In this document: one piece after another, positions 1 to 64,000 of the stretch
How the letters are laid out: each line of letters starts with the position of its first letter
Numbering within the stretch: the first letter of the stretch is position 1
Assembly: GCA_001873065.1 (NCBI GenBank)
Contig: MNYM01000010.1
Coordinates: 1 to 64,000 of the forward strand
Length of the DNA stretch: 64,000 nt
Direction: 5' to 3'
DNA from: Flavobacteriaceae bacterium CG2_30_31_66
GTDB taxonomy: Bacteria; Bacteroidota; Bacteroidia; Flavobacteriales; Flavobacteriaceae
Made by a program: the position numbers and the translations under genes
Notes under the pieces: generated by a model
Databases searched by the model: none
Told to the model about the DNA's origin: nothing
Seen by the model: only the letters and a program-made list of their open reading frames with translations

Positions 1-1350
1 AAATTTACGAAAGTAACCTATTCTTATTACCAACAATTAAATGGTTATGAGTATTTAAAATCATTGGGAATTGGTTATCATTTTTACCAAGGAAGATATT
101 TTAAGAAGAATCCGGAAACAGGAATTTCCGCTTTGGCAGAAATCGTAGACGAAAACCAAAAAACGATTATTCATATACCAAGCGTAAACTCTGCAGAGTC
201 TTCAAAAGAAAAATATGAAGAAGTAAATCATATTATTGATGTTTTGGGCGAAATGGAATATCAAGATGAAGAAACAGGTGTTTTACACATTAAAAGCCAC
301 AAAACAGGCAAAACTTTAAAAGTTGCCGATTTAGTAAATGACAACCCTAAATCAAGAGATAAAATAAGTGCTTATCTACGTGAAGTAAAATCGGTAGATG
401 ATATTGATATAATTATTGCTTTAGGAATGGCAAAAGAAGGTTTTGATTGGCCCTATTGCCAACACGCTTTAACCATAGGTTACAGAGGTTCACTAACTGA
501 AATTATTCAAATTATTGGCAGAGCTACACGAGACAGCAACAATAAAATTCACGCACAATTTACCAACCTAATTGCTCAACCTGACGCACAAGATGAAGAT
601 GTAAAGCTTTCTGTAAACAATATGCTAAAAGCTATTACCGCATCTCTGCTTATGGAACAAGTTTTAGCCCCAAACTTCAAATTCAAACTTAAAAAAGATG
701 AAGATGATGAAGACGAAGAAGATGATGACAAAACTATTAAAATTAGAGGTTTTAAGTTGCCAACTTCACAAAGAGCCAAAGACATAATTGAGACCGATTT
801 GAATGACCTAAAAGCAAAATTATTGCAAAATCCGCAGATGCTTAAAGCTATGCCGGGCAATATTGAGCCGGAGGTTATTAATACGGTTTTAATTCCTAAA
901 ATCATCCGAGAAATTTATCCTGATTTAAGTGATGATGATGTAGAAGCAGTTAGACAACACGTAGTAGTCGATTCTGTAATAAAAAACAGTACGATTGAAG
1001 AACAAGGCAACAAGAAGTTTATAAGAATGGCAGGCAGTTTTGTAAACATTGATGATATTCACATTGACCTGATTGATAGAATAAATCCGTTTCAAAAAGC
1101 ATTTGAAATTTTATCAAAATCGGTTACAACTCAAGTATTAAAACTAATTGACGAGCATATTCAATCTACCAAATTTGAAATGACCGAAGATGAAGCGATT
1201 TTGTTATGGCCAAAAATAAAAGAATGGGTAAAAAACAACAATGGAGAGCAACCAAACATTCAAGCATTTGATCACAAAGAAAAAAGAATGGCGGAAGCAA
1301 TCCTGTTTTTAAGAGAGTTAAAACGTAAAAAAACACTTGCAAATGGCTAA
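1..1350 (+). CDS. Superfamily 2 DEAD/DEAH-type helicase, 3' part (5' end outside window)
   Basis: The frame is open from base 1, so this is the last 449 codons of a longer gene; the TTG at 64 is just a codon inside it. The visible part is the C-terminal RecA-like lobe and tail. Around nt 418-540 it carries the motif V/VI region, with AKEGFDWP followed by QIIGRATRD, in which Q, G and two R fit the superfamily 2 ATP-binding arginine-finger motif. An unusual run of Asp/Glu (nt about 690-735) follows, then a long helical tail. The stop overlaps the next gene by 8 bp, so the two are probably translated together. It is likely an ATP-dependent nucleic-acid translocase working with the downstream nuclease, possibly in defence. 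The Walker A and B motifs lie upstream of the window and cannot be checked. Confidence 0.8.
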   Translation, partial: KFTKVTYSYYQQLNGYEYLKSLGIGYHFYQGRYFKKNPETGISALAEIVDENQKTIIHIPSVNSAESSKEKYEEVNHIIDVLGEMEYQDEETGVLHIKSHKTGKTLKVADLVNDNPKSRDKISAYLREVKSVDDIDIIIALGMAKEGFDWPYCQHALTIGYRGSLTEIIQIIGRATRDSNNKIHAQFTNLIAQPDAQDEDVKLSVNNMLKAITASLLMEQVLAPNFKFKLKKDEDDEDEEDDDKTIKIRGFKLPTSQRAKDIIETDLNDLKAKLLQNPQMLKAMPGNIEPEVINTVLIPKIIREIYPDLSDDDVEAVRQHVVVDSVIKNSTIEEQGNKKFIRMAGSFVNIDDIHIDLIDRINPFQKAFEILSKSVTTQVLKLIDEHIQSTKFEMTEDEAILLWPKIKEWVKNNNGEQPNIQAFDHKEKRMAEAILFLRELKRKKTLANG

Positions 1351-2548
1351 GAAACTAACAATAGACGACATTTTTGATGATGATGATTTTGGATTATTAG
1401 ATTCAAAAGCCAAAACTTCCAATCTGAAAACAGATGAAGATAGGCTTGTTGATTCGTTTGAAGAGATAAACGCTTTCTTCGATAAAAATAAAAGAGAGCC
1501 AACAAAATCGAGTATGTCTGAATACGGTTTGCTTGCAAAACTGAAAAACTTTAGAGAAAATGAAGCTCAAAAGAAAGTTCTAAAACCATTTGACAGACAC
1601 AACCTTTTGGGTTATGTAGAAATGGAAAAACAAACTATTGATGACATTTTAAATGATGATGATTTAGGCTTATTGGATGCTGATAATGATTTAGATATTT
1701 TTAAGTTCAAACATACGCCTAGACCTGAAGATAGAGCTGAGGCAGATTTTGTTGCCCAACGAAAGCCAATGAAAGAAAAGGAATTTGAGAAATATGAAGT
1801 AATGTTTCAAAAAGTCCATAAAGAAATTAAAGAAGGGAAAAGGAAAATTTTACCCTTTACAAACATTGAAAAAAACCTTCACGTTGGCGACTTTTATATA
1901 ATGGATGGTTTACTGCTCTATTTGGAATCAGCGAATTTGAAAAAAGAAGAATGGGAGCAAAAATCAGGGAACAGAGTGAGAATTGAAGGTAGAACAAGAA
2001 CCATTTTTGAGAATGGAACTTTCAGTAATATGCTTTATCGGTCATTAGGTAAACAAATCCAAAAAAACGGAAAATTGATTACCAATACGTATGAGAAAAT
2101 CGAACAAGATTTGTTTGTCAATACGGGACTTGTAAAAGAAGAAGATATTCAATCAGGTTGGATTTATGTATTGAAATCAAAATCAACTAACTCACAAATT
2201 GTGAATATTAAAGACTTATACAAAGTTGGTTTTGCTAGTAATTCCGTAGATGAAAGAATAAAAAATGCTCGACACGAAGCGACCTATCTGTTTGCAGACG
2301 TTCAAAAAGTTGCGACATATAAAGTTTATAACAGAAATGCCGACAAATTAGAAAGTCTTTTACATCGGTTTTTCGCTAATGCTTGTTTAGACATTGACTT
2401 GTTTAATGACAAAGGACAAAGACTAAATCCGAGAGAATGGTTTGTAGTTCCTTTTGACGTAATCGAAGAAACAATTCAATTGATTTTAAATGAAAATATC
2501 GTGAACTACGAATATGACCCTTCGACAAAAAAAGTTAAATTGAAATAG
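1343..2548 (+). CDS. GIY-YIG / T5orf172-like nuclease with duplicated acidic N-terminal motif
   Basis: A 401-residue protein. ATG at 1343 (ATGGCTAA overlapping the helicase stop) is preferred over the in-frame TTG at 1337. The C-terminal domain, about residues 272-375, has GWIYVLKS, then LYKVGFAS, an Arg in DERIKNAR, and REWFVVP. This is the order of GIY-YIG nucleases of the T5orf172 type, with Tyr, Arg and Glu as likely catalytic residues. The N-terminal 150 residues are acidic and contain one motif twice: TIDDIFDDDDFGLLD at 6-20 and TIDDILNDDDLGLLD at 98-112. The second copy follows Met94 (ATG at 1622), so an internal start is possible. Pairing with a helicase suggests a helicase-nuclease module, perhaps anti-phage; that role is inference. 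Confidence 0.75.
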   Translation: MAKKLTIDDIFDDDDFGLLDSKAKTSNLKTDEDRLVDSFEEINAFFDKNKREPTKSSMSEYGLLAKLKNFRENEAQKKVLKPFDRHNLLGYVEMEKQTIDDILNDDDLGLLDADNDLDIFKFKHTPRPEDRAEADFVAQRKPMKEKEFEKYEVMFQKVHKEIKEGKRKILPFTNIEKNLHVGDFYIMDGLLLYLESANLKKEEWEQKSGNRVRIEGRTRTIFENGTFSNMLYRSLGKQIQKNGKLITNTYEKIEQDLFVNTGLVKEEDIQSGWIYVLKSKSTNSQIVNIKDLYKVGFASNSVDERIKNARHEATYLFADVQKVATYKVYNRNADKLESLLHRFFANACLDIDLFNDKGQRLNPREWFVVPFDVIEETIQLILNENIVNYEYDPSTKKVKLK

Positions 2549-3148
2549 AATAATTCTAAAGGATAGCACACATTTGAAATCCGTTCCAATACTAAGTATC
2601 AAACCATAAATTAATCACATTCACCATACTTCTGTGAAACAAAAAAAAGAAACTGAAAGAAGATTATTATTTTAGCTTTGCAAAAAATAGTGTCTTCAAA
2701 TCTGTGCTATCGGACATTCGCAGGTTATTTTTGATTCGTTTTTACTCATTTTTAGATTTGTGTGAAATACTTTATTTTCAAAAGTAAATGTAATAAAAAG
2801 AAGTTTTGATTTTGTTTTTATTATCCTTTTCAACCCTTGTTCGCAACCCAGTACTTAATATTATCTTAATTTTATTATTTAAAAATATCCTTAATTTTGA
2901 AAAGACAAATTTGTATTGTTATATTTAAAAATAATTTCACAATATTTATGAGCGTTATTTCAAATTTATTATGAATATATTTGATTTTTATATTCATTTT
3001 TACAAAAATTTCAATTAAAAGAAAACATTTAATACTTTATGGCTTTATTCTAGATTACTCAAAGAAGAGAAAAAAATGACCCTAAGAAAGTACATTGAAA
3101 AAATAAAAAACGTATCATAAATTTCAAATACTAATCAATACAATCAAA
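2549..3148. other. AT-rich 600-bp gap with one long inverted repeat
   Basis: No convincing gene was found. The only structure noticed is a 17-bp inverted repeat, 2562-2578 against 2695-2711, annotated separately. Poly-A/T stretches dominate from 2860 onward. The start of the sulfatase mRNA probably lies in the last part, but no clear -7/-33 pair is visible. Confidence 0.5.
2562..2711. repeat. Inverted repeat pair, 17 bp, 116-bp spacer
   Basis: The left arm GATAGCACACATTTGAA (2562-2578) is the reverse complement of TTCAAATCTGTGCTATC (2695-2711) apart from one base. The arms sit just after the nuclease gene. They could be the ends of a very small non-autonomous element or a recombination scar. 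No target duplication was recognised. Confidence 0.6.
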
Positions 3149-4702
3149 ATGAAAAAAATTATTGGAACACTATTTTTACTAACAATTTTATCTTGTAATT
3201 CATCTAAAAACAAACCAAAAGAGGAAAATTTAAATGAAATTAAAAAACCCAATATTGTCATCATTTATTTAGACGATTTAGGATATGGAGATTTAAGTTC
3301 TTATGGCGCAACAGAATTGCAAACGCCAAATATTGATGCGCTTGCCAATGGTGGAATTAAGTTCACAAATGGCTATGCAACTTCTGCAACTTGCACCCCA
3401 AGCAGGTATGGTATGCTCACAGGAATGTATCCTTGGAGAAATAAAAATGCCAAAATTCTGCCAGGGACTGCGCCTTTATTAATCAAGACCGAACAACAAA
3501 CATTGCCAAAATTGCTGAAAAATAATGGATATCAAACAGCTATCGTTGGCAAATGGCATTTGGGTTTAGGAACCGGAGTTGTGGATTGGAATCAGCATAT
3601 TTCTCCTGGACCTAATGAAGTGGGTTTTGATGAAGCATATATTATGGCAGCCACACAAGACAGGGTGCCAACTGTTTATATCAACAATGGAAATGTTGTA
3701 GGGCTTGATAAAAATGATCCTATCGAAGTCAATTATTTTGAAAATTTTGAAGGAGAACCAACGGCCATTTCCAATCCTGAAATGGTAACCATGAAATGGC
3801 ATCATGGTCATAATCAAAGCATTGTAAACGGTATTCCAAGAATTGGGTATATGAAAGGTGGAAAAGCAGCCAAATGGATTGATACTGATATGGCTGATCA
3901 TTTTCTAGAAAAAACGCAACAATATGTAAAATCTCACAAAGAAAAACCCTTCTTTTTATATTATGCACTGCAACAGCCTCATGTACCAAGAACACCACAT
4001 CCAAGATTTGTAGGAAAATCAGGAATGGGACCAAGAGGAGATGTTATTTTACAAGCTGATTGGATTATTGGTGAATTTATAAAAACCCTAAAAGATGAAG
4101 GTATTTTAGAGAATACTTTGGTGATTTTTACTAGTGATAATGGGGGTGTATTAAATGACGGATATTATGATGACGCTATTGAAAAAATTGGAAAACACAA
4201 ACCAAATGGCGAATTCAAAGGAGGTAAATATAGCATTTTTGAAGGAGGAACAAGAGTGCCATTTATTACTTACTGGAAAGGAAAAATAGCCCCTCAAGTT
4301 TCTGATGCCATTGTGTGTCAAATAGATTTATTAGCGTCTATTGCTCAATTAATTGGAACAAAAGAAACCTCAACAGACAGCGAAAATATCTTGGATGTTT
4401 TCTTAGGAACTTCTCAAAAAGGTAGAGACCATTTGATTATTGAAGCTACAGGAAAAACGGCTTTAAGAAGTGGTGATTGGTTATACATTCCTGCGTATGA
4501 AGGCAAAAACTTTCGTGAAGAAGTAGGTATTGAAGTGGGAAATTTCCCTTATGAACAATTATACAACCTTAATGATGATAGAAAGCAACAATACAATTTA
4601 GCAAATTCCAATCCCGAAAAACGAATAGAAATGAAACAACTTTTCGAAAAATTAAGAGGAAAAGACTACACTGTTGGCGTGAAAGAAGTGACGTTTGAAT
4701 AA
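3149..4702 (+). CDS. Sulfatase lipoprotein (arylsulfatase A-like, family S1)
   Basis: A 517-residue protein that probably removes sulfate esters from a glycan at the outer face or in the periplasm. It starts with a lipoprotein signal (hydrophobic stretch, then TILSC with Cys16 as the lipidated residue). The metal-binding LDDLG (Asp42, Asp43) follows. The sulfatase signature CTPSR at 82-86 contains Cys82, expected to be oxidised to formylglycine. A TSDNGG metal motif lies further on, and the length is normal for the family. Cys-type sulfatases need a formylglycine-generating enzyme, and none with catalytic cysteines is in this window: GldK has that fold but not those residues. No polysaccharide-utilisation partners such as SusC/SusD lie beside it. 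Substrate unknown. Confidence 0.93.
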   Translation: MKKIIGTLFLLTILSCNSSKNKPKEENLNEIKKPNIVIIYLDDLGYGDLSSYGATELQTPNIDALANGGIKFTNGYATSATCTPSRYGMLTGMYPWRNKNAKILPGTAPLLIKTEQQTLPKLLKNNGYQTAIVGKWHLGLGTGVVDWNQHISPGPNEVGFDEAYIMAATQDRVPTVYINNGNVVGLDKNDPIEVNYFENFEGEPTAISNPEMVTMKWHHGHNQSIVNGIPRIGYMKGGKAAKWIDTDMADHFLEKTQQYVKSHKEKPFFLYYALQQPHVPRTPHPRFVGKSGMGPRGDVILQADWIIGEFIKTLKDEGILENTLVIFTSDNGGVLNDGYYDDAIEKIGKHKPNGEFKGGKYSIFEGGTRVPFITYWKGKIAPQVSDAIVCQIDLLASIAQLIGTKETSTDSENILDVFLGTSQKGRDHLIIEATGKTALRSGDWLYIPAYEGKNFREEVGIEVGNFPYEQLYNLNDDRKQQYNLANSNPEKRIEMKQLFEKLRGKDYTVGVKEVTFE

Positions 4703-5009
4703 CTTATTTTTCAAGCATCAACTACAAAAATAATTTAGAATCTAAGTTTTATACACGTTTTATTTGTGTTGGCTTAGGTTCTATTATCAATTCTTATAAT
4801 CAGTTATTTTAAACACAATTGGCTTGTTCCATGTATTGTTTACAAGATAGGTGTTCTATAGGTTTTGAAGAAAAACGAATGAGGCTATGGCAAGTAGCGG
4901 ATTGCGTGGTATTTAGCTGTCAACCAACACGAATGATTGTGCGGGAAACCAAGCTTAAATTACGTTTCCAAACCCGCTATTTGTTATAGCCTTTGTTATG
5001 TGGCGTTTT
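4703..5009. other. Intergenic gap, no gene seen apart from a palindrome
   Basis: No coding signal was found between the sulfatase and the small gene on the minus strand. The right-hand half contains the imperfect inverted repeat described separately, and is visibly richer in G and C than its surroundings. Confidence 0.5.
4883..4991. repeat. Imperfect inverted repeat, 21-nt arms
   Basis: The left arm at 4883-4903 (GGCTATGGCAAGTAGCGG plus ATT) pairs with the right arm at 4971-4991; 17 of 21 positions match. The 67-bp interior is comparatively GC-rich and could itself fold. It sits immediately downstream of the two-gene Abi-like unit. It could be a transcription terminator, a REP-like element or a cassette recombination site; the sequence alone does not decide. 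Confidence 0.55.
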
Positions 5010-5249
5010 TTATAGTCCTTTAAGTTTTTTAAATTTTGCAATGTTTGAATTGTACTCGTCATTCAGTTCTTGAATTCTGTCTTTGTCTGATTGAGGCAAG
5101 TCTTGGTCTTTTGATAAACAGTCTTTAATTTTTTCTGTGAAACCGTCCAATTCTCTGCAAACCTTTGCTAAATTGTCATTGATGACTGCCTCTGCTTGTT
5201 TTTTAAAAATTTCTTCAAGCTGCTGTGCTAAATTTTCTCTGTAACCCAT
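5010..5249 (-). CDS. Small charged helical protein, unknown function
   Basis: A 79-residue protein beginning MGYRENLAQQLEEIFKKQ. It is rich in Glu, Lys, Gln and Asp with regularly spaced Leu/Ile/Phe, so it is probably all alpha-helical or coiled coil. There is no signal peptide, no cysteine pattern and no recognised motif (one Cys only). It begins 6 bp after the stop of the Abi-like gene on the same strand, so the two form an operon. It may be a partner or antidote of that protein; this rests only on position and size. Confidence 0.7.
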   Translation of the reverse strand: MGYRENLAQQLEEIFKKQAEAVINDNLAKVCRELDGFTEKIKDCLSKDQDLPQSDKDRIQELNDEYNSNIAKFKKLKGL

Positions 5250-5255
5250 AATTTG

Positions 5256-5930
5256 TTATTTTAGACGTTGTTTTAAATATTGAATTGAAATTGCTGAAAA
5301 GTTGAGAAAGTATTCTGCGTCTGCTTTATTTATGTTTTGTTCAACTGTTCCTCCGTGTCTTACAAAGTCTTTATTGCTTACAAGACCATACATTTGACTA
5401 ATTAGTTTTTTAATATCCGTGTCAATGTCAGCCGATTTAATTGCCTTCCCTAAAGTTTCACCTGGTTGACCCAATAAGATTTGTAAAGTACTTTCTATTG
5501 AATTTGTTGCTTCTTTTATACAATTTTCAAAGTCAGGTTCGGCAGCAAGTAGAAAATTTTTCGCTTTTAACCATTGTCGTCTAATGGGAGATAGTTCGTC
5601 CACAAGCATTTCATTCGCCTTCATCCATTCTTTTGGCTCAGGTTCTTGTCTTATCTTTCTTTCTATATCAATTGCAATATCTCCATAAATTTCATTTACA
5701 AAGGAACGTCTTTCAGCATAGGTTGAATACCGCAATTTACAAACGCCCCAAAATTCTTCTAATGTCTTAAACTTGTTAGGATTATCATAACCTAATTTCT
5801 CGAGATTGATTAATGTGTCAATATACACCGACTTGTATTCTTTAGGTTGTTCATCAGTTCTGCCGTTTGTCACATATGCAACCATTAATCCTTGAAGTCG
5901 TTCAATATTTTGTAGTGTTTCCTTTAGCAT
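5256..5930 (-). CDS. Abortive-infection-like protein (Abi C-terminal-like domain)
   Basis: ATG at 5930 gives 224 residues; an in-frame GTG at 5960 would add ten, but GTG starts are less common here. The N-terminal half (about 1-120) is a charged helical region without recognised motifs. The C-terminal third, with EATNSIESTLQILLG, a KLISQMYGLVSNKDFVRHGG segment and a final helix, resembles Abi C-terminal domains, where a conserved R/HG motif sits between helices. HEPN-like folds look similar. Its function is most likely phage-triggered growth arrest, but family assignment from motif alone is uncertain. It heads an operon with the small helical gene, and the unit sits among other accessory genes. 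Confidence 0.6.
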   Translation of the reverse strand: MLKETLQNIERLQGLMVAYVTNGRTDEQPKEYKSVYIDTLINLEKLGYDNPNKFKTLEEFWGVCKLRYSTYAERRSFVNEIYGDIAIDIERKIRQEPEPKEWMKANEMLVDELSPIRRQWLKAKNFLLAAEPDFENCIKEATNSIESTLQILLGQPGETLGKAIKSADIDTDIKKLISQMYGLVSNKDFVRHGGTVEQNINKADAEYFLNFSAISIQYLKQRLK

Positions 5931-6018
5931 AATTGTTGGTTGTTTTTTAAAATGCCACACAACTAGTTAATATACGCAAGTTTATGTAACTTTTTTTCAC
6001 AATTTACTACCTCCCAAA

Positions 6019-6289
6019 TATACCCAAAAACCAAATCTACTCCCATAAAAATCTTAAAAATGTGCTATAACAATACATTTATATAAAAATTAATTCGAAA
6101 AATCTTTCCAAAACTCAAGGAAGGTAGTAGAAAATACTTCGGAGGTGGTGCAACTTAAAAAGTTGGTGGTGGAAAATGCTCGGAAGGTATTGGAAAATGC
6201 ATTGTTGGTGATGGAAAACGCAAAGATGGCTGTGGAAAATGACTTTTAGGTGGTGTAAATGGGTTTTCAGGTGGCAGTTTTTGGGTATA
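6019..6289. repeat. 13-bp perfect inverted repeat enclosing the minisatellite
   Basis: TATACCCAAAAAC at 6019-6031 is the exact reverse complement of GTTTTTGGGTATA at 6277-6289. The tandem repeat lies between the arms, so the whole block behaves as one bounded unit and may be a recurring intergenic element. Confidence 0.65.
6121..6269 (+). repeat. Degenerate tandem repeat, 21-22 bp unit, about 7 copies
   Basis: Units start near 6121, 6143, 6164, 6184, 6205, 6226 and 6248, with a consensus like AGGTGGTGGAAAATGCTT. Because the unit is a multiple of three, one frame is open from 6094 to a TAG at 6247. It reads as seven-residue repeats of the type V-x-E-N-A-x-x, as in a coiled coil. No start codon precedes it in that frame (a stop is at 6091). 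It is either a non-coding minisatellite or the remnant of a gene for a heptad-repeat protein. Confidence 0.75.
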
Positions 6290-6422
6290 GGGTGCCTGTT
6301 TTAAAAAAGGGGAGGTTTATTTCGGTCAGTCAGTATACTCAACGAAGTCAAAAAGTCAAAAAATGGTTTTGATTTGCTAAAATCTCTTGTTTGCTTTACA
6401 AATTTAAAAGAATCAGCATCAA

Positions 6423-6458
6423 AAAACCCTGAACGAAAACAACATCGTTCAGGGTTTT
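6423..6458 (-). terminator. Rho-independent terminator downstream of galE
   Basis: A 14-bp perfect stem, AAAACCCTGAACGA with TCGTTCAGGGTTTT, and an 8-nt loop. Read on the minus strand it ends in a run of T. It lies about 100 bp beyond the galE stop. Confidence 0.85.
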
Positions 6459-6562
6459 ATAGGCACTTCAAATTTTGTGAGGTTTTTTTGATTCACTTTT
6501 CGTTTTTCGCTTTAAGTTCCTTGTTAAAAGTCATTAAAAAAACAAAAAACCATCAACCAAAA

Positions 6563-7573
6563 CTATCCCTGTTTCAACTGCCATTTCCAAGCAGATTCTA
6601 ATGCTTCTTCAAGGGTTTTTTCAGTTTTCCAGTTTAGTTCTTGATTTGCAATAGTAGTATCAGCAAAAGCGGCAGTAACATCACCTTCACGTCTTGCCAC
6701 AATTTTATAATTCAGTTTTAGATTGTTCACTTTTTCGAAAGTATTGATGACTTCCAACACCGAACTTCCTTTTCCTGTTCCAATATTGAAATATTCAAAA
6801 GAAGCTTTGTTTCTTTTTTCCATCAAACGTTTTAGAGCAGCAATGTGTGCTTTTGCCAAGTCAACTACGTGAATATAATCCCTAACTGCGGTCCCATCAA
6901 TGGTTGGATAATCATCTCCAAAAACAGACAATTCCTTGCGAATTCCTGCAGCAGTTTGTGTGATAAAAGGAATTAAGTTTTGAGGAACTCCCAATGGCAA
7001 TTCACCAATTTTAACTGTTGGATGGGCTCCAATTGGATTGAAATAACGCAAAGCGATTGCATTGATTTTATGTGCATTACTAGTGTCTCTAATGATTTCT
7101 TCGCCAATTTGTTTAGTATTTCCATACACAGATTCTGCTGCTTTTACAGGCGCTTTTTCAGTAATTGGCAATTCGTCTGCTTGACCATAAACTGTACAAG
7201 AAGAAGAGAAAATAAAGTTATCTAAATTACGATCTCTCATTTCTTGTAGCAAATAAATCAACGAACTTAGATTGTTTTCATAATATTCTAAAGGTTTTCC
7301 CATACTTTCACCCACAGCTTTAAAAGCAGCAAAATGTATGATTCCATCAATTTTATGAGTATCAAAAAGAGTTTTTAAATCTTCTTTTTTTCGAGTATCC
7401 ATTTGATGAAATTCAGGTTTCTTTCCTGTAATTTCTGTAATACTGTCTAAAACTGAAAGAGTGGTATTTGATAAATCATCAATAATGACTACTTCAAAAC
7501 CTTCGTTTTGTAATTCTACCACTGTGTGAGACCCAATGAATCCCAAGCCTCCTGTTACTAAAATTTTTTTCAT
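6563..7573 (-). CDS. galE: UDP-glucose 4-epimerase
   Basis: A 336-residue cytosolic NAD-dependent enzyme that interconverts UDP-glucose and UDP-galactose for surface polysaccharide synthesis. The N-terminal Rossmann motif TGGLGFIG (7-14) binds NAD. The catalytic triad is visible as Ser124-126 and the YGNTK motif with Tyr150 and Lys154. The C-terminal part contains GTGKGSSVLEVI, typical of the sugar-nucleotide-binding half. Length is normal for the family. It lies 25 bp downstream of the aminotransferase gene on the same strand, so the two probably share a transcript for nucleotide-sugar metabolism, ending at the hairpin at 6423-6458. Confidence 0.96.
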   Translation of the reverse strand: MKKILVTGGLGFIGSHTVVELQNEGFEVVIIDDLSNTTLSVLDSITEITGKKPEFHQMDTRKKEDLKTLFDTHKIDGIIHFAAFKAVGESMGKPLEYYENNLSSLIYLLQEMRDRNLDNFIFSSSCTVYGQADELPITEKAPVKAAESVYGNTKQIGEEIIRDTSNAHKINAIALRYFNPIGAHPTVKIGELPLGVPQNLIPFITQTAAGIRKELSVFGDDYPTIDGTAVRDYIHVVDLAKAHIAALKRLMEKRNKASFEYFNIGTGKGSSVLEVINTFEKVNNLKLNYKIVARREGDVTAAFADTTIANQELNWKTEKTLEEALESAWKWQLKQG

Positions 7574-7598
7574 TTGATTTGGTTGATTGTTTATAAAT

Positions 7599-8762
7599 TT
7601 AGGATAAGAAATTTAATATGGTTTGTGTGATAAAAGTCAATTGCTCGTCATCCAACTCTGTATGCATTGGTAATGAAATAACATTTTTTATCAGTTCATT
7701 GGTTACTGGAAAATCACTCTCTTGATAACGAGTATCTCGATATGCTTTTTGTGCATGTAATGCCACTGGATAATAAATCGCATTCGGAATTCCTGTTGCT
7801 AACAAATGTTTGTGTAATTCATCACGTTTTCCATTGGTGATTTGCAAAGTGTATTGATGAAAGACGTTACAATTACAAAAATCACAGATTTCTCCGCAAT
7901 TTTTGGTCGTGTTTGATTGATTTGTAGGCGTTATAATTGCTGGATGATTTTTAAAAGCTTTGTTATAAAAACGTGCTGCATTTCTGCGCTTGTTGCAATA
8001 ATTGTCTAAATGAGGCAATTTCACTTTCAAAACTCCTGCTTGAATGGAATCCAATCTCGAATTTACGCCAACCACATCATGATAATAACGCTCATACATT
8101 CCGTGATTTACAATGCCACGAAGTGTGTGCGCAAGTGCATCATCATTCGTAAAAATAGCACCTCCATCTCCATAACAGCCTAAGTTTTTAGAAGGAAAAA
8201 AAGACGTTGTCCCTACATTTCCAATAGTACCTGCTTTTTGTTTTGTGCCGTTTTTGAAGGTATAATCTGCGCCAATTGCTTGTGCATTGTCTTCAATGAC
8301 ATATAAATTGTGCTCTTTTGCAATTTCCAAAATAGCTTCCATATTGGCAACTTGTCCAAATAAATGTACTGGAACAATCGCTTTTGTTTTAGGTGTTATT
8401 GCTTTTTTAATGGCGTCAATATCAATATTAAAAGTTTTTGAATCCACATCAACCAAAACAGGAGTTAATTTTAACAAAGCAATAACTTCAACAGTTGCCG
8501 CAAAAGTAAAATCAGCAGTAATCACTTCATCTCCTTGTTCTAAACCCAAACCCATCATAGCAATTTGCAATGCATCTGTTCCGTTCGCACACGGAATAAC
8601 ATGTTTTACATTCAGGTATTTTTCTAAATCTTCTTGAAATTCTTTGACCAAAGGGCCATTGATATAAGCAGAAGTTTGCAACACCTCTTGGATAGCATTG
8701 TCAACATTTTCTTTGATTTTTTGGTACTGACCTTGCAAGTCAACCATTTGAATTTTTTTCAT
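7599..8762 (-). CDS. DegT/DnrJ/EryC1/StrS-family PLP aminotransferase
   Basis: A 387-residue enzyme that likely transfers an amino group to a keto-sugar nucleotide for a surface glycan. The fold-type-I signs are visible: NGTDALQIAM for phosphate binding, EDNAQAIGA with the PLP-pyridine Asp, and FFPSKNLG, where Lys192 forms the Schiff base. An unusual Cys-rich stretch near residues 289-298, CGEICDFCNC, has four cysteines and could hold a metal; it precedes the conserved HQYTL strand. galE follows directly, which fits sugar-nucleotide metabolism. The substrate cannot be told from sequence. Confidence 0.92.
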   Translation of the reverse strand: MKKIQMVDLQGQYQKIKENVDNAIQEVLQTSAYINGPLVKEFQEDLEKYLNVKHVIPCANGTDALQIAMMGLGLEQGDEVITADFTFAATVEVIALLKLTPVLVDVDSKTFNIDIDAIKKAITPKTKAIVPVHLFGQVANMEAILEIAKEHNLYVIEDNAQAIGADYTFKNGTKQKAGTIGNVGTTSFFPSKNLGCYGDGGAIFTNDDALAHTLRGIVNHGMYERYYHDVVGVNSRLDSIQAGVLKVKLPHLDNYCNKRRNAARFYNKAFKNHPAIITPTNQSNTTKNCGEICDFCNCNVFHQYTLQITNGKRDELHKHLLATGIPNAIYYPVALHAQKAYRDTRYQESDFPVTNELIKNVISLPMHTELDDEQLTFITQTILNFLS

Positions 8763-8807
8763 GAAAGTAGTAATTCTTTAAAGTTCAAAAATACGATATA
8801 AATCCTT

Positions 8808-8815
8808 TATCTTTG
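8808..8815 (+). promoter_or_regulatory. Bacteroidota -7 box TATCTTTG
   Basis: Fits the TAnnTTTG consensus and lies 22 bp before the ATG of the acylase gene, in the divergent gap with the aminotransferase. No good -33 TTG at the usual distance. Confidence 0.5.
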
Positions 8816-8837
8816 ACATATTAAATGACTTTTCCAA

Positions 8838-11219
8838 ATGAAAAACCTAAAAAAATTCTTAAAGATAATTGGTCTAATTCTGATTTTATTATTGGTAAGT
8901 GCTTGGTTGTATTCAAAATATTTGCAACCAAAATATGAAGGCGAACTTGAAATTAAAAATTTATCGGACAAAGTGACTGTGCATTTTGATGATTATGGAG
9001 TCCCACATATCAACGCCAATAATCAAGAAGATGCCTACATCGCTTTGGGATATTTACATGCTCAAGAACGTCTGTGGCAAATGGAATTGATTCGAAGAAT
9101 TGCGCCAGGAAGGTTGTCAGAAATTTTTGGAAAAGATTTATTAAAAACAGACCGATTTTTTTGTGGTTTGGGAATTGAAGAGGCTGGCGAAATAGCGATT
9201 TCAAAATTAGATAAAACTTCTGAAGCGTATCTTTTGACACAAAAATATTTAGACGGTATCAACCAATTTATTGAAGATGGAAAAACGCCTCTAGAATTTA
9301 CTTTGGTAGGCATAAAAAAAGAAAAATATACCATCAAAGATGTGTATAATGTGTTTGGTTATATGGCATTTAGCTTTGCTGTGGCTCATAAAACAGATCC
9401 TTTATTAACAGAAATCAAAGAAAAATTAGGTGATGCTTATTTGGATGAATTGATGAGTACTTACAATGAAAATCTCACGATTATAAAAACGGATGTTTCT
9501 CCGATAAAAGCCAATTTATCGCAAGCCGTTAATGATATTATGAAAACCCTCCCAGTTTCGACCTTTATTGGAAGTAATTCTTGGGTGATTGGCGCTGAAA
9601 AAACAAAAAACGGCAAAGTTATTTTTGAAAATGACCCTCATATTGGGTATTCACAACCATCAGTTTGGTATCAAAATCACATTAAAACGCCCGATTTTGA
9701 AATTTATGGATTTAACATTGCCCTGATGCCTTTTCCATTGTTGGGTCATAACAAAAAAATGGCTTACGGTTTAACGATGTTAGCGAACGACGATTTAAAT
9801 TTTTATATCGAAGAAAATAATCCTGCTAATTCGTTGGAATACAAAACCAAAAACGGGTACCAAAAATATAAACTTATTGAAAAAAGCATTAAAATTAAAG
9901 ATGCAGCCGATACTACTTTCACCGTAAAAGTCAGTAAACACGGACCCATCATGAATGGTTTGGTAGAACACATTCAAGATGAAAAACCAATAGCTATGTA
10001 TTGGATTTACAATCAATTAGAAAACAAAACGTTGGATGTTGCTTTTGGCATGAGTCACTCAAAATCATTATCGGAATTTAAAAAAGCTGCAGAAAAAATT
10101 CATGCACCAGGTTTGAATGTCATGTATGGAGATTCAAATAATAATATTGCGTGGTTTGCATCTGCAAAACTCTATGAATTGAGAAAAGGTTTGTCATCAA
10201 GAATGTATTTGAATGGCGCTTCAGGAGAAGATGAAATTGTGGAATATTTATCATTTGATGACAATCCAAAAGCGATAAATCCGAGTAAAAATTATGTGTA
10301 TTCTGCTAATAATCAACCAGATTCTGTAAGAGGAAAATTGTATCAAGGTTATTATCAACCTCAAGACAGAGCAAAAAGAATTGTGCAATTATTAGATGCA
10401 AAAAACGATTTTACGAAAGATGATGTTGCAAAAATGACATTTGATGTGACTTCTGCGACAGTTTCTGAAATCAGTAAAAACTTATTGAATGGTATGAATA
10501 CTTCCTTGTTTTCTACTTCACAGAGAAAGGTAATTTCCATTTTAGAAAAATGGGATGGAAATTATTTGAAAGAAGCGGTTGCTCCAACAATTTACAATCG
10601 TTTTTTATACGAGTTTTTAGTATCAACTTATAAAGATGAATTGGGTGAAAGTTTCAAATTATTCATCAATTCTCAGTTGCAAGACCAAGCTGTACCCTCA
10701 CAAATAACCCGTCAAAATTCGGTTTGGTGGGATGATATTTCTACTAAAAATAATATCGAAACCAAAAAAGAAATCATCGAAAAATCATTCAAAAATGCTT
10801 TTATTTTTTTACAAAATCAGTTGGGAGAAGATGTTGAAAACTGGAAATGGGAAAGAGTTGTTTCAGTTGAACACGAGCATCCTATTGGAAAAAAAGGGGG
10901 TTTGTTGGGAAAATTTTTTAATGTGGGACCGTTCAAAACAATTGGAGGAAATGAAGTGATTAACAATCAAATTTTTAGTTTGGATAGCACAGGAGTTTAT
11001 AAAATCACAGCAGGACCTTCTACCCGAAGAATTATTGATTTTTCGGATGTTGAAAACAGTTTGTCTATTTTACCAACTGGACAATCAGGAAATGTATTCA
11101 GCAAACACTATAAAGACCAAGCAAAATTATATCTTGACGGAAAATTCATCAAAATGGAAATCAATGCTTCACAAATCAATTCATTGAGAAGAAAGTTGGT
11201 TTTATTGCCAAAAAAATAA
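8838..11219 (+). CDS. Penicillin acylase family protein (Ntn hydrolase)
   Basis: A 793-residue protein that cleaves amide bonds, such as N-acyl groups on beta-lactams or acyl-homoserine lactones. One hydrophobic N-terminal segment (about 8-24) targets it to the periplasm or inner membrane. The short alpha-like region has the family's GVPHI and LGYLHAQERLWQME motifs. The self-cleavage site is GSNSW, with Ser246 as the N-terminal nucleophile after processing and removal of a linker of roughly 200-245. The downstream FENDPHIGYSQPSVWYQ stretch matches the beta subunit. Length agrees with the family. It is transcribed away from its neighbours. The physiological substrate is unknown; quorum quenching is possible but unproven. 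Confidence 0.93.
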   Translation: MKNLKKFLKIIGLILILLLVSAWLYSKYLQPKYEGELEIKNLSDKVTVHFDDYGVPHINANNQEDAYIALGYLHAQERLWQMELIRRIAPGRLSEIFGKDLLKTDRFFCGLGIEEAGEIAISKLDKTSEAYLLTQKYLDGINQFIEDGKTPLEFTLVGIKKEKYTIKDVYNVFGYMAFSFAVAHKTDPLLTEIKEKLGDAYLDELMSTYNENLTIIKTDVSPIKANLSQAVNDIMKTLPVSTFIGSNSWVIGAEKTKNGKVIFENDPHIGYSQPSVWYQNHIKTPDFEIYGFNIALMPFPLLGHNKKMAYGLTMLANDDLNFYIEENNPANSLEYKTKNGYQKYKLIEKSIKIKDAADTTFTVKVSKHGPIMNGLVEHIQDEKPIAMYWIYNQLENKTLDVAFGMSHSKSLSEFKKAAEKIHAPGLNVMYGDSNNNIAWFASAKLYELRKGLSSRMYLNGASGEDEIVEYLSFDDNPKAINPSKNYVYSANNQPDSVRGKLYQGYYQPQDRAKRIVQLLDAKNDFTKDDVAKMTFDVTSATVSEISKNLLNGMNTSLFSTSQRKVISILEKWDGNYLKEAVAPTIYNRFLYEFLVSTYKDELGESFKLFINSQLQDQAVPSQITRQNSVWWDDISTKNNIETKKEIIEKSFKNAFIFLQNQLGEDVENWKWERVVSVEHEHPIGKKGGLLGKFFNVGPFKTIGGNEVINNQIFSLDSTGVYKITAGPSTRRIIDFSDVENSLSILPTGQSGNVFSKHYKDQAKLYLDGKFIKMEINASQINSLRRKLVLLPKK

Positions 11220-11445
11220 ATGTGTTGATTTTTTGAAATCATCTTTCTTTTATCAATTTAATGAACAATTGAGTTCAATTCGTTTGAAAGTTTTTTTTAT
11301 AAGAGAATGTCTCAAAATTTTCTCAAAAGTACTGTCTTAGTTTTTTTATTGAATTATTAAAATTCAAAAGCTACAATTTTTAGATTTTTGAATTTGAGTA
11401 ATCATGATTGATAAACCTCAAACCTACGAGAAACTAAAACTAAAA

Positions 11446-11479
11446 AAAAATCCGTTAGCAAAACAGCCAACGGATTTTT
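11446..11479 (-). terminator. Terminator of the groES-groEL operon
   Basis: A 14-bp stem, AAAAATCCGTTAGC with GCCAACGGATTTTT, containing one non-Watson-Crick position and a 6-nt loop. On the minus strand it is followed by a T run. It lies 24 bp beyond the groEL stop. Confidence 0.85.
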
Positions 11480-11502
11480 GGAAAAATTATGTTTTAAAAT
11501 TA

Positions 11503-13137
<1,635 letters not shown>

Positions 13138-13213
13138 TTATAAATGTTTATTTGTTTGATTACTTAAAGTTTACTTGTTTGAATTATTTACTGAAACTAT
13201 AAACTGACTACTT

Positions 13214-13489
13214 TTAAATAATACCAAGAATATCAGATTCACGCATCATTAAATAATCTTTTCCTTCTAATTTTAATTCAGTACCTCCATATTTGCTATA
13301 CAAAACAGTGTCACCTACTTTAACGGTTAAAGGCTCATCTTTTTTCCCATTTCCAACGGCTACAACAGTTCCTTTTTGAGGTTTTTCTTTTGCATTGTCT
13401 GGTATTATAATTCCAGAAGCTGTTTTAGTTTCTGCTGGAGCAGGTTCTACAAGAACTCTGTCTGCTAAAGGTTTAATGTTTACTCCCAT
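13214..13489 (-). CDS. groES: Co-chaperonin GroES (Hsp10)
   Basis: A 91-residue lid of the GroEL chamber. It shows the [20 protein letters not shown] mobile loop region and the [15 protein letters not shown] and YSKYGG motifs. It is the first gene of the groES-groEL operon. No CIRCE element (TTAGCACTC-N9-GAGTGCTAA) is present upstream, so regulation is not by HrcA at this site; a different candidate element is noted at 13539-13555. Confidence 0.99.
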
Positions 13490-13538
13490 TTTTATATCTA
13501 TTTTAGTTTATTAAAATTTATATTAACTTCTAATTATT

Positions 13539-13555
13539 TGTCAGAAATTGTGCCA
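13539..13555 (-). promoter_or_regulatory. Candidate sigma-54-like or stress promoter element before groES
   Basis: Read on the minus strand, TGGCACAATTTCTGACA lies about 50 bp upstream of the groES ATG. TGGCAC matches the sigma-54 -24 element, but the -12 part reads CTGAC rather than TTGC. A TTGTCAG/CTGACAA inverted repeat (13538-13544 and 13567-13573) overlaps it. Tentative. Confidence 0.3.
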
Positions 13556-13611
13556 CATCAATGAAACTGACAATTTTTCGCTGATTTAAATTTCTGATTT
13601 GATTTGGTGCA

Positions 13612-13650
13612 AAAAAAATGCCAACGTGTCATTTTCGTTGGCATTTTTTT
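13612..13650 (-). terminator. Terminator downstream of secG
   Basis: A 15-bp perfect stem (13612-13626 with 13636-13650, core ATGCCAACG) with a 9-nt loop and T runs on both strands. It lies 17 bp beyond the secG stop and ends the upstream minus-strand operon before groES. Confidence 0.88.
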
Positions 13651-13666
13651 GTTTTAAAAAAGTTGC

Positions 13667-13990
13667 TTATTTAAGCGAATCGTTTGTAGTATTTTTTACT
13701 GGAGTAGTTGTTTCAATTCCTTCCAAAGTTTTGTCTAATTTGAAATTATTAGAACCTTCTCTAGGAATGGCAAAATTTGATAATAAAATCAACACAAACA
13801 TGGCAATTGCTAGAGTCCAAGTTGTTCTATCTAAGAAATTATTGGTATTTTGAACGCCACCTAAAGATTGTGCACCTGCACCACCAAAAGAAGAAGACAA
13901 TCCTCCACCTTTAGGATTTTGAACCATGACCATTAGTATTAATGCGACTGCGACAATCAAAATTAGGATTAAAAATGCGGTATAACTCAT
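13667..13990 (-). CDS. secG: Preprotein translocase subunit SecG
   Basis: A 107-residue membrane subunit that assists the SecYE channel. Two transmembrane helices are visible (about 5-25 and 58-75). The conserved loop MVQNPKGGGLSSSFGG lies between them, with LDRTTW just before the second helix. The C-terminal tail is polar and longer than in E. coli. It overlaps the preceding TPR-like gene by ATGA (13987-13990), so the two are translationally coupled. It is the last gene before the terminator at 13612-13650. Confidence 0.95.
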   Translation of the reverse strand: MSYTAFLILILIVAVALILMVMVQNPKGGGLSSSFGGAGAQSLGGVQNTNNFLDRTTWTLAIAMFVLILLSNFAIPREGSNNFKLDKTLEGIETTTPVKNTTNDSLK

Positions 13991-14742
13991 TGTTTGTATT
14001 TTTGTAAAATTTGTATTCTTTTTATTTGGTCTGCAAAGAAACCACTTTTTTCTGGATATTTCAAACTTAAAATTCGATATGCTTGAATGGCATTTTCATA
14101 TTTTTTTTGCTCCAAATATACTTTCGCTAAAGTTTCCGTCATTAAAGAGGCATCTTGTTTGTTCTCTTGAACTACAATATTGATATTTTTATCTCTGGCA
14201 ATTGGCTGAATTTTTGGGTTATTCTGAATAAATTTGTCAATCAACTCCACTTTTTCAGGAGCTATTTTTGATAGTGGTTTTTGCGCTCTTTCAATGGGTT
14301 TTTTCGCTGACAATTGCAACCACTGGTTAAAAGAGTAACTTTCTTTTGCAGAAAAAGAGATGGGTTTTCCAATCGCTAATTTTTCTTCAATTTCTTCAGA
14401 TGTAATTTCGGCAATATATGGTGTTTTGGTTTCAATAATAGCTGTTGAGTTTTCCCCAAAAATCTTGGCTCTTATCTGTTGATGTATGTCTTTTTTCTGA
14501 GTATCAAAAACTGTTGAGGTGATAAAATCGAACAGGACTGCCCTATCTGAAGTGTTTGCAGCAGTAATTTTAAGTTCATTATTGTATTTAAAACTATCTT
14601 GATTTTTAAGTCCTTTCAGATACATAGCTCTTGCTACCTGAAAATAAGGAAAATCATCAATCACACTCTTCAATTCAGCAGTTTCTATTTGATGAATTGG
14701 ATGTTGAAGTTCTAAAATATCAATAAACTTTGTTTTTTTCAT
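13987..14742 (-). CDS. TPR-like protein of the lptE-secG operon, unknown function
   Basis: A 251-residue soluble protein with no signal peptide or membrane segment. The N-terminal half starts with MKKTKFIDILELQHPIHQIE and contains DFPYFQVARAMYLKGLK, a helical stretch. The C-terminal 50 residues, LAKVYLEQKKYENAIQAYRI then LKYPEK, form a clear tetratricopeptide unit with the usual small and aromatic positions. The middle is polar and probably disordered. It starts 12 bp after the lptE stop and overlaps secG by 4 bp. Context suggests a role in envelope assembly, but no function is known to me. Confidence 0.85.
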   Translation of the reverse strand: MKKTKFIDILELQHPIHQIETAELKSVIDDFPYFQVARAMYLKGLKNQDSFKYNNELKITAANTSDRAVLFDFITSTVFDTQKKDIHQQIRAKIFGENSTAIIETKTPYIAEITSEEIEEKLAIGKPISFSAKESYSFNQWLQLSAKKPIERAQKPLSKIAPEKVELIDKFIQNNPKIQPIARDKNINIVVQENKQDASLMTETLAKVYLEQKKYENAIQAYRILSLKYPEKSGFFADQIKRIQILQKYKQ

Positions 14743-14754
14743 GTTGCAAAAGTC

Positions 14755-15261
14755 TTACCATTTTGCCACAGAGGCGTTAAAAATATCTTGAGTAATTCTT
14801 TCAACAATTTCATCTAACGCATTTTGCAGAATACTGCCAGTTAATTGGGCATTTGCATCATAATCAGCGTAAAATGAAAAGGTTTTTTCAAAATTATCTT
14901 TTTCGACCAATTTGTTTACAAAGCGCACATTTACTGAAACCGTTAACCTGTTTTGAGCCGCAGTTTGATTAGAAGTACCACTCATAGGCGTTACTCTAAA
15001 ATCGGTAATTTCTCCACTAAAAAACAAATCTCCGTTTGAATTTGTCAACGTTAAATTCGTTTGACGCGTAAACAAATCTTGCAAATCATTTGTAAATCGT
15101 TGCGTTAAAGCTGGCTCTACCAAAGGTGCTTGATTTGGAAAAAAATCTATCTGAATGGTTTTGGCATCTCCAGTATTTCCTCCCGTAAAAGAATAAGCAC
15201 CACAAGCAACAATCACCAAACTTATGATAACGAAAATAGATATATTTAGTATTTTTTTCAT
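14755..15261 (-). CDS. lptE: LPS-assembly lipoprotein LptE
   Basis: A 168-residue outer-membrane lipoprotein that plugs and assists LptD during LPS insertion. ATG at 15261 is chosen over the in-frame TTG at 15309 because it puts the lipoprotein signal at the N-terminus: MKKILN, a hydrophobic run, then LVIVACG with the lipidated Cys. The mature part has YSFTGG, then a mixed alpha/beta region with QRFTNDLQDLFTRQTNL and GEITDFRVTPMSG, as in the LptE family. It follows the sigma-54 activator gene and precedes the TPR-like and secG genes on the same strand. Confidence 0.9.
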   Translation of the reverse strand: MKKILNISIFVIISLVIVACGAYSFTGGNTGDAKTIQIDFFPNQAPLVEPALTQRFTNDLQDLFTRQTNLTLTNSNGDLFFSGEITDFRVTPMSGTSNQTAAQNRLTVSVNVRFVNKLVEKDNFEKTFSFYADYDANAQLTGSILQNALDEIVERITQDIFNASVAKW

Positions 15262-15345
15262 ACAGTTAATTTCGGGTTTAAAGTTCAAAATTTCGGGTTC
15301 AGAGTTCAACGTTTTTTAACCTTGAATTTTAAATCTTGAACCTCA

Positions 15346-16569
15346 TTACAAATCATATTGTTTTATTTTTCGATACAAAGTTCGCTCGGAAATGCCTAAT
15401 TCTTTTGCGGCTAATTTACGTTTATCTTTATTTTTTTCTAAGGAACGTTTGATCATTTCAATCTCTTTGTCTTGTAAAGATAAACTTTCATCCTCTTCAA
15501 TAGTTTCAATGAAATCGTAATTTTTTTCTACAGATGCTTTTTGAGGAATGTTCAGCACTTCAACATTTCTAGTATTCACTTCTTTGTCTCCATAAATTTT
15601 TTCAATCAATTGATGATTTTCTTCCTGAACTTCTTCAATATTTCCACTTTTCAATAAATCCAATGTCAATTTTTTCAAATCATTGATATCATTACGCATG
15701 TCAAACAAAATTTTGTACATAATATCACGTTCACTCGAAAAATCATTGTCTTTTTTTCCACCCATAATTGCGGGTAAATTTCCTCTATTATCAGGCAAAT
15801 ATTGTTTTAGTTTTGCGCCAGAAATATTCCTGTTTTCTTCAATTACTGAAATTTGTTCTGCCAAATTTTTCAACTGACGGATATTACCAGGAAAGCGATA
15901 ATTCAATAAAATAGTTACAGCATCTTCTTCTAAACGAACTGTTGGCATTCTATATTTTTGAGCAAAATCAGCTGCAAATTTTCGAAACAACAAATGAATG
16001 TCTTGATTTCGTTCTCTTAACGAAGGTAAAAAAATTTCGACAGTACTCAACCTATAATATAAATCTTCTCTAAATCGCTCTTTTTCAATAGCTGTATTCA
16101 TATTTACGTTGGTTGCAGCCACAATTCGAACATCTGTTTTTTGTACTGCTGAGGAACCTACTTTTATAAATTCGCCATTTTCCAAAACACGCAATAAACG
16201 AACTTGTGTAGTGAGTGGCAATTCGCCAACTTCATCCAAAAAAATAGTGCCACCATCAGCCACTTCAAAATAGCCTTTTCTATCTTGAGTTGCTCCTGTA
16301 AAAGACCCTTTTTCATGCCCAAATAATTCGCTATCAATGGTTCCTTCAGGAATTGCACCACAATTTACAGCAATGTATTTTGCATGTTTTCTATGTGATA
16401 ATTGATGAATGATTTTGGGAATATTTTCTTTCCCAACACCACTTTCTCCTGTCACCAAAACAGAAATGTCAGTAGGCGCAACACGCACTGCTTTTTCCAG
16501 AGCCATGTTGAGATGCAAATCATTTCCTATGATGCCAAAACGTTGTTTTAATACTTGTAAATCTTCCAT
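15346..16569 (-). CDS. Sigma-54-dependent transcriptional activator without receiver domain
   Basis: A 407-residue enhancer-binding protein that uses ATP to open sigma-54 promoters. The AAA+ domain starts almost at once: Walker A GESGVGKE at 41-48, GSFTGA loop at 88-93 (variant of GAFTGA that contacts sigma-54), Walker B GGTIFLDEVGELP and a sensor region VRIVAATN. The C-terminal Fis-type helix-turn-helix is RKLAAKELGISERTLYRKIK. No response-regulator, GAF or PAS domain precedes the ATPase, so its signal input is unknown. A linker of about 100 residues separates the two domains. It lies in the miaB-lptE-secG run; rpoN itself is at 54711. Confidence 0.93.
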   Translation of the reverse strand: MEDLQVLKQRFGIIGNDLHLNMALEKAVRVAPTDISVLVTGESGVGKENIPKIIHQLSHRKHAKYIAVNCGAIPEGTIDSELFGHEKGSFTGATQDRKGYFEVADGGTIFLDEVGELPLTTQVRLLRVLENGEFIKVGSSAVQKTDVRIVAATNVNMNTAIEKERFREDLYYRLSTVEIFLPSLRERNQDIHLLFRKFAADFAQKYRMPTVRLEEDAVTILLNYRFPGNIRQLKNLAEQISVIEENRNISGAKLKQYLPDNRGNLPAIMGGKKDNDFSSERDIMYKILFDMRNDINDLKKLTLDLLKSGNIEEVQEENHQLIEKIYGDKEVNTRNVEVLNIPQKASVEKNYDFIETIEEDESLSLQDKEIEMIKRSLEKNKDKRKLAAKELGISERTLYRKIKQYDL

Positions 16570-16657
16570 CTTAACTTTAGTTTGAAAAGTTTAAGGGTTT
16601 AATAGTTTAAAGGTTCGAAACTTAAAATTCTAAACTTCTATTTTTTTAACAACTGTT

Positions 16658-16680
16658 CCTTTCCCTTTGGGAAGGAAAGG
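16658..16680. repeat. Small imperfect palindrome, REP-like
   Basis: CCTTTCCC, three T, then GGGAAGGAAAGG forms an imperfect hairpin ending 9 bp from the miaB stop. GC-rich compared with the flanks. It could act as an mRNA 3' structure or be one copy of a dispersed repeat; no second copy was noticed in the window. Confidence 0.45.
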
Positions 16681-16688
16681 ATGGGCTA

Positions 16689-18143
16689 TTAATTATTATC
16701 TGAATACCTAACTGCAACTCCTCTCAAGGTTGCAGAGGTACAATCTGTTACTTTTACCATCACAAAATCGCCTAATTTATAGTGTTCTTTTGCAAAAACA
16801 ATGACTGTATTTTGAGTATTTCTTCCTTTCCATTCATTTGGATTTTTTTTAGAAACACCTTCAATAAGCACTTCTTCAATTTTTCCTAAATGTTGTTGTG
16901 TTCTATATAAACTATGTTTTTGTTGCAACTCAATTACTTCTTCTAAACGACGTTTTTTTACTTCATCAGGGACATCATCTACCATTTTCTTTTCTGCCAA
17001 CGTTCCTGGTCTTTCAGAATACGCAAACATGAATCCAAAATCATATTTCACATACTCCATCAACGCCAAAGTATCTTGATGGTCTTGCTCCGATTCGCCA
17101 CAAAAACCCACAATGGTGTCTTGTGAAAGTGCCATTTCAGGAATTATTTTAAAAATATTGTCTATCAACTGCATATATTCTTCACGAGTGTGTTGTCTGT
17201 TCATGGCTTTTAGCATGTTGTTGCTACCACTTTGCATTGGAAGGTGAATGTATTTACAGATATTTTTGTGTTTTGCGATTACATGGATCACATCCAAGCT
17301 CATGTCTTGTGGATTTGAAGTAGAGAAACGAAAACGTGTTTTTGGAAATTCAGTGGCGCACATATCTAATAATTGTGCAAAATCTAAAGCGGTTGCTTGT
17401 GCCATTTCTGATGCTTTTTTGAAGTCTTTTTTCAAGCCTCCACCAAACCATAAATAGCTATCAACATTTTGACCCAGCAAAGTAATTTCTTTAAAATTAC
17501 TGTCTACCATACTGCGAATTTCTTCCAAAATACTTTTTGGATCACGACTTCTTTCACGTCCTCGTGTAAAAGGCACCACGCAAAAAGTACACATATTGTC
17601 ACAACCTCTTGTGATAGAAACAAATGCCGAAACTCCATTCGAATTTAAACGAACTGGAGAAACATCTCCATAGGTTTCGTCTTTTGATAAAATTACGTTT
17701 ACAGCATCTCTTCCTGCTTCAATTTCTTGTAAAAGATTGGGTAAATCACGATACGCATCAGGTCCAACAACCAAATCAACAATTTTTTCTTCTTCTAAAA
17801 ATTTTTCTTTCAAACGTTCTGCCATACAACCCAAAACACCGACTTTCATGTTTTTGTTGATTTTTTTCACAGCATTGTATTTTTTTAGGCGATTTCGAAC
17901 TGTAGTTTCTGCTTTTTCACGAATTGAACAGGTATTTACCAACACCAAATCAGCTTCTTCCAAAATTTGAGTGGTGTTAAAACCTTGATCAGCAAGGATT
18001 GAAGCTACAATTTCACTGTCATTCATATTCATTTGACAGCCATAGCTTTCAATGAATAATTTCTTTGTATTTCCTTCTTTAGGTTCCGTCACAAGTGCTT
18101 TGCCTTGCAGTTTTTCTTCAATTACTTTTACGATGGGTTCCAT
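16689..18143 (-). CDS. miaB: tRNA-2-methylthio-N6-dimethylallyladenosine synthase
   Basis: A 484-residue radical-SAM enzyme that adds a methylthio group to i6A37 of tRNAs. ATG at 18143 is preferred to the upstream start at 18203, as it gives the usual N-terminus. The UPF0004 domain carries Cys36, Cys72 and Cys106 for the auxiliary cluster. The radical-SAM motif CDNMCTFC gives Cys181, Cys185 and Cys188. A TRAM domain ends the protein (KEHYKLGDFVMVKVTD). It is the first gene of the minus-strand run leading to the sigma-54 activator, about 120 bp away. Confidence 0.97.
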   Translation of the reverse strand: MEPIVKVIEEKLQGKALVTEPKEGNTKKLFIESYGCQMNMNDSEIVASILADQGFNTTQILEEADLVLVNTCSIREKAETTVRNRLKKYNAVKKINKNMKVGVLGCMAERLKEKFLEEEKIVDLVVGPDAYRDLPNLLQEIEAGRDAVNVILSKDETYGDVSPVRLNSNGVSAFVSITRGCDNMCTFCVVPFTRGRERSRDPKSILEEIRSMVDSNFKEITLLGQNVDSYLWFGGGLKKDFKKASEMAQATALDFAQLLDMCATEFPKTRFRFSTSNPQDMSLDVIHVIAKHKNICKYIHLPMQSGSNNMLKAMNRQHTREEYMQLIDNIFKIIPEMALSQDTIVGFCGESEQDHQDTLALMEYVKYDFGFMFAYSERPGTLAEKKMVDDVPDEVKKRRLEEVIELQQKHSLYRTQQHLGKIEEVLIEGVSKKNPNEWKGRNTQNTVIVFAKEHYKLGDFVMVKVTDCTSATLRGVAVRYSDNN

Positions 18144-18283
18144 GAAATAAATTTGAAAATAATGGGCTACAAAGATACAATCAAAATTCAATCTTAATGA
18201 CAAATTGGCAGAAAAATAGCTTTTGTTTTTTGTTAATTTGTTTCTAAAATCACAGAATAGATTTTTAATAAAAAAAAACTACA

Positions 18284-18291
18284 TACTTTTG
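18284..18291 (+). promoter_or_regulatory. -7 box TACTTTTG upstream of topA
   Basis: Matches TAnnTTTG, 51 bp before the topA ATG. The region 19-20 bp further up is only T-rich, not a clear TTG. Confidence 0.55.
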
Positions 18292-18342
18292 CAGTCGAAA
18301 ATTAAACACGCTTTCAAAGCGTTTTAGTGACAAATCAAAAAA

Positions 18343-20829
18343 ATGGCAAAAAATTTAGTTATTGTTGAGTCTCCTGCAAAAGCAAAAACCATTGAAAAAT
18401 TCTTAGGAAAAGATTTTCAAGTAGAATCAAGTTATGGTCATATTGCAGACTTACCTTCCAAAGAATTAGGAATTGATATTGATGGGGATTTTTCTCCAAA
18501 ATACATGGTTTCTGATGATAAAATTGCATTGGTTCAAAAGTTGAAAAAGTTATCAAAAAAAGCAGAAACCATCTGGTTAGCAAGTGACGAAGACCGTGAA
18601 GGAGAAGCCATTGCGTGGCATTTAAAAGAACAATTAGAATTAAAAGATTCGAATACAAAACGAATTGTTTTTCATGAAATTACCAAAAATGCTATTTTAA
18701 AAGCAGTCGAAAATCCAAGAGATATTGATTATAATATGGTGAATGCACAACAAGCACGAAGAGTACTAGATCGTTTGGTGGGCTATGAATTATCACCAGT
18801 TTTATGGCGAAAAGTAAAAGGAGGTTTGTCAGCTGGAAGAGTGCAATCAGTAGCTGTAAGGTTGATTGTTGAAAGAGAAAGAAGTATTCAAGAATTTGTT
18901 TCAGAATCACATTATAAAGTAATTGCAGAATTTTATGGTGAAGAAGGAAAACCTTTTAAAGCGACCATTCCTAAAAATTTTGACACCAAAGAAGAAGCTG
19001 AAGATTTTTTAAATTCTTGCAAAAAAGCAGCTTTTTCAATTGCAGATTTGACAAAAAAACCCGCATCAAAAACGCCTGCAGCACCTTTTACAACCTCAAC
19101 TTTACAACAAGAAGCTGCAAGAAAATTAGGTTTTGCTGTGTCAAGAACCATGCAAGTTGCACAACGTTTATATGAAGCTGGTTTGATTACTTATATGAGA
19201 ACAGATAGTTTGAATTTATCAGTAGAGGCAAGAAATGCTGCTGCTGAAGAAATCACAAATTATTATGGAAAAGAATATAGTTTTCCGCGAGTTTTTAAAT
19301 CGAAACAAAAAGGTGCACAAGAAGCTCATGAGGCAATCAGGCCTACAAACATGAAAATGCATTCGGTAAATGTGGAATATGATCAAGATAAATTATATGA
19401 TTTGATCTGGAAAAGAACATTGGCTTCGCAAATGAGTGATGCTTTGTTGGAAAGAACAAACGTGAAAATCGATAACACTATAAACGATAAAATATTTACT
19501 GCAAATGGCGAAATGATTCAGTTTGATGGATTTTTAAAAGTCTATTTAGAAGGAACTGACAATGAAGATGAGGAACAAGAAGGCATGTTGCCAACCTTAA
19601 AAATCAACGAAAAATTGGGGTATCATTACATCAATGCAACGCAGCGTTTTACGGCACCACCTTATCGTTTTACGGAAGCTTCTTTGGTGAAACAATTGGA
19701 AGAATTAGGCATTGGGCGCCCGTCAACCTATGCTCCAACAATTTCTACCATTCAAAAAAGAGGCTATGTTGACAAAGGTCAAAATGAAGGTAATCTTAGA
19801 GACTATGAACAAATTACCCTGTCAAATGGTGTTATTTTAAAAAAAATTATAACAGAAAAAACAGGATCAGACAAGGGAAAATTAGTGCCAACTGATATTG
19901 GAAATATTGTAAATGATTTTTTAGTAGCAAACTTTTCATCAATTTTAGATTTTGGATTTACTGCAAAAGTAGAATCCTCTTTTGATGATATTTCTGAAGG
20001 AGCAGAAAATTGGACAGAAATGATTCGTGATTTTTATAAAAAATTCCATGAAAATGTAGAAGATGTCAAAGAACATGCGGAAAGAGAAAGTGGCGAACGT
20101 ATTTTAGGAGAACATCCTGTATCTGGAAAAATGGTCTTAGTGCGTTTGGGAAAATTCGGTGCCATTGCGCAAATTGGCGCACCTGAAGATGATGAAAAAA
20201 TATTTGCAAGTTTGAATCCTGATCAAAATTTAGGAACTATCACACTCGAAGAAGCTTTGGAATTATTTTTATTACCAAAAACATTGGGCAAGTTCAAAAA
20301 CGAAGAAGTTATTGTTTCAAACGGAAGATTTGGACCGTATATTAAATTTGGAGAGTTGTTTGTTTCATTAGAAAAAAATGAAAATCCGATGGAAGTTGAT
20401 TTGGAAAGAGCCAAAGAACTCATTATCGCCAAACAAAAAGCAGATGCACCCATAGCAATTTATGAAAATTTGCCTGTACAAAAAGGAACAGGCCGTTTTG
20501 GACCATTTATCAAATGGAATAATATTTTTATCAATGTCAATAAAAAATATGATTTTGATGACTTGTCTGAAAATGATATTATTGAGTTAATTGAAGATAA
20601 AAAACAAAAAGAGATTGACAAAGTGATTTATGATTGGCAAGATGCAGGCATCAAAGTTGAAAAAGGAAGATGGGGAAGATTTCACGTGTTGAAAGGAAAA
20701 ATTAAAATTGAGTTGCCCAAAACAACCAATATCGAAAAATTGACCAAAGAAAAAGCCATTGAAATGATTGAAGCTAAAATGCCCAAGAAAAAAACAATAA
20801 AAAAGAAGACGACTGTAAAAAAGAAATAA
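18343..20829 (+). CDS. topA: DNA topoisomerase I (type IA)
   Basis: An 828-residue enzyme that relaxes negatively supercoiled DNA through a 5'-phosphotyrosine. The Toprim domain starts at once (NLVIVESPAKAKTIEKFLG) with the metal triad SDEDREGE (Asp82, Asp84, Glu86). The catalytic Tyr284 lies in GLITYMRTDS. The C-terminal part (after about 600) has repeated G-x-F-G-x-Y/F-I-K modules, such as GRFGPYIKFG and GRFGPFIKW, instead of four-cysteine zinc ribbons. The last 15 residues are almost all Lys/Thr, suited to DNA binding. The next gene starts 33 bp downstream. Confidence 0.98.
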   Translation: MAKNLVIVESPAKAKTIEKFLGKDFQVESSYGHIADLPSKELGIDIDGDFSPKYMVSDDKIALVQKLKKLSKKAETIWLASDEDREGEAIAWHLKEQLELKDSNTKRIVFHEITKNAILKAVENPRDIDYNMVNAQQARRVLDRLVGYELSPVLWRKVKGGLSAGRVQSVAVRLIVERERSIQEFVSESHYKVIAEFYGEEGKPFKATIPKNFDTKEEAEDFLNSCKKAAFSIADLTKKPASKTPAAPFTTSTLQQEAARKLGFAVSRTMQVAQRLYEAGLITYMRTDSLNLSVEARNAAAEEITNYYGKEYSFPRVFKSKQKGAQEAHEAIRPTNMKMHSVNVEYDQDKLYDLIWKRTLASQMSDALLERTNVKIDNTINDKIFTANGEMIQFDGFLKVYLEGTDNEDEEQEGMLPTLKINEKLGYHYINATQRFTAPPYRFTEASLVKQLEELGIGRPSTYAPTISTIQKRGYVDKGQNEGNLRDYEQITLSNGVILKKIITEKTGSDKGKLVPTDIGNIVNDFLVANFSSILDFGFTAKVESSFDDISEGAENWTEMIRDFYKKFHENVEDVKEHAERESGERILGEHPVSGKMVLVRLGKFGAIAQIGAPEDDEKIFASLNPDQNLGTITLEEALELFLLPKTLGKFKNEEVIVSNGRFGPYIKFGELFVSLEKNENPMEVDLERAKELIIAKQKADAPIAIYENLPVQKGTGRFGPFIKWNNIFINVNKKYDFDDLSENDIIELIEDKKQKEIDKVIYDWQDAGIKVEKGRWGRFHVLKGKIKIELPKTTNIEKLTKEKAIEMIEAKMPKKKTIKKKTTVKKK

Positions 20830-20862
20830 GGATTTCCTATAATGCGATAGAAAAAAAATTAC

Positions 20863-22023
20863 ATGAATACAGCCTTTTTATCCCCAGTTGAAGAAAATGC
20901 AATTGCACATTTGGTATTGCAATCACCATCATGTATTGGAAAAATAATTCAAATTCACACCCAAAAAGAAGGTTTTCCAGAATTAAAAAATGTTCAAATT
21001 GCCATTTTTGGTGTTCAAGAAGACCGAAATTCTGAAAATAATTTTGGTTGTGGTGAAAATCTTCATTTTATCCGAAGAAAATTCTATGAACTTTTTCCCG
21101 GAAATTGGCAAACACAAATTGCTGATTTGGGCAACGTTAAAAAAGGAAATTCAGTCATTGATACCTATTTTGCAGTTGCAGAAATCATCAATCATTTATT
21201 AAAAAAGAATATCATTCCTGTAATTTTAGGCGGTGGTCAAGATATTACTTATGTAAATTATAGAGCTTATGATACGCTTGAACAAACTGTAAATATCACT
21301 ACAGTTGACAGTCGTTTTGATTTGGGAAGTTTTGAAGACGGGTTAACCTCACAATCTTATTTGAGTAAAATTATTATGCAAGAACCCAATAATTTATTCA
21401 ATTATACGAACGTTGGGTATCAAACATACTTCAATCCACAAGAAGAAATTACGCTATTAGAAAGTTTGTATTTTGACACTTACAGACTTGGAAAAGCCAA
21501 AGAATTAGAAAATATTGAGCCCGCTTTTAGAGACGCAGATATTGTTTCTATTGATATTGGCGCCATAAAACAAAGTGATGCTCCAGCCAATAACAATGCA
21601 TCACCAAATGGATTTCAAGGAGATGAAATTTGTGCCATTGCAAGATATGCAGGCATAAGTGACAAAGTTTCGTCCTTCGGAATTTATGAATATAATTCTA
21701 AATACGATCAAAATCATCAAACAGCGAATTTAATTGCACAAATGATTTGGTATTTCATAGAAGGTGTAAATTTTAGAGTGAAAGATTATCCTTTTACAAA
21801 CAAAGAAGAGTATCAAAAATTTACAGTGATATTCGAAGATGATGATCCGTTAATTTTTTACAAAAGCCATAAAACTGGCAGATGGTGGATTGAAGTTCAT
21901 ATTTTTTCAGATAATAAATACAAAAGACATGCGTTAATACCGTGTACATATCAAGATTACAAAGAGGCAACATCACATAAAATACCCGAAAGATGGTATA
22001 AAGCCATGAAAAAATTGATGTAA
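20863..22023 (+). CDS. Ureohydrolase-fold protein with degenerate metal site (arginase/formimidoylglutamase-like)
   Basis: A 386-residue protein of the arginase/agmatinase/formimidoylglutamase superfamily. The motif order is kept, but the manganese ligands are not: GGDH is GGQD (within residues 123-127), DAHxD is DSRFD (149-153), and the DxD of the third motif is DIG (231-233). Three of six expected ligands are therefore missing, so ureohydrolase activity is doubtful. A C-terminal extension of about 90 residues follows, with FTVIFEDDDPLIFYKSHKTG and a Trp-rich stretch. It lies between topA and gldK, about 100 bp before gldK, on the same strand. Its link to gliding or secretion is positional only. 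Confidence 0.85.
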   Translation: MNTAFLSPVEENAIAHLVLQSPSCIGKIIQIHTQKEGFPELKNVQIAIFGVQEDRNSENNFGCGENLHFIRRKFYELFPGNWQTQIADLGNVKKGNSVIDTYFAVAEIINHLLKKNIIPVILGGGQDITYVNYRAYDTLEQTVNITTVDSRFDLGSFEDGLTSQSYLSKIIMQEPNNLFNYTNVGYQTYFNPQEEITLLESLYFDTYRLGKAKELENIEPAFRDADIVSIDIGAIKQSDAPANNNASPNGFQGDEICAIARYAGISDKVSSFGIYEYNSKYDQNHQTANLIAQMIWYFIEGVNFRVKDYPFTNKEEYQKFTVIFEDDDPLIFYKSHKTGRWWIEVHIFSDNKYKRHALIPCTYQDYKEATSHKIPERWYKAMKKLM

Positions 22024-22124
22024 TGAAAAATAGTGAAAAATAGAAAGTTAAATACAAACTTAACATTGTATTTTAGCAAAAAAAATAATAGGTTTACAAA
22101 CTTTTTAGTAAAGACAATATTTAT

Positions 22125-23489
22125 ATGAAGAAAGCAGCAATATTTGCACTTTTAATTACTTTTTTTTATAGTTGCGGGTCAAAAGACAGAGGAGAACTAG
22201 TAGGCGTTAACGCGAAAAAGAAATGGTTTTCAGAAAAGCCTTATGGAATGGCATTGATTCCTGGAGGCTCTTTTACTATGGGAAAACAAGATCAAGACAT
22301 GATTGGGTCATTGAATGCGCCAACCAAAACGGTTACAGTAAGACCTTATTACATGGATGAAACTGAAATCACGAACAATGAATACAAAGAATTTGTTTTT
22401 TGGGTTCGCGATTCTGTCGTTAGAACACGTTTGGCATACCAAGCAGAATTTGCTTCGTTAGGAAATGCAAATCCTGATCCAAATGGTAAAAAACGTACAG
22501 CTGGCATTCAGCAGTATGCTTTTAAAACAGCAGATACAACAAATTTATCCCCGTATCAAAAATATATGTTCGAAAACTACTATCAGTTTGATACCATTCA
22601 GCCTTTGAATTGGCAAACAGAAATTGTTTGGAACAAGAACGAGTACCCAGACACTGATTATGTTGAAGTTATGGATTCTTTGTACATTAAAAAAGATGAT
22701 GCTGTTGATGGAGTCAGAACATTCAATACCAAGTTTTTAAACTACAAATATTCTTGGTTTGACAGAGACAACGCAGCCAGAAAAGGAGGAGATAGAAAAA
22801 ATTTCGTGCAAACAGAGGTGTTAAATATTTATCCTGACACCACAGTTTGGGTAAAAGATTTCAATTATTCTTACAATGATCCAATGCACCAAGATTACTT
22901 TTACCATCAATCTTATGGAGATTATCCCGTAGTTGGTGTTACTTGGAATCAAGCAAACGCTTTTTGCAATTGGAGAACCAAAAAGAAAAATGATTTTTTA
23001 AGAGGTCAAAAGAATGTAACATTGGTTCCTGAATTCAGATTACCAACAGAAGCTGAATGGGAATACGCCGCAAGAGGTGGTCTGGAATTTGCAACTTATC
23101 CTTGGGGAACAGGAAGTACTACGAGTGATAGAGGTTGTTTCTTGGCTAACTTTAAACCTGTAAGAGGAAATTATGCAGTGGATGGTGCTTTATATACAAT
23201 GGAAGCAAAATCATTTAACGCAAATGATTATGGATTGTATAATATGGCAGGAAATGTGTCTGAATGGACAAACACCGCTTACAATCAATCTTCTTATTAT
23301 ATGGCTTCAACTATGAATCCAAATGTAGAAGATAGAAATAACAAACGAAAAATAACACGAGGAGGATCTTGGAAAGATGTTGCTTACTTCCTAGAAGTTG
23401 GCTCAAGAGACTTTGAATATGCAGATACTGCAAGAAGTTATATTGGTTTTAGAACCGTACAAAATTATATTGGCACAGGAAACAAATAA
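22125..23489 (+). CDS. gldK: Gliding motility / type IX secretion lipoprotein GldK
   Basis: A 454-residue outer-membrane lipoprotein that, with GldN (PorK/PorN), forms the periplasmic ring of the type IX secretion machine. The signal peptide ends in FFYSCGSK, with Cys17 lipidated. The rest is an FGE-sulfatase (SUMF1-like) fold: IPGGSFTMG near the start, RLPTEAEWEYAARGG, NMAGNVSEW and RGGSW. The active-site cysteines of true formylglycine-generating enzymes, expected just after RGGSW, are absent (KDVAYFLEVGSRD instead), so it is structural. First gene of gldKLMN. Confidence 0.97.
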   Translation: MKKAAIFALLITFFYSCGSKDRGELVGVNAKKKWFSEKPYGMALIPGGSFTMGKQDQDMIGSLNAPTKTVTVRPYYMDETEITNNEYKEFVFWVRDSVVRTRLAYQAEFASLGNANPDPNGKKRTAGIQQYAFKTADTTNLSPYQKYMFENYYQFDTIQPLNWQTEIVWNKNEYPDTDYVEVMDSLYIKKDDAVDGVRTFNTKFLNYKYSWFDRDNAARKGGDRKNFVQTEVLNIYPDTTVWVKDFNYSYNDPMHQDYFYHQSYGDYPVVGVTWNQANAFCNWRTKKKNDFLRGQKNVTLVPEFRLPTEAEWEYAARGGLEFATYPWGTGSTTSDRGCFLANFKPVRGNYAVDGALYTMEAKSFNANDYGLYNMAGNVSEWTNTAYNQSSYYMASTMNPNVEDRNNKRKITRGGSWKDVAYFLEVGSRDFEYADTARSYIGFRTVQNYIGTGNK

Positions 23490-23525
23490 AAATTAGAAAT
23501 TAAAAATTAAAGTTTAATATATCTT

Positions 23526-24161
23526 ATGGCACAATCAAGATCTTACAAAAAAACAATGAATTTCATCTATGGAATGGGAGCTGCAGTAGTAATTATTGGA
23601 GCATTATTTAAAATTCAACATTTTGAAATATTCGGAATATCTGGAGGCATAATGCTAACAATTGGTTTGCTAGTTGAAGCAGCAGTATTCGCAGTTTCAG
23701 CATTTGACCCTCCTGAAGAAGATTTCGATTGGACAAAAGTATATCCAGAGTTAGGGCAAGATGGACTTATGTCGGATAAAAAATTAGGAACTGATGGCAT
23801 GTTGTCTCAAAAATTAGACAATTTATTGAAAGAAGCTAAAATAGATTCCGCATTGATGGAAAGCTTGGGTTCAAGCATGAAAAACTTTCAAAATGCAGCT
23901 GTTGGGTTGTCTGCCGCATCTGAAAGTGTCGCTTCTACAAATAAATACAATGAACAAGTTTCATTGGCGGCAATTCAAATGGAATCCTTGAATAACCTAT
24001 ACAAATCTCAACTAGAAAATTCAAGCAAACAAGCTGAATTAAATTCAGAAGTAATAGAAAATACACAAAAGCTTAAAGAACAAATGGAATCTTTAGCTAA
24101 AAATTTATCTTCTTTAAATGGTGTTTATGGGGGAATGCTTTCTGCAATGACAGTAAAATAA
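23526..24161 (+). CDS. gldL: T9SS/gliding motor protein GldL
   Basis: A 211-residue inner-membrane protein that with GldM forms the proton-driven motor for type IX secretion and gliding. Two transmembrane helices are at about 13-30 and 35-57. They include a buried Lys29 and Glu51, at positions equivalent to the charged residues reported as essential for proton flow in GldL of Flavobacterium. The cytoplasmic part starts FDPPEEDFDW and continues as a long helical region to the C-terminus. It follows gldK by 36 bp. Confidence 0.97.
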   Translation: MAQSRSYKKTMNFIYGMGAAVVIIGALFKIQHFEIFGISGGIMLTIGLLVEAAVFAVSAFDPPEEDFDWTKVYPELGQDGLMSDKKLGTDGMLSQKLDNLLKEAKIDSALMESLGSSMKNFQNAAVGLSAASESVASTNKYNEQVSLAAIQMESLNNLYKSQLENSSKQAELNSEVIENTQKLKEQMESLAKNLSSLNGVYGGMLSAMTVK

Positions 24162-24204
24162 TTAGTATAATAAAACAAAGTTAACTTTAAAAAAACTAGT
24201 TAAA

Positions 24205-25737
24205 ATGGCAGCAGGAAAAATGTCGGCAAGACAAAAGATGATAAACCTTATGTATCTTGTATTTATTGCAATGTTAGCGATGAATATGAGCAAAGAGGTA
24301 TTGTCAGCTTTTGGTTTTATGAATGAAAAACTTAAAGAAAACAACCTTTCAACAACGTTAAAAAACAATAGTGCTTATGAGAATTTAGCAACCAAAGCAT
24401 CTGAACAATCAGCAAAATTCGGGATACTTTATGAACAAGCCAAAGAGATCAAAAAATACTCTTCTGAATTTTACGCTTATTTAGATGATTTGAAATCAAA
24501 AATGACAGCCGAGATTGAAGATAAATCTGATTATGAATCCATGGATAAAACCGACTTTTTAGATACTTATTTCTTTAAAGGAGATGGTTACACAAAATAT
24601 GGACAATTATTTCTTGAAAATATCAATGGTTATAGAACAAAATTAATCAAAGTTTTAGGAGCTGATAGTAAGTTTGTCCCAGTAATCAATAAAAGATTTA
24701 GCACAGATGATGTTAACTTGTCTGAATCAAACAAAAAAATAAGTTGGTTAAAATCGCGTTACGAGGGTTTTCCAATGATAGCTTCGCTGACAAATTTCAC
24801 TCAAATGCAAGCAGATATCAAAAACACTGAAAGTGATATTATTACTGATTTATTGGGTGGAAAATTAGAAGAATCGCTTTCTCTAAGTAATTATACTGGA
24901 ATTGTAAGTTTAGAAAAAACTGCTTATTTTGCTGGTGAATCTGTAAAGGGACAAGTAGTCTTAGGACGTTATGATGCTACCTTAGTCCCAAACAAAGTAC
25001 TACTAAATGGTGCTGATGTTACTAAAAACGTAAAAGACGGACAAGTAATTCTAAACATGCCCGCAGGAAATGTAGGTGAAAAGACAATCAAAGGAACTAT
25101 TTTTTTTACCGAAAATGGAGAAGAAGTGCCTGTGCCTTTTGAAAGTACTTATTCAGTAATTCCTGAACCAAGTAGTGCAGTAGTTTCTGCTGACAAAATG
25201 AATGTCGTGTATAGAGGTTTAGACAATCCTATTTCGGTTTCTTTGCCAGGGGTGAGTGATAACAATATCAATGTTTCTGCAACAGGAGGCTCTCTATCAG
25301 GGAAAAATGGAAAGTATAGTATTAAACCTGGTGCTGGAAATATTGCAATAATCAATGTAAGTGCAAAATTGAGCAGTGGAAAAACCGTAAACTCAAAAGC
25401 AACCTTTAGAATCAAAGACATTCCTGCAGCCATGGGTTCAGTTCGTGGACAATATGGAATCGTTTCTATGCCAAAAACTGGTTTGGCAAACGCACCAATT
25501 GCAGCTGGTTTGCCAGATTTTGAATTCGATTTAAGCATCGTTGTTCAAAGTTTTAAAATTAAAGTGCCTGGACAGTTAACCATTATTGTAAATGGTTCAA
25601 CCTTAAATGCAGCAGCAAAAGCTGCACTAGGAAAAGCACAAAGAGGTGATATTGTCAATATTTATGACATTAAAGCTACTGCAAACGGAGTGCCTATCTC
25701 AAAGGTATTGCCTGTAAGTATTGATATAACAAATTAA
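24205..25737 (+). CDS. gldM: T9SS/gliding motor protein GldM
   Basis: A 510-residue partner of GldL. One N-terminal transmembrane helix (about 12-30, with MINLMYLVFIAMLAMNMSKE) inserts into the GldL bundle. The long periplasmic part folds into several domains and transmits rotation to the GldK/GldN ring. The start ATG at 24205 gives MAAGKMSARQKMIN, the family's normal N-terminus. The C-terminal domain includes VRGQYGIVSMPKTG, conserved in GldM/PorM. It lies 43 bp after gldL and 14 bp before gldN. Confidence 0.97.
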   Translation: MAAGKMSARQKMINLMYLVFIAMLAMNMSKEVLSAFGFMNEKLKENNLSTTLKNNSAYENLATKASEQSAKFGILYEQAKEIKKYSSEFYAYLDDLKSKMTAEIEDKSDYESMDKTDFLDTYFFKGDGYTKYGQLFLENINGYRTKLIKVLGADSKFVPVINKRFSTDDVNLSESNKKISWLKSRYEGFPMIASLTNFTQMQADIKNTESDIITDLLGGKLEESLSLSNYTGIVSLEKTAYFAGESVKGQVVLGRYDATLVPNKVLLNGADVTKNVKDGQVILNMPAGNVGEKTIKGTIFFTENGEEVPVPFESTYSVIPEPSSAVVSADKMNVVYRGLDNPISVSLPGVSDNNINVSATGGSLSGKNGKYSIKPGAGNIAIINVSAKLSSGKTVNSKATFRIKDIPAAMGSVRGQYGIVSMPKTGLANAPIAAGLPDFEFDLSIVVQSFKIKVPGQLTIIVNGSTLNAAAKAALGKAQRGDIVNIYDIKATANGVPISKVLPVSIDITN

Positions 25738-25751
25738 AAAAATTAAACGAT

Positions 25752-26606
25752 ATGTTTAAAAAAGTTTTCTTAGTATTTTTCTTAAGCATGATTAGTTTCA
25801 CTATCAATGCACAATCAAATTTGTTAAACGCTAAAACCGTTGAACAAATTGGCAAAAAAAATGAAAAACAATTATTGTCAGATAATGATGCTCCTATTCC
25901 TTATGGCTATGTAGATGATAGAGATATAATGTGGTCTAAAGTGGTTTGGGAATTTATTGATTTGAATCAAAAAATCAATTTACCCTATTATTTTCCAATT
26001 GATACAATCAATATTTCTTCAGAAAGACGCTCTTTATTTGACACTTTAATTCGTGGCATCAAACAAGGAAAAATCAAAGAAGCTTATACAGATTCTTTCT
26101 TTACATCAAAAATTACACAATCAGAAATTGATACAAGATTGGTAAATATCCGTGATGAAAATGGGTATAAAGATACTTTCAGAATTCAAACTCAAGATGT
26201 TGAAGGGTATATGTTAAAAGGAATGTGGTATTTTGACAAACGTCAAGGTGAATTAAAATATCGCTTATTGGCATTAGCACCCATGGGAAAAGATGTCCAA
26301 ACATTGGGGATTAAAGAAATCGAAGACGAAAATTTATACGAATTATTCTGGGTATTTTTCCCATCTGCAAGAGAAGTTTTGCACGATTCAAAAGTTTTCA
26401 ATCCAGAAAATACAAGTAATCCAATTTCATTTGACCATTTATTGAATGCACGAAGATTTAGTTCAGTAATTGTAAAAGAAGAAAATATTTATGGCAACCG
26501 AGCCATTTCAGATTATGTTCGTGGAAATTCGTTATTCCAACTTTTGGAAGCAAACAAAATCAAAGAAGATATTAGAGACAAAGAAATGGACATGTGGAAT
26601 TATTAA
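25752..26606 (+). CDS. gldN: T9SS/gliding protein GldN
   Basis: A 284-residue periplasmic protein that assembles with GldK into the outer-membrane ring. A signal peptide is visible (MFKKVFLVFFLSMISFTINAQ). The mature part contains VDDRDIMWSKVVWEFIDLNQKINLPYYF, split here across the conserved D-R-D-I-M-W-S-K core, and later FWVFFPSAREVL. Length is normal for GldN/PorN. It is the last gene of the operon; a hairpin terminator follows at 26630. Confidence 0.97.
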   Translation: MFKKVFLVFFLSMISFTINAQSNLLNAKTVEQIGKKNEKQLLSDNDAPIPYGYVDDRDIMWSKVVWEFIDLNQKINLPYYFPIDTINISSERRSLFDTLIRGIKQGKIKEAYTDSFFTSKITQSEIDTRLVNIRDENGYKDTFRIQTQDVEGYMLKGMWYFDKRQGELKYRLLALAPMGKDVQTLGIKEIEDENLYELFWVFFPSAREVLHDSKVFNPENTSNPISFDHLLNARRFSSVIVKEENIYGNRAISDYVRGNSLFQLLEANKIKEDIRDKEMDMWNY

Positions 26607-26629
26607 AATTCTACTAAACACAACTACAA

Positions 26630-26657
26630 AACGTTTGCGAAAGCAAGCGTTTTTTTT
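26630..26657 (+). terminator. Terminator of the gldKLMN operon
   Basis: AAACGTTTGC pairs with GCAAGCGTTT through one G-T position around a 3-nt loop, followed by a run of eight T. It lies 24 bp after the gldN stop. Confidence 0.8.
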
Positions 26658-26694
26658 ATTTAAAAAGTACCCCAAACTTACTTACTTTTACACT

Positions 26695-27738
26695 GTGAAA
26701 ATAGACTATATTATTGTTGGTTTGGGTTTGGCAGGACTCTCTTTTGCTGAAGAATTAATCACTGCTAAAAAATCATTTTTGGTTTTTGAAGACGATTCAC
26801 AAACCTCATCTTTGGTTGCAGGAGGTATTTATAATCCTGTGATTTTAAAACGATTTACACCTGTTTGGAATGCCAAAGAGCAACTCGAAATTGCACTCCC
26901 TTTTTATGAAAAGCTAGCACAAAAATTCAATCAAAAGTTTGATAAAAAGTTCATAACCAAAAAAGTTTTCAAATCCATTGAAGAACAAAACAATTGGTTT
27001 ACGGCACTTGACAAACCCAATTTAACAGATTATTTAGACCCAAATTTAGACAGTAAAAAATACGAAGGTGTCATTGGTGATTTGTGTTTTGGAAACGTCA
27101 AAGAAACTGGCAGAATTGACACTAAAAAACTAGTAGAAGCTTACAGAGATTTTCTTGAAAAAGAAAACAAAATCCAATTTGAAAAGTTTGATTATTCGAA
27201 AATTGAATTTGAAGAAGATGGCATTACTTATAAAAATATCGCTGCTCAAAAAATTGTTTTTTGTGAGGGTTTTGGCATGAAAAAAAATCCATTTTTTAAT
27301 TATTTACCATTGAACGAGGCAAAAGGTGAATTGATTATCATTCACGCACCAAAATTAGATATCGATTTTTTAGTGAAATCTACTTTATTTGTATTGCCTT
27401 TAGGAAATCATTATTATAAAGTTGGCGCAACTTTCAATTGGAATGACAAAACTTCACATCCATCAGAAGAAGGAAAAATGGAATTAGTTGAAAAACTACA
27501 AAAAGTTTTAAATATTCCTTATGAAATTGTGGAACAATCTGCAGGAATAAGGCCTACAGTGAAAGACAGAAGACCTTTGGTTGGTGTGCATAAAAAATTT
27601 CCTCAATTGGCAATTTTGAATGGTTTGGGAACACGTGGTGTAATGATTGCACCAACAGTTGCCAAACAATTATTTCATCACATAGAAAATCAAGAAAAAT
27701 TAGATTCAGAAATTGATATTAATCGTTTTTCTTCGTAA
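26695..27738 (+). CDS. FAD-dependent oxidoreductase (DAO/glycine oxidase-like)
   Basis: A 347-residue flavoprotein. The GTG at 26695 (MKIDYIIVGLGLAGLSFAEEL) is chosen because it places the dinucleotide-binding GxGxxG at residues about 9-14. An upstream in-frame start at 26491 would overlap gldN and its terminator. The DAO-family C-terminal motif is seen as SAGIRPTVKDRRPLVG and LNGLGTRGVMIAP. It probably oxidises an amino acid or related amine in the cytosol; the substrate is not evident. The 3' end overlaps the convergent DUF983 gene by 20 bp. Confidence 0.85.
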   Translation: MKIDYIIVGLGLAGLSFAEELITAKKSFLVFEDDSQTSSLVAGGIYNPVILKRFTPVWNAKEQLEIALPFYEKLAQKFNQKFDKKFITKKVFKSIEEQNNWFTALDKPNLTDYLDPNLDSKKYEGVIGDLCFGNVKETGRIDTKKLVEAYRDFLEKENKIQFEKFDYSKIEFEEDGITYKNIAAQKIVFCEGFGMKKNPFFNYLPLNEAKGELIIIHAPKLDIDFLVKSTLFVLPLGNHYYKVGATFNWNDKTSHPSEEGKMELVEKLQKVLNIPYEIVEQSAGIRPTVKDRRPLVGVHKKFPQLAILNGLGTRGVMIAPTVAKQLFHHIENQEKLDSEIDINRFSS

Positions 27739-28108
27739 ATTTTTTATCAAAACTCACAAACATATTGATCCAAAGAATTCTTGATAATCGCAAACTTACA
27801 GGCGCTAAAATCACCAACGAAAGGATAATCACTAAAAAAGAATGCAATAAAGTTAATCCAAAAATGAGTTTGGCAATCACAAAAGATGCTACAGAAATTG
27901 CCACTGTCAATCCATAATTTACATACATTGCTCCATAGAAAAAGGAAGGTTCTAACATGTATTTTAAATTACAATTTGAACAATGTGCATGAATTTCAGT
28001 AATTTTTGAAGGTTGTAAAGTGAACTTGTTTTTAAAAAAATCACCTTCATGACATCTGGGACATTTTCCTCTAAAAATACTATACAATTTGGTTCCTTTT
28101 TTAAACAT
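27719..28108 (-). CDS. DUF983 family membrane protein with zinc ribbon
   Basis: A 129-residue protein. A four-cysteine ribbon, CPRCHEGDFF followed by CSNCNLKY, occupies residues about 15-50. Two transmembrane helices follow (about 63-82 and 87-107). This is the DUF983 pattern, of unknown function and common in Bacteroidota and Alphaproteobacteria. It converges on the FAD oxidoreductase and is divergent from the ABC-F gene, sharing a palindromic promoter region with it. Confidence 0.9.
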   Translation of the reverse strand: MFKKGTKLYSIFRGKCPRCHEGDFFKNKFTLQPSKITEIHAHCSNCNLKYMLEPSFFYGAMYVNYGLTVAISVASFVIAKLIFGLTLLHSFLVIILSLVILAPVSLRLSRILWINMFVSFDKKFTKKND

Positions 28109-28128
28109 GATACAAATTAAAATTTACA

Positions 28129-28144
28129 TACTTTTGCAAAAGTA
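28129..28144. promoter_or_regulatory. Palindrome made of two opposed -7 boxes
   Basis: TACTTTTGCAAAAGTA is a perfect 16-bp palindrome. Each half is a TAnnTTTG box, one pointing at the ABC-F gene (ATG at 28186) and one at the DUF983 gene (ATG at 28108). No strong -33 TTG at 19 bp for either. The two promoters would occupy the same DNA. Confidence 0.55.
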
Positions 28145-28185
28145 AAATTTTTTAAACTTTAATTACGTAACAATTATTACATTTT

Positions 28186-30105
28186 ATGTTAAACGTTCAT
28201 AACTTATCAGTGACTTTCATGGGAACTGATTTATTTTCTGGCATTACTTTCAAACTAAATAAAGGTGATAGAATTGGATTGATTGGAAAAAACGGCGCTG
28301 GAAAATCAACACTCTTAAAAGTGCTTTCAAAAGATATTGAAAGTAGTGCAGGAACAATGGCTTTTGATAAAGATGTAAGAATTGGTTTCCTTCGTCAAGA
28401 TATTGATTTTGTGGAAGGAAGAACCATTTTAGAAGAAGCCTATCAAGCTTTTGAAGAAATCAAAGAAATTGAACTAAAACTAGAAGGAATCAACGAACAA
28501 TTGGTCACAAGAACTGATTATGAAAGCGAAGGATACTCTCAATTAATTCATGATTTAACGGATTTAACTGAACGTTATGAGCTATTAGGAGGTTATAATT
28601 ACCAAGGAGATACTGAGAAAATTTTGCAAGGGTTGGGTTTTCAAAGAGAAGATTTTGATAAACTAACAGATACGTTTTCTGGTGGATGGAGAATGCGAAT
28701 TGAATTGGCAAAATTACTATTACAAAACAACGATATTTTGTTGCTTGATGAACCAACAAACCATTTGGATATTGAATCTATTATTTGGTTAGAAAACTTT
28801 TTGAAAAATTATTCTGGTGCCATAGTCCTAGTTTCTCACGATAAAATGTTCCTAGACAACGTAACCAATAGAACTATTGAAATTTCTTTGGGTCAAATTT
28901 ATGACTACAAAAAACCCTATTCTCAATTCCTAGAATTGCGTGGAGAAATCAAAGAAAAACAGTTACAAGCTCAAAAAAATCAGGAAAAAGAAATCAAAGC
29001 AAAACAACAACTAATTGATAAATTCCGAGCAAAAGCTAACAAAGCTGCTATGGCGCAATCACTCATCAAACAGTTGGATAAAGTGGAGCGAATTGAAGTG
29101 GACCAGGATGATAACGCTGTGATGAATGTACGATTTGCAATCTCAAAAGAACCTGGAAGAATCATTGTAGAAGCTGAAAATGTTTCAAAATATTATGGCG
29201 ATAAAAAGATTTTAGAAAATGTAAACCTGCTGATTGAACGCAATAGTAAAATTGCTTTTGTAGGTCAAAACGGACAAGGAAAATCTACGTTGGCGAAAAT
29301 GATGGTAGGCGAAATTCCATTTAAAGGGCACTTAAAATTAGGTCACAATGTACAAGTTGGTTATTTTGCACAAAATCAATCAGAATATTTGCCACCCGAA
29401 AAAACAGTGTTGGAAATCATGGAAGATACTGCAACTGACGGCAATAGAATGCGGGTAAGAGACTTATTAGGTTCGTTTTTGTTTGGAGGAGATGCCGTGG
29501 ATAAAAAAGCAAAAGTACTTTCAGGAGGAGAACGTAATAGATTGGCTTTGTGCAAGTTATTGTTGCAGCCATTCAATGTTTTGATTATGGATGAGCCTAC
29601 AAACCACTTGGATATTGCCTCAAAAAACGTATTGAAAGAAGCCTTAAAACAGTTCAATGGCACCTTGATTTTGGTTTCTCACGATCGTGAATTTTTACAA
29701 GGATTAACCACCACAGTTTATGGGTTTAAAGACCATATCATCAAAGAATATTTGGGCGATATTGATTATTTCTTAGAGCAACACAAAATGGAAAGTTTGC
29801 GTGATGCAGAAAAAAGAACCATTATCAAAGAAGAAAAATCCAACGAAAAATCTGCAGCATTGCTGTTGTCAAAAGACCAAGAAAAAGATCTTAAAAAACT
29901 CAATAACAAAATTTCAAGAATAGAAACTGAAATTTCAGATTTGGAATTAGCTATCGAAAAATTAGATGCTGATTTGGAAAAAGATTATGCTGAAGTATCC
30001 GTAAGACCAAACTTTTTTGAAAACTATAATGCCAAAAAAGCAAAAATCGAAAAATTAATGCACGAATGGGAACAACTTGAAGAGCAAGTTGAAAGTATTT
30101 CTTAA
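28186..30105 (+). CDS. ABC-F family ATPase
   Basis: A 639-residue soluble protein with two ATP-binding cassettes and no membrane segment, which in this family acts on the ribosome (translation factor or antibiotic protection). Cassette 1 has GKNGAGKST (about 37-45), FSGGWRMRIELAKLLL and LLLDEPTNHLD. Cassette 2 has GQNGQGKST (about 361), LSGGERNRLALCKLLL and LIMDEPTNHLD. The charged inter-domain linker (about 240-310) is the P-site-tRNA interacting arm region. The C-terminal 100 residues are a predicted coiled coil. The exact subgroup (Uup, EttA-like or other) is not decided. Confidence 0.95.
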   Translation: MLNVHNLSVTFMGTDLFSGITFKLNKGDRIGLIGKNGAGKSTLLKVLSKDIESSAGTMAFDKDVRIGFLRQDIDFVEGRTILEEAYQAFEEIKEIELKLEGINEQLVTRTDYESEGYSQLIHDLTDLTERYELLGGYNYQGDTEKILQGLGFQREDFDKLTDTFSGGWRMRIELAKLLLQNNDILLLDEPTNHLDIESIIWLENFLKNYSGAIVLVSHDKMFLDNVTNRTIEISLGQIYDYKKPYSQFLELRGEIKEKQLQAQKNQEKEIKAKQQLIDKFRAKANKAAMAQSLIKQLDKVERIEVDQDDNAVMNVRFAISKEPGRIIVEAENVSKYYGDKKILENVNLLIERNSKIAFVGQNGQGKSTLAKMMVGEIPFKGHLKLGHNVQVGYFAQNQSEYLPPEKTVLEIMEDTATDGNRMRVRDLLGSFLFGGDAVDKKAKVLSGGERNRLALCKLLLQPFNVLIMDEPTNHLDIASKNVLKEALKQFNGTLILVSHDREFLQGLTTTVYGFKDHIIKEYLGDIDYFLEQHKMESLRDAEKRTIIKEEKSNEKSAALLLSKDQEKDLKKLNNKISRIETEISDLELAIEKLDADLEKDYAEVSVRPNFFENYNAKKAKIEKLMHEWEQLEEQVESIS

Positions 30106-30228
30106 TTGATTTTAAAGTAATTATAGGGTTTTATAAAAATCAAACTTTATACTACTCTATTTTTTTGTCCTCATTGTGACTTTTGTGAAACTACTAAATC
30201 ATCAATATTATTTTAATTTACTTTTGAT

Positions 30229-31182
30229 TTGGAAACAAAAAATGATTTTTTTAATGACCCAATTTTAGTAAGAACCCAACAAATCTCTCTCCCAATTTTA
30301 GAAGAAAAAGGTGTTGAATTGTGTATCAAAAGAGAAGACGAAATTCATCCTTTTGTATCTGGAAATAAATTTCGAAAACTAAAATACAATCTCTTAGAAG
30401 CTCAAAATCATCAGAAAAAAACAATCCTTACGTTTGGTGGTGCTTTTTCAAATCATATTGTAGCGACTGCTGTTGCTGGAAAAATAATGGGTTTTAATAC
30501 TATTGGCGTTATTAGAGGTGATGAATTAGTCATAGATTTTAATAAAACAATTCAAGGAAATTCTACTTTACAAAAAGCCCAAAAAGATGGAATGAAATTC
30601 GAATTTGTGTCAAGAGAAGATTATAAAACAAAAACCTCAAAAACTTTTCTAAGGAAACTAAAAGAGAAATTTGGCGATTTTTATTTGATTCCCGAAGGAG
30701 GCACTAATGAATTGGCCATCAAAGGTTGTGAAGAGATTTTAACAACCCAAGATTCAAATTTCGATTATATTTGTTGTGCAATTGGAACAGGAGGCACCAT
30801 TGCAGGATTGATTAATGCTTCATTGAAACATCAAAAAGTGATTGGATTTCCTGCTTTGAAAGGCGATTTTTTAAGCAAAGAAATTGAAAAATATGCAACT
30901 AAAAACAATTGGTATTTGCAAACTGAGTATCATTTTGGTGGTTATGCAAAATACAACTCAACATTAATTCGTTTTATCAATGAATTTAAAAATAAAACAA
31001 CAGTATTGCTTGACCCAGTTTATACCTCAAAAATGCTATTTGGTTTGTTGGAAATGATTAAAAACAATAACTTTGAAAAAGGAACAAAAATCCTAGTAAT
31101 TCACACTGGAGGTTTGCAGGGAATTTCAGGATTTAATAAAAAAATAAAAAATAAAAATGAAGAAATTATCTTTTTAAAATGA
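30229..31182 (+). CDS. ACC deaminase/D-cysteine desulfhydrase-like PLP enzyme
   Basis: A 317-residue fold-type-II PLP enzyme. The lysine-binding motif SGNKFRKLKYNL, the phosphate/asparagine motif GGAFSNHI and the glycine-rich PLP phosphate loop AIGTGGTIAG are all visible. In-frame stop TAA lies at 30214, and the first usable start is TTG at 30229; no ATG precedes the conserved core, so a TTG start is likely. It could be a D-cysteine desulfhydrase or an ACC deaminase; residues that separate the two were not judged. It overlaps the next gene by ATGA (31179-31182). Confidence 0.88.
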   Translation: METKNDFFNDPILVRTQQISLPILEEKGVELCIKREDEIHPFVSGNKFRKLKYNLLEAQNHQKKTILTFGGAFSNHIVATAVAGKIMGFNTIGVIRGDELVIDFNKTIQGNSTLQKAQKDGMKFEFVSREDYKTKTSKTFLRKLKEKFGDFYLIPEGGTNELAIKGCEEILTTQDSNFDYICCAIGTGGTIAGLINASLKHQKVIGFPALKGDFLSKEIEKYATKNNWYLQTEYHFGGYAKYNSTLIRFINEFKNKTTVLLDPVYTSKMLFGLLEMIKNNNFEKGTKILVIHTGGLQGISGFNKKIKNKNEEIIFLK

Positions 31183-32006
31183 ATGTAAGACATGTGATTT
31201 TTTGTTTGAGTGCGTTGGTAATTTCAAGTTGTGCTTCAAAGAAAACTGTGGTAAAACCTAAAAAAAAACAAACCATAACTGTTGTTGAAGATGAACCAAA
31301 AAAATTGCCATCGGTTAAAGAAAAGAAACACGTTGAAGAATTAAAAGACAAAAAAGAAAACCACAACAAATACACGCTCGAATATATTCAAAGATTTGCG
31401 CCAATTGCTGTGAGAAAAATGCATGTGCACAAAATTCCAGCAAGCATTACACTTGCACAAGGTGTCTTAGAATCTGGCAGTGGACGAAGTGTGTTGGCAC
31501 TAAAATCCAACAATCATTTTGGAATTAAATGTCACACAAATTGGACGGGAGAAAGCGTAACTCATGATGATGATGAAAAAGGGGAATGTTTCAGAAAATA
31601 CCAATACCCTGAAACGTCGTATGATGATCATGCTGCTTTTTTAACGCAAAGAAAACGCTACGCATTTCTTTTTTCATTCAAAACAGAGGACTATAAAAAA
31701 TGGGCAAGAGGTTTGAAAGATGCAGGCTATGCTACTGATGTTAATTATCCTGAAAAAATTATCAAAATCATTGAAGATTATGAATTATATGAGTTTGACA
31801 AAATAAAGAAAGACGACCCAAAATATGCGATTTCCAATATAAAATATGAAGAAATAATCAAAAAAGAAACTACTTATGAGGTAAAAAAAGGAGACACCTT
31901 ATATTCTATTTCAAAGCGATTTGCGATTTCATTAGACGAGTTAAAAAAACGAAATAACCTAAAAGACGATATCATTTCTCTAGGTCAAAAACTTATTATT
32001 CAATAA
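31179..32006 (+). CDS. Lipoprotein N-acetylglucosaminidase (GH73-like) with LysM domain
   Basis: A 275-residue peptidoglycan hydrolase. The lipoprotein signal ends in LVISSCAS (Cys18). A Lys-rich spacer follows to about residue 70. The glucosaminidase domain has PASITLAQGVLESGSGRS, with the catalytic Glu after GVL, then NNHFGIKCH and the YDDHAAFLTQRKRY helix. The C-terminal LysM reads TYEVKKGDTLYSISKRFAIS and binds glycan strands. It likely remodels the cell wall from the outer or inner membrane. It is coupled to the PLP enzyme by 4-bp overlap and to the next gene by a 4-bp gap. Confidence 0.94.
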   Translation: MNVRHVIFCLSALVISSCASKKTVVKPKKKQTITVVEDEPKKLPSVKEKKHVEELKDKKENHNKYTLEYIQRFAPIAVRKMHVHKIPASITLAQGVLESGSGRSVLALKSNNHFGIKCHTNWTGESVTHDDDEKGECFRKYQYPETSYDDHAAFLTQRKRYAFLFSFKTEDYKKWARGLKDAGYATDVNYPEKIIKIIEDYELYEFDKIKKDDPKYAISNIKYEEIIKKETTYEVKKGDTLYSISKRFAISLDELKKRNNLKDDIISLGQKLIIQ

Positions 32007-32010
32007 AAAT

Positions 32011-32526
32011 ATGCCAATCATAAAATCCGTAAACGGAAAATCACCTCAAATTCCTGAAGATTGTTACATTGCTGAAAATGCAACTATTGTTGGAGAAGTT
32101 ATCGTTGGGAAACAATGCAGTATCTGGTTCAATGCTGTGATTAGAGGTGATGTCCATTATATCAAAATGGGTAATAAAGTAAATATTCAAGATGGTGCTG
32201 TGATTCATGCGACTTACCTAAAATCTCCTACCAATATTGGCAATAATGTTTCTATTGGTCACAACGCGATTGTGCATGGTTGCACGATTCACGACAATGT
32301 TTTGGTAGGAATGGGTGCCATTATTATGGATGATTGCATTATCGAATCAAACTCAATTATTGCTGCTGGTGCTGTTGTCACTAAAAATACGATTGTTGAA
32401 AGTGGAAGTATTTATGCAGGCGTTCCTGCAAAAAAAGTAAAAGACATTTCTCCGGAATTAATTTCAGGGGAAATTGACAGAATTGCTAACAACTACGTGA
32501 AATATTCAAGTTGGTTTAAAGAGTAA
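32011..32526 (+). CDS. Gamma carbonic anhydrase-like hexapeptide protein
   Basis: A 171-residue left-handed beta-helix protein of the YrdA/PaaY/CaiE group, usually a trimer with a metal between subunits. Hexapeptide repeats run through the whole chain. Metal-ligand-type histidines are seen in VIHAT and SIGHNAIVHG. The C-terminus GSIYAGVPAKKVKDIS caps the helix. It is third in a tight run with the PLP enzyme and the GH73 lipoprotein, though no biochemical link between these is known. Actual carbonic anhydrase activity is uncertain in this group. Confidence 0.93.
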   Translation: MPIIKSVNGKSPQIPEDCYIAENATIVGEVIVGKQCSIWFNAVIRGDVHYIKMGNKVNIQDGAVIHATYLKSPTNIGNNVSIGHNAIVHGCTIHDNVLVGMGAIIMDDCIIESNSIIAAGAVVTKNTIVESGSIYAGVPAKKVKDISPELISGEIDRIANNYVKYSSWFKE

Positions 32527-32543
32527 TGAATTTTTTTTACAAA

Positions 32544-32581
32544 TTATAAACCCAATTTCACGAATGAAATTGGGTTTATAA
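32544..32581. terminator. Bidirectional terminator
   Basis: A 17-bp perfect stem containing AAACCCAATTTCA and its complement around a CGAA tetraloop. It lies between convergent genes, 18 bp after the hexapeptide gene and 21 bp from the stop of the Spy-like gene. Confidence 0.88.
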
Positions 32582-32601
32582 ACAAACTAATTAATCAAAT
32601 A

Positions 32602-33096
32602 TTACTTTCTATTTTGTTGGTTTTGCATATTTCCACGATTATTTCCAAAATTGCTTCCTGAATTGTTTCGATTGTCCATCATTTTTTTTCCTTGCATTTT
32701 TTTAACCATTGCCAATTTTTCAAACTTTTCGAATTGTTCTTTGGTCAATACTTCTTTCATTTTTGTTTTCATCATAATTTGATGATCTAACCGTTGATTT
32801 TGCATGGCAAAAAGTTCATCAGCTGATGGTTTTTGTTTGTTGACTCTTGCCGCTTTCATTTTTTCCATGTTTGCAATTCTTTGATTAGCTTGAGCTTGCA
32901 ATAATGGTTTGATTTGATTTTGCTGTTTTTCACTCAAATCTAAATTTAAAGTCATTCGTTTTAGAGCCAACATAGTGTGTTGTTCAACGCTAAATTCAGG
33001 TCTGTTTTGTAATCCTTTTTGATTTTTGTTTTGTTGTGCATTTGCAGTAAACGTTACTGCTATTGCCATCATTAAGATGCTTGCGAAAGTTTTCAT
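32602..33096 (-). CDS. Periplasmic Spy/CpxP-like protein
   Basis: A 164-residue exported protein. The signal peptide is MKTFASILMMAIAVTFTANA with cleavage before Gln. The mature part is helical and very rich in Lys, Met and Gln: LNLDLSEKQQNQIKPLL, then MKEVLTKEQFEKFEKL, which resembles the LTxxQ repeats of Spy/CpxP chaperones. The last 25 residues are Asn/Gly/Arg-rich and likely disordered. It may protect periplasmic proteins or sense envelope stress. Divergent from the MscS gene. Confidence 0.75.
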   Translation of the reverse strand: MKTFASILMMAIAVTFTANAQQNKNQKGLQNRPEFSVEQHTMLALKRMTLNLDLSEKQQNQIKPLLQAQANQRIANMEKMKAARVNKQKPSADELFAMQNQRLDHQIMMKTKMKEVLTKEQFEKFEKLAMVKKMQGKKMMDNRNNSGSNFGNNRGNMQNQQNRK

Positions 33097-33197
33097 TTTT
33101 ATTATTTATATTTTTTATTGATACCTCTTTGACTAATAAAAAAACAAAAGGTTTAACTTTACCGCAGCTTTTAACAAGCGATTAACAGCAATCAACC

Positions 33198-34838
33198 ATG
33201 AAAAAAATCATTTTTTTATTCTTTTTTATTTCTTTGAATGCAAAAGCTCAAGAAACTATCAAAGTAGATTTAAGCAATCCAAATGCGACTATTTACACAC
33301 ATTTATATTTTCTGCAAGACGACACCTATGAACCAGCAAAAGCTGCAAAAACGATGTTTGGGTTGACTTCGAAAATTGCTATTGACAAGGCAATAAAGCT
33401 GAAAAAAATATTGGATGGCAAGGGTTTATTTGTTGATTTCAATAAAATTCCTAATGATCCTAATTTTAACGATACTATTGGTTACGTTCGAGTTTACAAA
33501 TATGTATTGTTTCCAAAAAGAATGCCTCAAGTTTATGTAGAGAAAATCAATGGAAAATGGTATTATTCACCAGAAACTATCTCCGAAATCGATGCAATTT
33601 ACAACCAAGTTTTTCCATGGTATGTGCACAAATTACAACAAATCATTCCTAATTTAGGACATAAAAAAGCATTTGGATTTGAACTTTGGCAATTTATAGG
33701 AGTTGTTTTGATGTTTATTATATCTGTATTAATTTTTTTAATCGTAAAAAAACTTTCTTATTGGGTATTACAAGCCCTTCAAGAAAAAATCACACTTGTT
33801 GTCTCAAATAACGAAGACAAATTGATGCTCAAAAGACTTGCACATCCAATTAGCTTGGTGATTGGTATCAAATTTATTGATATTATTTTTCCAGCATTGC
33901 AATTTTCTTTAAACATCAATACCTGGGTATTTTTACTTTTAAACATTGCAAAAGCTATTTTTTGGGTGTATATGCTGCTAAAATTGGTCAAAGTAATTAT
34001 GCATGTTTATAGTGAATATACTGCAAAAACCGATAGTAAACTAGATGACCAATTGGTGCCCATTCTTAATAATTTTTTAACAGGAATTGTGTTTGTTTAT
34101 GGGTTTTTTAAAATTCTAACACTTTTTGGTGTTGATGCAACAACATTATTAGCGGGAGCTACCATTGGTGGTTTGGCATTTGCCTTGGCCTCTCAAGACA
34201 CCGTAAAAAACTTGATTGGAACTATCATGATTTTTCTTGACAAACCCTTTCATATTGGTGATTGGATAGTAACCACTGAACTAGAAGGTACTGTAGAAAA
34301 AGTAGGTTTCAGATCAACAAGAGTGAGAGCTGCAGACACTTCAATTTTTCAAATTCCTAATAGTAGATTATCTGAAATCGTGATCAATAATAAAGGATTA
34401 TTGCTTTTCAGAAGATATAACACCGAGTTAGGTTTACGCTATGACACACCACCTGAATTAATTGAAGCATTTGTAGAAGGTGTAAGAAAAATAATTATTT
34501 CGCATCCTAAAACCAGTTCTGAAATGTTTAATGTAGAGTTTGTTGCTTTTGGTGATTCTGCATTATTGATTATGGTCAATGTATATTTTAAAAGTTTGGC
34601 TTGGGGAGATGAACAATCATCAAAACACAAACTTCATATTGGTATTATTCAACTTGCGAAAGAATTGGGCGTTGATTTTGCATTTCCATCAACCACAGTT
34701 ACCATCGAAAATTTTCCCGAAAAAGTTGGACTCAACCCAAAATATAACACAAATCCAGAAACTATTGGAGCATCAATCTCAAAAGTGCTCGCACAATTTG
34801 AAACAGACAATCCTATTGATGAGGAAAAAGATTTTTAG
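33198..34838 (+). CDS. MscS-family mechanosensitive ion channel
   Basis: A 546-residue inner-membrane channel that opens under membrane tension. It starts with a cleavable signal peptide (MKKIIFLFFFISLNAKA) and a periplasmic domain of about 140 residues. Several transmembrane helices follow at about 170-345. The pore-lining helix lies in the Gly/Ala-rich stretch GATIGGLAFALASQDTVKN, then the beta domain with GDWIVTTELEGTVEKVGFRS and FQIPNSRLSE. The C-terminal alpha/beta vestibule is complete. Much longer than E. coli MscS because of the periplasmic domain. Confidence 0.95.
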   Translation: MKKIIFLFFFISLNAKAQETIKVDLSNPNATIYTHLYFLQDDTYEPAKAAKTMFGLTSKIAIDKAIKLKKILDGKGLFVDFNKIPNDPNFNDTIGYVRVYKYVLFPKRMPQVYVEKINGKWYYSPETISEIDAIYNQVFPWYVHKLQQIIPNLGHKKAFGFELWQFIGVVLMFIISVLIFLIVKKLSYWVLQALQEKITLVVSNNEDKLMLKRLAHPISLVIGIKFIDIIFPALQFSLNINTWVFLLLNIAKAIFWVYMLLKLVKVIMHVYSEYTAKTDSKLDDQLVPILNNFLTGIVFVYGFFKILTLFGVDATTLLAGATIGGLAFALASQDTVKNLIGTIMIFLDKPFHIGDWIVTTELEGTVEKVGFRSTRVRAADTSIFQIPNSRLSEIVINNKGLLLFRRYNTELGLRYDTPPELIEAFVEGVRKIIISHPKTSSEMFNVEFVAFGDSALLIMVNVYFKSLAWGDEQSSKHKLHIGIIQLAKELGVDFAFPSTTVTIENFPEKVGLNPKYNTNPETIGASISKVLAQFETDNPIDEEKDF

Positions 34839-34928
34839 AGAAAATATAAATGATGTTAAGGTTTTGAGTGATTGATATTTTGATTTTAAATTAGAACTTC
34901 ATCAACTAAAATTGAAGATAAATATATT

Positions 34929-36107
34929 TTAATAAACAATTAATTTATTCACAATTAGAATTTTACCAATTTTTAGAGTGATAATTTTTAAACCCATTCC
35001 TAAATTATTTGCAGGTGTTTCAATAGTATTTATTGCAAAGTTTTTCTTTAACAATAACTTTCCTGTGATATCAAAAATAGAAATCGCTGCAGTTTCTTGT
35101 GAGTTAAAATCCTTGTTTCTAACCGTCATTTTTATGATTTCATTGCCCGACAAAACTGCTTTTTCCAAGAATACCAATGGTTTATTTTCTAATAAACTTT
35201 CCATCAAATTAAGGGTTGCATTGTTTACTGAAACTACTTCGATTTTGTCAATGATTCCTTGTTCAAATTTGATAGCATTATTTCATGATTGCAGTGTAGT
35301 GATGAAATGAAAACTTGATGGATTGCCTACTTGGTAACAATAACCGTTTGATTGCGGCAATTTTATGGTTTCCACTTCGGAATTATTAACAATAATTTTT
35401 AAATCATAAATAGTTGGATTTAAATAATACACTTTTACTAAATAAGAAGTGGTTTCTTGTGCTGAAATTCCATCAAAAATGATAGAAGATCCAGAAGATG
35501 TGACATTAACAGCGATACCTCCTGAAGCATTTTCACAAGTTATTTGCGAACCATTATGGATAGCAGATTCTGCCTCAAAAGAAATCTCTGAAGGTGAAGT
35601 TGCGTCTCATGTACTATTATCAGCGCCAATATTGGTGATTAATCTAAGTACATGACAAAAAATTGAACAAGATGTCTTCCAATAATTTAAAACCTGTTAT
35701 CAAGAATCTTCATAGGAAATCTAATCCCATACACTTACAGCTCTTTTTCCATGTTTTTTAATTTCAATTTTTTAAATTTTTTGATTCAAAAAAATAGCTC
35801 CTGAACATCCAATATCAGCAAATTAATTGTCTCTATTAATGACATCTGGCACCTATCTTCTAAACCAAATACCTACTCTTTCAATATCCGTAAAATAACA
35901 ATTTTCAATCAAAACATAATTTGAAAAAAGCATCCAAAAAATAAATACCACTTGTTCTAGTATTATCAAAAGACTTGTTGTCACTTTGCTGATAAAGTGC
36001 CAGAATTAGCATCATCTCCTTCAGAGCTACTAAAATAATAGGTAGTTTGTGCTGAGCTAAAAGATGCTAAAAAAAGGAAGACAAATAAAAGTATTCTTTT
36101 GAAACAT
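34929..36107 (-). pseudogene. Decayed T9SS-exported carbohydrate-active protein (beta-helix, CBM6-like, sorting domain)
   Basis: Reading the minus strand from an ATG at 36107 gives the start of a signal peptide. After a one-base frameshift the frame continues RILLFVFLFLASFSSAQTT, then YYFSSSEGDDANSGTLSA, the usual start of right-handed beta-helix enzymes. Further relics include NYVLIENCYFTDIERVGIWF (beta-helix rung) between stop codons. From about 35640 downward a CBM6-like domain is readable (ISFEAESA, NGSQITCENASGG, YLVKVYYLNPT), interrupted by TGA at 35607-35609 and 35283-35285. The end, FDITGKLLLKKNF and GLKIITLKIGK, is a type A T9SS sorting domain. The gene is dead, with frameshifts, stops and internal loss. 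Confidence 0.85.
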
Positions 36108-36298
36108 AATTTATTATGTTTTAATTTTTATAAAAATACAATTAGATTACTATTTGAACTAGGTGTAATTGCTAAAAATAAGGGTTTTTGGCTTTAGGCT
36201 GTTGAATTTTATCTTTTGGCTATAACTTTCAAACTTTTAAACAATTTCCAAAAACTTATGTGATATTAGAAATGCTTTTATTTTCTTTGTAAAACAAT

Positions 36299-37423
36299 AT
36301 GAAAATACAACGCATCACTTATTTGTCTTTAGGAACAAATCTTGGAGATAAAATCGAAAATCTTCAACAAGCTATTGAAAATATTGCCGAAAAAGTGGGT
36401 GATATTCGAAAAATTTCTAGTGTGTATCAAACAGCTTCTTGGGGTTTTGAAAGTGATGATTTTTATAATATTTGCTTAGAAGTTTCTACCTATCACGCTC
36501 CCGAATTATTGATAAAGATTTTGTTGGAAATTGAAACAAATTTGGGTAGAAAAAGAATCAATTCAACTATTTATTTTGATAGAAATATAGACATTGATAT
36601 TTTGCTGTTTGATGATGAAATTATTTTTTCTGAATCACTCATTGTACCTCATCCTAAAATGTTATTGCGAAAATTTGTAATGGTACCTTTGGTTGAAATT
36701 GCGCCTACTTTTTTTCATCCGATTGAAAAAAAACAACACGTTATTTGTTTGCAACATTGTGAAGATACTTCCGAAATTGTCAAAACCGATATTCAGCTGA
36801 AACGACCAATTCCTATTGTAGAAAAGTACAATTATATTGCGATTGAAGGAAATATTGGCGCTGGAAAAACCTCCTTATCAAAAATGATGTCTGATGAATT
36901 TAATGCGAAAATCATTTTAGAGCGTTTTGCGGACAATCCTTTTTTGCCAAAATTCTATGAAGACAAGGATCGTTTTGCTTTCCCTTTGGAAATGAGTTTT
37001 TTGGCTGATAGGTATCAACAATTGAGTGACGATTTGGCACAATTAGACTTGTTTCAAAACCTGATTGTCTCAGACTATTATATTTTTAAATCTTTGATTT
37101 TTGCGCAAATAACGCTTCAAAAAGAAGAATATTTGTTATATAGAAAAATGTTTGATATCATGTATAAAGAAATCACAAAACCAGATTTGTACGTGTATTT
37201 AACCCAAAACACCTCCCGGCTTTTAGAAAATATTAAAAAAAGAGGCAGAAAATATGAGCAAAATATTGAAGAAAACTATCTTCAAAAAATTCATGATGGT
37301 TATAAAAACTTTATCAGCACCCAACCCAACTTACATGCTGTAGTGATCGATGTTTCTGATATTGATTTCGTAAATGAACCCGAAGATTATCAAACGATTA
37401 TCAATCAAATTAAAAAGGCTTAA
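36299..37423 (+). CDS. folK: Bifunctional HPPK (FolK) - deoxynucleoside kinase fusion
   Basis: A 374-residue two-domain cytosolic enzyme. Residues 1-160 are 6-hydroxymethyl-7,8-dihydropterin pyrophosphokinase of folate synthesis: YLSLGTNLGDKIENL at the start, SSVYQTASWGF, and NIDIDILLFDD for magnesium. Residues about 178-374 are a deoxynucleoside kinase: P-loop GNIGAGKT (184-191), then the ERFADNPFLPKFYED and SFLADRYQQLSDDL motifs. There is no internal stop, and the linker is short. Fusions of this kind occur in Bacteroidota. It converges on gldC with a 4-bp overlap. Confidence 0.95.
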   Translation: MKIQRITYLSLGTNLGDKIENLQQAIENIAEKVGDIRKISSVYQTASWGFESDDFYNICLEVSTYHAPELLIKILLEIETNLGRKRINSTIYFDRNIDIDILLFDDEIIFSESLIVPHPKMLLRKFVMVPLVEIAPTFFHPIEKKQHVICLQHCEDTSEIVKTDIQLKRPIPIVEKYNYIAIEGNIGAGKTSLSKMMSDEFNAKIILERFADNPFLPKFYEDKDRFAFPLEMSFLADRYQQLSDDLAQLDLFQNLIVSDYYIFKSLIFAQITLQKEEYLLYRKMFDIMYKEITKPDLYVYLTQNTSRLLENIKKRGRKYEQNIEENYLQKIHDGYKNFISTQPNLHAVVIDVSDIDFVNEPEDYQTIINQIKKA

Positions 37424-37761
37424 TTTCCTTTTTTAATCTTTAAGTTTTCAGCAAAATATTCACAGAAATCTCTCATGGTTTCACTCATTATACGATCATT
37501 CGTTGCACGTTCATAAGAATCCGCCATCGAAACCAATGTTTGATGATAAAATTGTTTCATTTCGTCAACAGGCATATCTTTCGTCCATAAATCCATACGC
37601 AACGTATCTTTTTTTTGATGATCCCACACTGAAATCATCACTGCTTTTGAAGGTTGATTTTCAATTCCACCATCTTTTGCGGTCCAAGAAATGTTATCAG
37701 GAATCTTATTTTCATCCAATGCTATTTTGAAATTTACTTCTGTGTTGTGAAAAATTGCCAT
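37420..37761 (-). CDS. gldC: Gliding motility protein GldC
   Basis: A 113-residue soluble protein. The sequence from NTEVNFKIALDENKIPDNI through WTAKDGG and MSETMRDFCEYFAENLK matches GldC. It has no signal peptide and is probably cytoplasmic or membrane-associated. In Flavobacterium johnsoniae, gldC loss impairs but does not abolish gliding; the biochemical role is unknown. Its ATG overlaps the last base of the gldB stop codon, so the two are coupled. Confidence 0.92.
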   Translation of the reverse strand: MAIFHNTEVNFKIALDENKIPDNISWTAKDGGIENQPSKAVMISVWDHQKKDTLRMDLWTKDMPVDEMKQFYHQTLVSMADSYERATNDRIMSETMRDFCEYFAENLKIKKGN

Positions 37762-38720
37762 TATTTTTTAGGTTTATATTTTGAATTGTTGAAGATTATT
37801 GTTTCGTCTAGTTTTAAAAATTCTTGCAAAGATACTTTATTATGTTTCAAATACGATTGCACAATTTTCCATCCTATCCAAACGCCTATCTTTCCTGGTG
37901 ATAAACCGTCTTGTTCTTTATAAAATTTTGAAAAAGGGGCGTTTTCTAAAAATCGTTTGTTAAGATTTGTTTCTGTGCTAAAAAGCAATTGCTCTTCAAT
38001 AAAAAAAGCCCAAATCTGCCCTTCATTTTCCACAGCCCAATCCAACTTTTCTTGAGCATAGCCCATTTTTTCTTTTTCAGAAACAGCAGGCAAATACCAA
38101 TCCAACAAAGCAATTTTCTTACCTTCATGAATCATTTTTCCAATAAAAGTTCGGTTGTTTGAGAGCGGTATTTGTGTGCCACTAATTGCTTCAGCAACAT
38201 CAACAATTAAATGCTCTTTTGTGTTGTTTTCTTTGATATATTTCGGAAAATCATCATAAAATTCGTGATCTTTTCCGAGATAAACATCCAAAGAAATGAA
38301 TAACAAACTATCGGCATAAATCACTTTGCTATCATAATCAATATTAGTTTGAAGTGTTACCACATTGGGTGCTTGAAATGTAGGATTGTAATATTTGATA
38401 TGCTTAAAAAGTGACGTTAATTGGCTTTCAGTTTCAGAAAAATCTTTAAATACTTTTTGGGTTTCAGAAAATAATTTTTGCTCTTGCGCATCCCCTATTT
38501 TTGAAAAAGAAATGCTGTCCGAAAAAGCTTCTGGAAACAAATAAGGATATTTCAACTTCACTTTGGGCAAAGTTTTTTGAGTGGCACTATAAAAATCAAT
38601 TTCAAAACGCATTACTGAAAAGTCAACAATTACTTTTGAAATATCAATACTTGACTGATTTTTATCAGAACAACAAAAAATTAACATTAAAACCAACAAA
38701 ACAACTCCTGCAAATCTCAT
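37761..38720 (-). CDS. gldB: Gliding motility lipoprotein GldB
   Basis: A 319-residue lipoprotein required for gliding in Flavobacterium. The N-terminus MRFAGVVLLVLMLIFCCSDK has the hydrophobic core and lipobox. Conserved stretches include VMRFEIDFY, YADSLLFISLDVYLGKDHEFY and AFFIEEQLLFSTE. A Gly-rich element close to the C-terminus, SPGKIGVWIGW, is also typical. It forms an operon with gldC; nadE is divergent, an arrangement seen in other flavobacteria. Its mechanism is not established. Confidence 0.94.
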   Translation of the reverse strand: MRFAGVVLLVLMLIFCCSDKNQSSIDISKVIVDFSVMRFEIDFYSATQKTLPKVKLKYPYLFPEAFSDSISFSKIGDAQEQKLFSETQKVFKDFSETESQLTSLFKHIKYYNPTFQAPNVVTLQTNIDYDSKVIYADSLLFISLDVYLGKDHEFYDDFPKYIKENNTKEHLIVDVAEAISGTQIPLSNNRTFIGKMIHEGKKIALLDWYLPAVSEKEKMGYAQEKLDWAVENEGQIWAFFIEEQLLFSTETNLNKRFLENAPFSKFYKEQDGLSPGKIGVWIGWKIVQSYLKHNKVSLQEFLKLDETIIFNNSKYKPKK

Positions 38721-38780
38721 ATTCTTTGTATCTTAGTCATTGAAAATTAAAAACGTTAAAAATACTAAAATAGTTTATCA

Positions 38781-39569
38781 ATGAACACAGAAAAAGTAGC
38801 AGATTACATCAAAAATTGGTTGGGAAATTATGCAAAAAATGCGAAAGTAAATGGCTTTGTGATTGGTGTTTCTGGAGGTATTGACTCCGCAGTAACCTCA
38901 ACTTTGTGTGCAAAAACGGGCATGCCATTATTGTGTGTTGAAATGCCTATTCATCAGGCAGAAAATCAGGTAAATAGAGCTCAAAATCATATTGATTGGC
39001 TTCAAAAAAGCCATACAAATGTTTCAAAAGTGGCCGTAAATTTGACACCTGTTTTTGATAGTATGGTTGCGTCATTTCCTAAAGTGGATGATGAAGAAAG
39101 CCGTTTTATGTCATTAGCAAACACAAGAGCGCGTTTGCGGATGACAACATTATATTATTTTGCATCATTGCACGGTTATTTGGTTGCTGGCACAGGAAAT
39201 AAAGTGGAAGATTTCGGGGTTGGATTTTATACAAAATATGGTGATGGAGGTGTTGATTTAAGTCCGATTGCTGATTTGATGAAATCGGAAGTGTATATGA
39301 TTGCGAAACATTATGGTATAAACCAAGATATTATTGAAGCTTCACCAACTGACGGTTTGTGGGGAGATCACAGAACTGATGAGGACCAAATTGGAGCTTC
39401 ATATGACGAGCTAGAATGGGCAATGAACATGCAAGAAAAAGACAAAACAAGTGATGATTTTTCTGGACGAGAGTTAGAAGTTTTTAAGATTTATATAAAA
39501 TTTAATTGTGCAAACAAACATAAAATGTTGCCTATTCCTATATGTGAAATTCCTAAAGATTTAAAGTGA
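38781..39569 (+). CDS. nadE: NAD+ synthetase (ammonia-dependent type)
   Basis: A 262-residue cytosolic enzyme that amidates nicotinic acid adenine dinucleotide to NAD. The PP-loop SGGIDSA is at about 31-37. It also shows NTRARLRMTTLYYFA and GTGNKVEDFGVGFYTKYGDGGVDLSPI, whose core motifs bind NaAD and magnesium. There is no glutaminase domain, so ammonia is the expected nitrogen donor. A strong terminator follows. Divergent from gldB-gldC. Confidence 0.97.
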   Translation: MNTEKVADYIKNWLGNYAKNAKVNGFVIGVSGGIDSAVTSTLCAKTGMPLLCVEMPIHQAENQVNRAQNHIDWLQKSHTNVSKVAVNLTPVFDSMVASFPKVDDEESRFMSLANTRARLRMTTLYYFASLHGYLVAGTGNKVEDFGVGFYTKYGDGGVDLSPIADLMKSEVYMIAKHYGINQDIIEASPTDGLWGDHRTDEDQIGASYDELEWAMNMQEKDKTSDDFSGRELEVFKIYIKFNCANKHKMLPIPICEIPKDLK

Positions 39570-39576
39570 TTTGATT

Positions 39577-39615
39577 AAAAAAATCCCTTCATTTTATCAA
39601 TGAAGGGATTTTTTT
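39577..39615. terminator. Bidirectional terminator of nadE and the 43-codon ORF
   Basis: A 17-bp perfect stem, with ATCCCTTCATT and its complement, and a 5-nt loop. T runs lie on both strands. It starts 8 bp after nadE, and its other edge touches the stop codon of the small minus-strand ORF. Confidence 0.9.
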
Positions 39616-39746
39616 TATAGGAGGTTTGCTGCAATCATCAATCTTTTTATTTTCAAATAAGTACGTCTTTTAGAGCCGTTAGTAATTTCAAAAGGTAAAA
39701 AAATAAACAATTGAGCGATTTTTAAGATTTGGAATACTTTTTTCAT
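39615..39746 (-). CDS. Possible 43-residue basic hydrophobic miniprotein
   Basis: ATG at 39746 opens a 43-codon frame ending in TAA at 39615-39617. The product starts MKKVFQILKIAQLFIFLPFE and ends KIKRLMIAANLL, with a short hydrophobic segment and nine Lys/Arg. What supports a real transcript is the setting: a TTG-N19-TACATTTG promoter (39776-39805) 30 bp upstream and a strong terminator right at the stop codon. It could code for a small membrane peptide (type I toxin-like or regulatory), or the unit may be a small RNA of about 190 nt with an accidental ORF. No homologue is recognised. Confidence 0.5.
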   Translation of the reverse strand: MKKVFQILKIAQLFIFLPFEITNGSKRRTYLKIKRLMIAANLL

Positions 39747-39775
39747 AATTAACAATTTAAGTTCTTTTTCGAGTC

Positions 39776-39805
39776 CAAATGTATTAAAAAAATTAGACCA
39801 AACAA
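39776..39805 (-). promoter_or_regulatory. Promoter of the small unit: TTG-N19-TACATTTG
   Basis: On the minus strand, TTG (39803-39805) is separated by exactly 19 bp from TACATTTG (39776-39783). This is the best fit to the Bacteroidota housekeeping consensus that I saw in the window. It points at the 43-codon ORF. Confidence 0.6.
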
Positions 39806-39945
39806 CAGGAAAAACACCCTTTTTACGTTTTTATAATATTCCTAGGAGATGATTTTTTAGGAAATTTTTTCGGTTTTTTTAGTAAAATAAGGGTTTTACG
39901 AGCGTCCTAAACCTTTTTTTTGTAAGTAATATTTTGAAAAAAAAT

Positions 39946-41895
39946 CTAAACTACCCTATTTAATTTTTCAGAAAGCCGAATTCTTAATGAATTGTAGTTC
40001 ATTATTTCCTCGATTTCGTCATTTGAATATTCTTTTTCTTTGATTGATTTTTCTTTAAGAAGTTTGTCAATCAATATTCTTCTAATGTTGTAAATAGCAT
40101 CTGTAACTGCTTTCATCAACACTTCTTTAGTTTCTGTTACAAAAATATTTTTTCGTTCCCATTGACTAAGTTGGTATTTTTCTTCATCCATCAAAATAGA
40201 AGTCACTGTTGATGAAATAGTAGGATTAATGTGATTGATTAATTGGTCGAGTTCTAATTTTTGGAAATTGTTCAGCTGAAAGATAATTTCGTTGTAAATT
40301 TCTTGAAAAACCGAATTTGTAAAATGAATTTCGTCATCATGCAATTGCAGATAGATTTCCGTTGAAACCGAATTTTTATATTTCTTGGGCGTTTTTATTT
40401 CTTTGCCATTTTCATCAATATGAATAATTTCGTCCATGAAATCAACTTCTTCATTGCCATAAAGCAGCAAGAGTTTGATGATTTCACGCTCTAAAATTTC
40501 GAGTTGGTCAATTTCTTTTAACTGAATGTCTTGTCTTTTTACAACCTCGAAAGTTTTTTTCTCAGCTTGGTACTTTTTAGATTCTTCTGTATTGTTTTTG
40601 GACAGTAATTGCGCCAATTCGCTAAACAAAATACGTTCAGAAATTTCCATAATTCTGGCACATTCCTGCACGTAAACTTCGCGCTGAATCGCATCAGGAA
40701 TTTTAGAAATACTCGCGACAATATCACGAATCAAGCCTGCTTTTTTTACAGGATCATTCTGAGTATCTTCCAATAAAAGTGACACCTTGAAATTGATAAA
40801 ATCTTGAGCTGCAGTTTCCAAAAAGGCTTGTAACTCGCTATCAGAATGCGATTTTGCAAAACTATCAGGATCTTCGCCATTAGGGAATTGCACCACTTTC
40901 ACGTTCATTCCTTGCTCTAAAATCAAATCAATTCCACGAATAGAAGCCCTGATTCCTGCTGCATCCCCATCAAAAAGAACGGTAATATTTTTGGTTAATC
41001 TGCTAATCAACCGTATTTGATCGGGCGTTAACGCAGTCCCTGAAGAAGCCACCACATTTTCAATGCCTGATTGATGAAACGAAATCACATCTGTATATCC
41101 TTCTACCAAAAAACAATTGTCTTGCTTGGCAATTTCTTTCTTAGCTTGAAAAATTCCGTACAACACTTTTCCTTTGTGATAGATATCACTCTCTGGAGAA
41201 TTCAGGTATTTTGCTGCTTTTTTATCATTGGTCAAAATTCTGCCACCAAAACCCAATGTTCTTCCAGACATGGAATGGATTGGAAATATGACACGACCTT
41301 TAAAACGGTCAAATTGTTTGTTATCTTTAACAATAGTAAGTCCTGTAGATTCTAAATATTTTAGTTGATAACCTTTGGCAATGGCTGCATTTGTGAAATG
41401 GTCCCATTCATCAAGGCAATATCCTAAATCGAATTTTTCAATGGTTTCGTCACGAAAACCACGCTCTTTAAAATAACTGAGTCCGATTGCTTTTCCTTGG
41501 TTGGTTTTGAGCATGGTGTTGTGAAAAAAATCTTTCGCAAAATCCGAAACCACAAACATGCTTTCACGTTCGTTGACAAGTTCTTTTTCTTGATTGGTTT
41601 GCTCTGTTTCCTCAATCTCAATATTATATTTATTTGCCAACCATTTGATGGCTTCAGGATACGTATAATGCTCATGTTCCATTAAAAATGAAATGGCATT
41701 GCCTCCTTTTCCCGTTGAGAAATCTTTCCAAATTTGTTTTACTGGAGAGACCATAAACGAAGGTGATTTTTCGTCGGTAAATGGGCTTAATCCTTTGAAA
41801 TTGCTTCCTGCTTTTTTGAGTTGCACGAATTCGCCAACAACTTCTTCTACTCTTGCAGCTTCAAAAACGCGATCTATGGTACTTCTGGAAATCAT
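39946..41895 (-). CDS. dnaG: DNA primase, zinc ligands replaced
   Basis: A 649-residue primase that makes RNA primers at the fork with DnaB helicase. The N-terminal zinc-ribbon domain is recognisable (FKGLSPFTDEKSPSFMVSP), but the four expected Cys/His ligands read Ser37, Thr40, Asp58 and Thr61, so it cannot bind zinc in the usual way. The RNA polymerase core is normal: EGYTDVISFHQSG, SSGTALT, and the Toprim DGDAAG. The C-terminal helicase-interaction region follows after about residue 430. It lies downstream of clpX beyond a terminator and probably has its own promoter. Confidence 0.96.
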   Translation of the reverse strand: MISRSTIDRVFEAARVEEVVGEFVQLKKAGSNFKGLSPFTDEKSPSFMVSPVKQIWKDFSTGKGGNAISFLMEHEHYTYPEAIKWLANKYNIEIEETEQTNQEKELVNERESMFVVSDFAKDFFHNTMLKTNQGKAIGLSYFKERGFRDETIEKFDLGYCLDEWDHFTNAAIAKGYQLKYLESTGLTIVKDNKQFDRFKGRVIFPIHSMSGRTLGFGGRILTNDKKAAKYLNSPESDIYHKGKVLYGIFQAKKEIAKQDNCFLVEGYTDVISFHQSGIENVVASSGTALTPDQIRLISRLTKNITVLFDGDAAGIRASIRGIDLILEQGMNVKVVQFPNGEDPDSFAKSHSDSELQAFLETAAQDFINFKVSLLLEDTQNDPVKKAGLIRDIVASISKIPDAIQREVYVQECARIMEISERILFSELAQLLSKNNTEESKKYQAEKKTFEVVKRQDIQLKEIDQLEILEREIIKLLLLYGNEEVDFMDEIIHIDENGKEIKTPKKYKNSVSTEIYLQLHDDEIHFTNSVFQEIYNEIIFQLNNFQKLELDQLINHINPTISSTVTSILMDEEKYQLSQWERKNIFVTETKEVLMKAVTDAIYNIRRILIDKLLKEKSIKEKEYSNDEIEEIMNYNSLRIRLSEKLNRVV

Positions 41896-41950
41896 GAATT
41901 GGGTTTACTAAAAAAAGAAAAACAAATATAAGGATTGGATATGCAAATAA

Positions 41951-41983
41951 AAAACCTCATTAAATCTATTTTAATGAGGTTTT
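41951..41983 (-). terminator. Terminator downstream of clpX
   Basis: A 14-bp stem, AAAACCTCATTAAA with its complement, a 5-nt loop, and T on the minus-strand 3' side. It separates clpX from dnaG. Confidence 0.85.
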
Positions 41984-42007
41984 GAATAATTATTTTTTTT
42001 AATGAAT

Positions 42008-43246
42008 TTAAGAAGCTTCTTTTAACTTTTTTAATTTGGTATTTGACAGTTTAAATTCGCAATATTCTTTGGTAACATTTAATACTTTTTCGTTAGAACT
42101 TGGCAAATCGAACATGGCATCTGTAAAAATGGCTTCACACAAAGAACGCAAACCTCTTGCTCCAAGTTTGTAAGTAATAGCTTTGTCAACAATAAAATCT
42201 AAAGCGTCATCAGAAATTGTAAAATCGACATCATCCATCAAAAATAGTTTTGCATATTGTTTGATAATCGAGTTTTTAGGTTCTGTCAAAATAGCACGTA
42301 AAGCTATTGAATCTAGTGGATTCATATAAGTTAATACTGGCAAACGACCAATAATTTCTGGAATTAATCCAAAAGATTTTAAATCAGAAGGTGTGATGTA
42401 TTGTAATAAGTTTTCTTTATCATGAGACTCACCATCCATAGAGGCCCCAAAACCAACCGCTTGCATATTCAATCTTTTGCTTATGTTTCTTTCAATTCCT
42501 GAAAAAGCGCCACCTGCAATAAATAGAATATCTTTGGTATTGACTTCCACAAATTTTTGCTCAGGATGTTTTCTTCCTCCTTGTGGAGCAACATTTACAA
42601 CAGTTCCTTCTAATAACTTTAATAAAGCTTGCTGAACACCTTCTCCAGAAACATCTCTAGTAATAGAAGGATTGTCTCCTTTTCGAGCGATTTTATCAAT
42701 TTCATCAATAAAAACAATGCCTTTTTCGGCTTTTTCTACATTATAATCAGCAGCTTGCAACAATCTTGAGAGAATACTTTCCACATCTTCACCCACATAA
42801 CCTGCTTGGGTTAAGACAGTTGCATCAACAATTGAAAAAGGAACGTTCAACATTCTTGCAATGGTTTTGGCAATTAATGTTTTTCCTGTTCCTGTTTCAC
42901 CTACTAAAATGATGTTACTTTTTTCGATTTCGACATCATCATTTTTGTCTTTTGCTTGTAACAATCGTTTGTAATGATTGTACACAGCCACAGACATGGC
43001 GCGTTTTGTTTCGTCTTGACCAATAATGTATTGATCTAAAAAAGCCTTAATTTCTTGAGGTTTTTTTATGGTAAGTTCTTTCGTTAAGGTACTTTTTGAT
43101 GATTGAAGAATTTCTTCTTTTACAATACCATAAGCTTGTTCAATACAATGATCGCAAATGTGTGCATCCATCCCGGCAATTAAGAGATTGGTTTCAGCTT
43201 TTTTACGTCCACAAAACGAACATTCTAAATTTTTTTCTTTTGCCAT
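42008..43246 (-). CDS. clpX: ATP-dependent Clp protease ATP-binding subunit ClpX
   Basis: A 412-residue hexameric AAA+ unfoldase that feeds substrates to ClpP. The N-terminal zinc-binding domain has Cys9, Cys12, Cys31 and Cys34. Walker A GETGTGKT, Walker B GIVFIDEIDKIA, the pore loop GYVGED and the sensor-2 LGARGLRS are present. The IGF-type ClpP-docking loop is not the usual IGF. It lies about 77 bp downstream of clpP on the same strand. Confidence 0.98.
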   Translation of the reverse strand: MAKEKNLECSFCGRKKAETNLLIAGMDAHICDHCIEQAYGIVKEEILQSSKSTLTKELTIKKPQEIKAFLDQYIIGQDETKRAMSVAVYNHYKRLLQAKDKNDDVEIEKSNIILVGETGTGKTLIAKTIARMLNVPFSIVDATVLTQAGYVGEDVESILSRLLQAADYNVEKAEKGIVFIDEIDKIARKGDNPSITRDVSGEGVQQALLKLLEGTVVNVAPQGGRKHPEQKFVEVNTKDILFIAGGAFSGIERNISKRLNMQAVGFGASMDGESHDKENLLQYITPSDLKSFGLIPEIIGRLPVLTYMNPLDSIALRAILTEPKNSIIKQYAKLFLMDDVDFTISDDALDFIVDKAITYKLGARGLRSLCEAIFTDAMFDLPSSNEKVLNVTKEYCEFKLSNTKLKKLKEAS

Positions 43247-43323
43247 TTTATTCAGCTTTAGGATTTAGGCATTAGGCTTTAAGCAATGTTATGAAGCATT
43301 CTGCATAGCGCTTATTACCATTC

Positions 43324-43983
43324 TTATTTTCTTTGTAAAATTTCATCAATCATACCATATTCTTTGGCTTCGTATGATTTCATCCAATAATCTCTGTCAG
43401 AATCTTTTTGGATTTTATCCACAGATTGTCCTGAATGAAATGCGATGATAGCATACAATTCATCTCTTAATTTGATGGTTTCTTTGATGGTGATTTCCAT
43501 GTCAGAAACTTGACCTTGAGTGCCACTCATTGGTTGATGAATCATGACTCTTGAATGTGGCAAAGCAGAACGTTTTCCTTTAGCACCCGCACACATTAAA
43601 ACCGCGCCCATCGAAGCTGCCATTCCTGTACAAATTGTTGCTACATCTGGTTTTACAAATTGCATAGTGTCATAAATCCCCAAACCTGCATAGACACCAC
43701 CTCCAGGAGAATTAATGTAAATAGAAATATCTTTACTGGCATCTACACTTTCTAAAAACAACAATTGCGCTTGCACTACATTCGCAATTTGATCATTGAT
43801 TCCAGTACCTAAAAAGATAATTCTATCCATCATTAAACGTGAAAAAACATCCATTTGAGTGATGTTCATTTGACGTTCTTCCATGATATAGGGCGTTAAA
43901 CTACTCGTAATTTGGGTATAATAAGTGCTACTAACTCCATGTTCTTTTGTAGCGTATTTTTCAAATTCTTTTCCGAAATCCAT
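43324..43983 (-). CDS. clpP: ATP-dependent Clp protease proteolytic subunit ClpP
   Basis: A 219-residue serine protease that forms the tetradecameric degradation chamber. The nucleophile is in GMAASMGAVLM (Ser), the His in SRVMIHQPMSG, and the Asp in the DRDYWM region. It is one of the tig-clpP-clpX series, which is widely conserved. The N-terminal 25 residues are a short propeptide-like extension. A terminator at 44061 separates it from tig. Confidence 0.98.
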   Translation of the reverse strand: MDFGKEFEKYATKEHGVSSTYYTQITSSLTPYIMEERQMNITQMDVFSRLMMDRIIFLGTGINDQIANVVQAQLLFLESVDASKDISIYINSPGGGVYAGLGIYDTMQFVKPDVATICTGMAASMGAVLMCAGAKGKRSALPHSRVMIHQPMSGTQGQVSDMEITIKETIKLRDELYAIIAFHSGQSVDKIQKDSDRDYWMKSYEAKEYGMIDEILQRK

Positions 43984-44060
43984 TGTTGTAAAATATTATT
44001 AATTAATTTGTAAAGATACAAACTATTCTTTTTATGTACTATTTTGAAATTAAATAATAA

Positions 44061-44090
44061 AAAAACCTGAATGGGAGGATTCAGGTTTTT
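44061..44090 (-). terminator. Terminator downstream of tig
   Basis: AAAAACCTGAAT pairs with ATTCAGGTTTTT around a 6-nt loop. It lies 36 bp after the tig stop on the minus strand. Confidence 0.85.
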
Positions 44091-44125
44091 AACTTTTAAT
44101 TTGTAAAAAATATTTTCATGAAATC

Positions 44126-45442
44126 TTAATGATACATTTTTTCAATAAATTCTTCATACGTAATATCTTTCGTTTCAAAATTTACAGTTTCTTTATAAAA
44201 TTTCAATATTTTTTGACTTAACAATTGCGATTGTAATTTTTGAGCTTCTTCTTGGTTTTGCAAAATTCTACCAGCAATGTCTTCTAACTCTTTTTCTTCT
44301 GGATGTAGGTTTCCAAATTGAGCCATTTGAGAGCGAATAAAACCTTTTGCATAGTCAACCAATTCTTTATAATCAATAGTAATATTGTGATCTCTTTGGA
44401 TTTTTCCTTCCATTAATTGGTAACGCAATCCTTTTTCAGATTTGTTGTATTCTGCAATTGCTTCTTCTTGAGTCAATGGTTTTTCGCCAGCAGTTTGCAA
44501 CCATTTTTGTAAAAAAGTAGCAGGCAAATCAAACTGAGTATGGTTGATTAAATATTCAATCACATCATTCAAAAACTGTTGGTCAGCTTGTTGTTCAAAT
44601 TGCTTTTCAGCATCTTCCTTAATTTTCTCTCTTAATTCAGTGGCCGTTGTTACGCTATTGTCAGGAAATAACTTATCAAACAAGTCTTGGTCTAAATCAG
44701 CCAATTCAGTTTTGGTTATATCTTCAATAGTAGCGTCAACAGTGATGTCTAAACCATGAACAATGTCATGAGAAACGCCTAAAAGATGTTGCAATCTGTG
44801 GTCATCTTCAAACATTCCTTTGGTTTCCAATGCAACAACATCCCCTACTTTTGCGCCAATCAAAACGTTTTTATTGTTTTTTAGCTCATTGATTCTGAAC
44901 GTCGATTTTTTATTGATTTCCATTTCTTCATTTACGAAAGTAACTGTCACATTTGCTTGCTCAGTAACTTCATCTATCGAACTCATTTTACCATAACGCG
45001 CTTGGATATTTTGAACTTCTTCATCAATCAAAGATTCTGTTGCTGAAATTTTATACAACTGAACGCTATTTTTAGTTGATAAATCGATATCAAATTGTGG
45101 TGCCAAACCCAACTCAAATTCAAATGAAAAAGAAGGTGCATCCCAATTAAAATCCTCTTTGATTCTTGGCAATGGATTTCCTAAAATATCCAATTTTTCA
45201 TCCACAATATATTTTCCTAAGGCACTTTGAAGCATTTTATTTACTTCATCAATCAAGACGGATTTTCCATATTGTTTTTTGATCATTCCCATTGGCACTT
45301 GGCCTTTTCTAAATCCTGGGATGTTTGCTTTTTTGCGATAATCAAGTAACAATTTGTCAACTTTTTCTTTATAATCTGCTTCAACAAACTCCACTTTTAT
45401 AACTGCGTTTAAAGCGTCTAAGTTCTCTTTTGTAATATTCAT
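44126..45442 (-). CDS. tig: Trigger factor (ribosome-associated chaperone)
   Basis: A 438-residue chaperone that binds near the ribosome exit tunnel. The N-terminal ribosome-binding domain has the signature GFRKGQVPMGMIKKQYG, which contacts protein L23. The central prolyl-isomerase-like part is diverged: it lacks most of the FKBP core residues, as in other Bacteroidota. The C-terminal arms are helical. It starts the tig, clpP, clpX series on the minus strand and is divergent from pyrH. Confidence 0.95.
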   Translation of the reverse strand: MNITKENLDALNAVIKVEFVEADYKEKVDKLLLDYRKKANIPGFRKGQVPMGMIKKQYGKSVLIDEVNKMLQSALGKYIVDEKLDILGNPLPRIKEDFNWDAPSFSFEFELGLAPQFDIDLSTKNSVQLYKISATESLIDEEVQNIQARYGKMSSIDEVTEQANVTVTFVNEEMEINKKSTFRINELKNNKNVLIGAKVGDVVALETKGMFEDDHRLQHLLGVSHDIVHGLDITVDATIEDITKTELADLDQDLFDKLFPDNSVTTATELREKIKEDAEKQFEQQADQQFLNDVIEYLINHTQFDLPATFLQKWLQTAGEKPLTQEEAIAEYNKSEKGLRYQLMEGKIQRDHNITIDYKELVDYAKGFIRSQMAQFGNLHPEEKELEDIAGRILQNQEEAQKLQSQLLSQKILKFYKETVNFETKDITYEEFIEKMYH

Positions 45443-45605
45443 GGTGCTATTTCTCTAGTTCTTAAAAAATCGAGTGCAAAAATAATCATTTTTATTTGAT
45501 GCTACAAAGGTTTAAATGAGGCTATTTCAGTTGCAAAGGTTTTAGAATTTCTGATAAAAAATCTGGTAAAACTATTTCATCTTTTTTTATTGTATAAAAA
45601 AACGT

Positions 45606-45613
45606 TAATTTTG
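45606..45613 (+). promoter_or_regulatory. -7 box TAATTTTG upstream of pyrH
   Basis: Fits TAnnTTTG, 51 bp before the chosen pyrH ATG. This also argues against the longer frame that opens at 45590, since that start would lie upstream of the transcription start. Confidence 0.55.
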
Positions 45614-45664
45614 CGAAAAATTTTTTCCTTTAAAAAAGAAGGATTAATTAACAGCCAACTAAAC

Positions 45665-46372
45665 ATGCACTACAAAAGAATCCTTTTAAAATTAAGTGGA
45701 GAAGCCTTGATGGGCGATCGAAATTATGGTATTGACCCAAAACGTCTTTCAGAATACGCAAAAGAAATCAAACAAGTTGTAGATCAAGGCATTGAAGTTG
45801 CCATTGTGATTGGAGGAGGAAATATTTTTAGAGGCGTTGCTGGCGCAAGTAATGGTATGGATCGTGTGCAAGGAGATCACATGGGCATGTTGGCAACTTG
45901 CATTAATGGTTTGGCATTGCAAAGTGCTTTAGAAGCTGAAAATGTGTATACAAGATTGCAAACTGCACTCGAAATTAAAGAAGTTGCAGAACCTTATATC
46001 CGAAGAAAAGCAATTAGACATTTAGAAAAAGGTCGTGTGGTTATTTTTGGAGCAGGAACAGGAAATCCTTATTTCACAACAGATACAGCTGCAGTTTTGA
46101 GAGCCATTGAAATTGATGCTGATGCTATTTTGAAAGGAACAAGAGTGGATGGTGTGTATGATGCAGATCCTGAAAAGTTCAAAAATGCGATTAAATTTGA
46201 AAATATCACCTTTAAAGACGTTATTGAAAAAGGATTGAAAGTGATGGACATGACTGCTTTTACATTGAGTGAAGAAAACAAATTGCCTATTATTATTTTT
46301 GACATGAACAAAACAGGAAATTTAATGAAACTGGTTTCTGGCGAAAAAGTTGGAACATTGATCAATATTTAA
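45665..46372 (+). CDS. pyrH: Uridylate kinase (UMP kinase)
   Basis: A 235-residue hexameric enzyme that phosphorylates UMP to UDP. ATG at 45665 gives [17 protein letters not shown], the family's N-terminus. The glycine loop [10 protein letters not shown], the UMP-binding [15 protein letters not shown] and the C-terminal GTLI are visible. It is followed 22 bp later by frr, a pair conserved in most bacteria. Confidence 0.98.
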
Positions 46373-46394
46373 AAAAATCTTTAATTTAAAAAAG

Positions 46395-46949
46395 ATGAAC
46401 GACGAAGTAGATTTTATTTTAGACACCGCAAAAGAAGCCATGGACAATGCCATTGCACATCTTGAAAAAGAATTTCGTTCTATCAGAGCTGGAAAAGCAA
46501 CTCCTGCCATGTTAGGTACCGTTTTGGTGAATTATTACGGTTCACAAACGCCTTTATCGCAAGTTGCCAATGTGAGCACTGCTGACCCAAGAACGCTCAC
46601 AATTCAGCCTTGGGAGAAAAAAATGTTGCAAGAAATTGAAAAAGCCATTCAGTTGGCTAATCTTGGTTTTAATCCTATGAATAATGGCGATATTATCATG
46701 ATTAACGTACCTCCCTTAACAGAAGAACGAAGAAAAGACTTGGCAAAACAATCAAAAGCAGAGGCTGAATTTGCCAAAGTTGGTATCAGAAATGCTAGAA
46801 AAGATGCCAATAATGACATCAAAAAATTGGAAATTTCTGAGGATTTAAAGAAGATTGTTGAAGACGATGTTCAAAAATTGACAGATACTTTTGTAAAAAA
46901 AATAGACGAAATTTTGGTCGTGAAAGAAAAAGAAATCATGACTGTTTAA
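46395..46949 (+). CDS. frr: Ribosome recycling factor
   Basis: A 184-residue tRNA-shaped factor that with EF-G splits the post-termination ribosome. It shows LEKEFRSIRAGKATPAMLG, then TIQPWEKKML and IMINVPPLTEERRKDL, with the long three-helix bundle at both ends. Second gene of pyrH-frr, ending at the hairpin at 46976. Confidence 0.98.
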   Translation: MNDEVDFILDTAKEAMDNAIAHLEKEFRSIRAGKATPAMLGTVLVNYYGSQTPLSQVANVSTADPRTLTIQPWEKKMLQEIEKAIQLANLGFNPMNNGDIIMINVPPLTEERRKDLAKQSKAEAEFAKVGIRNARKDANNDIKKLEISEDLKKIVEDDVQKLTDTFVKKIDEILVVKEKEIMTV

Positions 46950-46975
46950 CTTTATTGATTTAATAACCTAATATC

Positions 46976-47004
46976 AAAAGAGTGTTTTTTTAACACTCTT
47001 TTTT
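46976..47004 (+). terminator. Terminator of pyrH-frr
   Basis: AAAAGAGTGTT pairs with AACACTCTTTT around a T-rich 5-nt loop and continues into T. It lies 27 bp after the frr stop. Confidence 0.85.
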
Positions 47005-47029
47005 GTTTTATATCGGTCTCAGTATTAAT

Positions 47030-47037
47030 TACCTTTG
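47030..47037 (+). promoter_or_regulatory. -7 box TACCTTTG upstream of the RND/MMPL gene
   Basis: Fits TAnnTTTG and lies 16 bp before the ATG at 47054, giving a very short leader. It follows directly after the frr terminator. Confidence 0.5.
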
Positions 47038-47053
47038 CACAAATTTTTTTTGA

Positions 47054-49423
47054 ATGAACTTTTGGACGAAAGTTGCTGGTATTATCTTAAGAAATCGATA
47101 CTCGGTTTTGATAATTATTGCAATCATTACAGGATTGTTGGCAACGCAAATAAGACACATGAAATTTTCATATACGGAAGCAAACCTGCTGCCAGAAAAT
47201 CATGAAGTAAATCTTGAATACAACAAATTCTTAAAAATTTTTGGTGAGGAAGGCAATTTGGTAATTCTTGGAATTAAAGATACTACCGTTTTTGGAGCAA
47301 AAACTTTTAACGCTTGGAATCATTTGATTGATGATTTTAATACATTACAAGAAATCGATTTTACAATCTCTATTGCGGATGTTCAAAAATTAAAAGCCGA
47401 CAGAAATAAAAGACAGTTTGTTTTAGAACCTCTTTTCGAAAAAGATCCAACAACGACCCAAGAAGTTTTAGCAATCAAAAAACAGCTTTTCGAAAAATTG
47501 CCTTTTTATGATAATTTGCTGTTCAATAAAAAAACGGGGACTTTACAAACTGCGATTTACATCAAAAAAGAATTGATAAATACGACTGCTCGTAGGGATT
47601 TTATTATCAATAAACTGATTCCTGTGGTTGAAAAATTCGAAAAAGAACACCAAGTTGATGTTCGAATCTCAGGAATGCCTTATATCCGAACTTTAAATGC
47701 GCAAAACATTCAGGATGAAATTTTACTCTTTGTTTTGGGTGCTTTATTGATTACAGCCGTTATTTTCTTTTTCTTTTTTAGATCATTTAGAGCCACCTTT
47801 ATCACTCTCTTAGTGGTGATGATTGGCGTCACTTGGGCTTTGGGATTTATTGGTTGGTTTCGTTATGAAATTACCGTTTTATCTGCATTAATTCCACCTT
47901 TAATCATTGTAATTGGTGTTCCAAATGCGGTTTTTCTTATTAATAAATACCAACAAGAAGTAAAAAAACACGGCAATCAAGCAAAATCTTTGCAACGCGT
48001 GATTACCAAAGTTGGAAATGCCACTTTGATGACCAACATTACAACCGCTGCTGGTTTTGCAACTTTTATTTTTGTAAAAAGTAGTTTGTTGCGCGAATTT
48101 GGGATTTTGGCTTCACTAAATATCATTAGTATTTTTATTCTGGCATTGTTGATTATTCCGATTATTTATAGTTTTATGCCACTTCCAAAACCAAAACATT
48201 TGAACCATCTTGAAACACAGTGGATTGAAAATGTGGTGAATTGGATGGAAAAAACGGTTAGAGATCGAAGAATTACCATTTATTTTACTTCGGTCATCAT
48301 CATTATTTTAGGAATTATTGGAGTATATCAAATACGAGTTTCTGGAAGTTTAATTGAAGACATGCCAAAAAGTATGGATTTCTATAAAGACATAAAGTTT
48401 TTTGAAGACGAATTTGGCGGCATCATGCCTTTAGAAATTTTGATAGATACCAAGAAAGAAAAAGGCGTCATGAAATTATCTACCTTAAAAAAGATGGATA
48501 AAATTCATGAAAGTATTGAAACTTTTCCTGAATTGTCAAAACCTATTTCGGTAGTAAATTTGGTCAAATACTCCAAACAAGCTTACTATAAAGGCAATCC
48601 CAAATACTATCAATTGCCCACAAGTCAAGAACAAAATTACATTTTTTCCTATTCAAAAAATTCAAGTAACAACTCAGGAATGTTGAAGAGTTTTGTAGAT
48701 TCTACAGGACGTTATGCACGCATCACAACATTTATGAAAGACATTGGAACAGAAAAAATGGACGACATTCAAGAACGAATCCAAACTGTTATTGACAAGG
48801 AATTTGACAAAGATAAATATACAGTTACCCTAACAGGAAAGGCGTTTGTTTTTATCAAAGGAACCAATTATTTGATTAATAACTTGGTAGTTTCCTTGTT
48901 ATTAGCCATCATTTTGATTGCGATTTTTATGGCTTGGATGTTTCGTTCGCCACAAATGATTTTGATTTCATTATTGCCCAATATTTTACCATTGTTGATT
49001 ACTGCTGGATTGATGGGCTTTTTAGACATTCCTATAAAACCTTCTACCATTTTGGTTTTCAGTATTGCATTTGGAATTTCGGTAGATGATACCATTCACT
49101 TTTTAGCAAAATACCGTCAAGAATTAATTGCCAATAATTGGCGTATAAAACCCTCTGTTTTTGGGGCTTTGCGTGAAACTGGCGTGAGTATGTTTTATAC
49201 TTCTATTGTGTTATTCTTTGGATTTTTAGTATTTACGTTGTCAAGTTTTGGAGGCACTATTGCTTTGGGTGGTTTGGTTTCAATTACTTTATTGTTGGCA
49301 ATGGTTTCTAATTTGTTGTTATTGCCTTCTTTATTATTGACTTTTGAGAAGAAAATTGCCAATAAAAAAATATTCAAAGAGCCTGCAATGATGATTATTC
49401 CTGAGGAAGATCAAGAGGATTAG
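47054..49423 (+). CDS. RND/MMPL-family transporter
   Basis: A 789-residue inner-membrane protein built from two similar halves, each with one helix, a large periplasmic loop and a bundle of five helices, so about 12 helices in all. Features include LPENHEVNLEYNKF near the start of loop 1 and GVPNAVFLINKYQQE and SIAFGISVDDTIHFLAKYRQE in the helix 4-5 regions. The Asp pair in the last motif fits proton coupling. The substrate is unknown; relatives export hopanoids or lipids, and this one could also be a sterol-sensing-domain type exporter. Confidence 0.92.
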   Translation: MNFWTKVAGIILRNRYSVLIIIAIITGLLATQIRHMKFSYTEANLLPENHEVNLEYNKFLKIFGEEGNLVILGIKDTTVFGAKTFNAWNHLIDDFNTLQEIDFTISIADVQKLKADRNKRQFVLEPLFEKDPTTTQEVLAIKKQLFEKLPFYDNLLFNKKTGTLQTAIYIKKELINTTARRDFIINKLIPVVEKFEKEHQVDVRISGMPYIRTLNAQNIQDEILLFVLGALLITAVIFFFFFRSFRATFITLLVVMIGVTWALGFIGWFRYEITVLSALIPPLIIVIGVPNAVFLINKYQQEVKKHGNQAKSLQRVITKVGNATLMTNITTAAGFATFIFVKSSLLREFGILASLNIISIFILALLIIPIIYSFMPLPKPKHLNHLETQWIENVVNWMEKTVRDRRITIYFTSVIIIILGIIGVYQIRVSGSLIEDMPKSMDFYKDIKFFEDEFGGIMPLEILIDTKKEKGVMKLSTLKKMDKIHESIETFPELSKPISVVNLVKYSKQAYYKGNPKYYQLPTSQEQNYIFSYSKNSSNNSGMLKSFVDSTGRYARITTFMKDIGTEKMDDIQERIQTVIDKEFDKDKYTVTLTGKAFVFIKGTNYLINNLVVSLLLAIILIAIFMAWMFRSPQMILISLLPNILPLLITAGLMGFLDIPIKPSTILVFSIAFGISVDDTIHFLAKYRQELIANNWRIKPSVFGALRETGVSMFYTSIVLFFGFLVFTLSSFGGTIALGGLVSITLLLAMVSNLLLLPSLLLTFEKKIANKKIFKEPAMMIIPEEDQED

Positions 49424-49725
49424 CAACATTGTTGTGTCTTAAAAATCAGAAAACCAATGACGTTTTATCATTGGCTTTCATCACATCTAATACAAAAAAC
49501 AAATTTTACATTTTCTTTTCCTCCTTACAATTTCGCCCTTTTTCACTTTCTACTTTAACAAACAAATACCTAAAGTCAAATGGGATGGATTAACTATTGG
49601 TTTGGTATTTATCGATTTGCATTAATTCAAATAAAACAAAAATATTTTTAGAAAGTGAACATTTTATTTTTTTTGTTTGATTATTCGTTTTTTATATGAT
49701 GTAAATTTATAAACGAATTTGTATT

Positions 49726-49756
49726 TAAAATATACCTACAAATAGGTAATTTTCAG
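49726..49756. repeat. 31-bp repeat, copy 1 (contains near-palindrome)
   Basis: Identical to 53046-53076 at 30 of 31 positions. Its core TACCTACAAATAGGTA is an imperfect 16-bp palindrome. It directly adjoins repeat copy A. At copy 2 the same sequence lies upstream of a minus-strand gene, so it may be a promoter or operator module whose gene has been lost here. Confidence 0.75.
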
Positions 49757-49757
49757 G

Positions 49758-50000
49758 TCAATTACGCTTCTATTCACGTTTGATGAGTAATCTACCCGTT
49801 TCGTTACTTATAAAGTTTGTTCTTATTGACTGTTTTTTGGATACCATAATTAACTGTTGGGGTACATTACTTATCTGATGGAGTTCATTACTCCTATTGT
49901 TGGCTATTTTAAACCATTTTTGGGGTTCACTACCCTAAATAATGGTTATCAAACCCCAAATTTTCTATTTTTTACTCCAATGGACTATTCTTGAACCGCG
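49758..50000. repeat. 243-bp direct repeat, copy A
   Basis: Matches 52230-52472 along its length. The last 81 bp (49920-50000) differ from copy B at only 3 positions; the first part is more diverged. It contains short hairpins such as GGAGTTCATTACTCC, and TTTGGGGTT facing AACCCCAAA. The genes at 50231-52027 lie between the two copies. Confidence 0.8.
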
Positions 50001-50230
50001 AATTAGAATAATACCTTAGTGGTTTCATTTAATTTGCTATTTTACAGATTTAAAATCATTGTAAGAAAGGATTGCCCAAATTCTCAAATTATAAAAAATG
50101 ATTTGTTCATTTAAAAACATCAATCATATTCTGCATGAAATCTATTTTTTAGTTACATTCAATATCTAAGTTAATTTAAATAAAATTTACTAAAAACCCT
50201 TTTTAAGGATGCGACATCAAAAATTTAATC

Positions 50231-50710
50231 ATGGCTAGAAATACAAAATATTGGGAAAAACGCTTGGGAACAGAAACCACTGATTCAGGTTTTCAAGAGC
50301 ACATGGATTTTTGAGGATTGCCTGAATTAAACGATGCTGGTTTGGCATACTATTTAAGAGATGTTATAGGCATCAATATGCTTGATTTAAATGAAACTGA
50401 AATCACAAACGAAGCTATTAAAATATTGACAACGCTTCTCTATATAGATGAATTGCAATTAAAAGGTTGTGTTAAAATTGATGATGCCTGCATACCCGAT
50501 TTAAACAAATTAGTTAGTCTGAAATTTTTGCACCTAAAAGATACCAGCATTACTATTGATGGTATTTTGCAATTAAAAGATTTAACAGACCTTAGTACTC
50601 TTTTATTTTCGGTGGATGACATAGCCGTGATAAAAGACAAAATGCTCCTGTTGCAAGAAATGTTGCCCGATTGTAATTTTGTCGTAAACGGAACACCTTA
50701 CGTTTTTTAA
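50231..50710 (+). pseudogene. Leucine-rich-repeat-like protein gene with one in-frame TGA
   Basis: The frame from ATG 50231 (MARNTKYWEKRLGTE) runs to TAA at 50708-50710 with a single TGA at 50312-50314, codon 28. After the stop the same frame continues GLPELNDAGLAYYLRD, then repeats such as GINMLDLNETEITNEAI and LKFLHLKDTSITIDGIL, which look like leucine-rich repeats. The upstream 27 codons clearly belong to the same protein. It may be a recent nonsense mutation, a sequencing error, or a read-through stop. It lies 1 bp before the next gene. Confidence 0.65.
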
Positions 50711-50711
50711 A

Positions 50712-51242
50712 ATGAACTTAAGCACCCTCTACAACTCAACACAATATGACCACTTATTAACGGATGGAAATTGGCAAAAAGCCGATTTTTATGAGTTGGA
50801 TACCAGTAGTTCTTTTTGGAACAAAGCCATAGTGGTTGCATTGCCAAAAAAAGTTGCAAAAACGACTACTGAAGCACTTATTTATGCACTCCAAAAACAA
50901 GCCAAAGCACTGCGTATTTGGGAAGCTGAGTGGAAAACCACCACGCCAACATTAAAAAGTTTCATACACTTTTTTATAGCAGAAAAAGGGTTTACCAATA
51001 CCCAAGGTAAGCCAATAGCGATTGAAGATTTTTGGAAAAAATACAGCGCAACTATAGCAGGAATAACTGGCGAAATTGGTTTTGAATTTACGAAGAATAA
51101 CGAAACGATCCCTTTTTTTAATTTGCTAAACAAAAAAGAACTAACACAAGTTATTTGCTTTGATGACAATTGGGAAGAACACAATTTTTTAGTAGAAACT
51201 AAAACCAGTTGGGTGCTATATCATTGGAGTTCGGTGGTGTGA
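50712..51242 (+). CDS. Hypothetical protein, 176 aa
   Basis: Starts with ATG one base after the stop of the leucine-rich ORF, so the two were one transcript. The sequence MNLSTLYNSTQYDHLL leads into a mixed alpha/beta region with many Trp (WEAEWKTTTP, WVLYHWSSVV at the end). No signal peptide, membrane segment or known motif. It could be a soluble partner, or an immunity-type protein for a toxin, but this is only inferred from the accessory setting and its pairing with a repeat protein. Confidence 0.65.
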   Translation: MNLSTLYNSTQYDHLLTDGNWQKADFYELDTSSSFWNKAIVVALPKKVAKTTTEALIYALQKQAKALRIWEAEWKTTTPTLKSFIHFFIAEKGFTNTQGKPIAIEDFWKKYSATIAGITGEIGFEFTKNNETIPFFNLLNKKELTQVICFDDNWEEHNFLVETKTSWVLYHWSSVV

Positions 51243-51327
51243 ATAAAGTTTTGAGTTAGTAAATAGTGTATCTTTACAACACGTACAAAATTTTTATAAA
51301 AACTACGTATTATATTAAATCATTATC

Positions 51328-51335
51328 TATCTTTG
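51328..51335 (+). promoter_or_regulatory. -7 box TATCTTTG upstream of the toxin-antitoxin pair
   Basis: Fits TAnnTTTG, 19 bp before the antitoxin ATG. The upstream -33 region has no clear TTG. Confidence 0.5.
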
Positions 51336-51354
51336 CTATCTTAAAAAGAACGTT

Positions 51355-51603
51355 ATGAGTACTAAATTGACCTTAACAATTGATGAAACAATCATCGAGA
51401 AAGCTAAAAAGTATGCTAAAACTAAAGAAAATAGTTTGTCAAATATTATTGAAAATTATTTAAAAGTTTTAGTAAATGATAATCCTACAAATAAAGAGGA
51501 ATTACCGCCGATTGTAAAATCATTAAAAGGTTCATTCTCTGCTGATGCTAAATTCGATTACAAGAAAGAATTGACAAAAAAACTTTCTGAAAAATACCTA
51601 TAA
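51355..51603 (+). CDS. Antitoxin, DUF6364-like
   Basis: An 82-residue protein with a ribbon-helix-helix-type N-terminus, STKLTLTIDETIIEKAKKYAK, followed by NSLSNIIENYLK. This is the DUF6364 pattern found before PIN toxins. The C-terminal tail, with KSLKGSF and a Lys/Asp-rich end, probably wraps the toxin. The stop is 1 bp before the PIN gene. It likely binds its own promoter. Confidence 0.85.
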   Translation: MSTKLTLTIDETIIEKAKKYAKTKENSLSNIIENYLKVLVNDNPTNKEELPPIVKSLKGSFSADAKFDYKKELTKKLSEKYL

Positions 51604-51604
51604 A

Positions 51605-52027
51605 ATGAAAAATGTACTCATTGACACCGATGTTATTTTAGACTTTTTCCTTGATAGAGAACCTTTTTCAGAAAATGCGGCAAACATTCTAGCTTTATGC
51701 GAAAAAAAGGGAATCATTGGTTATGTAACCCCTGTAATTGTTAGTAATGTATATTATCTATTAAGTCAAAAAGCCAAACAAGAAAAAGTGATAGAAAAAC
51801 TAAAATTGTTACTATCCATTTTAGAAATTCTAGTAATTGATAAAAACGCTATTGTAGTAGCTTTGAATTCTGACTTTAAAGACTTTGAAGATGCTTTACA
51901 AAACTATGCAGCTGAATTGAGTGGAGAAATCAATTTAATTATTACAAGAAACACTAAAGATTACAAAAAAAGTAATCTTGGCGTGATGAGCCCCGAAGAT
52001 TTTTTGAAGCTAAATTTTTTGAATTAA
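51605..52027 (+). CDS. PIN-domain ribonuclease toxin (VapC-like)
   Basis: A 140-residue PIN nuclease. The acidic residues of the site are Asp7 in LIDTDVILDFF, a middle Glu/Asp, and Asp in FKDFEDALQ, then ITRNTKDYKKS at the end. Length is typical for the VapC class. It is the second gene of the pair with DUF6364-like antitoxin. RNA target unknown. Confidence 0.88.
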   Translation: MKNVLIDTDVILDFFLDREPFSENAANILALCEKKGIIGYVTPVIVSNVYYLLSQKAKQEKVIEKLKLLLSILEILVIDKNAIVVALNSDFKDFEDALQNYAAELSGEINLIITRNTKDYKKSNLGVMSPEDFLKLNFLN

Positions 52028-52120
52028 AACAGAAATAACGTTGGATTTTATACTATTGGTGTATGTCTTCAAACTAAAGTGCACTTTATCTAAGATAGTG
52101 CTTATTTGACTTGAAGTATT

Positions 52121-52234
52121 CTATTCTACTTGATTTCCTTTTTTGTCAAATTTTAATATTTTATCACCATATTTCTTAGTTTCTTCATAAAAGTAACCAT
52201 CCTTATATATTATTTTTTTATATTTTATTGTCAA
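52121..52234 (-). pseudogene. 3' fragment of a lost gene ending at repeat B
   Basis: On the minus strand a 37-codon open frame reads TIKYKKIIYKDGYFYEET, then KKYGDKILKFDKKGNQVE and TAG at 52121-52123. It has the repeated aromatic/Gly rhythm of MORN-like or YD-like strands. Its upstream side stops at the edge of repeat copy B (52230), where a stop codon follows, so the body of the gene has been cut off there. Confidence 0.45.
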
Positions 52235-52472
52235 TTACGCTTCCAATTACGTTTGGTAATCAACCTATTAGTATAGTTAATTATACATATTGTTTTTCTT
52301 GTTAAAATGTTGGGTGTTATAATTATACTTTTAGGTAAGTTAGTTATCTGTCGAGGGTATTTACTTCTCCAGTCAAGTATTTTAAATAAAATTTGGGGTT
52401 CACTACCCTAACTGATGGTTATAAAACCCCAAATTTTCTATTTTTTACTCCAATGGACTATTCTTGAACCGC
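52230..52472. repeat. 243-bp direct repeat, copy B
   Basis: The counterpart of 49758-50000, same orientation and same length. The last 81 bp (52392-52472) are 78/81 identical to copy A. It sits immediately after the stop of the gene at 52484-52972 on the minus strand, so it may be that gene's 3' region, duplicated at copy A. Confidence 0.8.
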
Positions 52473-52483
52473 AAGTTTTATAT

Positions 52484-52972
52484 TTAGGAATCCACTTGTG
52501 GGGTGTTTTGGTTGTTTGAAGCAGTCCTACTAAAAAACTGTTTCAATTCATTCATTTTGTTTTCATACCCAACAGTGCCAGTGCCTGCCATAAAATTGGT
52601 GTAGGCATAGTCTGCCAATGCTGCTTGATAGTTGTCGAAATCGTGCAAGATTTTGGCGTTTTTTAACCTGGTAGTGAGGCTTTCTAGCCTTGCAATCATG
52701 CTTTCTAGATTGCCACGACTGCTATAATCGTTGGCAAATTCTGACCAATCCACATGTGGCGTTTGCAATTCGGGCTGGTTGCTGTGGTAATCTAATACTT
52801 TGTTGACAAACAATTTGTTTTGCTCGTTGATGCTTCCATACTTCCTGCGATCTTCTGAGGTAAGATTTACGTCTAAAATTGATAAAGAAGTTTCTAAGTT
52901 TGTCAATGCTTCTCTCGACGCGGTGATTTGTGGTGCCGTCAAGTGATTGTTGTTTAAATTGGAAATTGCCAT
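52484..52972 (-). CDS. Hypothetical helical protein with duplicated flanks
   Basis: A 162-residue protein, apparently cytosolic, with no signal peptide. The first 60 residues contain REALTNLETSLSILDVNLTS and EDRRKYGSINEQNKLFVNKV. The central part, DWSEFANDYSSRGNLESMIARL, has regular heptad-like hydrophobics. Later come ILHDFDNYQAALADYAYTNF and ENKMNELKQFF. No family name is recognised. The gene is framed by the 31-bp palindromic repeat upstream (53046-53076) and repeat B downstream, both of which recur at 49726-50000. It may belong to a gene family once present in tandem. Confidence 0.8.
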   Translation of the reverse strand: MAISNLNNNHLTAPQITASREALTNLETSLSILDVNLTSEDRRKYGSINEQNKLFVNKVLDYHSNQPELQTPHVDWSEFANDYSSRGNLESMIARLESLTTRLKNAKILHDFDNYQAALADYAYTNFMAGTGTVGYENKMNELKQFFSRTASNNQNTPQVDS

Positions 52973-53045
52973 AGCTTTTTTGTTTTAAGGATTATTGTTT
53001 TTTATTGTTTTTAAATCCGAAGTAAATTAAATCACAAAACCTTTA

Positions 53046-53076
53046 TTAAAATATACCTACAAGTAGGTAATTTTCA
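53046..53076 (-). repeat. 31-bp repeat, copy 2, with perfect palindrome TACCTACAAGTAGGTA
   Basis: The core 53054-53069 has arms TACCTAC and GTAGGTA around AA. It lies about 75 bp upstream of the minus-strand hypothetical gene, which suits an operator. Copy 1 at 49726-49756 differs by one base in the right arm. Confidence 0.7.
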
Positions 53077-53137
53077 TAAAAAAACAACCCAAAAAGAACA
53101 ACTATATTTTCCTTTATCGTTTTTCAATCAAAAAAAG

Positions 53138-53145
53138 TATCTTTA
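53138..53145 (+). promoter_or_regulatory. -7 box TATCTTTA upstream of asnS
   Basis: Close to TAnnTTTG (last base A), 48 bp before the asnS ATG. Confidence 0.4.
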
Positions 53146-53193
53146 CACTCGTTTCAGAAAAAGAATATTTTACATCCATCAAATTGATAAAAA

Positions 53194-54627
53194 ATGACAG
53201 AAAAGAGCGTTGTTGAAATTTTAGATTCAGGGAGTATTTCTCAAGAAATTATACTAAAAGGTTGGGTTAGAACCTTTAGAAGCAATCGTTTTATTGCTTT
53301 GAATGATGGTTCTACCATCAAAAATATTCAATGTGTCATTGACTTTGAAAAAACTCCCGAAGAAACTTTGAAAAGAATTACTACTGGCGCTGCAATTGCT
53401 GTCTATGGTATCATTGTTGAAAGTCAAGGAAAAGGACAATCTGTAGAAATTCAAGTTTCTAAAATTGAGATTCTAGGGGATTCCAATCCTGAAGAATATC
53501 CTATTCAGCCTAAAAAACACAGCTTCGAATTTTTAAGAGAAAATGCCCATTTGCGCACACGAACCAATACGTTTGGTGCTGTAATGCGTGTGCGATCGAA
53601 ACTGTCTTTTGCGGTTCATAAATATTTTCAAGAAAACGGATTTAACTACGTAAACACACCAATCATCACAGGTTCTGATGCAGAAGGTGCAGGAGAAATG
53701 TTTCGAGTAACTACGTTTCATGACAACAAATCTCCATTGACCGAAGATGGAAAAATCGATTATTCGAAAGACTTTTTTGGGAAAGAAACCAATTTAACGG
53801 TTTCTGGTCAGTTAGAGGCAGAAGCGTATGCCATGTCTTTGGGAAAAGCCTATACTTTTGGACCCACTTTTCGTGCTGAAAACTCAAATACCACTAGACA
53901 TTTAGCAGAGTTTTGGATGATTGAACCTGAAGTTGCCTTTATGGATTTGGAGGGAAATATGGATTTGGCAGAAGATTTTATCAAATCAGTATTGAAATAT
54001 GCATTGGAATTTTGCAAAGATGATTTGGAATTTTTAGACCAACGTTTGGCAGAAGAAGACAAATCTAAACCAATGAACGAGCGCAGTGAAATGAGTTTAT
54101 TAGCAAAATTGCGTTTTGTGGTTGACAACGATTTTAAACGAGTTTCTTATACAGAAGCCATTGATATTTTAAGAAATTCAACCCCAAACAAAAAGAAAAA
54201 GTTTCAGTATCCCATCAATGATTGGGGGGCAGATTTGCAATCAGAACACGAGCGTTTTTTGGTAGAAACACACTTCAAATGTCCTGTGATTTTGTTTGAT
54301 TATCCTGCCAATATCAAAGCATTTTACATGCGCTTGAATGATGATGGAAAAACAGTGCGAGCCATGGATGTGCTATTTCCTGGCATTGGAGAAATTGTGG
54401 GTGGAAGTCAAAGAGAAGAACGTTATGACGTTTTGGTCGCAAAAATGAAAGCGCTTGGCATTGAAGAAGAAGATTTGTGGTGGTATCTTGATTTGCGAAA
54501 ATATGGCACTGCAGTGCACTCAGGTTTTGGGTTGGGATTTGAGCGTTTGGTGCAATTTACAACAGGAATGAGTAATATTCGCGACGTTATTCCTTTTCCA
54601 AGAACCCCTCAAAATGCGGAATTTTAA
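53194..54627 (+). CDS. asnS: Asparaginyl-tRNA synthetase
   Basis: A 477-residue class IIb synthetase. The N-terminal OB fold ([19 protein letters not shown]) binds the anticodon. The catalytic domain has motif 2 ([25 protein letters not shown]) split across the conserved FRAE and E-F-W-M core, and motif 3 [12 protein letters not shown]. Presence of asnS shows direct Asn-tRNA charging. A terminator follows at 54651. Confidence 0.98.
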
Positions 54628-54650
54628 GTTCATAAAACGTTCATAAAAAC

Positions 54651-54686
54651 AATCGTCATTCTCACAAGAATGGCGATTTTATTTTT
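54651..54686 (+). terminator. Terminator downstream of asnS
   Basis: AATCGTCATTC pairs with GAATGGCGATT, one G-T position, 6-nt loop, followed by TTATTTTT. It lies 24 bp after the asnS stop. Confidence 0.8.
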
Positions 54687-54697
54687 ATCTTAATTCA

Positions 54698-54705
54698 TAT
54701 CTTTG
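54698..54705 (+). promoter_or_regulatory. -7 box TATCTTTG immediately before rpoN
   Basis: Fits TAnnTTTG. It ends only 5 bp before the rpoN ATG at 54711, so transcription would begin at or next to the start codon. Confidence 0.5.
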
Positions 54706-54710
54706 TGATT

Positions 54711-56174
54711 ATGTTAAAACAAGGTTTACAATTCAAACTCTTACAAAAATTATCTCCTCAACAAATTCAGTTGATGAAGTTGATTCAATTGCCTACACAA
54801 GCTTTTGAAGAACGACTCAAAGAAGAATTGGAAGAAAATCCTGCACTTGATGACGGAAAAGAAGAATCAGAAAACTATGATGATGACTTATCAAACGAGT
54901 TTGATGATGATAATGATTCTGAAAAAATCAATGCGGATGACATCAATATTGACGAATATTTGAGCGATGATGAAGTGCCCAGTTATAAAACACAGGCAAA
55001 TAATTATTCGGCTGACGATGAAGAAAAAAATGTGCCTTATGAAGCCGGAATTAGCTTTCATCAGTCATTGAAAAATCAGTTAAATACTTTTCGTTTGACA
55101 GATGAAGAGTTTGCAATTGCTGAACATTTGGTGGGAAGTATTGATGATAGTGGTTATATCCGAAGAGAAATTATTGATTTGGTCGATGATTTGGCATTTT
55201 CTGCAAATGTTTTCACGAATGAAGAAGAAGTTGTTCGAATTTTAACAACAGTAGTGCATCATTTAGACCCTATTGGAGTGGGTGCAAGAGATTTAAAAGA
55301 GTGTTTGGTGATTCAATTAAAAGCGAAAGAATCTAACAAAATTAGGAGCTTATCCATTGATATTCTCGAAAATGCTTTTGACCATTTTGTAAAAAAACAC
55401 TACACCAAGTTGCAAGAAAAATATGGAATTTCGGAAGATGAATTGAAATTGGTCAACACCGAAATTTCGAAACTAAATCCAAAACCAGGAAGTTCTTATG
55501 CTGGAAATAACAAATTTGCTGAACAAATTGTGCCTGATTTTTCGATTAAAATTATAGATGGAGAATTGGATTTAACCTTAAATTCTAGAAACGCACCTGA
55601 GTTGCATATTTCAAAAGAATATAGCAATATGATGAAAGGATATCAAGAAGCAACTGCTAAAAGTCAGTCTCAAAAAGATGCGGTATTCTTCATTAAACAG
55701 AAATTGGATGCTGCTAAATGGTTTATTGATGCGATTAAACAGCGTCAACAAACGTTGTTGGTGACCATGAATGCGATTATGAACTATCAATATGACTATT
55801 TTTTAACGGGTGATGACCGAAAGTTAAAACCGATGATTTTGAAAGACATTGCTGATGAAATCAGTATGGATATTTCTACCATTTCAAGGGTGGCAAGTAG
55901 CAAATATGTTTCTACTCCTTATGGCACAAAATTGATCAAAGAATTTTTTTCAGAATCTATGAAAAATGATCAAGGAGAAGATGTTTCCACAAAAGAAATA
56001 AAGAGTATTTTAGAATCTGTTATTGGCGATGAAAATAAAAAAAGACCACTAACTGACGAAAAATTAGCTGAAATTCTGAAAGAAAAAGGGTATCCAATTG
56101 CCAGAAGAACGATTGCAAAATATAGAGAACAATTAGACATTCCTGTGGCGCGATTACGAAAAGAAATTTTGTGA
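54711..56174 (+). CDS. rpoN: RNA polymerase sigma-54 factor
   Basis: A 487-residue sigma factor for -24/-12 promoters, needing an ATPase activator. ATG 54711 gives MLKQGLQFKLLQKLSPQQIQ, the Gln/Leu-rich region I that binds the activator. A very acidic region II follows (about 45-95). The core-binding domain and helix-turn-helix come next, with ISMDISTISRVASSKYV. The C-terminal RpoN box ARRTIAKYR reads the -24 element. A GTG at 54705 would add two residues and is less likely. Partner activator at 15346. The stop overlaps the next start by 4 bp. Confidence 0.97.
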   Translation: MLKQGLQFKLLQKLSPQQIQLMKLIQLPTQAFEERLKEELEENPALDDGKEESENYDDDLSNEFDDDNDSEKINADDINIDEYLSDDEVPSYKTQANNYSADDEEKNVPYEAGISFHQSLKNQLNTFRLTDEEFAIAEHLVGSIDDSGYIRREIIDLVDDLAFSANVFTNEEEVVRILTTVVHHLDPIGVGARDLKECLVIQLKAKESNKIRSLSIDILENAFDHFVKKHYTKLQEKYGISEDELKLVNTEISKLNPKPGSSYAGNNKFAEQIVPDFSIKIIDGELDLTLNSRNAPELHISKEYSNMMKGYQEATAKSQSQKDAVFFIKQKLDAAKWFIDAIKQRQQTLLVTMNAIMNYQYDYFLTGDDRKLKPMILKDIADEISMDISTISRVASSKYVSTPYGTKLIKEFFSESMKNDQGEDVSTKEIKSILESVIGDENKKRPLTDEKLAEILKEKGYPIARRTIAKYREQLDIPVARLRKEIL

Positions 56175-56773
56175 AGTTTTATAAATTAATTTCTGTCGTT
56201 TTACATCCAATCGTCATTCCAACAATTGGAGTAATGTTGTACTTTTTAGCAATCCCAAACAATTTCGAAAACAAGCAAAAATTAAGTATTTTGAGTTTGG
56301 TTTTTATAGCTACTTATTTTATTCCAATATTGATTTTAGTCCTTTTTAAAAAATTAAAACTGATAGATTCTTATAAAACCAAAAGTATTCACGAACGAAA
56401 ATTACCAATTGTATTGATGATTGGGGTTTTCTATTTGTTGGGAAATACTATTGAAAATATTCAGAATTTAAACGACTTAACCTTACTATTTTTTTCTACC
56501 TCATTGGGTTTGATGATTGTTTACTTACTTTTTTACTTTCAAATAAAAGCGAGTATTCACCTCTTTACATTTGGAATTTTTACCGGATTTTTTATGGCAA
56601 TGAGCATTAGTTACCGTCAATCTTTTCTGGTTATCATTTTGATAATTTTATTTCTTTCAGGTATTGTAGCTTCTGCAAGATTGCATTTAAAAGCCCACAC
56701 TCAAAGAGAAGTTTATTTGGGATTTTTTATTGGTTTGATGTTACCAATCCTAGGAATTTTTATATTACAATAA
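56171..56773 (+). CDS. PAP2-like integral membrane protein, unknown function
   Basis: A 200-residue protein with about six transmembrane helices. The likely start is GTG 56171, inside the rpoN stop (GTGA), which implies coupled translation. The stretch SARLHLKAHTQREVYLGFFIG near the C-terminus resembles the last motif of PAP2-type phosphatases, while earlier motifs (KxxxxxxRP) are not seen; H-E-R-K is at that place. It may be a non-catalytic relative. The 3' end overlaps the convergent porT gene by 9 bp. Confidence 0.8.
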   Translation: MKFYKLISVVLHPIVIPTIGVMLYFLAIPNNFENKQKLSILSLVFIATYFIPILILVLFKKLKLIDSYKTKSIHERKLPIVLMIGVFYLLGNTIENIQNLNDLTLLFFSTSLGLMIVYLLFYFQIKASIHLFTFGIFTGFFMAMSISYRQSFLVIILIILFLSGIVASARLHLKAHTQREVYLGFFIGLMLPILGIFILQ

Positions 56774-57439
56774 ATAAAATATAAATCCAAATTTCAAAAT
56801 ACTAGTATCAATATTTTCAGAATTAATTTTTACATCCTTAAAAATTGGAGTCAAATTGTAAAAAACATGGAGATTGATAACGTCATAACCCGCTGAAAAT
56901 GTTATTCCGTATTGAAAATTGTTATATGCTGAAACATTTTTATAGGAAAATTGAGTGCCATTTTCTTCAAATCGAAAGGTATTTGAAAAATTATAAAGGA
57001 ACTTTACTCCCGTATAAATTCGCCAAAAATCATACTTTACAGCGTTAGAAGTTCGCCAACGAATTTCGAAAGGAACCTCTAAATTATGTGCTGTAAAAAT
57101 ATTCGAATTTAAATTTACAGACTCACTAAATACAGTTAAATTATTTATTTCTTGAACTTTTAAATTATGATTAAAATTATCATATCCATATCCAATACCA
57201 AGAGCAACCGAAATATTTCCTTGTTTGTTCAGAATAAAATCTTTCAAAAAACCAGCTGAAATTGCATAAGAAAAGGAACTTTTGTTAATAACTGTAGGTT
57301 GGTTAAAAAATTGCGCATACGAAATAGACGCATAAAGTTGATCATCTGCATAGTTATCACCTAATTTCAAAGAGTCTTTCTGAGCATAGGAAAGGGATGT
57401 CAAACTTAAAAAAAGAATAAAATATAAAACTTTTTTCAT
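56765..57439 (-). CDS. porT: PorT-like outer-membrane beta-barrel (T9SS)
   Basis: A 224-residue protein. ATG 57439 gives a good signal peptide (MKKVLYFILFLSLTSLSYAQ); the start at 57469 would add ten residues. The mature part is a series of amphipathic strands ending in an aromatic residue (GFIFYLL), as in barrels, and carries LEVPFEIRWRTS with the PorT-type core. PorT/SprT is needed for type IX secretion in Porphyromonas and Flavobacterium. It lies next to the ExbB-ExbD-ExbD genes, an arrangement I recall from other flavobacteria. Confidence 0.8.
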   Translation of the reverse strand: MKKVLYFILFLSLTSLSYAQKDSLKLGDNYADDQLYASISYAQFFNQPTVINKSSFSYAISAGFLKDFILNKQGNISVALGIGYGYDNFNHNLKVQEINNLTVFSESVNLNSNIFTAHNLEVPFEIRWRTSNAVKYDFWRIYTGVKFLYNFSNTFRFEENGTQFSYKNVSAYNNFQYGITFSAGYDVINLHVFYNLTPIFKDVKINSENIDTSILKFGFIFYLL

Positions 57440-57505
57440 CGGATTTTTATCATCGAATAAAGATAACATATTTTAAAAATAAAAAATAAAAAATAATGAC
57501 AATAA

Positions 57506-57537
57506 AAAAAGGGTAATTCTGGTGAATTACCCTTTTT
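57506..57537 (-). terminator. Terminator of the exbB-exbD-exbD operon
   Basis: AAAAAGGGTAATTC pairs with GAATTACCCTTTTT around TGGT. It lies 18 bp beyond the distal exbD stop and before porT. Confidence 0.88.
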
Positions 57538-57554
57538 AAGATTTTAAAATATAA

Positions 57555-58022
57555 TTAATTACTTGACCCTTTTTGGGTAGAATAACTAATCTTCAGTGCA
57601 TTTACATCTCTCAATTTCAATCTAATATCAGTGATTGTACCTACGTTAGATTCTTTATCAGCTTTTATAGAAGTTGTCATAAAAGGAACTTCTGCCTCAG
57701 AGACTTTAGATCTTGCGTTAATAATAAAAGCTGGAACCTGTTCTGCAGAAGCGATTTTATCGTTCAATTGGATTTTATTGTAACCTACACCGTCTCTATT
57801 TGGATCTTTTGATTTGCCAACATAAATTGTACAAACCAAACTTTTGTGTTCTAACTTTTTAATTTCAGAAGCAGAGGGTAATCTTGGATTTTCGATTCTT
57901 AAGTCAGTTTCTCTCATTGTGGTTGTTACCATGAAAAAGAACAATAACATAAAAACAATATCAGGCAAAGCTGCAGTATTCACAGCTGGCATTCCCTTCT
58001 TTTTTTTTCTAAATTTAGACAT
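57555..58022 (-). CDS. exbD: ExbD/TolR-family protein (distal copy)
   Basis: A 155-residue inner-membrane protein with one N-terminal helix, LPDIVFMLLFFFMVTTT. Its Asp is the proton-carrying residue of the ExbB-ExbD motor. A basic cytosolic start (MSKFRKKKKG) precedes the helix. The periplasmic domain follows. It works with the ExbB at 59157 and the second ExbD at 58044 to power outer-membrane events, classically TonB transport. Confidence 0.94.
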   Translation of the reverse strand: MSKFRKKKKGMPAVNTAALPDIVFMLLFFFMVTTTMRETDLRIENPRLPSASEIKKLEHKSLVCTIYVGKSKDPNRDGVGYNKIQLNDKIASAEQVPAFIINARSKVSEAEVPFMTTSIKADKESNVGTITDIRLKLRDVNALKISYSTQKGSSN

Positions 58023-58043
58023 GTTGTTAAATTTTAAAATTAA

Positions 58044-58682
58044 TTAAGACGTTGGCTCTGCATCCGAAATGATTTGAGGATAAGCAGTTTTTATAAATTC
58101 TACTTTGCTTTTCAAATCTTCAGATTTGTCTTTTGAACTCTTTTTAGCCTCGTCATAAGCATTTTCTAACTGATCAAAAGTCATTTGATACTTTTTCAAG
58201 GATAGTTTATTTCTTAACTCAGTATAGGCTCTTAAAAGTTCATTTTGAACCTTGATATACATACCGTATTCAGTACCTCTGTCACTTTGAACAGAAATAA
58301 TTGCTTTGTTTGGATGGTCCGAAGAAAGAGGACTTTTTTCTCCTTGACAATAATCACAAGGTTTTCCTGGTGAGCCGTCTTCACCAGCGTTTCCAATACC
58401 ACCACCATTATCAATAAATTTCATAGCAGCATCTTTTAAGTCTTTAATTTGCATACGCTCATTTTCAACTAAGAGTTCGTTATTTCTATTAATAAGAACT
58501 ACGAAAATATTCTTTTCTTTGATGATTGGTGGAACATAATCTTTTGGTGGCTTTTCTGATAACTTCTTAGACACCCCTGAATCTACGTTCATTGTTGTTG
58601 TCACTAAGAAGAAAATCAATAACAGAAAAGCAATGTCCGCCATTGAACCTGCATTAATTTCTGGATTTTCTCTTCTTGCCAT
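58044..58682 (-). CDS. exbD: ExbD/TolR-family protein (proximal copy, with insertion)
   Basis: A 212-residue relative of the distal ExbD. The helix SMADIAFLLLIFFLVTTT has the same Asp. It is longer because of a Gly-rich insertion near residues 90-115, with CDYCQGE giving a Cys pair that could form a disulfide or hold metal in the periplasm. A C-terminal charged helical extension is also present. It lies 21 bp upstream of the other exbD on the same strand. Confidence 0.93.
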   Translation of the reverse strand: MARRENPEINAGSMADIAFLLLIFFLVTTTMNVDSGVSKKLSEKPPKDYVPPIIKEKNIFVVLINRNNELLVENERMQIKDLKDAAMKFIDNGGGIGNAGEDGSPGKPCDYCQGEKSPLSSDHPNKAIISVQSDRGTEYGMYIKVQNELLRAYTELRNKLSLKKYQMTFDQLENAYDEAKKSSKDKSEDLKSKVEFIKTAYPQIISDAEPTS

Positions 58683-58686
58683 AATT

Positions 58687-59148
58687 TTATGATTTAATCA
58701 GACCTTTTACCAAATCCACTACGAAAAATAGTCCAGCAATACCACCTAAAATAATGCTATACCAAATGCCAGCTCCAACCCATCTGTTTACTGAAGAACC
58801 CTCTTCACCTCCAGGTTGTATTCTTCCAGCAGCATCATATACTGCGTTGCTGTCCGACAAAATGTAAGCAATAACTAGTAAAATTGCTAAAGCAGCCAAA
58901 CCTTTCAAAGTTTTGATTAAATTGTCTTTGTTTCCAATCAAACTTTTCAATGAAAGAAAAATTGTAACTGCTACCGTTCCTAGAAATAAATAATAGGAAA
59001 ATGAAATTAAAGGACTAATTACACGGTTTTGAACGTCTACATTTGTTTCAATTGCTTCTGTATCTACCATAAAAATTCTTATGAAAAAGATACCGCCAAT
59101 TAAGGCAATTCCAGCAATTAAAAGATTTAAAATTTTAGTACTCTTCAT
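58687..59148 (-). CDS. Membrane protein of the ExbB-ExbD operon, unknown function
   Basis: A 153-residue protein with four likely transmembrane helices: about 8-25, 46-66, 82-97 and 128-148. A short loop with NAVYDAAGRIQPGGEEG lies in between. It sits between exbB and the first exbD, 4 and 8 bp from its neighbours, so it is translated with them. It may be an accessory subunit of the energiser complex, but no function is known to me. Confidence 0.85.
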   Translation of the reverse strand: MKSTKILNLLIAGIALIGGIFFIRIFMVDTEAIETNVDVQNRVISPLISFSYYLFLGTVAVTIFLSLKSLIGNKDNLIKTLKGLAALAILLVIAYILSDSNAVYDAAGRIQPGGEEGSSVNRWVGAGIWYSIILGGIAGLFFVVDLVKGLIKS

Positions 59149-59156
59149 AATAAATT

Positions 59157-59879
59157 TTATTTTTTGAATCTAACTAATAAATCTACCAATGAGATAGACG
59201 CATCTTCCATACTATTTACAATACTATCGATTTTCGCAACGATATAATTGTAAAAAATTTGAAGAATAATTGCTACAACAAGACCAAATACAGTTGTTAA
59301 TAAGGCGATTTTAATACCACCTGCTACAACCGCTGGAGAAATGTCATTCGCAACAGCAATATCGTTAAAGGCACCAATCATACCAATTACAGTACCCATG
59401 AAACCTAGCATTGGAGCCAATGCAATAAATAATGAAATCCAAGAAACATTTTTCTCCAATTGTCCCATTTGAACTCCTCCATAAGAGACTACTGCCTTCT
59501 CTGCTTCTTCAACACTTTCATCAACTCTGTCTAAACCTTGAAAAAAGATTGAAGCAACTGGTCCTTTTGTGTTTCTGCAAACTTCTTTAGCAGCTTCAAT
59601 GCCACCTGAACTTAATGCATCGTCAATATTTGCCAATAATTTTTTTGTATTGGTTGTTGCCATGTTCAAATAAATGATTCTTTCAATGGCGATTGCTAAT
59701 CCTAAGATTAACGTTACTAATACGATTCCCATAAATCCTGGGCCACCATCAATAAAGTTTTGCTTTAATACTTGGTGAAACGTTTTTGCTTCTGTCACTG
59801 TTTCTTGCGCAAAAGTTGATTGTATTGCTCCAAAAAACATCAATCCTGTTACAGATAAGGCATTTACTACTTTTTTCAT
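59157..59879 (-). CDS. exbB: MotA/TolQ/ExbB proton channel protein
   Basis: A 240-residue inner-membrane protein. A signal-like first helix with the cut site before QETVTEAK precedes three channel helices at about 45-65, 140-165 and 185-210. The family core is seen in APMLGFMGTVIGMIGAF and GGIKIALLTTVFGLVVAI, with the Thr residues that line the proton path. It is the first gene of the exbB-(membrane protein)-exbD-exbD operon. Confidence 0.95.
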   Translation of the reverse strand: MKKVVNALSVTGLMFFGAIQSTFAQETVTEAKTFHQVLKQNFIDGGPGFMGIVLVTLILGLAIAIERIIYLNMATTNTKKLLANIDDALSSGGIEAAKEVCRNTKGPVASIFFQGLDRVDESVEEAEKAVVSYGGVQMGQLEKNVSWISLFIALAPMLGFMGTVIGMIGAFNDIAVANDISPAVVAGGIKIALLTTVFGLVVAIILQIFYNYIVAKIDSIVNSMEDASISLVDLLVRFKK

Positions 59880-60121
59880 CTTGGTTATAAATTAATTTTA
59901 ATAGTTAACGGGTTAAAGATATAAATTTTCAAATCAAAAATAGAATTTATATGAAATTTTCTGCAACTAAAAAAAATTCAAATCTATTCCACTTTATTTT
60001 GGGGCAAGTAACAAAAAATGTTAGGCATAAAAAAATTTTTTTTTAGCTATTTATTGACAAAGCACATTTATTTTTAAAAATAGGTCTTACAATGTTCAAT
60101 CAAATCAAAAAATAATTATTT

Positions 60122-61153
60122 CTATGAAATTTCGCCTCTTAGTGAAGTTTCAAAATGATTTGTAAATTCAATCAAAGAAAAATTCTCATTCAATAAATAC
60201 ATTAATTTTGCAACAGCAGCCTCTGTAGTGATATCTTTTCCACTCACAACGCCAATTTTTTTCAAAGCAACACTCGTTTCATAGTGTCCTTGGTTCACAT
60301 TTCCACCCAAACATTGCGTCACATTTACAATGCGGATATTTTTCTCAATAGCATTTTTAATAAGGTGCACAAACCAATTTTCTGAAGGCGCATTTCCTGA
60401 ACCATAAGTTTCTAATACAACTCCTTTTAAATTTTTGATTGACAGAATACTTTTCAGCACATTTTCAACGATTCCAGGGAAAATTTTAATGATAACAATA
60501 TCTGTTACTAATTTTTTTCGAACAATTAAAGGCAGATTTTCGTCAGAAACACGCAGTAAATAATGTTCATGGAACTTTAAATACACACCACTTTCCGCCA
60601 ATGGCGGATAATTCATCGACACAAATGCTTCAAATTGTTCAGCGTTCATTTTGGTTGTTCTGTTTGCTCTGTACAATTTATATTCAAAATATAAACACAC
60701 TTCTTGAATCATAGGTTTGCCGTTTTTTTGAGCAGAAGCAACTTCAATTGAAGTGATTAAATTTTCTTTGGCATCGGTGCGTAAATCGCCAATTGGCAGT
60801 TGCGAACCAGTAAAAATAATTGGCTTTTGCAGATTTTCGAGCATAAAACTGATGGCAGAAGAAGTATATGACATCGTATCAGAACCAGAAAGTACTACAA
60901 ACCCATCAAATAAATCATAATTTTTCTCAATAATTTCTACAATATCCATATAATATTGAGTGTTCATGTTTGAGGAATCAATAGGTGTTTCAAAAGAAAT
61001 GGTGTGAATCTGACAATTGAGTTGCTGTAATTCAGGGATTTTTTCTGAAATCTGACTAAAATCAAATGCTTTCAATGCGTTAGAATCATAATCTTTCATC
61101 ATTCCAATGGTTCCTCCTGTGTAAATCAGTAAAATTGTAGGTTTTGTTGTCAT
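60122..61153 (-). CDS. ansA: L-asparaginase, type I
   Basis: A 343-residue enzyme that hydrolyses asparagine to aspartate and ammonia. The catalytic Thr12 is in IYTGGTIGMM, and the second catalytic set is in VVLSGSDTMSYT. No signal peptide, so it is cytosolic as in type I enzymes. Downstream motifs include GSQLPIGDLRTDAKEN. It lies near asnS functionally (Asn supply) but is not co-transcribed with it. Confidence 0.95.
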   Translation of the reverse strand: MTTKPTILLIYTGGTIGMMKDYDSNALKAFDFSQISEKIPELQQLNCQIHTISFETPIDSSNMNTQYYMDIVEIIEKNYDLFDGFVVLSGSDTMSYTSSAISFMLENLQKPIIFTGSQLPIGDLRTDAKENLITSIEVASAQKNGKPMIQEVCLYFEYKLYRANRTTKMNAEQFEAFVSMNYPPLAESGVYLKFHEHYLLRVSDENLPLIVRKKLVTDIVIIKIFPGIVENVLKSILSIKNLKGVVLETYGSGNAPSENWFVHLIKNAIEKNIRIVNVTQCLGGNVNQGHYETSVALKKIGVVSGKDITTEAAVAKLMYLLNENFSLIEFTNHFETSLRGEIS

Positions 61154-61245
61154 TTTGACACTTTTTTTATTCGAATTAATTTTGGAATAATTTATGTTGT
61201 AAATTTATCGAACAATTTCGACATTAATAATTAAACGTAAAAATT

Positions 61246-61944
61246 ATGATTGGATTTTATATTTTAATAGGTGTAATCTCTTTGGTTAGCTGGATTATCA
61301 GCAATACTCTGAAGAAAAAATTTGATAAATACTCAAAAGTTAGCTTGAGAAATGGCATGAGTGGTGCTGAAATAGCCGAAAAAATGCTTGCAGATCATGG
61401 CATTCGTGATGTAAAAGTTATTTCTACTCCTGGTAGATTGACAGATCATTACAATCCTTTAGACAAAACTGTAAATTTGAGTGAATCCGTTTTTAACCAA
61501 AGAAATGCCTCTGCTGCTGCTGTTGCTGCGCACGAAGTTGGTCACGCAGTTCAGCATGCAACTGCTTATGAATGGTTGACAATGCGTTCTAAATTGGTGC
61601 CAGTTGTGAATATTTCTTCACGTTTTTCTCAATGGCTTGTGATTGGTGGATTGATTTTAGGTGCAGGTGCAGGACAAACTGGTTTTGGTTTCACAATTGC
61701 TGTTATTGGATTGATTTTCATGGCGTTAGCAACTATTTTCAGCTTTATTACTTTGCCAGTTGAGTATGACGCAAGTAATAGAGCTTTGGCTTGGTTAAAA
61801 AACAAAAATATGGTTTCTCAGCAAGAATTAGAAGGTTCTACTGATGCGTTGAAATGGGCAGCAAGAACTTATTTAGTAGCTGCAATTGGCTCATTAGCAA
61901 TGTTGTTATATTGGGCTTTACAAATTTTTGGAAGTAGAGATTAA
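61246..61944 (+). CDS. Membrane zinc metallopeptidase (YugP-like)
   Basis: A 232-residue protein. An N-terminal helix (about 3-20) anchors it. The zinc motif HEVGHAVQH (His96, Glu97, His100, and His104) is complete. Three further hydrophobic segments follow (about 126-150, 152-178 and 203-225). This pattern is that of the neutral zinc metallopeptidases of the YugP/DUF2230-like group. The substrate is unknown, probably membrane or secreted proteins. A terminator follows. Confidence 0.92.
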   Translation: MIGFYILIGVISLVSWIISNTLKKKFDKYSKVSLRNGMSGAEIAEKMLADHGIRDVKVISTPGRLTDHYNPLDKTVNLSESVFNQRNASAAAVAAHEVGHAVQHATAYEWLTMRSKLVPVVNISSRFSQWLVIGGLILGAGAGQTGFGFTIAVIGLIFMALATIFSFITLPVEYDASNRALAWLKNKNMVSQQELEGSTDALKWAARTYLVAAIGSLAMLLYWALQIFGSRD

Positions 61945-62018
61945 TTCATCAATAAACTAATGAGTTTATGTGAAAATGTAGCAATTCATTAATTTAATAA
62001 TGAAATTTTAAATAATTT

Positions 62019-62050
62019 ATCCGAAAGTATCATTGCTTTCGGATTTTTTA
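62019..62050 (+). terminator. Terminator downstream of the metallopeptidase
   Basis: ATCCGAAAG pairs with CTTTCGGAT around an 8-nt loop, followed by six T. It lies 75 bp after the stop. Confidence 0.78.
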
Positions 62051-62083
62051 TTTCAAACTTTTAAAGCGATAAACTTTAAAACT

Positions 62084-63178
62084 TTAAAAATACTCCCCAG
62101 AAAGTGTGCTTGCATTTTTTTTATTTGGGCGCAATTTGAGTAAAAAGATTCCCAACTTTACAAAAAAATCACTTTTTGTGAGTGAGAAAATTCTTTTTTG
62201 AGCAATTTTTGAGCGTTTGTAGTTTGATAAAAATCTTTTTCTCCAAGTTTGTTCGTAATCAGACAAGTGAATTATTGAATTATTTTTGATGGATTTCACA
62301 ATGAATTCACTTGCCATGATGGCAGATTCAAAAATAAATTTATATCCTTCACCAACAATTGGGTTTACTTGAGAGACACTATCACCTACACAAACTAAAT
62401 TTTCAATAACAAATTTATCCAAAACTGGTGTGATAGGAATACTGCCTCCTTCAACAATTTCATTGTCTTTTTCGACAAGTTTTTTGATATTGGGCAACTG
62501 TAAAACTTCATTCAGTCTTTCTTTTAAACCTTTCACCATTGTCTCATCAAATGTGCCAAATCCAATGATCGCTCTTTGATTTTTTAAAGGAAAAATCCAA
62601 CCATAACCTCCCTTATACTCTTTTCCAAGAAGTAAATAGGCTTCATCAGATTTTCCAAAATATTTTACGTTGTATTCAACACCAACCGCCAAAACAGGAT
62701 TCTTGATTTGTAATCCTACTTTTTTGCTGAGAATTCCTGCTGTGCCAGAACAATCCACAAAAATTGTTGCTTGATAAGAATTCCCATTTTTATCTGAAAC
62801 AGCCGTAAAAGTTTTTTCTGAATTTTGATGAATTTGATTGATGTGAACATCCAATTGAATGTCAACAAAATTTTTATCCAAAGAAGCAATTAATTCCTCA
62901 TGAACCTTTTTTTTATCAAGAATAACAGCATCTACATAAATGTGTTCTTGTAAATTTTTGGCTTGAATGATAATAGAATTTATTTTTTGAGCTACCACAT
63001 TTTCAGTCAAACCAAAATCTGCTATTTTGATAAAACTTCCTAAAGTATTGAATGAAATATCTAAAAGATTTTTCTTTCGATCCAACAATAAGGTTTTGCA
63101 TTGTTGTTTACCAAGTTCTCTTGCTAGCATTAAACCTGCAGTTCCTGCACCAACAATAACAACCTCATATTTTTTCAT
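62084..63178 (-). CDS. Geranylgeranyl-reductase-like FAD oxidoreductase
   Basis: A 364-residue flavoprotein. ATG 63178 gives MKKYEVVIVGAGTAGLMLARELG with the FAD-binding GxGxxG at about 9-14; the start at 63199 would add seven residues. The middle has VDCSGTAG and GGYGWIFPLKNQRAIIGFG, and the FAD motif GDSVSQVNPIVGEGYKFIFES is present. This is the p-hydroxybenzoate hydroxylase superfamily arrangement used by geranylgeranyl reductases and lycopene cyclases. It probably reduces or oxidises a polyprenyl lipid; the substrate is not decided. It is 18 bp downstream of lepA. Confidence 0.85.
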   Translation of the reverse strand: MKKYEVVIVGAGTAGLMLARELGKQQCKTLLLDRKKNLLDISFNTLGSFIKIADFGLTENVVAQKINSIIIQAKNLQEHIYVDAVILDKKKVHEELIASLDKNFVDIQLDVHINQIHQNSEKTFTAVSDKNGNSYQATIFVDCSGTAGILSKKVGLQIKNPVLAVGVEYNVKYFGKSDEAYLLLGKEYKGGYGWIFPLKNQRAIIGFGTFDETMVKGLKERLNEVLQLPNIKKLVEKDNEIVEGGSIPITPVLDKFVIENLVCVGDSVSQVNPIVGEGYKFIFESAIMASEFIVKSIKNNSIIHLSDYEQTWRKRFLSNYKRSKIAQKRIFSLTKSDFFVKLGIFLLKLRPNKKNASTLSGEYF

Positions 63179-63195
63179 AAAAGCATGGTTAAGTA

Positions 63196-64000
63196 TCAAT
63201 CATTCAGCTTTAAAACTGCCATAAATGCCTCTTGTGGAATTTCTACATTCCCTACTTGACGCATTCTTTTCTTACCTTTTTTCTGTTTTTCTAACAATTT
63301 TCGTTTACGAGAAATATCACCTCCATAACATTTTGCAGTGACATCTTTTCGCAATGCTTTCACAGTTTCGCGAGCAATGATTTTTGCGCCAATAGCTGCC
63401 TGAATAGGAATGTCAAATTGCTGACGAGGAATCAATTCTTTTAGTTTTTCGCAAATTCGTTTTCCAATTCCATAAGCATTATCTATGTGCAATAATGCAG
63501 ATAGCGCATCCACAGGTTGTGCATTTAACAACATGTCAACGCGCACTAATTTTGATTCTCTCATGCCAATTGGATGATAATCAAAAGAAGCATATCCTTT
63601 AGAAACTGTTTTTAATCGGTCATAAAAATCAAATACAATCTCCGCCAAAGGCATATCAAAAGTCAACTCAACTCTTTCAGGAGTTAAATACGTTTGATTC
63701 ACAATTTGCCCACGTTTTTCAATACACAATCCCATTACTTGCCCTACAAAATCAGATTTTGTGATAATAGACGCTTTGATAAAAGGTTCTTCTACTCTGT
63801 CTAATTTTGATGGATCAGGCAAATCAGAAGGATTGTTTACAATGATAGGTTTTTGAGGTTCTTTTTTGGTAAAAGCGTGATAAGAAACGTTTGGAACAGT
63901 TGTAATTACAGTCATATTAAATTCACGTTCCAACCGTTCTTGAATGATTTCCATGTGCAACATTCCAAGAAATCCACATCGAAAACCAAATCCCAAAGCA
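63196..64000 (-). CDS. lepA: Elongation factor 4 (LepA), C-terminal part, 5' end outside window
   Basis: The frame is open through the window edge on the minus strand. The visible 268 residues start [20 protein letters not shown], in the EF-G-like domain III. They continue with domain V and the LepA-specific C-terminal domain, [20 protein letters not shown], ending [17 protein letters not shown]. LepA is a ribosome-binding GTPase that can back-translocate. The GTPase domain is not in the window, so its completeness cannot be judged. Confidence 0.97.

What the first reader, a model, noticed from the sequence alone, without database searches (positions are those of the whole stretch)
39577..39805. 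Self-contained mini-gene: consensus promoter, 43-codon ORF, terminator at its stop
On the minus strand between dnaG and nadE, TTG-N19-TACATTTG (39776-39805) is the closest match to the Bacteroidota promoter consensus I saw. A 43-codon ORF starts 30 bp further (39746), and a 17-bp terminator stem begins at its stop. The product is basic with a short hydrophobic stretch. This may be an unannotated membrane miniprotein or a small RNA of about 190 nt.
Basis: partly seen in the sequence, partly recalled or inferred. Interest (0 to 1): 0.72.

Follow-up and report, generated by a model that had tools for sequence, protein, structure and literature searches.

The report
Conserved 43-residue protein beside dnaG
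A tiny gene between dnaG and nadE is conserved as a 43-residue, strongly basic protein across most species of its flavobacterial genus; the protein is predicted to fold into two helices and would likely act by sitting on the cell membrane and tuning a partner protein there, but its function is untested.

Summary
The ORF (39746-39615, minus) belongs to a small-protein family found in 135 of 166 genomes of the window's genus (named members: Polaribacter, Tenacibaculum), nearly always between dnaG and nadE, and 43 residues long in 190 of 201 members read. Selection acts on the protein (median dN/dS 0.15). The RNA reading fails: without the terminator the transcript folds little better than shuffles (z -0.86), and the CDS hairpin shows no covariation. 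A mark that was missed: a box, AGGGTGTTTTTCCTG (39806-39820), upstream of the promoter, which in relatives also precedes putative lipoprotein genes and a candidate small RNA. No usable Pfam, NCBIfam, PHROGs, PADLOC or PDB relative was found. Best guess: a cationic two-helix microprotein on the inner membrane face that modulates a membrane partner, working like YjiS or MgrB but related to neither. Function is untested; other genera carry a response-regulator gene at this place.

The parts
39615..39746 (-). CDS of the 43-residue protein (ATG 39746, stop TAA 39617-39615)
   Evidence: family of 201 members in 169 of 170 loci read; purifying selection
39776..39783 (-). -7 promoter element TACATTTG (TAnnTTTG, primary sigma factor type)
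   Evidence: -7-like element in 81 of 150 distinct upstream regions vs 18.8 shuffled; consensus from PMC9723704 section 15 part 1 and PMC7366714 passages
39803..39805 (-). TTG proposed as -33 half; not conserved in relatives
   Evidence: TTTG near -33 in 6 of 81
39806..39820 (-). Conserved upstream box AGGGTGTTTTTCCTG, imperfect palindrome, predicted regulator binding site
   Evidence: 30 of 150 upstream regions match a strict form vs mean 0.13 in single-base shuffles; box 33 sites in 27 of 97 genus genomes vs 8 for the reversed pattern
39577..39615 (.). Intrinsic terminator, 17-bp stem, T/A tracts on both sides, so it could serve both this gene and convergent nadE
   Evidence: by eye, other stems in the same place in many relatives with a gap
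39747..39770 (-). Predicted 5' leader, A-rich, A at -3 of the start codon
   Evidence: A at -3 favours initiation in F. johnsoniae, PMC6847099 passages; transcription start itself is predicted
38781..39569 (+). nadE, convergent neighbour
   Evidence: Pfam NAD_synthase E 5.6e-48; homologues in 57 of 60 family genomes
39946..41895 (-). dnaG, upstream neighbour on the same strand
   Evidence: Pfam DNAG_N E 2.4e-37; dnaG and nadE both in the locus for 146 of 151 distinct member rows

Best explanation
The ORF belongs to a family of 43-residue, strongly basic proteins kept by purifying selection in this genus, and its product is predicted to fold into two helices and would likely act by lying on the inner face of the cytoplasmic membrane and modulating a membrane protein there. 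Shown: the ORF, its conservation and fixed length, its place between dnaG and nadE, the -7 element and the upstream box. Inferred: transcription from about 39770 to 39577, translation, a regulator binding the box, membrane attachment through the hydrophobic first helix (residues 2-21) with the basic second helix (26-39) facing the cytoplasm or binding the partner, and modulation of that partner in response to the signal read by the box. The coding claim alone I hold at about 0.97; the confidence below is for the whole mechanism.
For: Family in 135 of 166 same-genus genomes, 111 of 128 good-quality ones, own included; 190 of 201 members exactly 43 aa, 194 of 201 with ATG; 136 distinct CDSs, median dN/dS 0.151 over 1532 related pairs. 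Net charge +5 to +11, mean 8.3, in 128 distinct proteins; P18 in 128 of 128, and L13, L17, G24, I33, K34, M37, N41 each in over 120. AlphaFold2 with 84 sequences: helices 2-21 and 26-39, mean pLDDT 79, pTM 0.48. Promoter element and box conserved. More than one copy in 29 of 169 loci (duplicate fetches included); 7 of the 14 copies that I count as downstream of the main one carry another promoter type, (T/A)GTGAC, 14-15 nt, NNGTCT(A/T)A. The TGTGAC-N14 form was found at 6 places in 8 genomes (control 1): 3 at these copies, 3 elsewhere, upstream of a PID-CTERM protein and of two ORFs that look secreted by eye, which points to the cell envelope.
Against: No localisation, expression or phenotype data. 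The helix-1 moment of the mean profile is not above shuffles (0.34 vs 0.22, 14% reach it; helix 2 likewise), so in-plane binding against crossing the membrane is undecided. pTM is low and Foldseek found nothing at E <= 0.001. A basic second helix also fits binding of nucleic acid or ribosome. No partner gene was found: dnaG and nadE are the only neighbours that I checked. In the window's own genome loose copies of the box are no commoner than its reversed control (52 vs 61 at up to 3 mismatches).
Confidence: 0.45

Rival explanations
1. A basic small protein that binds RNA, DNA or the ribosome in the cytosol, with the second helix as the binding part.
For: Net charge about +8, K/R at positions 26-28, 32, 34, 35 in most members; a DUF1127 protein of Rhodobacter, similar in being small and basic, binds RNA (passages of PMC11707872).
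Against: The first 21 residues are hydrophobic and conserved, unusual for a purely nucleic-acid-binding peptide (judgement); no family match.
Confidence: 0.22
2. A hydrophobic toxin of a type I toxin-antitoxin pair, held back by an antisense RNA.
For: Small, hydrophobic plus basic, tandem copies, losses in some genomes.
Against: Kept at one place in most of the genus with strong constraint on the polar C-terminal half; on the plus strand no TAnnTTTG lies between 39045 and 40986, so no antisense promoter of the standard type; the co-boxed candidate sRNA shows no pairing with the mRNA beyond shuffles in 8 of 8 genomes tested.
Confidence: 0.1
3. A non-coding RNA of about 190 nt; the ORF is incidental.
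For: Whole transcript folds at z -4.23; CDSs fold slightly better than synonymous shuffles (mean z -0.76 over 60 of the 117 selected sequences); the window-derived hairpin pairs 70% of cells against 40-55% when slid, as a structure taken from one of the sequences tends to.
Against: z falls to -0.86 without the terminator; consensus fold energy zero; covariation 0.107 vs 0.109 shuffled and cells paired 70.2 vs 70.4% shuffled; no Rfam match at gathering scores; dN/dS 0.151.
Confidence: 0.03
4. A cis element for nadE or dnaG (leader peptide, convergent interference) whose peptide does not matter.
For: Tail-to-tail with nadE, 9-nt overlap in 62 of 145 distinct members.
Against: Amino-acid constraint along much of the length; the next gene on this side, nadE, is on the opposite strand; several genomes lack the gene with nadE and dnaG present.
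Confidence: 0.06

Closest known systems
YjiS and other DUF1127 small proteins (Salmonella, alpha-proteobacteria)
   Same: YjiS: 54 residues, basic second part, amphipathic first helix; it sits on the inner membrane face, and the sensor system SsrA/B is among its reported interaction candidates (passages of PMC11707872).
   Different: No DUF1127 match in 25 of 25 members scanned at E <= 0.1; lysine and arginine mixed rather than arginine-rich; other phylum.
Small membrane regulators such as MgrB (named in PMC11707872 passages) and MgtR (abstract start of PMC6813294 in a listing)
   Same: Small regulatory proteins acting on membrane proteins: the proposed way of working.
   Different: No sequence comparison made here beyond the family scans; partner unknown; the first helix here has polar residues within it.
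SM5 and SM6 promoters of Flavobacterium psychrophilum (PMC9723704, passages and section 15 part 1)
   Same: Many relatives have TATATTGC, which fits SM5 TAnnTTGY; the window has TACATTTG, which fits the primary consensus; several downstream paralogs have GCGTCT, which holds a CGT like the SM6 box.
   Different: Motif logos not held; match by letters only; other genus.
Genus-specific small protein families of the GMSC catalogue (PMC11364881 passages)
   Same: A genus-level conserved small protein without a known domain is a common kind: more than half of the families with three or more members are genus-specific.
   Different: Membership in the catalogue could not be looked up.

Membership tests
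Protein-coding gene | Purifying selection on amino acids | tested here: met
   Median dN/dS 0.151, 1532 non-independent pairs from 136 distinct CDSs; codon positions 32/17/51%
Protein-coding gene | Conserved frame and length in relatives | tested here: met
   190 of 201 members 43 aa
Protein-coding gene | Transcription and translation observed | not testable with these tools
   No RNA-seq or Ribo-seq held
Structured small RNA | Fold better than shuffles apart from the terminator | tested here: not met
   z -0.86, 41 of 200 shuffles fold as well
Structured small RNA | Compensatory changes | tested here: not met
   326 of 500 shuffles reach the covariation score, 40 sequences
Known RNA family | Rfam gathering score | tested here: not met
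   0 matches in the window
DUF1127 (PF06568, number recalled) | Pfam profile match | tested here: not met
   0 of 25 members at E <= 0.1; the only family listed is an unrelated viral one, 1 member, E 0.049
DUF1127 (PF06568, number recalled) | Peripheral inner-membrane location (YjiS) | not testable with these tools
   Needs fractionation
Type I toxin | Antisense RNA antitoxin | tested here: inconclusive
   No TAnnTTTG on the plus strand between 39045 and 40986; trans sRNA pairing not above shuffles in 8 genomes; other promoter types not searched
Type I toxin | Toxic on expression | not testable with these tools
   Needs an experiment
Bacteroidota primary-sigma promoter | TAnnTTTG at -7 | tested here: met
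   TACATTTG 39783-39776; -7-like element conserved
Bacteroidota primary-sigma promoter | TTTG near -33 | tested here: not met
   GTTG in the window; TTTG in 6 of 81 relatives. [quoted passage not shown] johnsoniae either
Single transmembrane protein | About 17-20 uninterrupted hydrophobic residues | tested here: inconclusive
   Best 17-residue mean 1.55 in the window, 1.78 on average over 190 members; polar residues at 6, 9, 12 in most

The most novel reading that the evidence does not exclude
A small regulon unknown so far in Polaribacter and Tenacibaculum: one regulator binding the GGTGTTTTTCC box switches a 43-residue membrane microprotein and an unannotated small RNA of about 60-70 nt together, and this pair took over where the clade lost a conserved response regulator; the tandem paralogs were then handed to an envelope-stress sigma factor.
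Probability: 0.2. Interest if true: 0.65.

Novelty: new member of a known kind. Interest (0 to 1): 0.4.

Why it matters
It gives a concrete small protein, present in most of its genus, with fixed length, fixed place and a conserved upstream box, ready for deletion and tagging in a cultivable laboratory Polaribacter strain. If the shared box holds up, it opens a regulon in this group of bacteria.

Tried and rejected
RNA reading: rejected. Family searches by Pfam, NCBIfam, PHROGs, PADLOC, PDB sequences and Foldseek: nothing usable (NCBIfam and PADLOC were given 3 and 2 members only). Origin from the antisense strand of the response-regulator gene of other genera: no trace in 29 loci (nhmmer best E 0.36). 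Weak family hit G345: a 25-residue match with a stop inside, left aside. Pairing between the co-boxed sRNA and the mini-gene mRNA: not above shuffles in 8 of 8 genomes. Wide regulon in the window's own genome: not seen. A strict form of the box, GTAAAANNNGGTRTTTNCCC, was found in 6 of 59 genomes, 5 of them at the mini-gene itself; the own genome has none of that form. One search used a wrong spacer (16-17) for the paralog promoter and gave 3 sites in 10 genomes against 1 control; it was repeated with 14. One search cut the minus-strand loci on the wrong side and was thrown away. One search's shuffles keep single-base content only. Member and tandem counts include the same genome fetched twice; the distinct counts are those. 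Paper searches for the gene: searches found no paper with all terms; the listings (8 of 1,331; 8 of 896) showed none on it; the library holds open-licence papers only.

Full report
What is there. It lies between dnaG (same strand, 39946-41895) and convergent nadE (38781-39569). The promoter pattern by itself is not unusual in this AT-rich window: 5 matches against 3.07 expected.

It is a gene family. A DNA search of 59 related genomes found strong matches (E <= 1e-18) in 10 genomes besides the own one, each overlapping the ORF. The 14 translations aligned are all 43 residues long without a gap. A profile search found the family in 135 of 166 genomes of the window's genus, own included, and in 111 of 128 of good quality. 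In a draw of 299 family genomes only the own genome, one same-genus genome and one weak broken match turned up. The genus as grouped by the tool holds Polaribacter and Tenacibaculum: the records are named Polaribacter or, for some MAGs, Flavobacteriaceae; one search names Tenacibaculum xiamenense and T. pacificus, and the latter's protein and contig length are those of G091. One protein is named Lutibacter sp. Hel_I_33_5; it is identical to that of G117 of the same genus. One search found 177 database proteins and listed 120, mostly unnamed or 'hypothetical protein' (one, P0082, bears the name AzlD), none of the 120 with a Pfam domain.

Length, place and selection. In 170 loci read (some genomes twice), 201 members were found in 169; 190 are 43 aa and 194 begin with ATG. 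Of 151 distinct member rows, 146 have both dnaG and nadE in the locus, one nadE only (L055) and four neither (L125, L052, L151, L135). Among 136 distinct CDSs the median dN/dS of 1532 pairs (70% identity or more, dS under 1.5) is 0.151, and over 7431 pairs substitutions fall on codon positions 1/2/3 as 95632/52436/151746; the pairs are not independent. P18 is invariant in 128 distinct proteins and several others nearly so.

Loss. Of the 31 genus genomes without a profile match, 17 were looked at through nadE (13 listed as without match and four that its list of matches lacks) and 16 had nadE. Two hold a divergent intact 43-aa ORF (L226, L229), one a clearly decayed copy (L234, nhmmer E 9e-11), one a weak remnant (L240, E 2e-4), and 12 no trace.

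Not an RNA. The full transcript folds at z -4.23, but the terminator does this: without it z is -0.86. On 40 sequences the window's CDS hairpin shows no covariation beyond shuffles, the consensus fold of 60 is empty, and single CDSs fold only slightly better than synonymous shuffles (mean z -0.76). That slight excess is unexplained.

Regulation. The -7 element is conserved (81 of 150 upstream regions against 18.8 shuffled); the -33 half is not (6 of 81). Many relatives have TATATTGC, which fits motif SM5 (TAnnTTGY) of F. psychrophilum (PMC9723704, section 15 part 1). A strict form is in 30 of 150 upstream regions against 0.13 in shuffles. The pattern RGGGTGTTTTTCCYR occurs 33 times in 27 of 97 genus genomes against 8 for the reversed pattern; 3 of the 33 are at mini-genes (places compared). 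Of the 30 sites read, one is the window's, 13 have an ORF of 100 codons or more within 260 nt, among them six that look like lipoproteins by eye (no Pfam match for the two tried) and one DUF4870 gene, and eight look like the candidate small RNA (two of these eight are among the 13); ten have neither. In the own genome there is one exact copy, here, one with a single mismatch before the candidate sRNA, and no excess of looser copies. A regulator is therefore inferred, not shown.

Terminator and neighbours. In 79 of 145 distinct members nadE does not overlap the gene; by eye most of these have a terminator of unrelated sequence in the gap. In 62 the last two codons and the stop overlap the end of nadE by 9 nt, and in 4 by another length. 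The terminator is thus not a fixed part of the gene. In other genera, 25 of 29 loci show dnaG, a response-regulator ORF and nadE; two more show regulator and nadE, one (L206) dnaG and nadE alone, one (L196) nadE only. The one regulator scanned has Pfam Response_reg and GerE domains, so it is of NarL/LuxR type. With that protein as query, one of 18 same-genus genomes gave a match at E 1e-30, a 33%-identical one (G014).

The protein. Net charge averages +8.3. AlphaFold2 gives helices 2-21 and 26-39 with mean pLDDT 79 and pTM 0.48; no solved structure matches well. Helix 1 is borderline for crossing the membrane. The closest likeness in working is YjiS, a 54-aa protein placed on the inner membrane face, by its authors probably through an amphipathic first helix, with membrane proteins among its interaction candidates (passages of PMC11707872); it is no relative by the tests run. 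I commit to a membrane-bound modulator as the likeliest mechanism, at 0.45, and to the coding gene at about 0.97.

Scores. A genus-specific small protein without known function is a common kind (PMC11364881 passages), so novelty is 'new member of a known kind' and interest 0.4; the shared box and candidate sRNA could raise it.

Noticed in passing
L287:1500 onward, i.e. G000:C6:33797-33812 in the window's own genome; also L257, L264, L270, L274, L277, L321: Candidate unannotated small RNA of about 60-70 nt with core TTAGGG(A/G)A(A/G)ATTGC (TTGGGAAAATTGC in the own genome) and an intrinsic terminator, preceded by a box like that of the mini-gene. Core pattern in 7 of 97 genus genomes, control 0; 4 of these 7 have a box within 150 nt upstream and 3 do not, two of which look coding. 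No Rfam match in 8 loci.
   Followed up: partly
Second or third copies in L066, L054, L069, L084, L046, L051, L117: Downstream tandem paralogs have a different promoter, (T/A)GTGAC, 14-15 nt, NNGTCT(A/T)A, resembling an ECF sigma promoter; the N14 form also lies upstream of a PID-CTERM protein (L250) and of ORFs that look secreted (L251, L252); 6 sites in 8 genomes against 1 control.
   Followed up: partly
L189-L217, between dnaG and nadE: Other Flavobacteriaceae genera carry a response regulator with a LuxR-type output domain beside nadE in 27 of 29 loci (one scanned by Pfam); it is gone from this place in the Polaribacter/Tenacibaculum loci read, and 17 of 18 genomes searched have no match at E 1e-30.
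   Followed up: partly
62 of 145 distinct members, e.g. L017, L100, L138: Mini-gene and nadE overlap tail to tail by 9 nt; in L017 Leu-Leu-stop of one is antisense to Leu-Lys-stop of the other.
   Followed up: partly
L003 and L004 CDS, middle; reverse frames listed: The codons for LPFEISKG form a near-perfect palindrome (CCTTTTGAAATTTCAAAAGG and variants), so the antisense strand encodes a look-alike peptide; no conserved fold was seen.
   Followed up: partly
L144:5694-5825: A further family copy about 3.7 kb from the dnaG-nadE copy in the same genome, outside the usual place.
   Followed up: no
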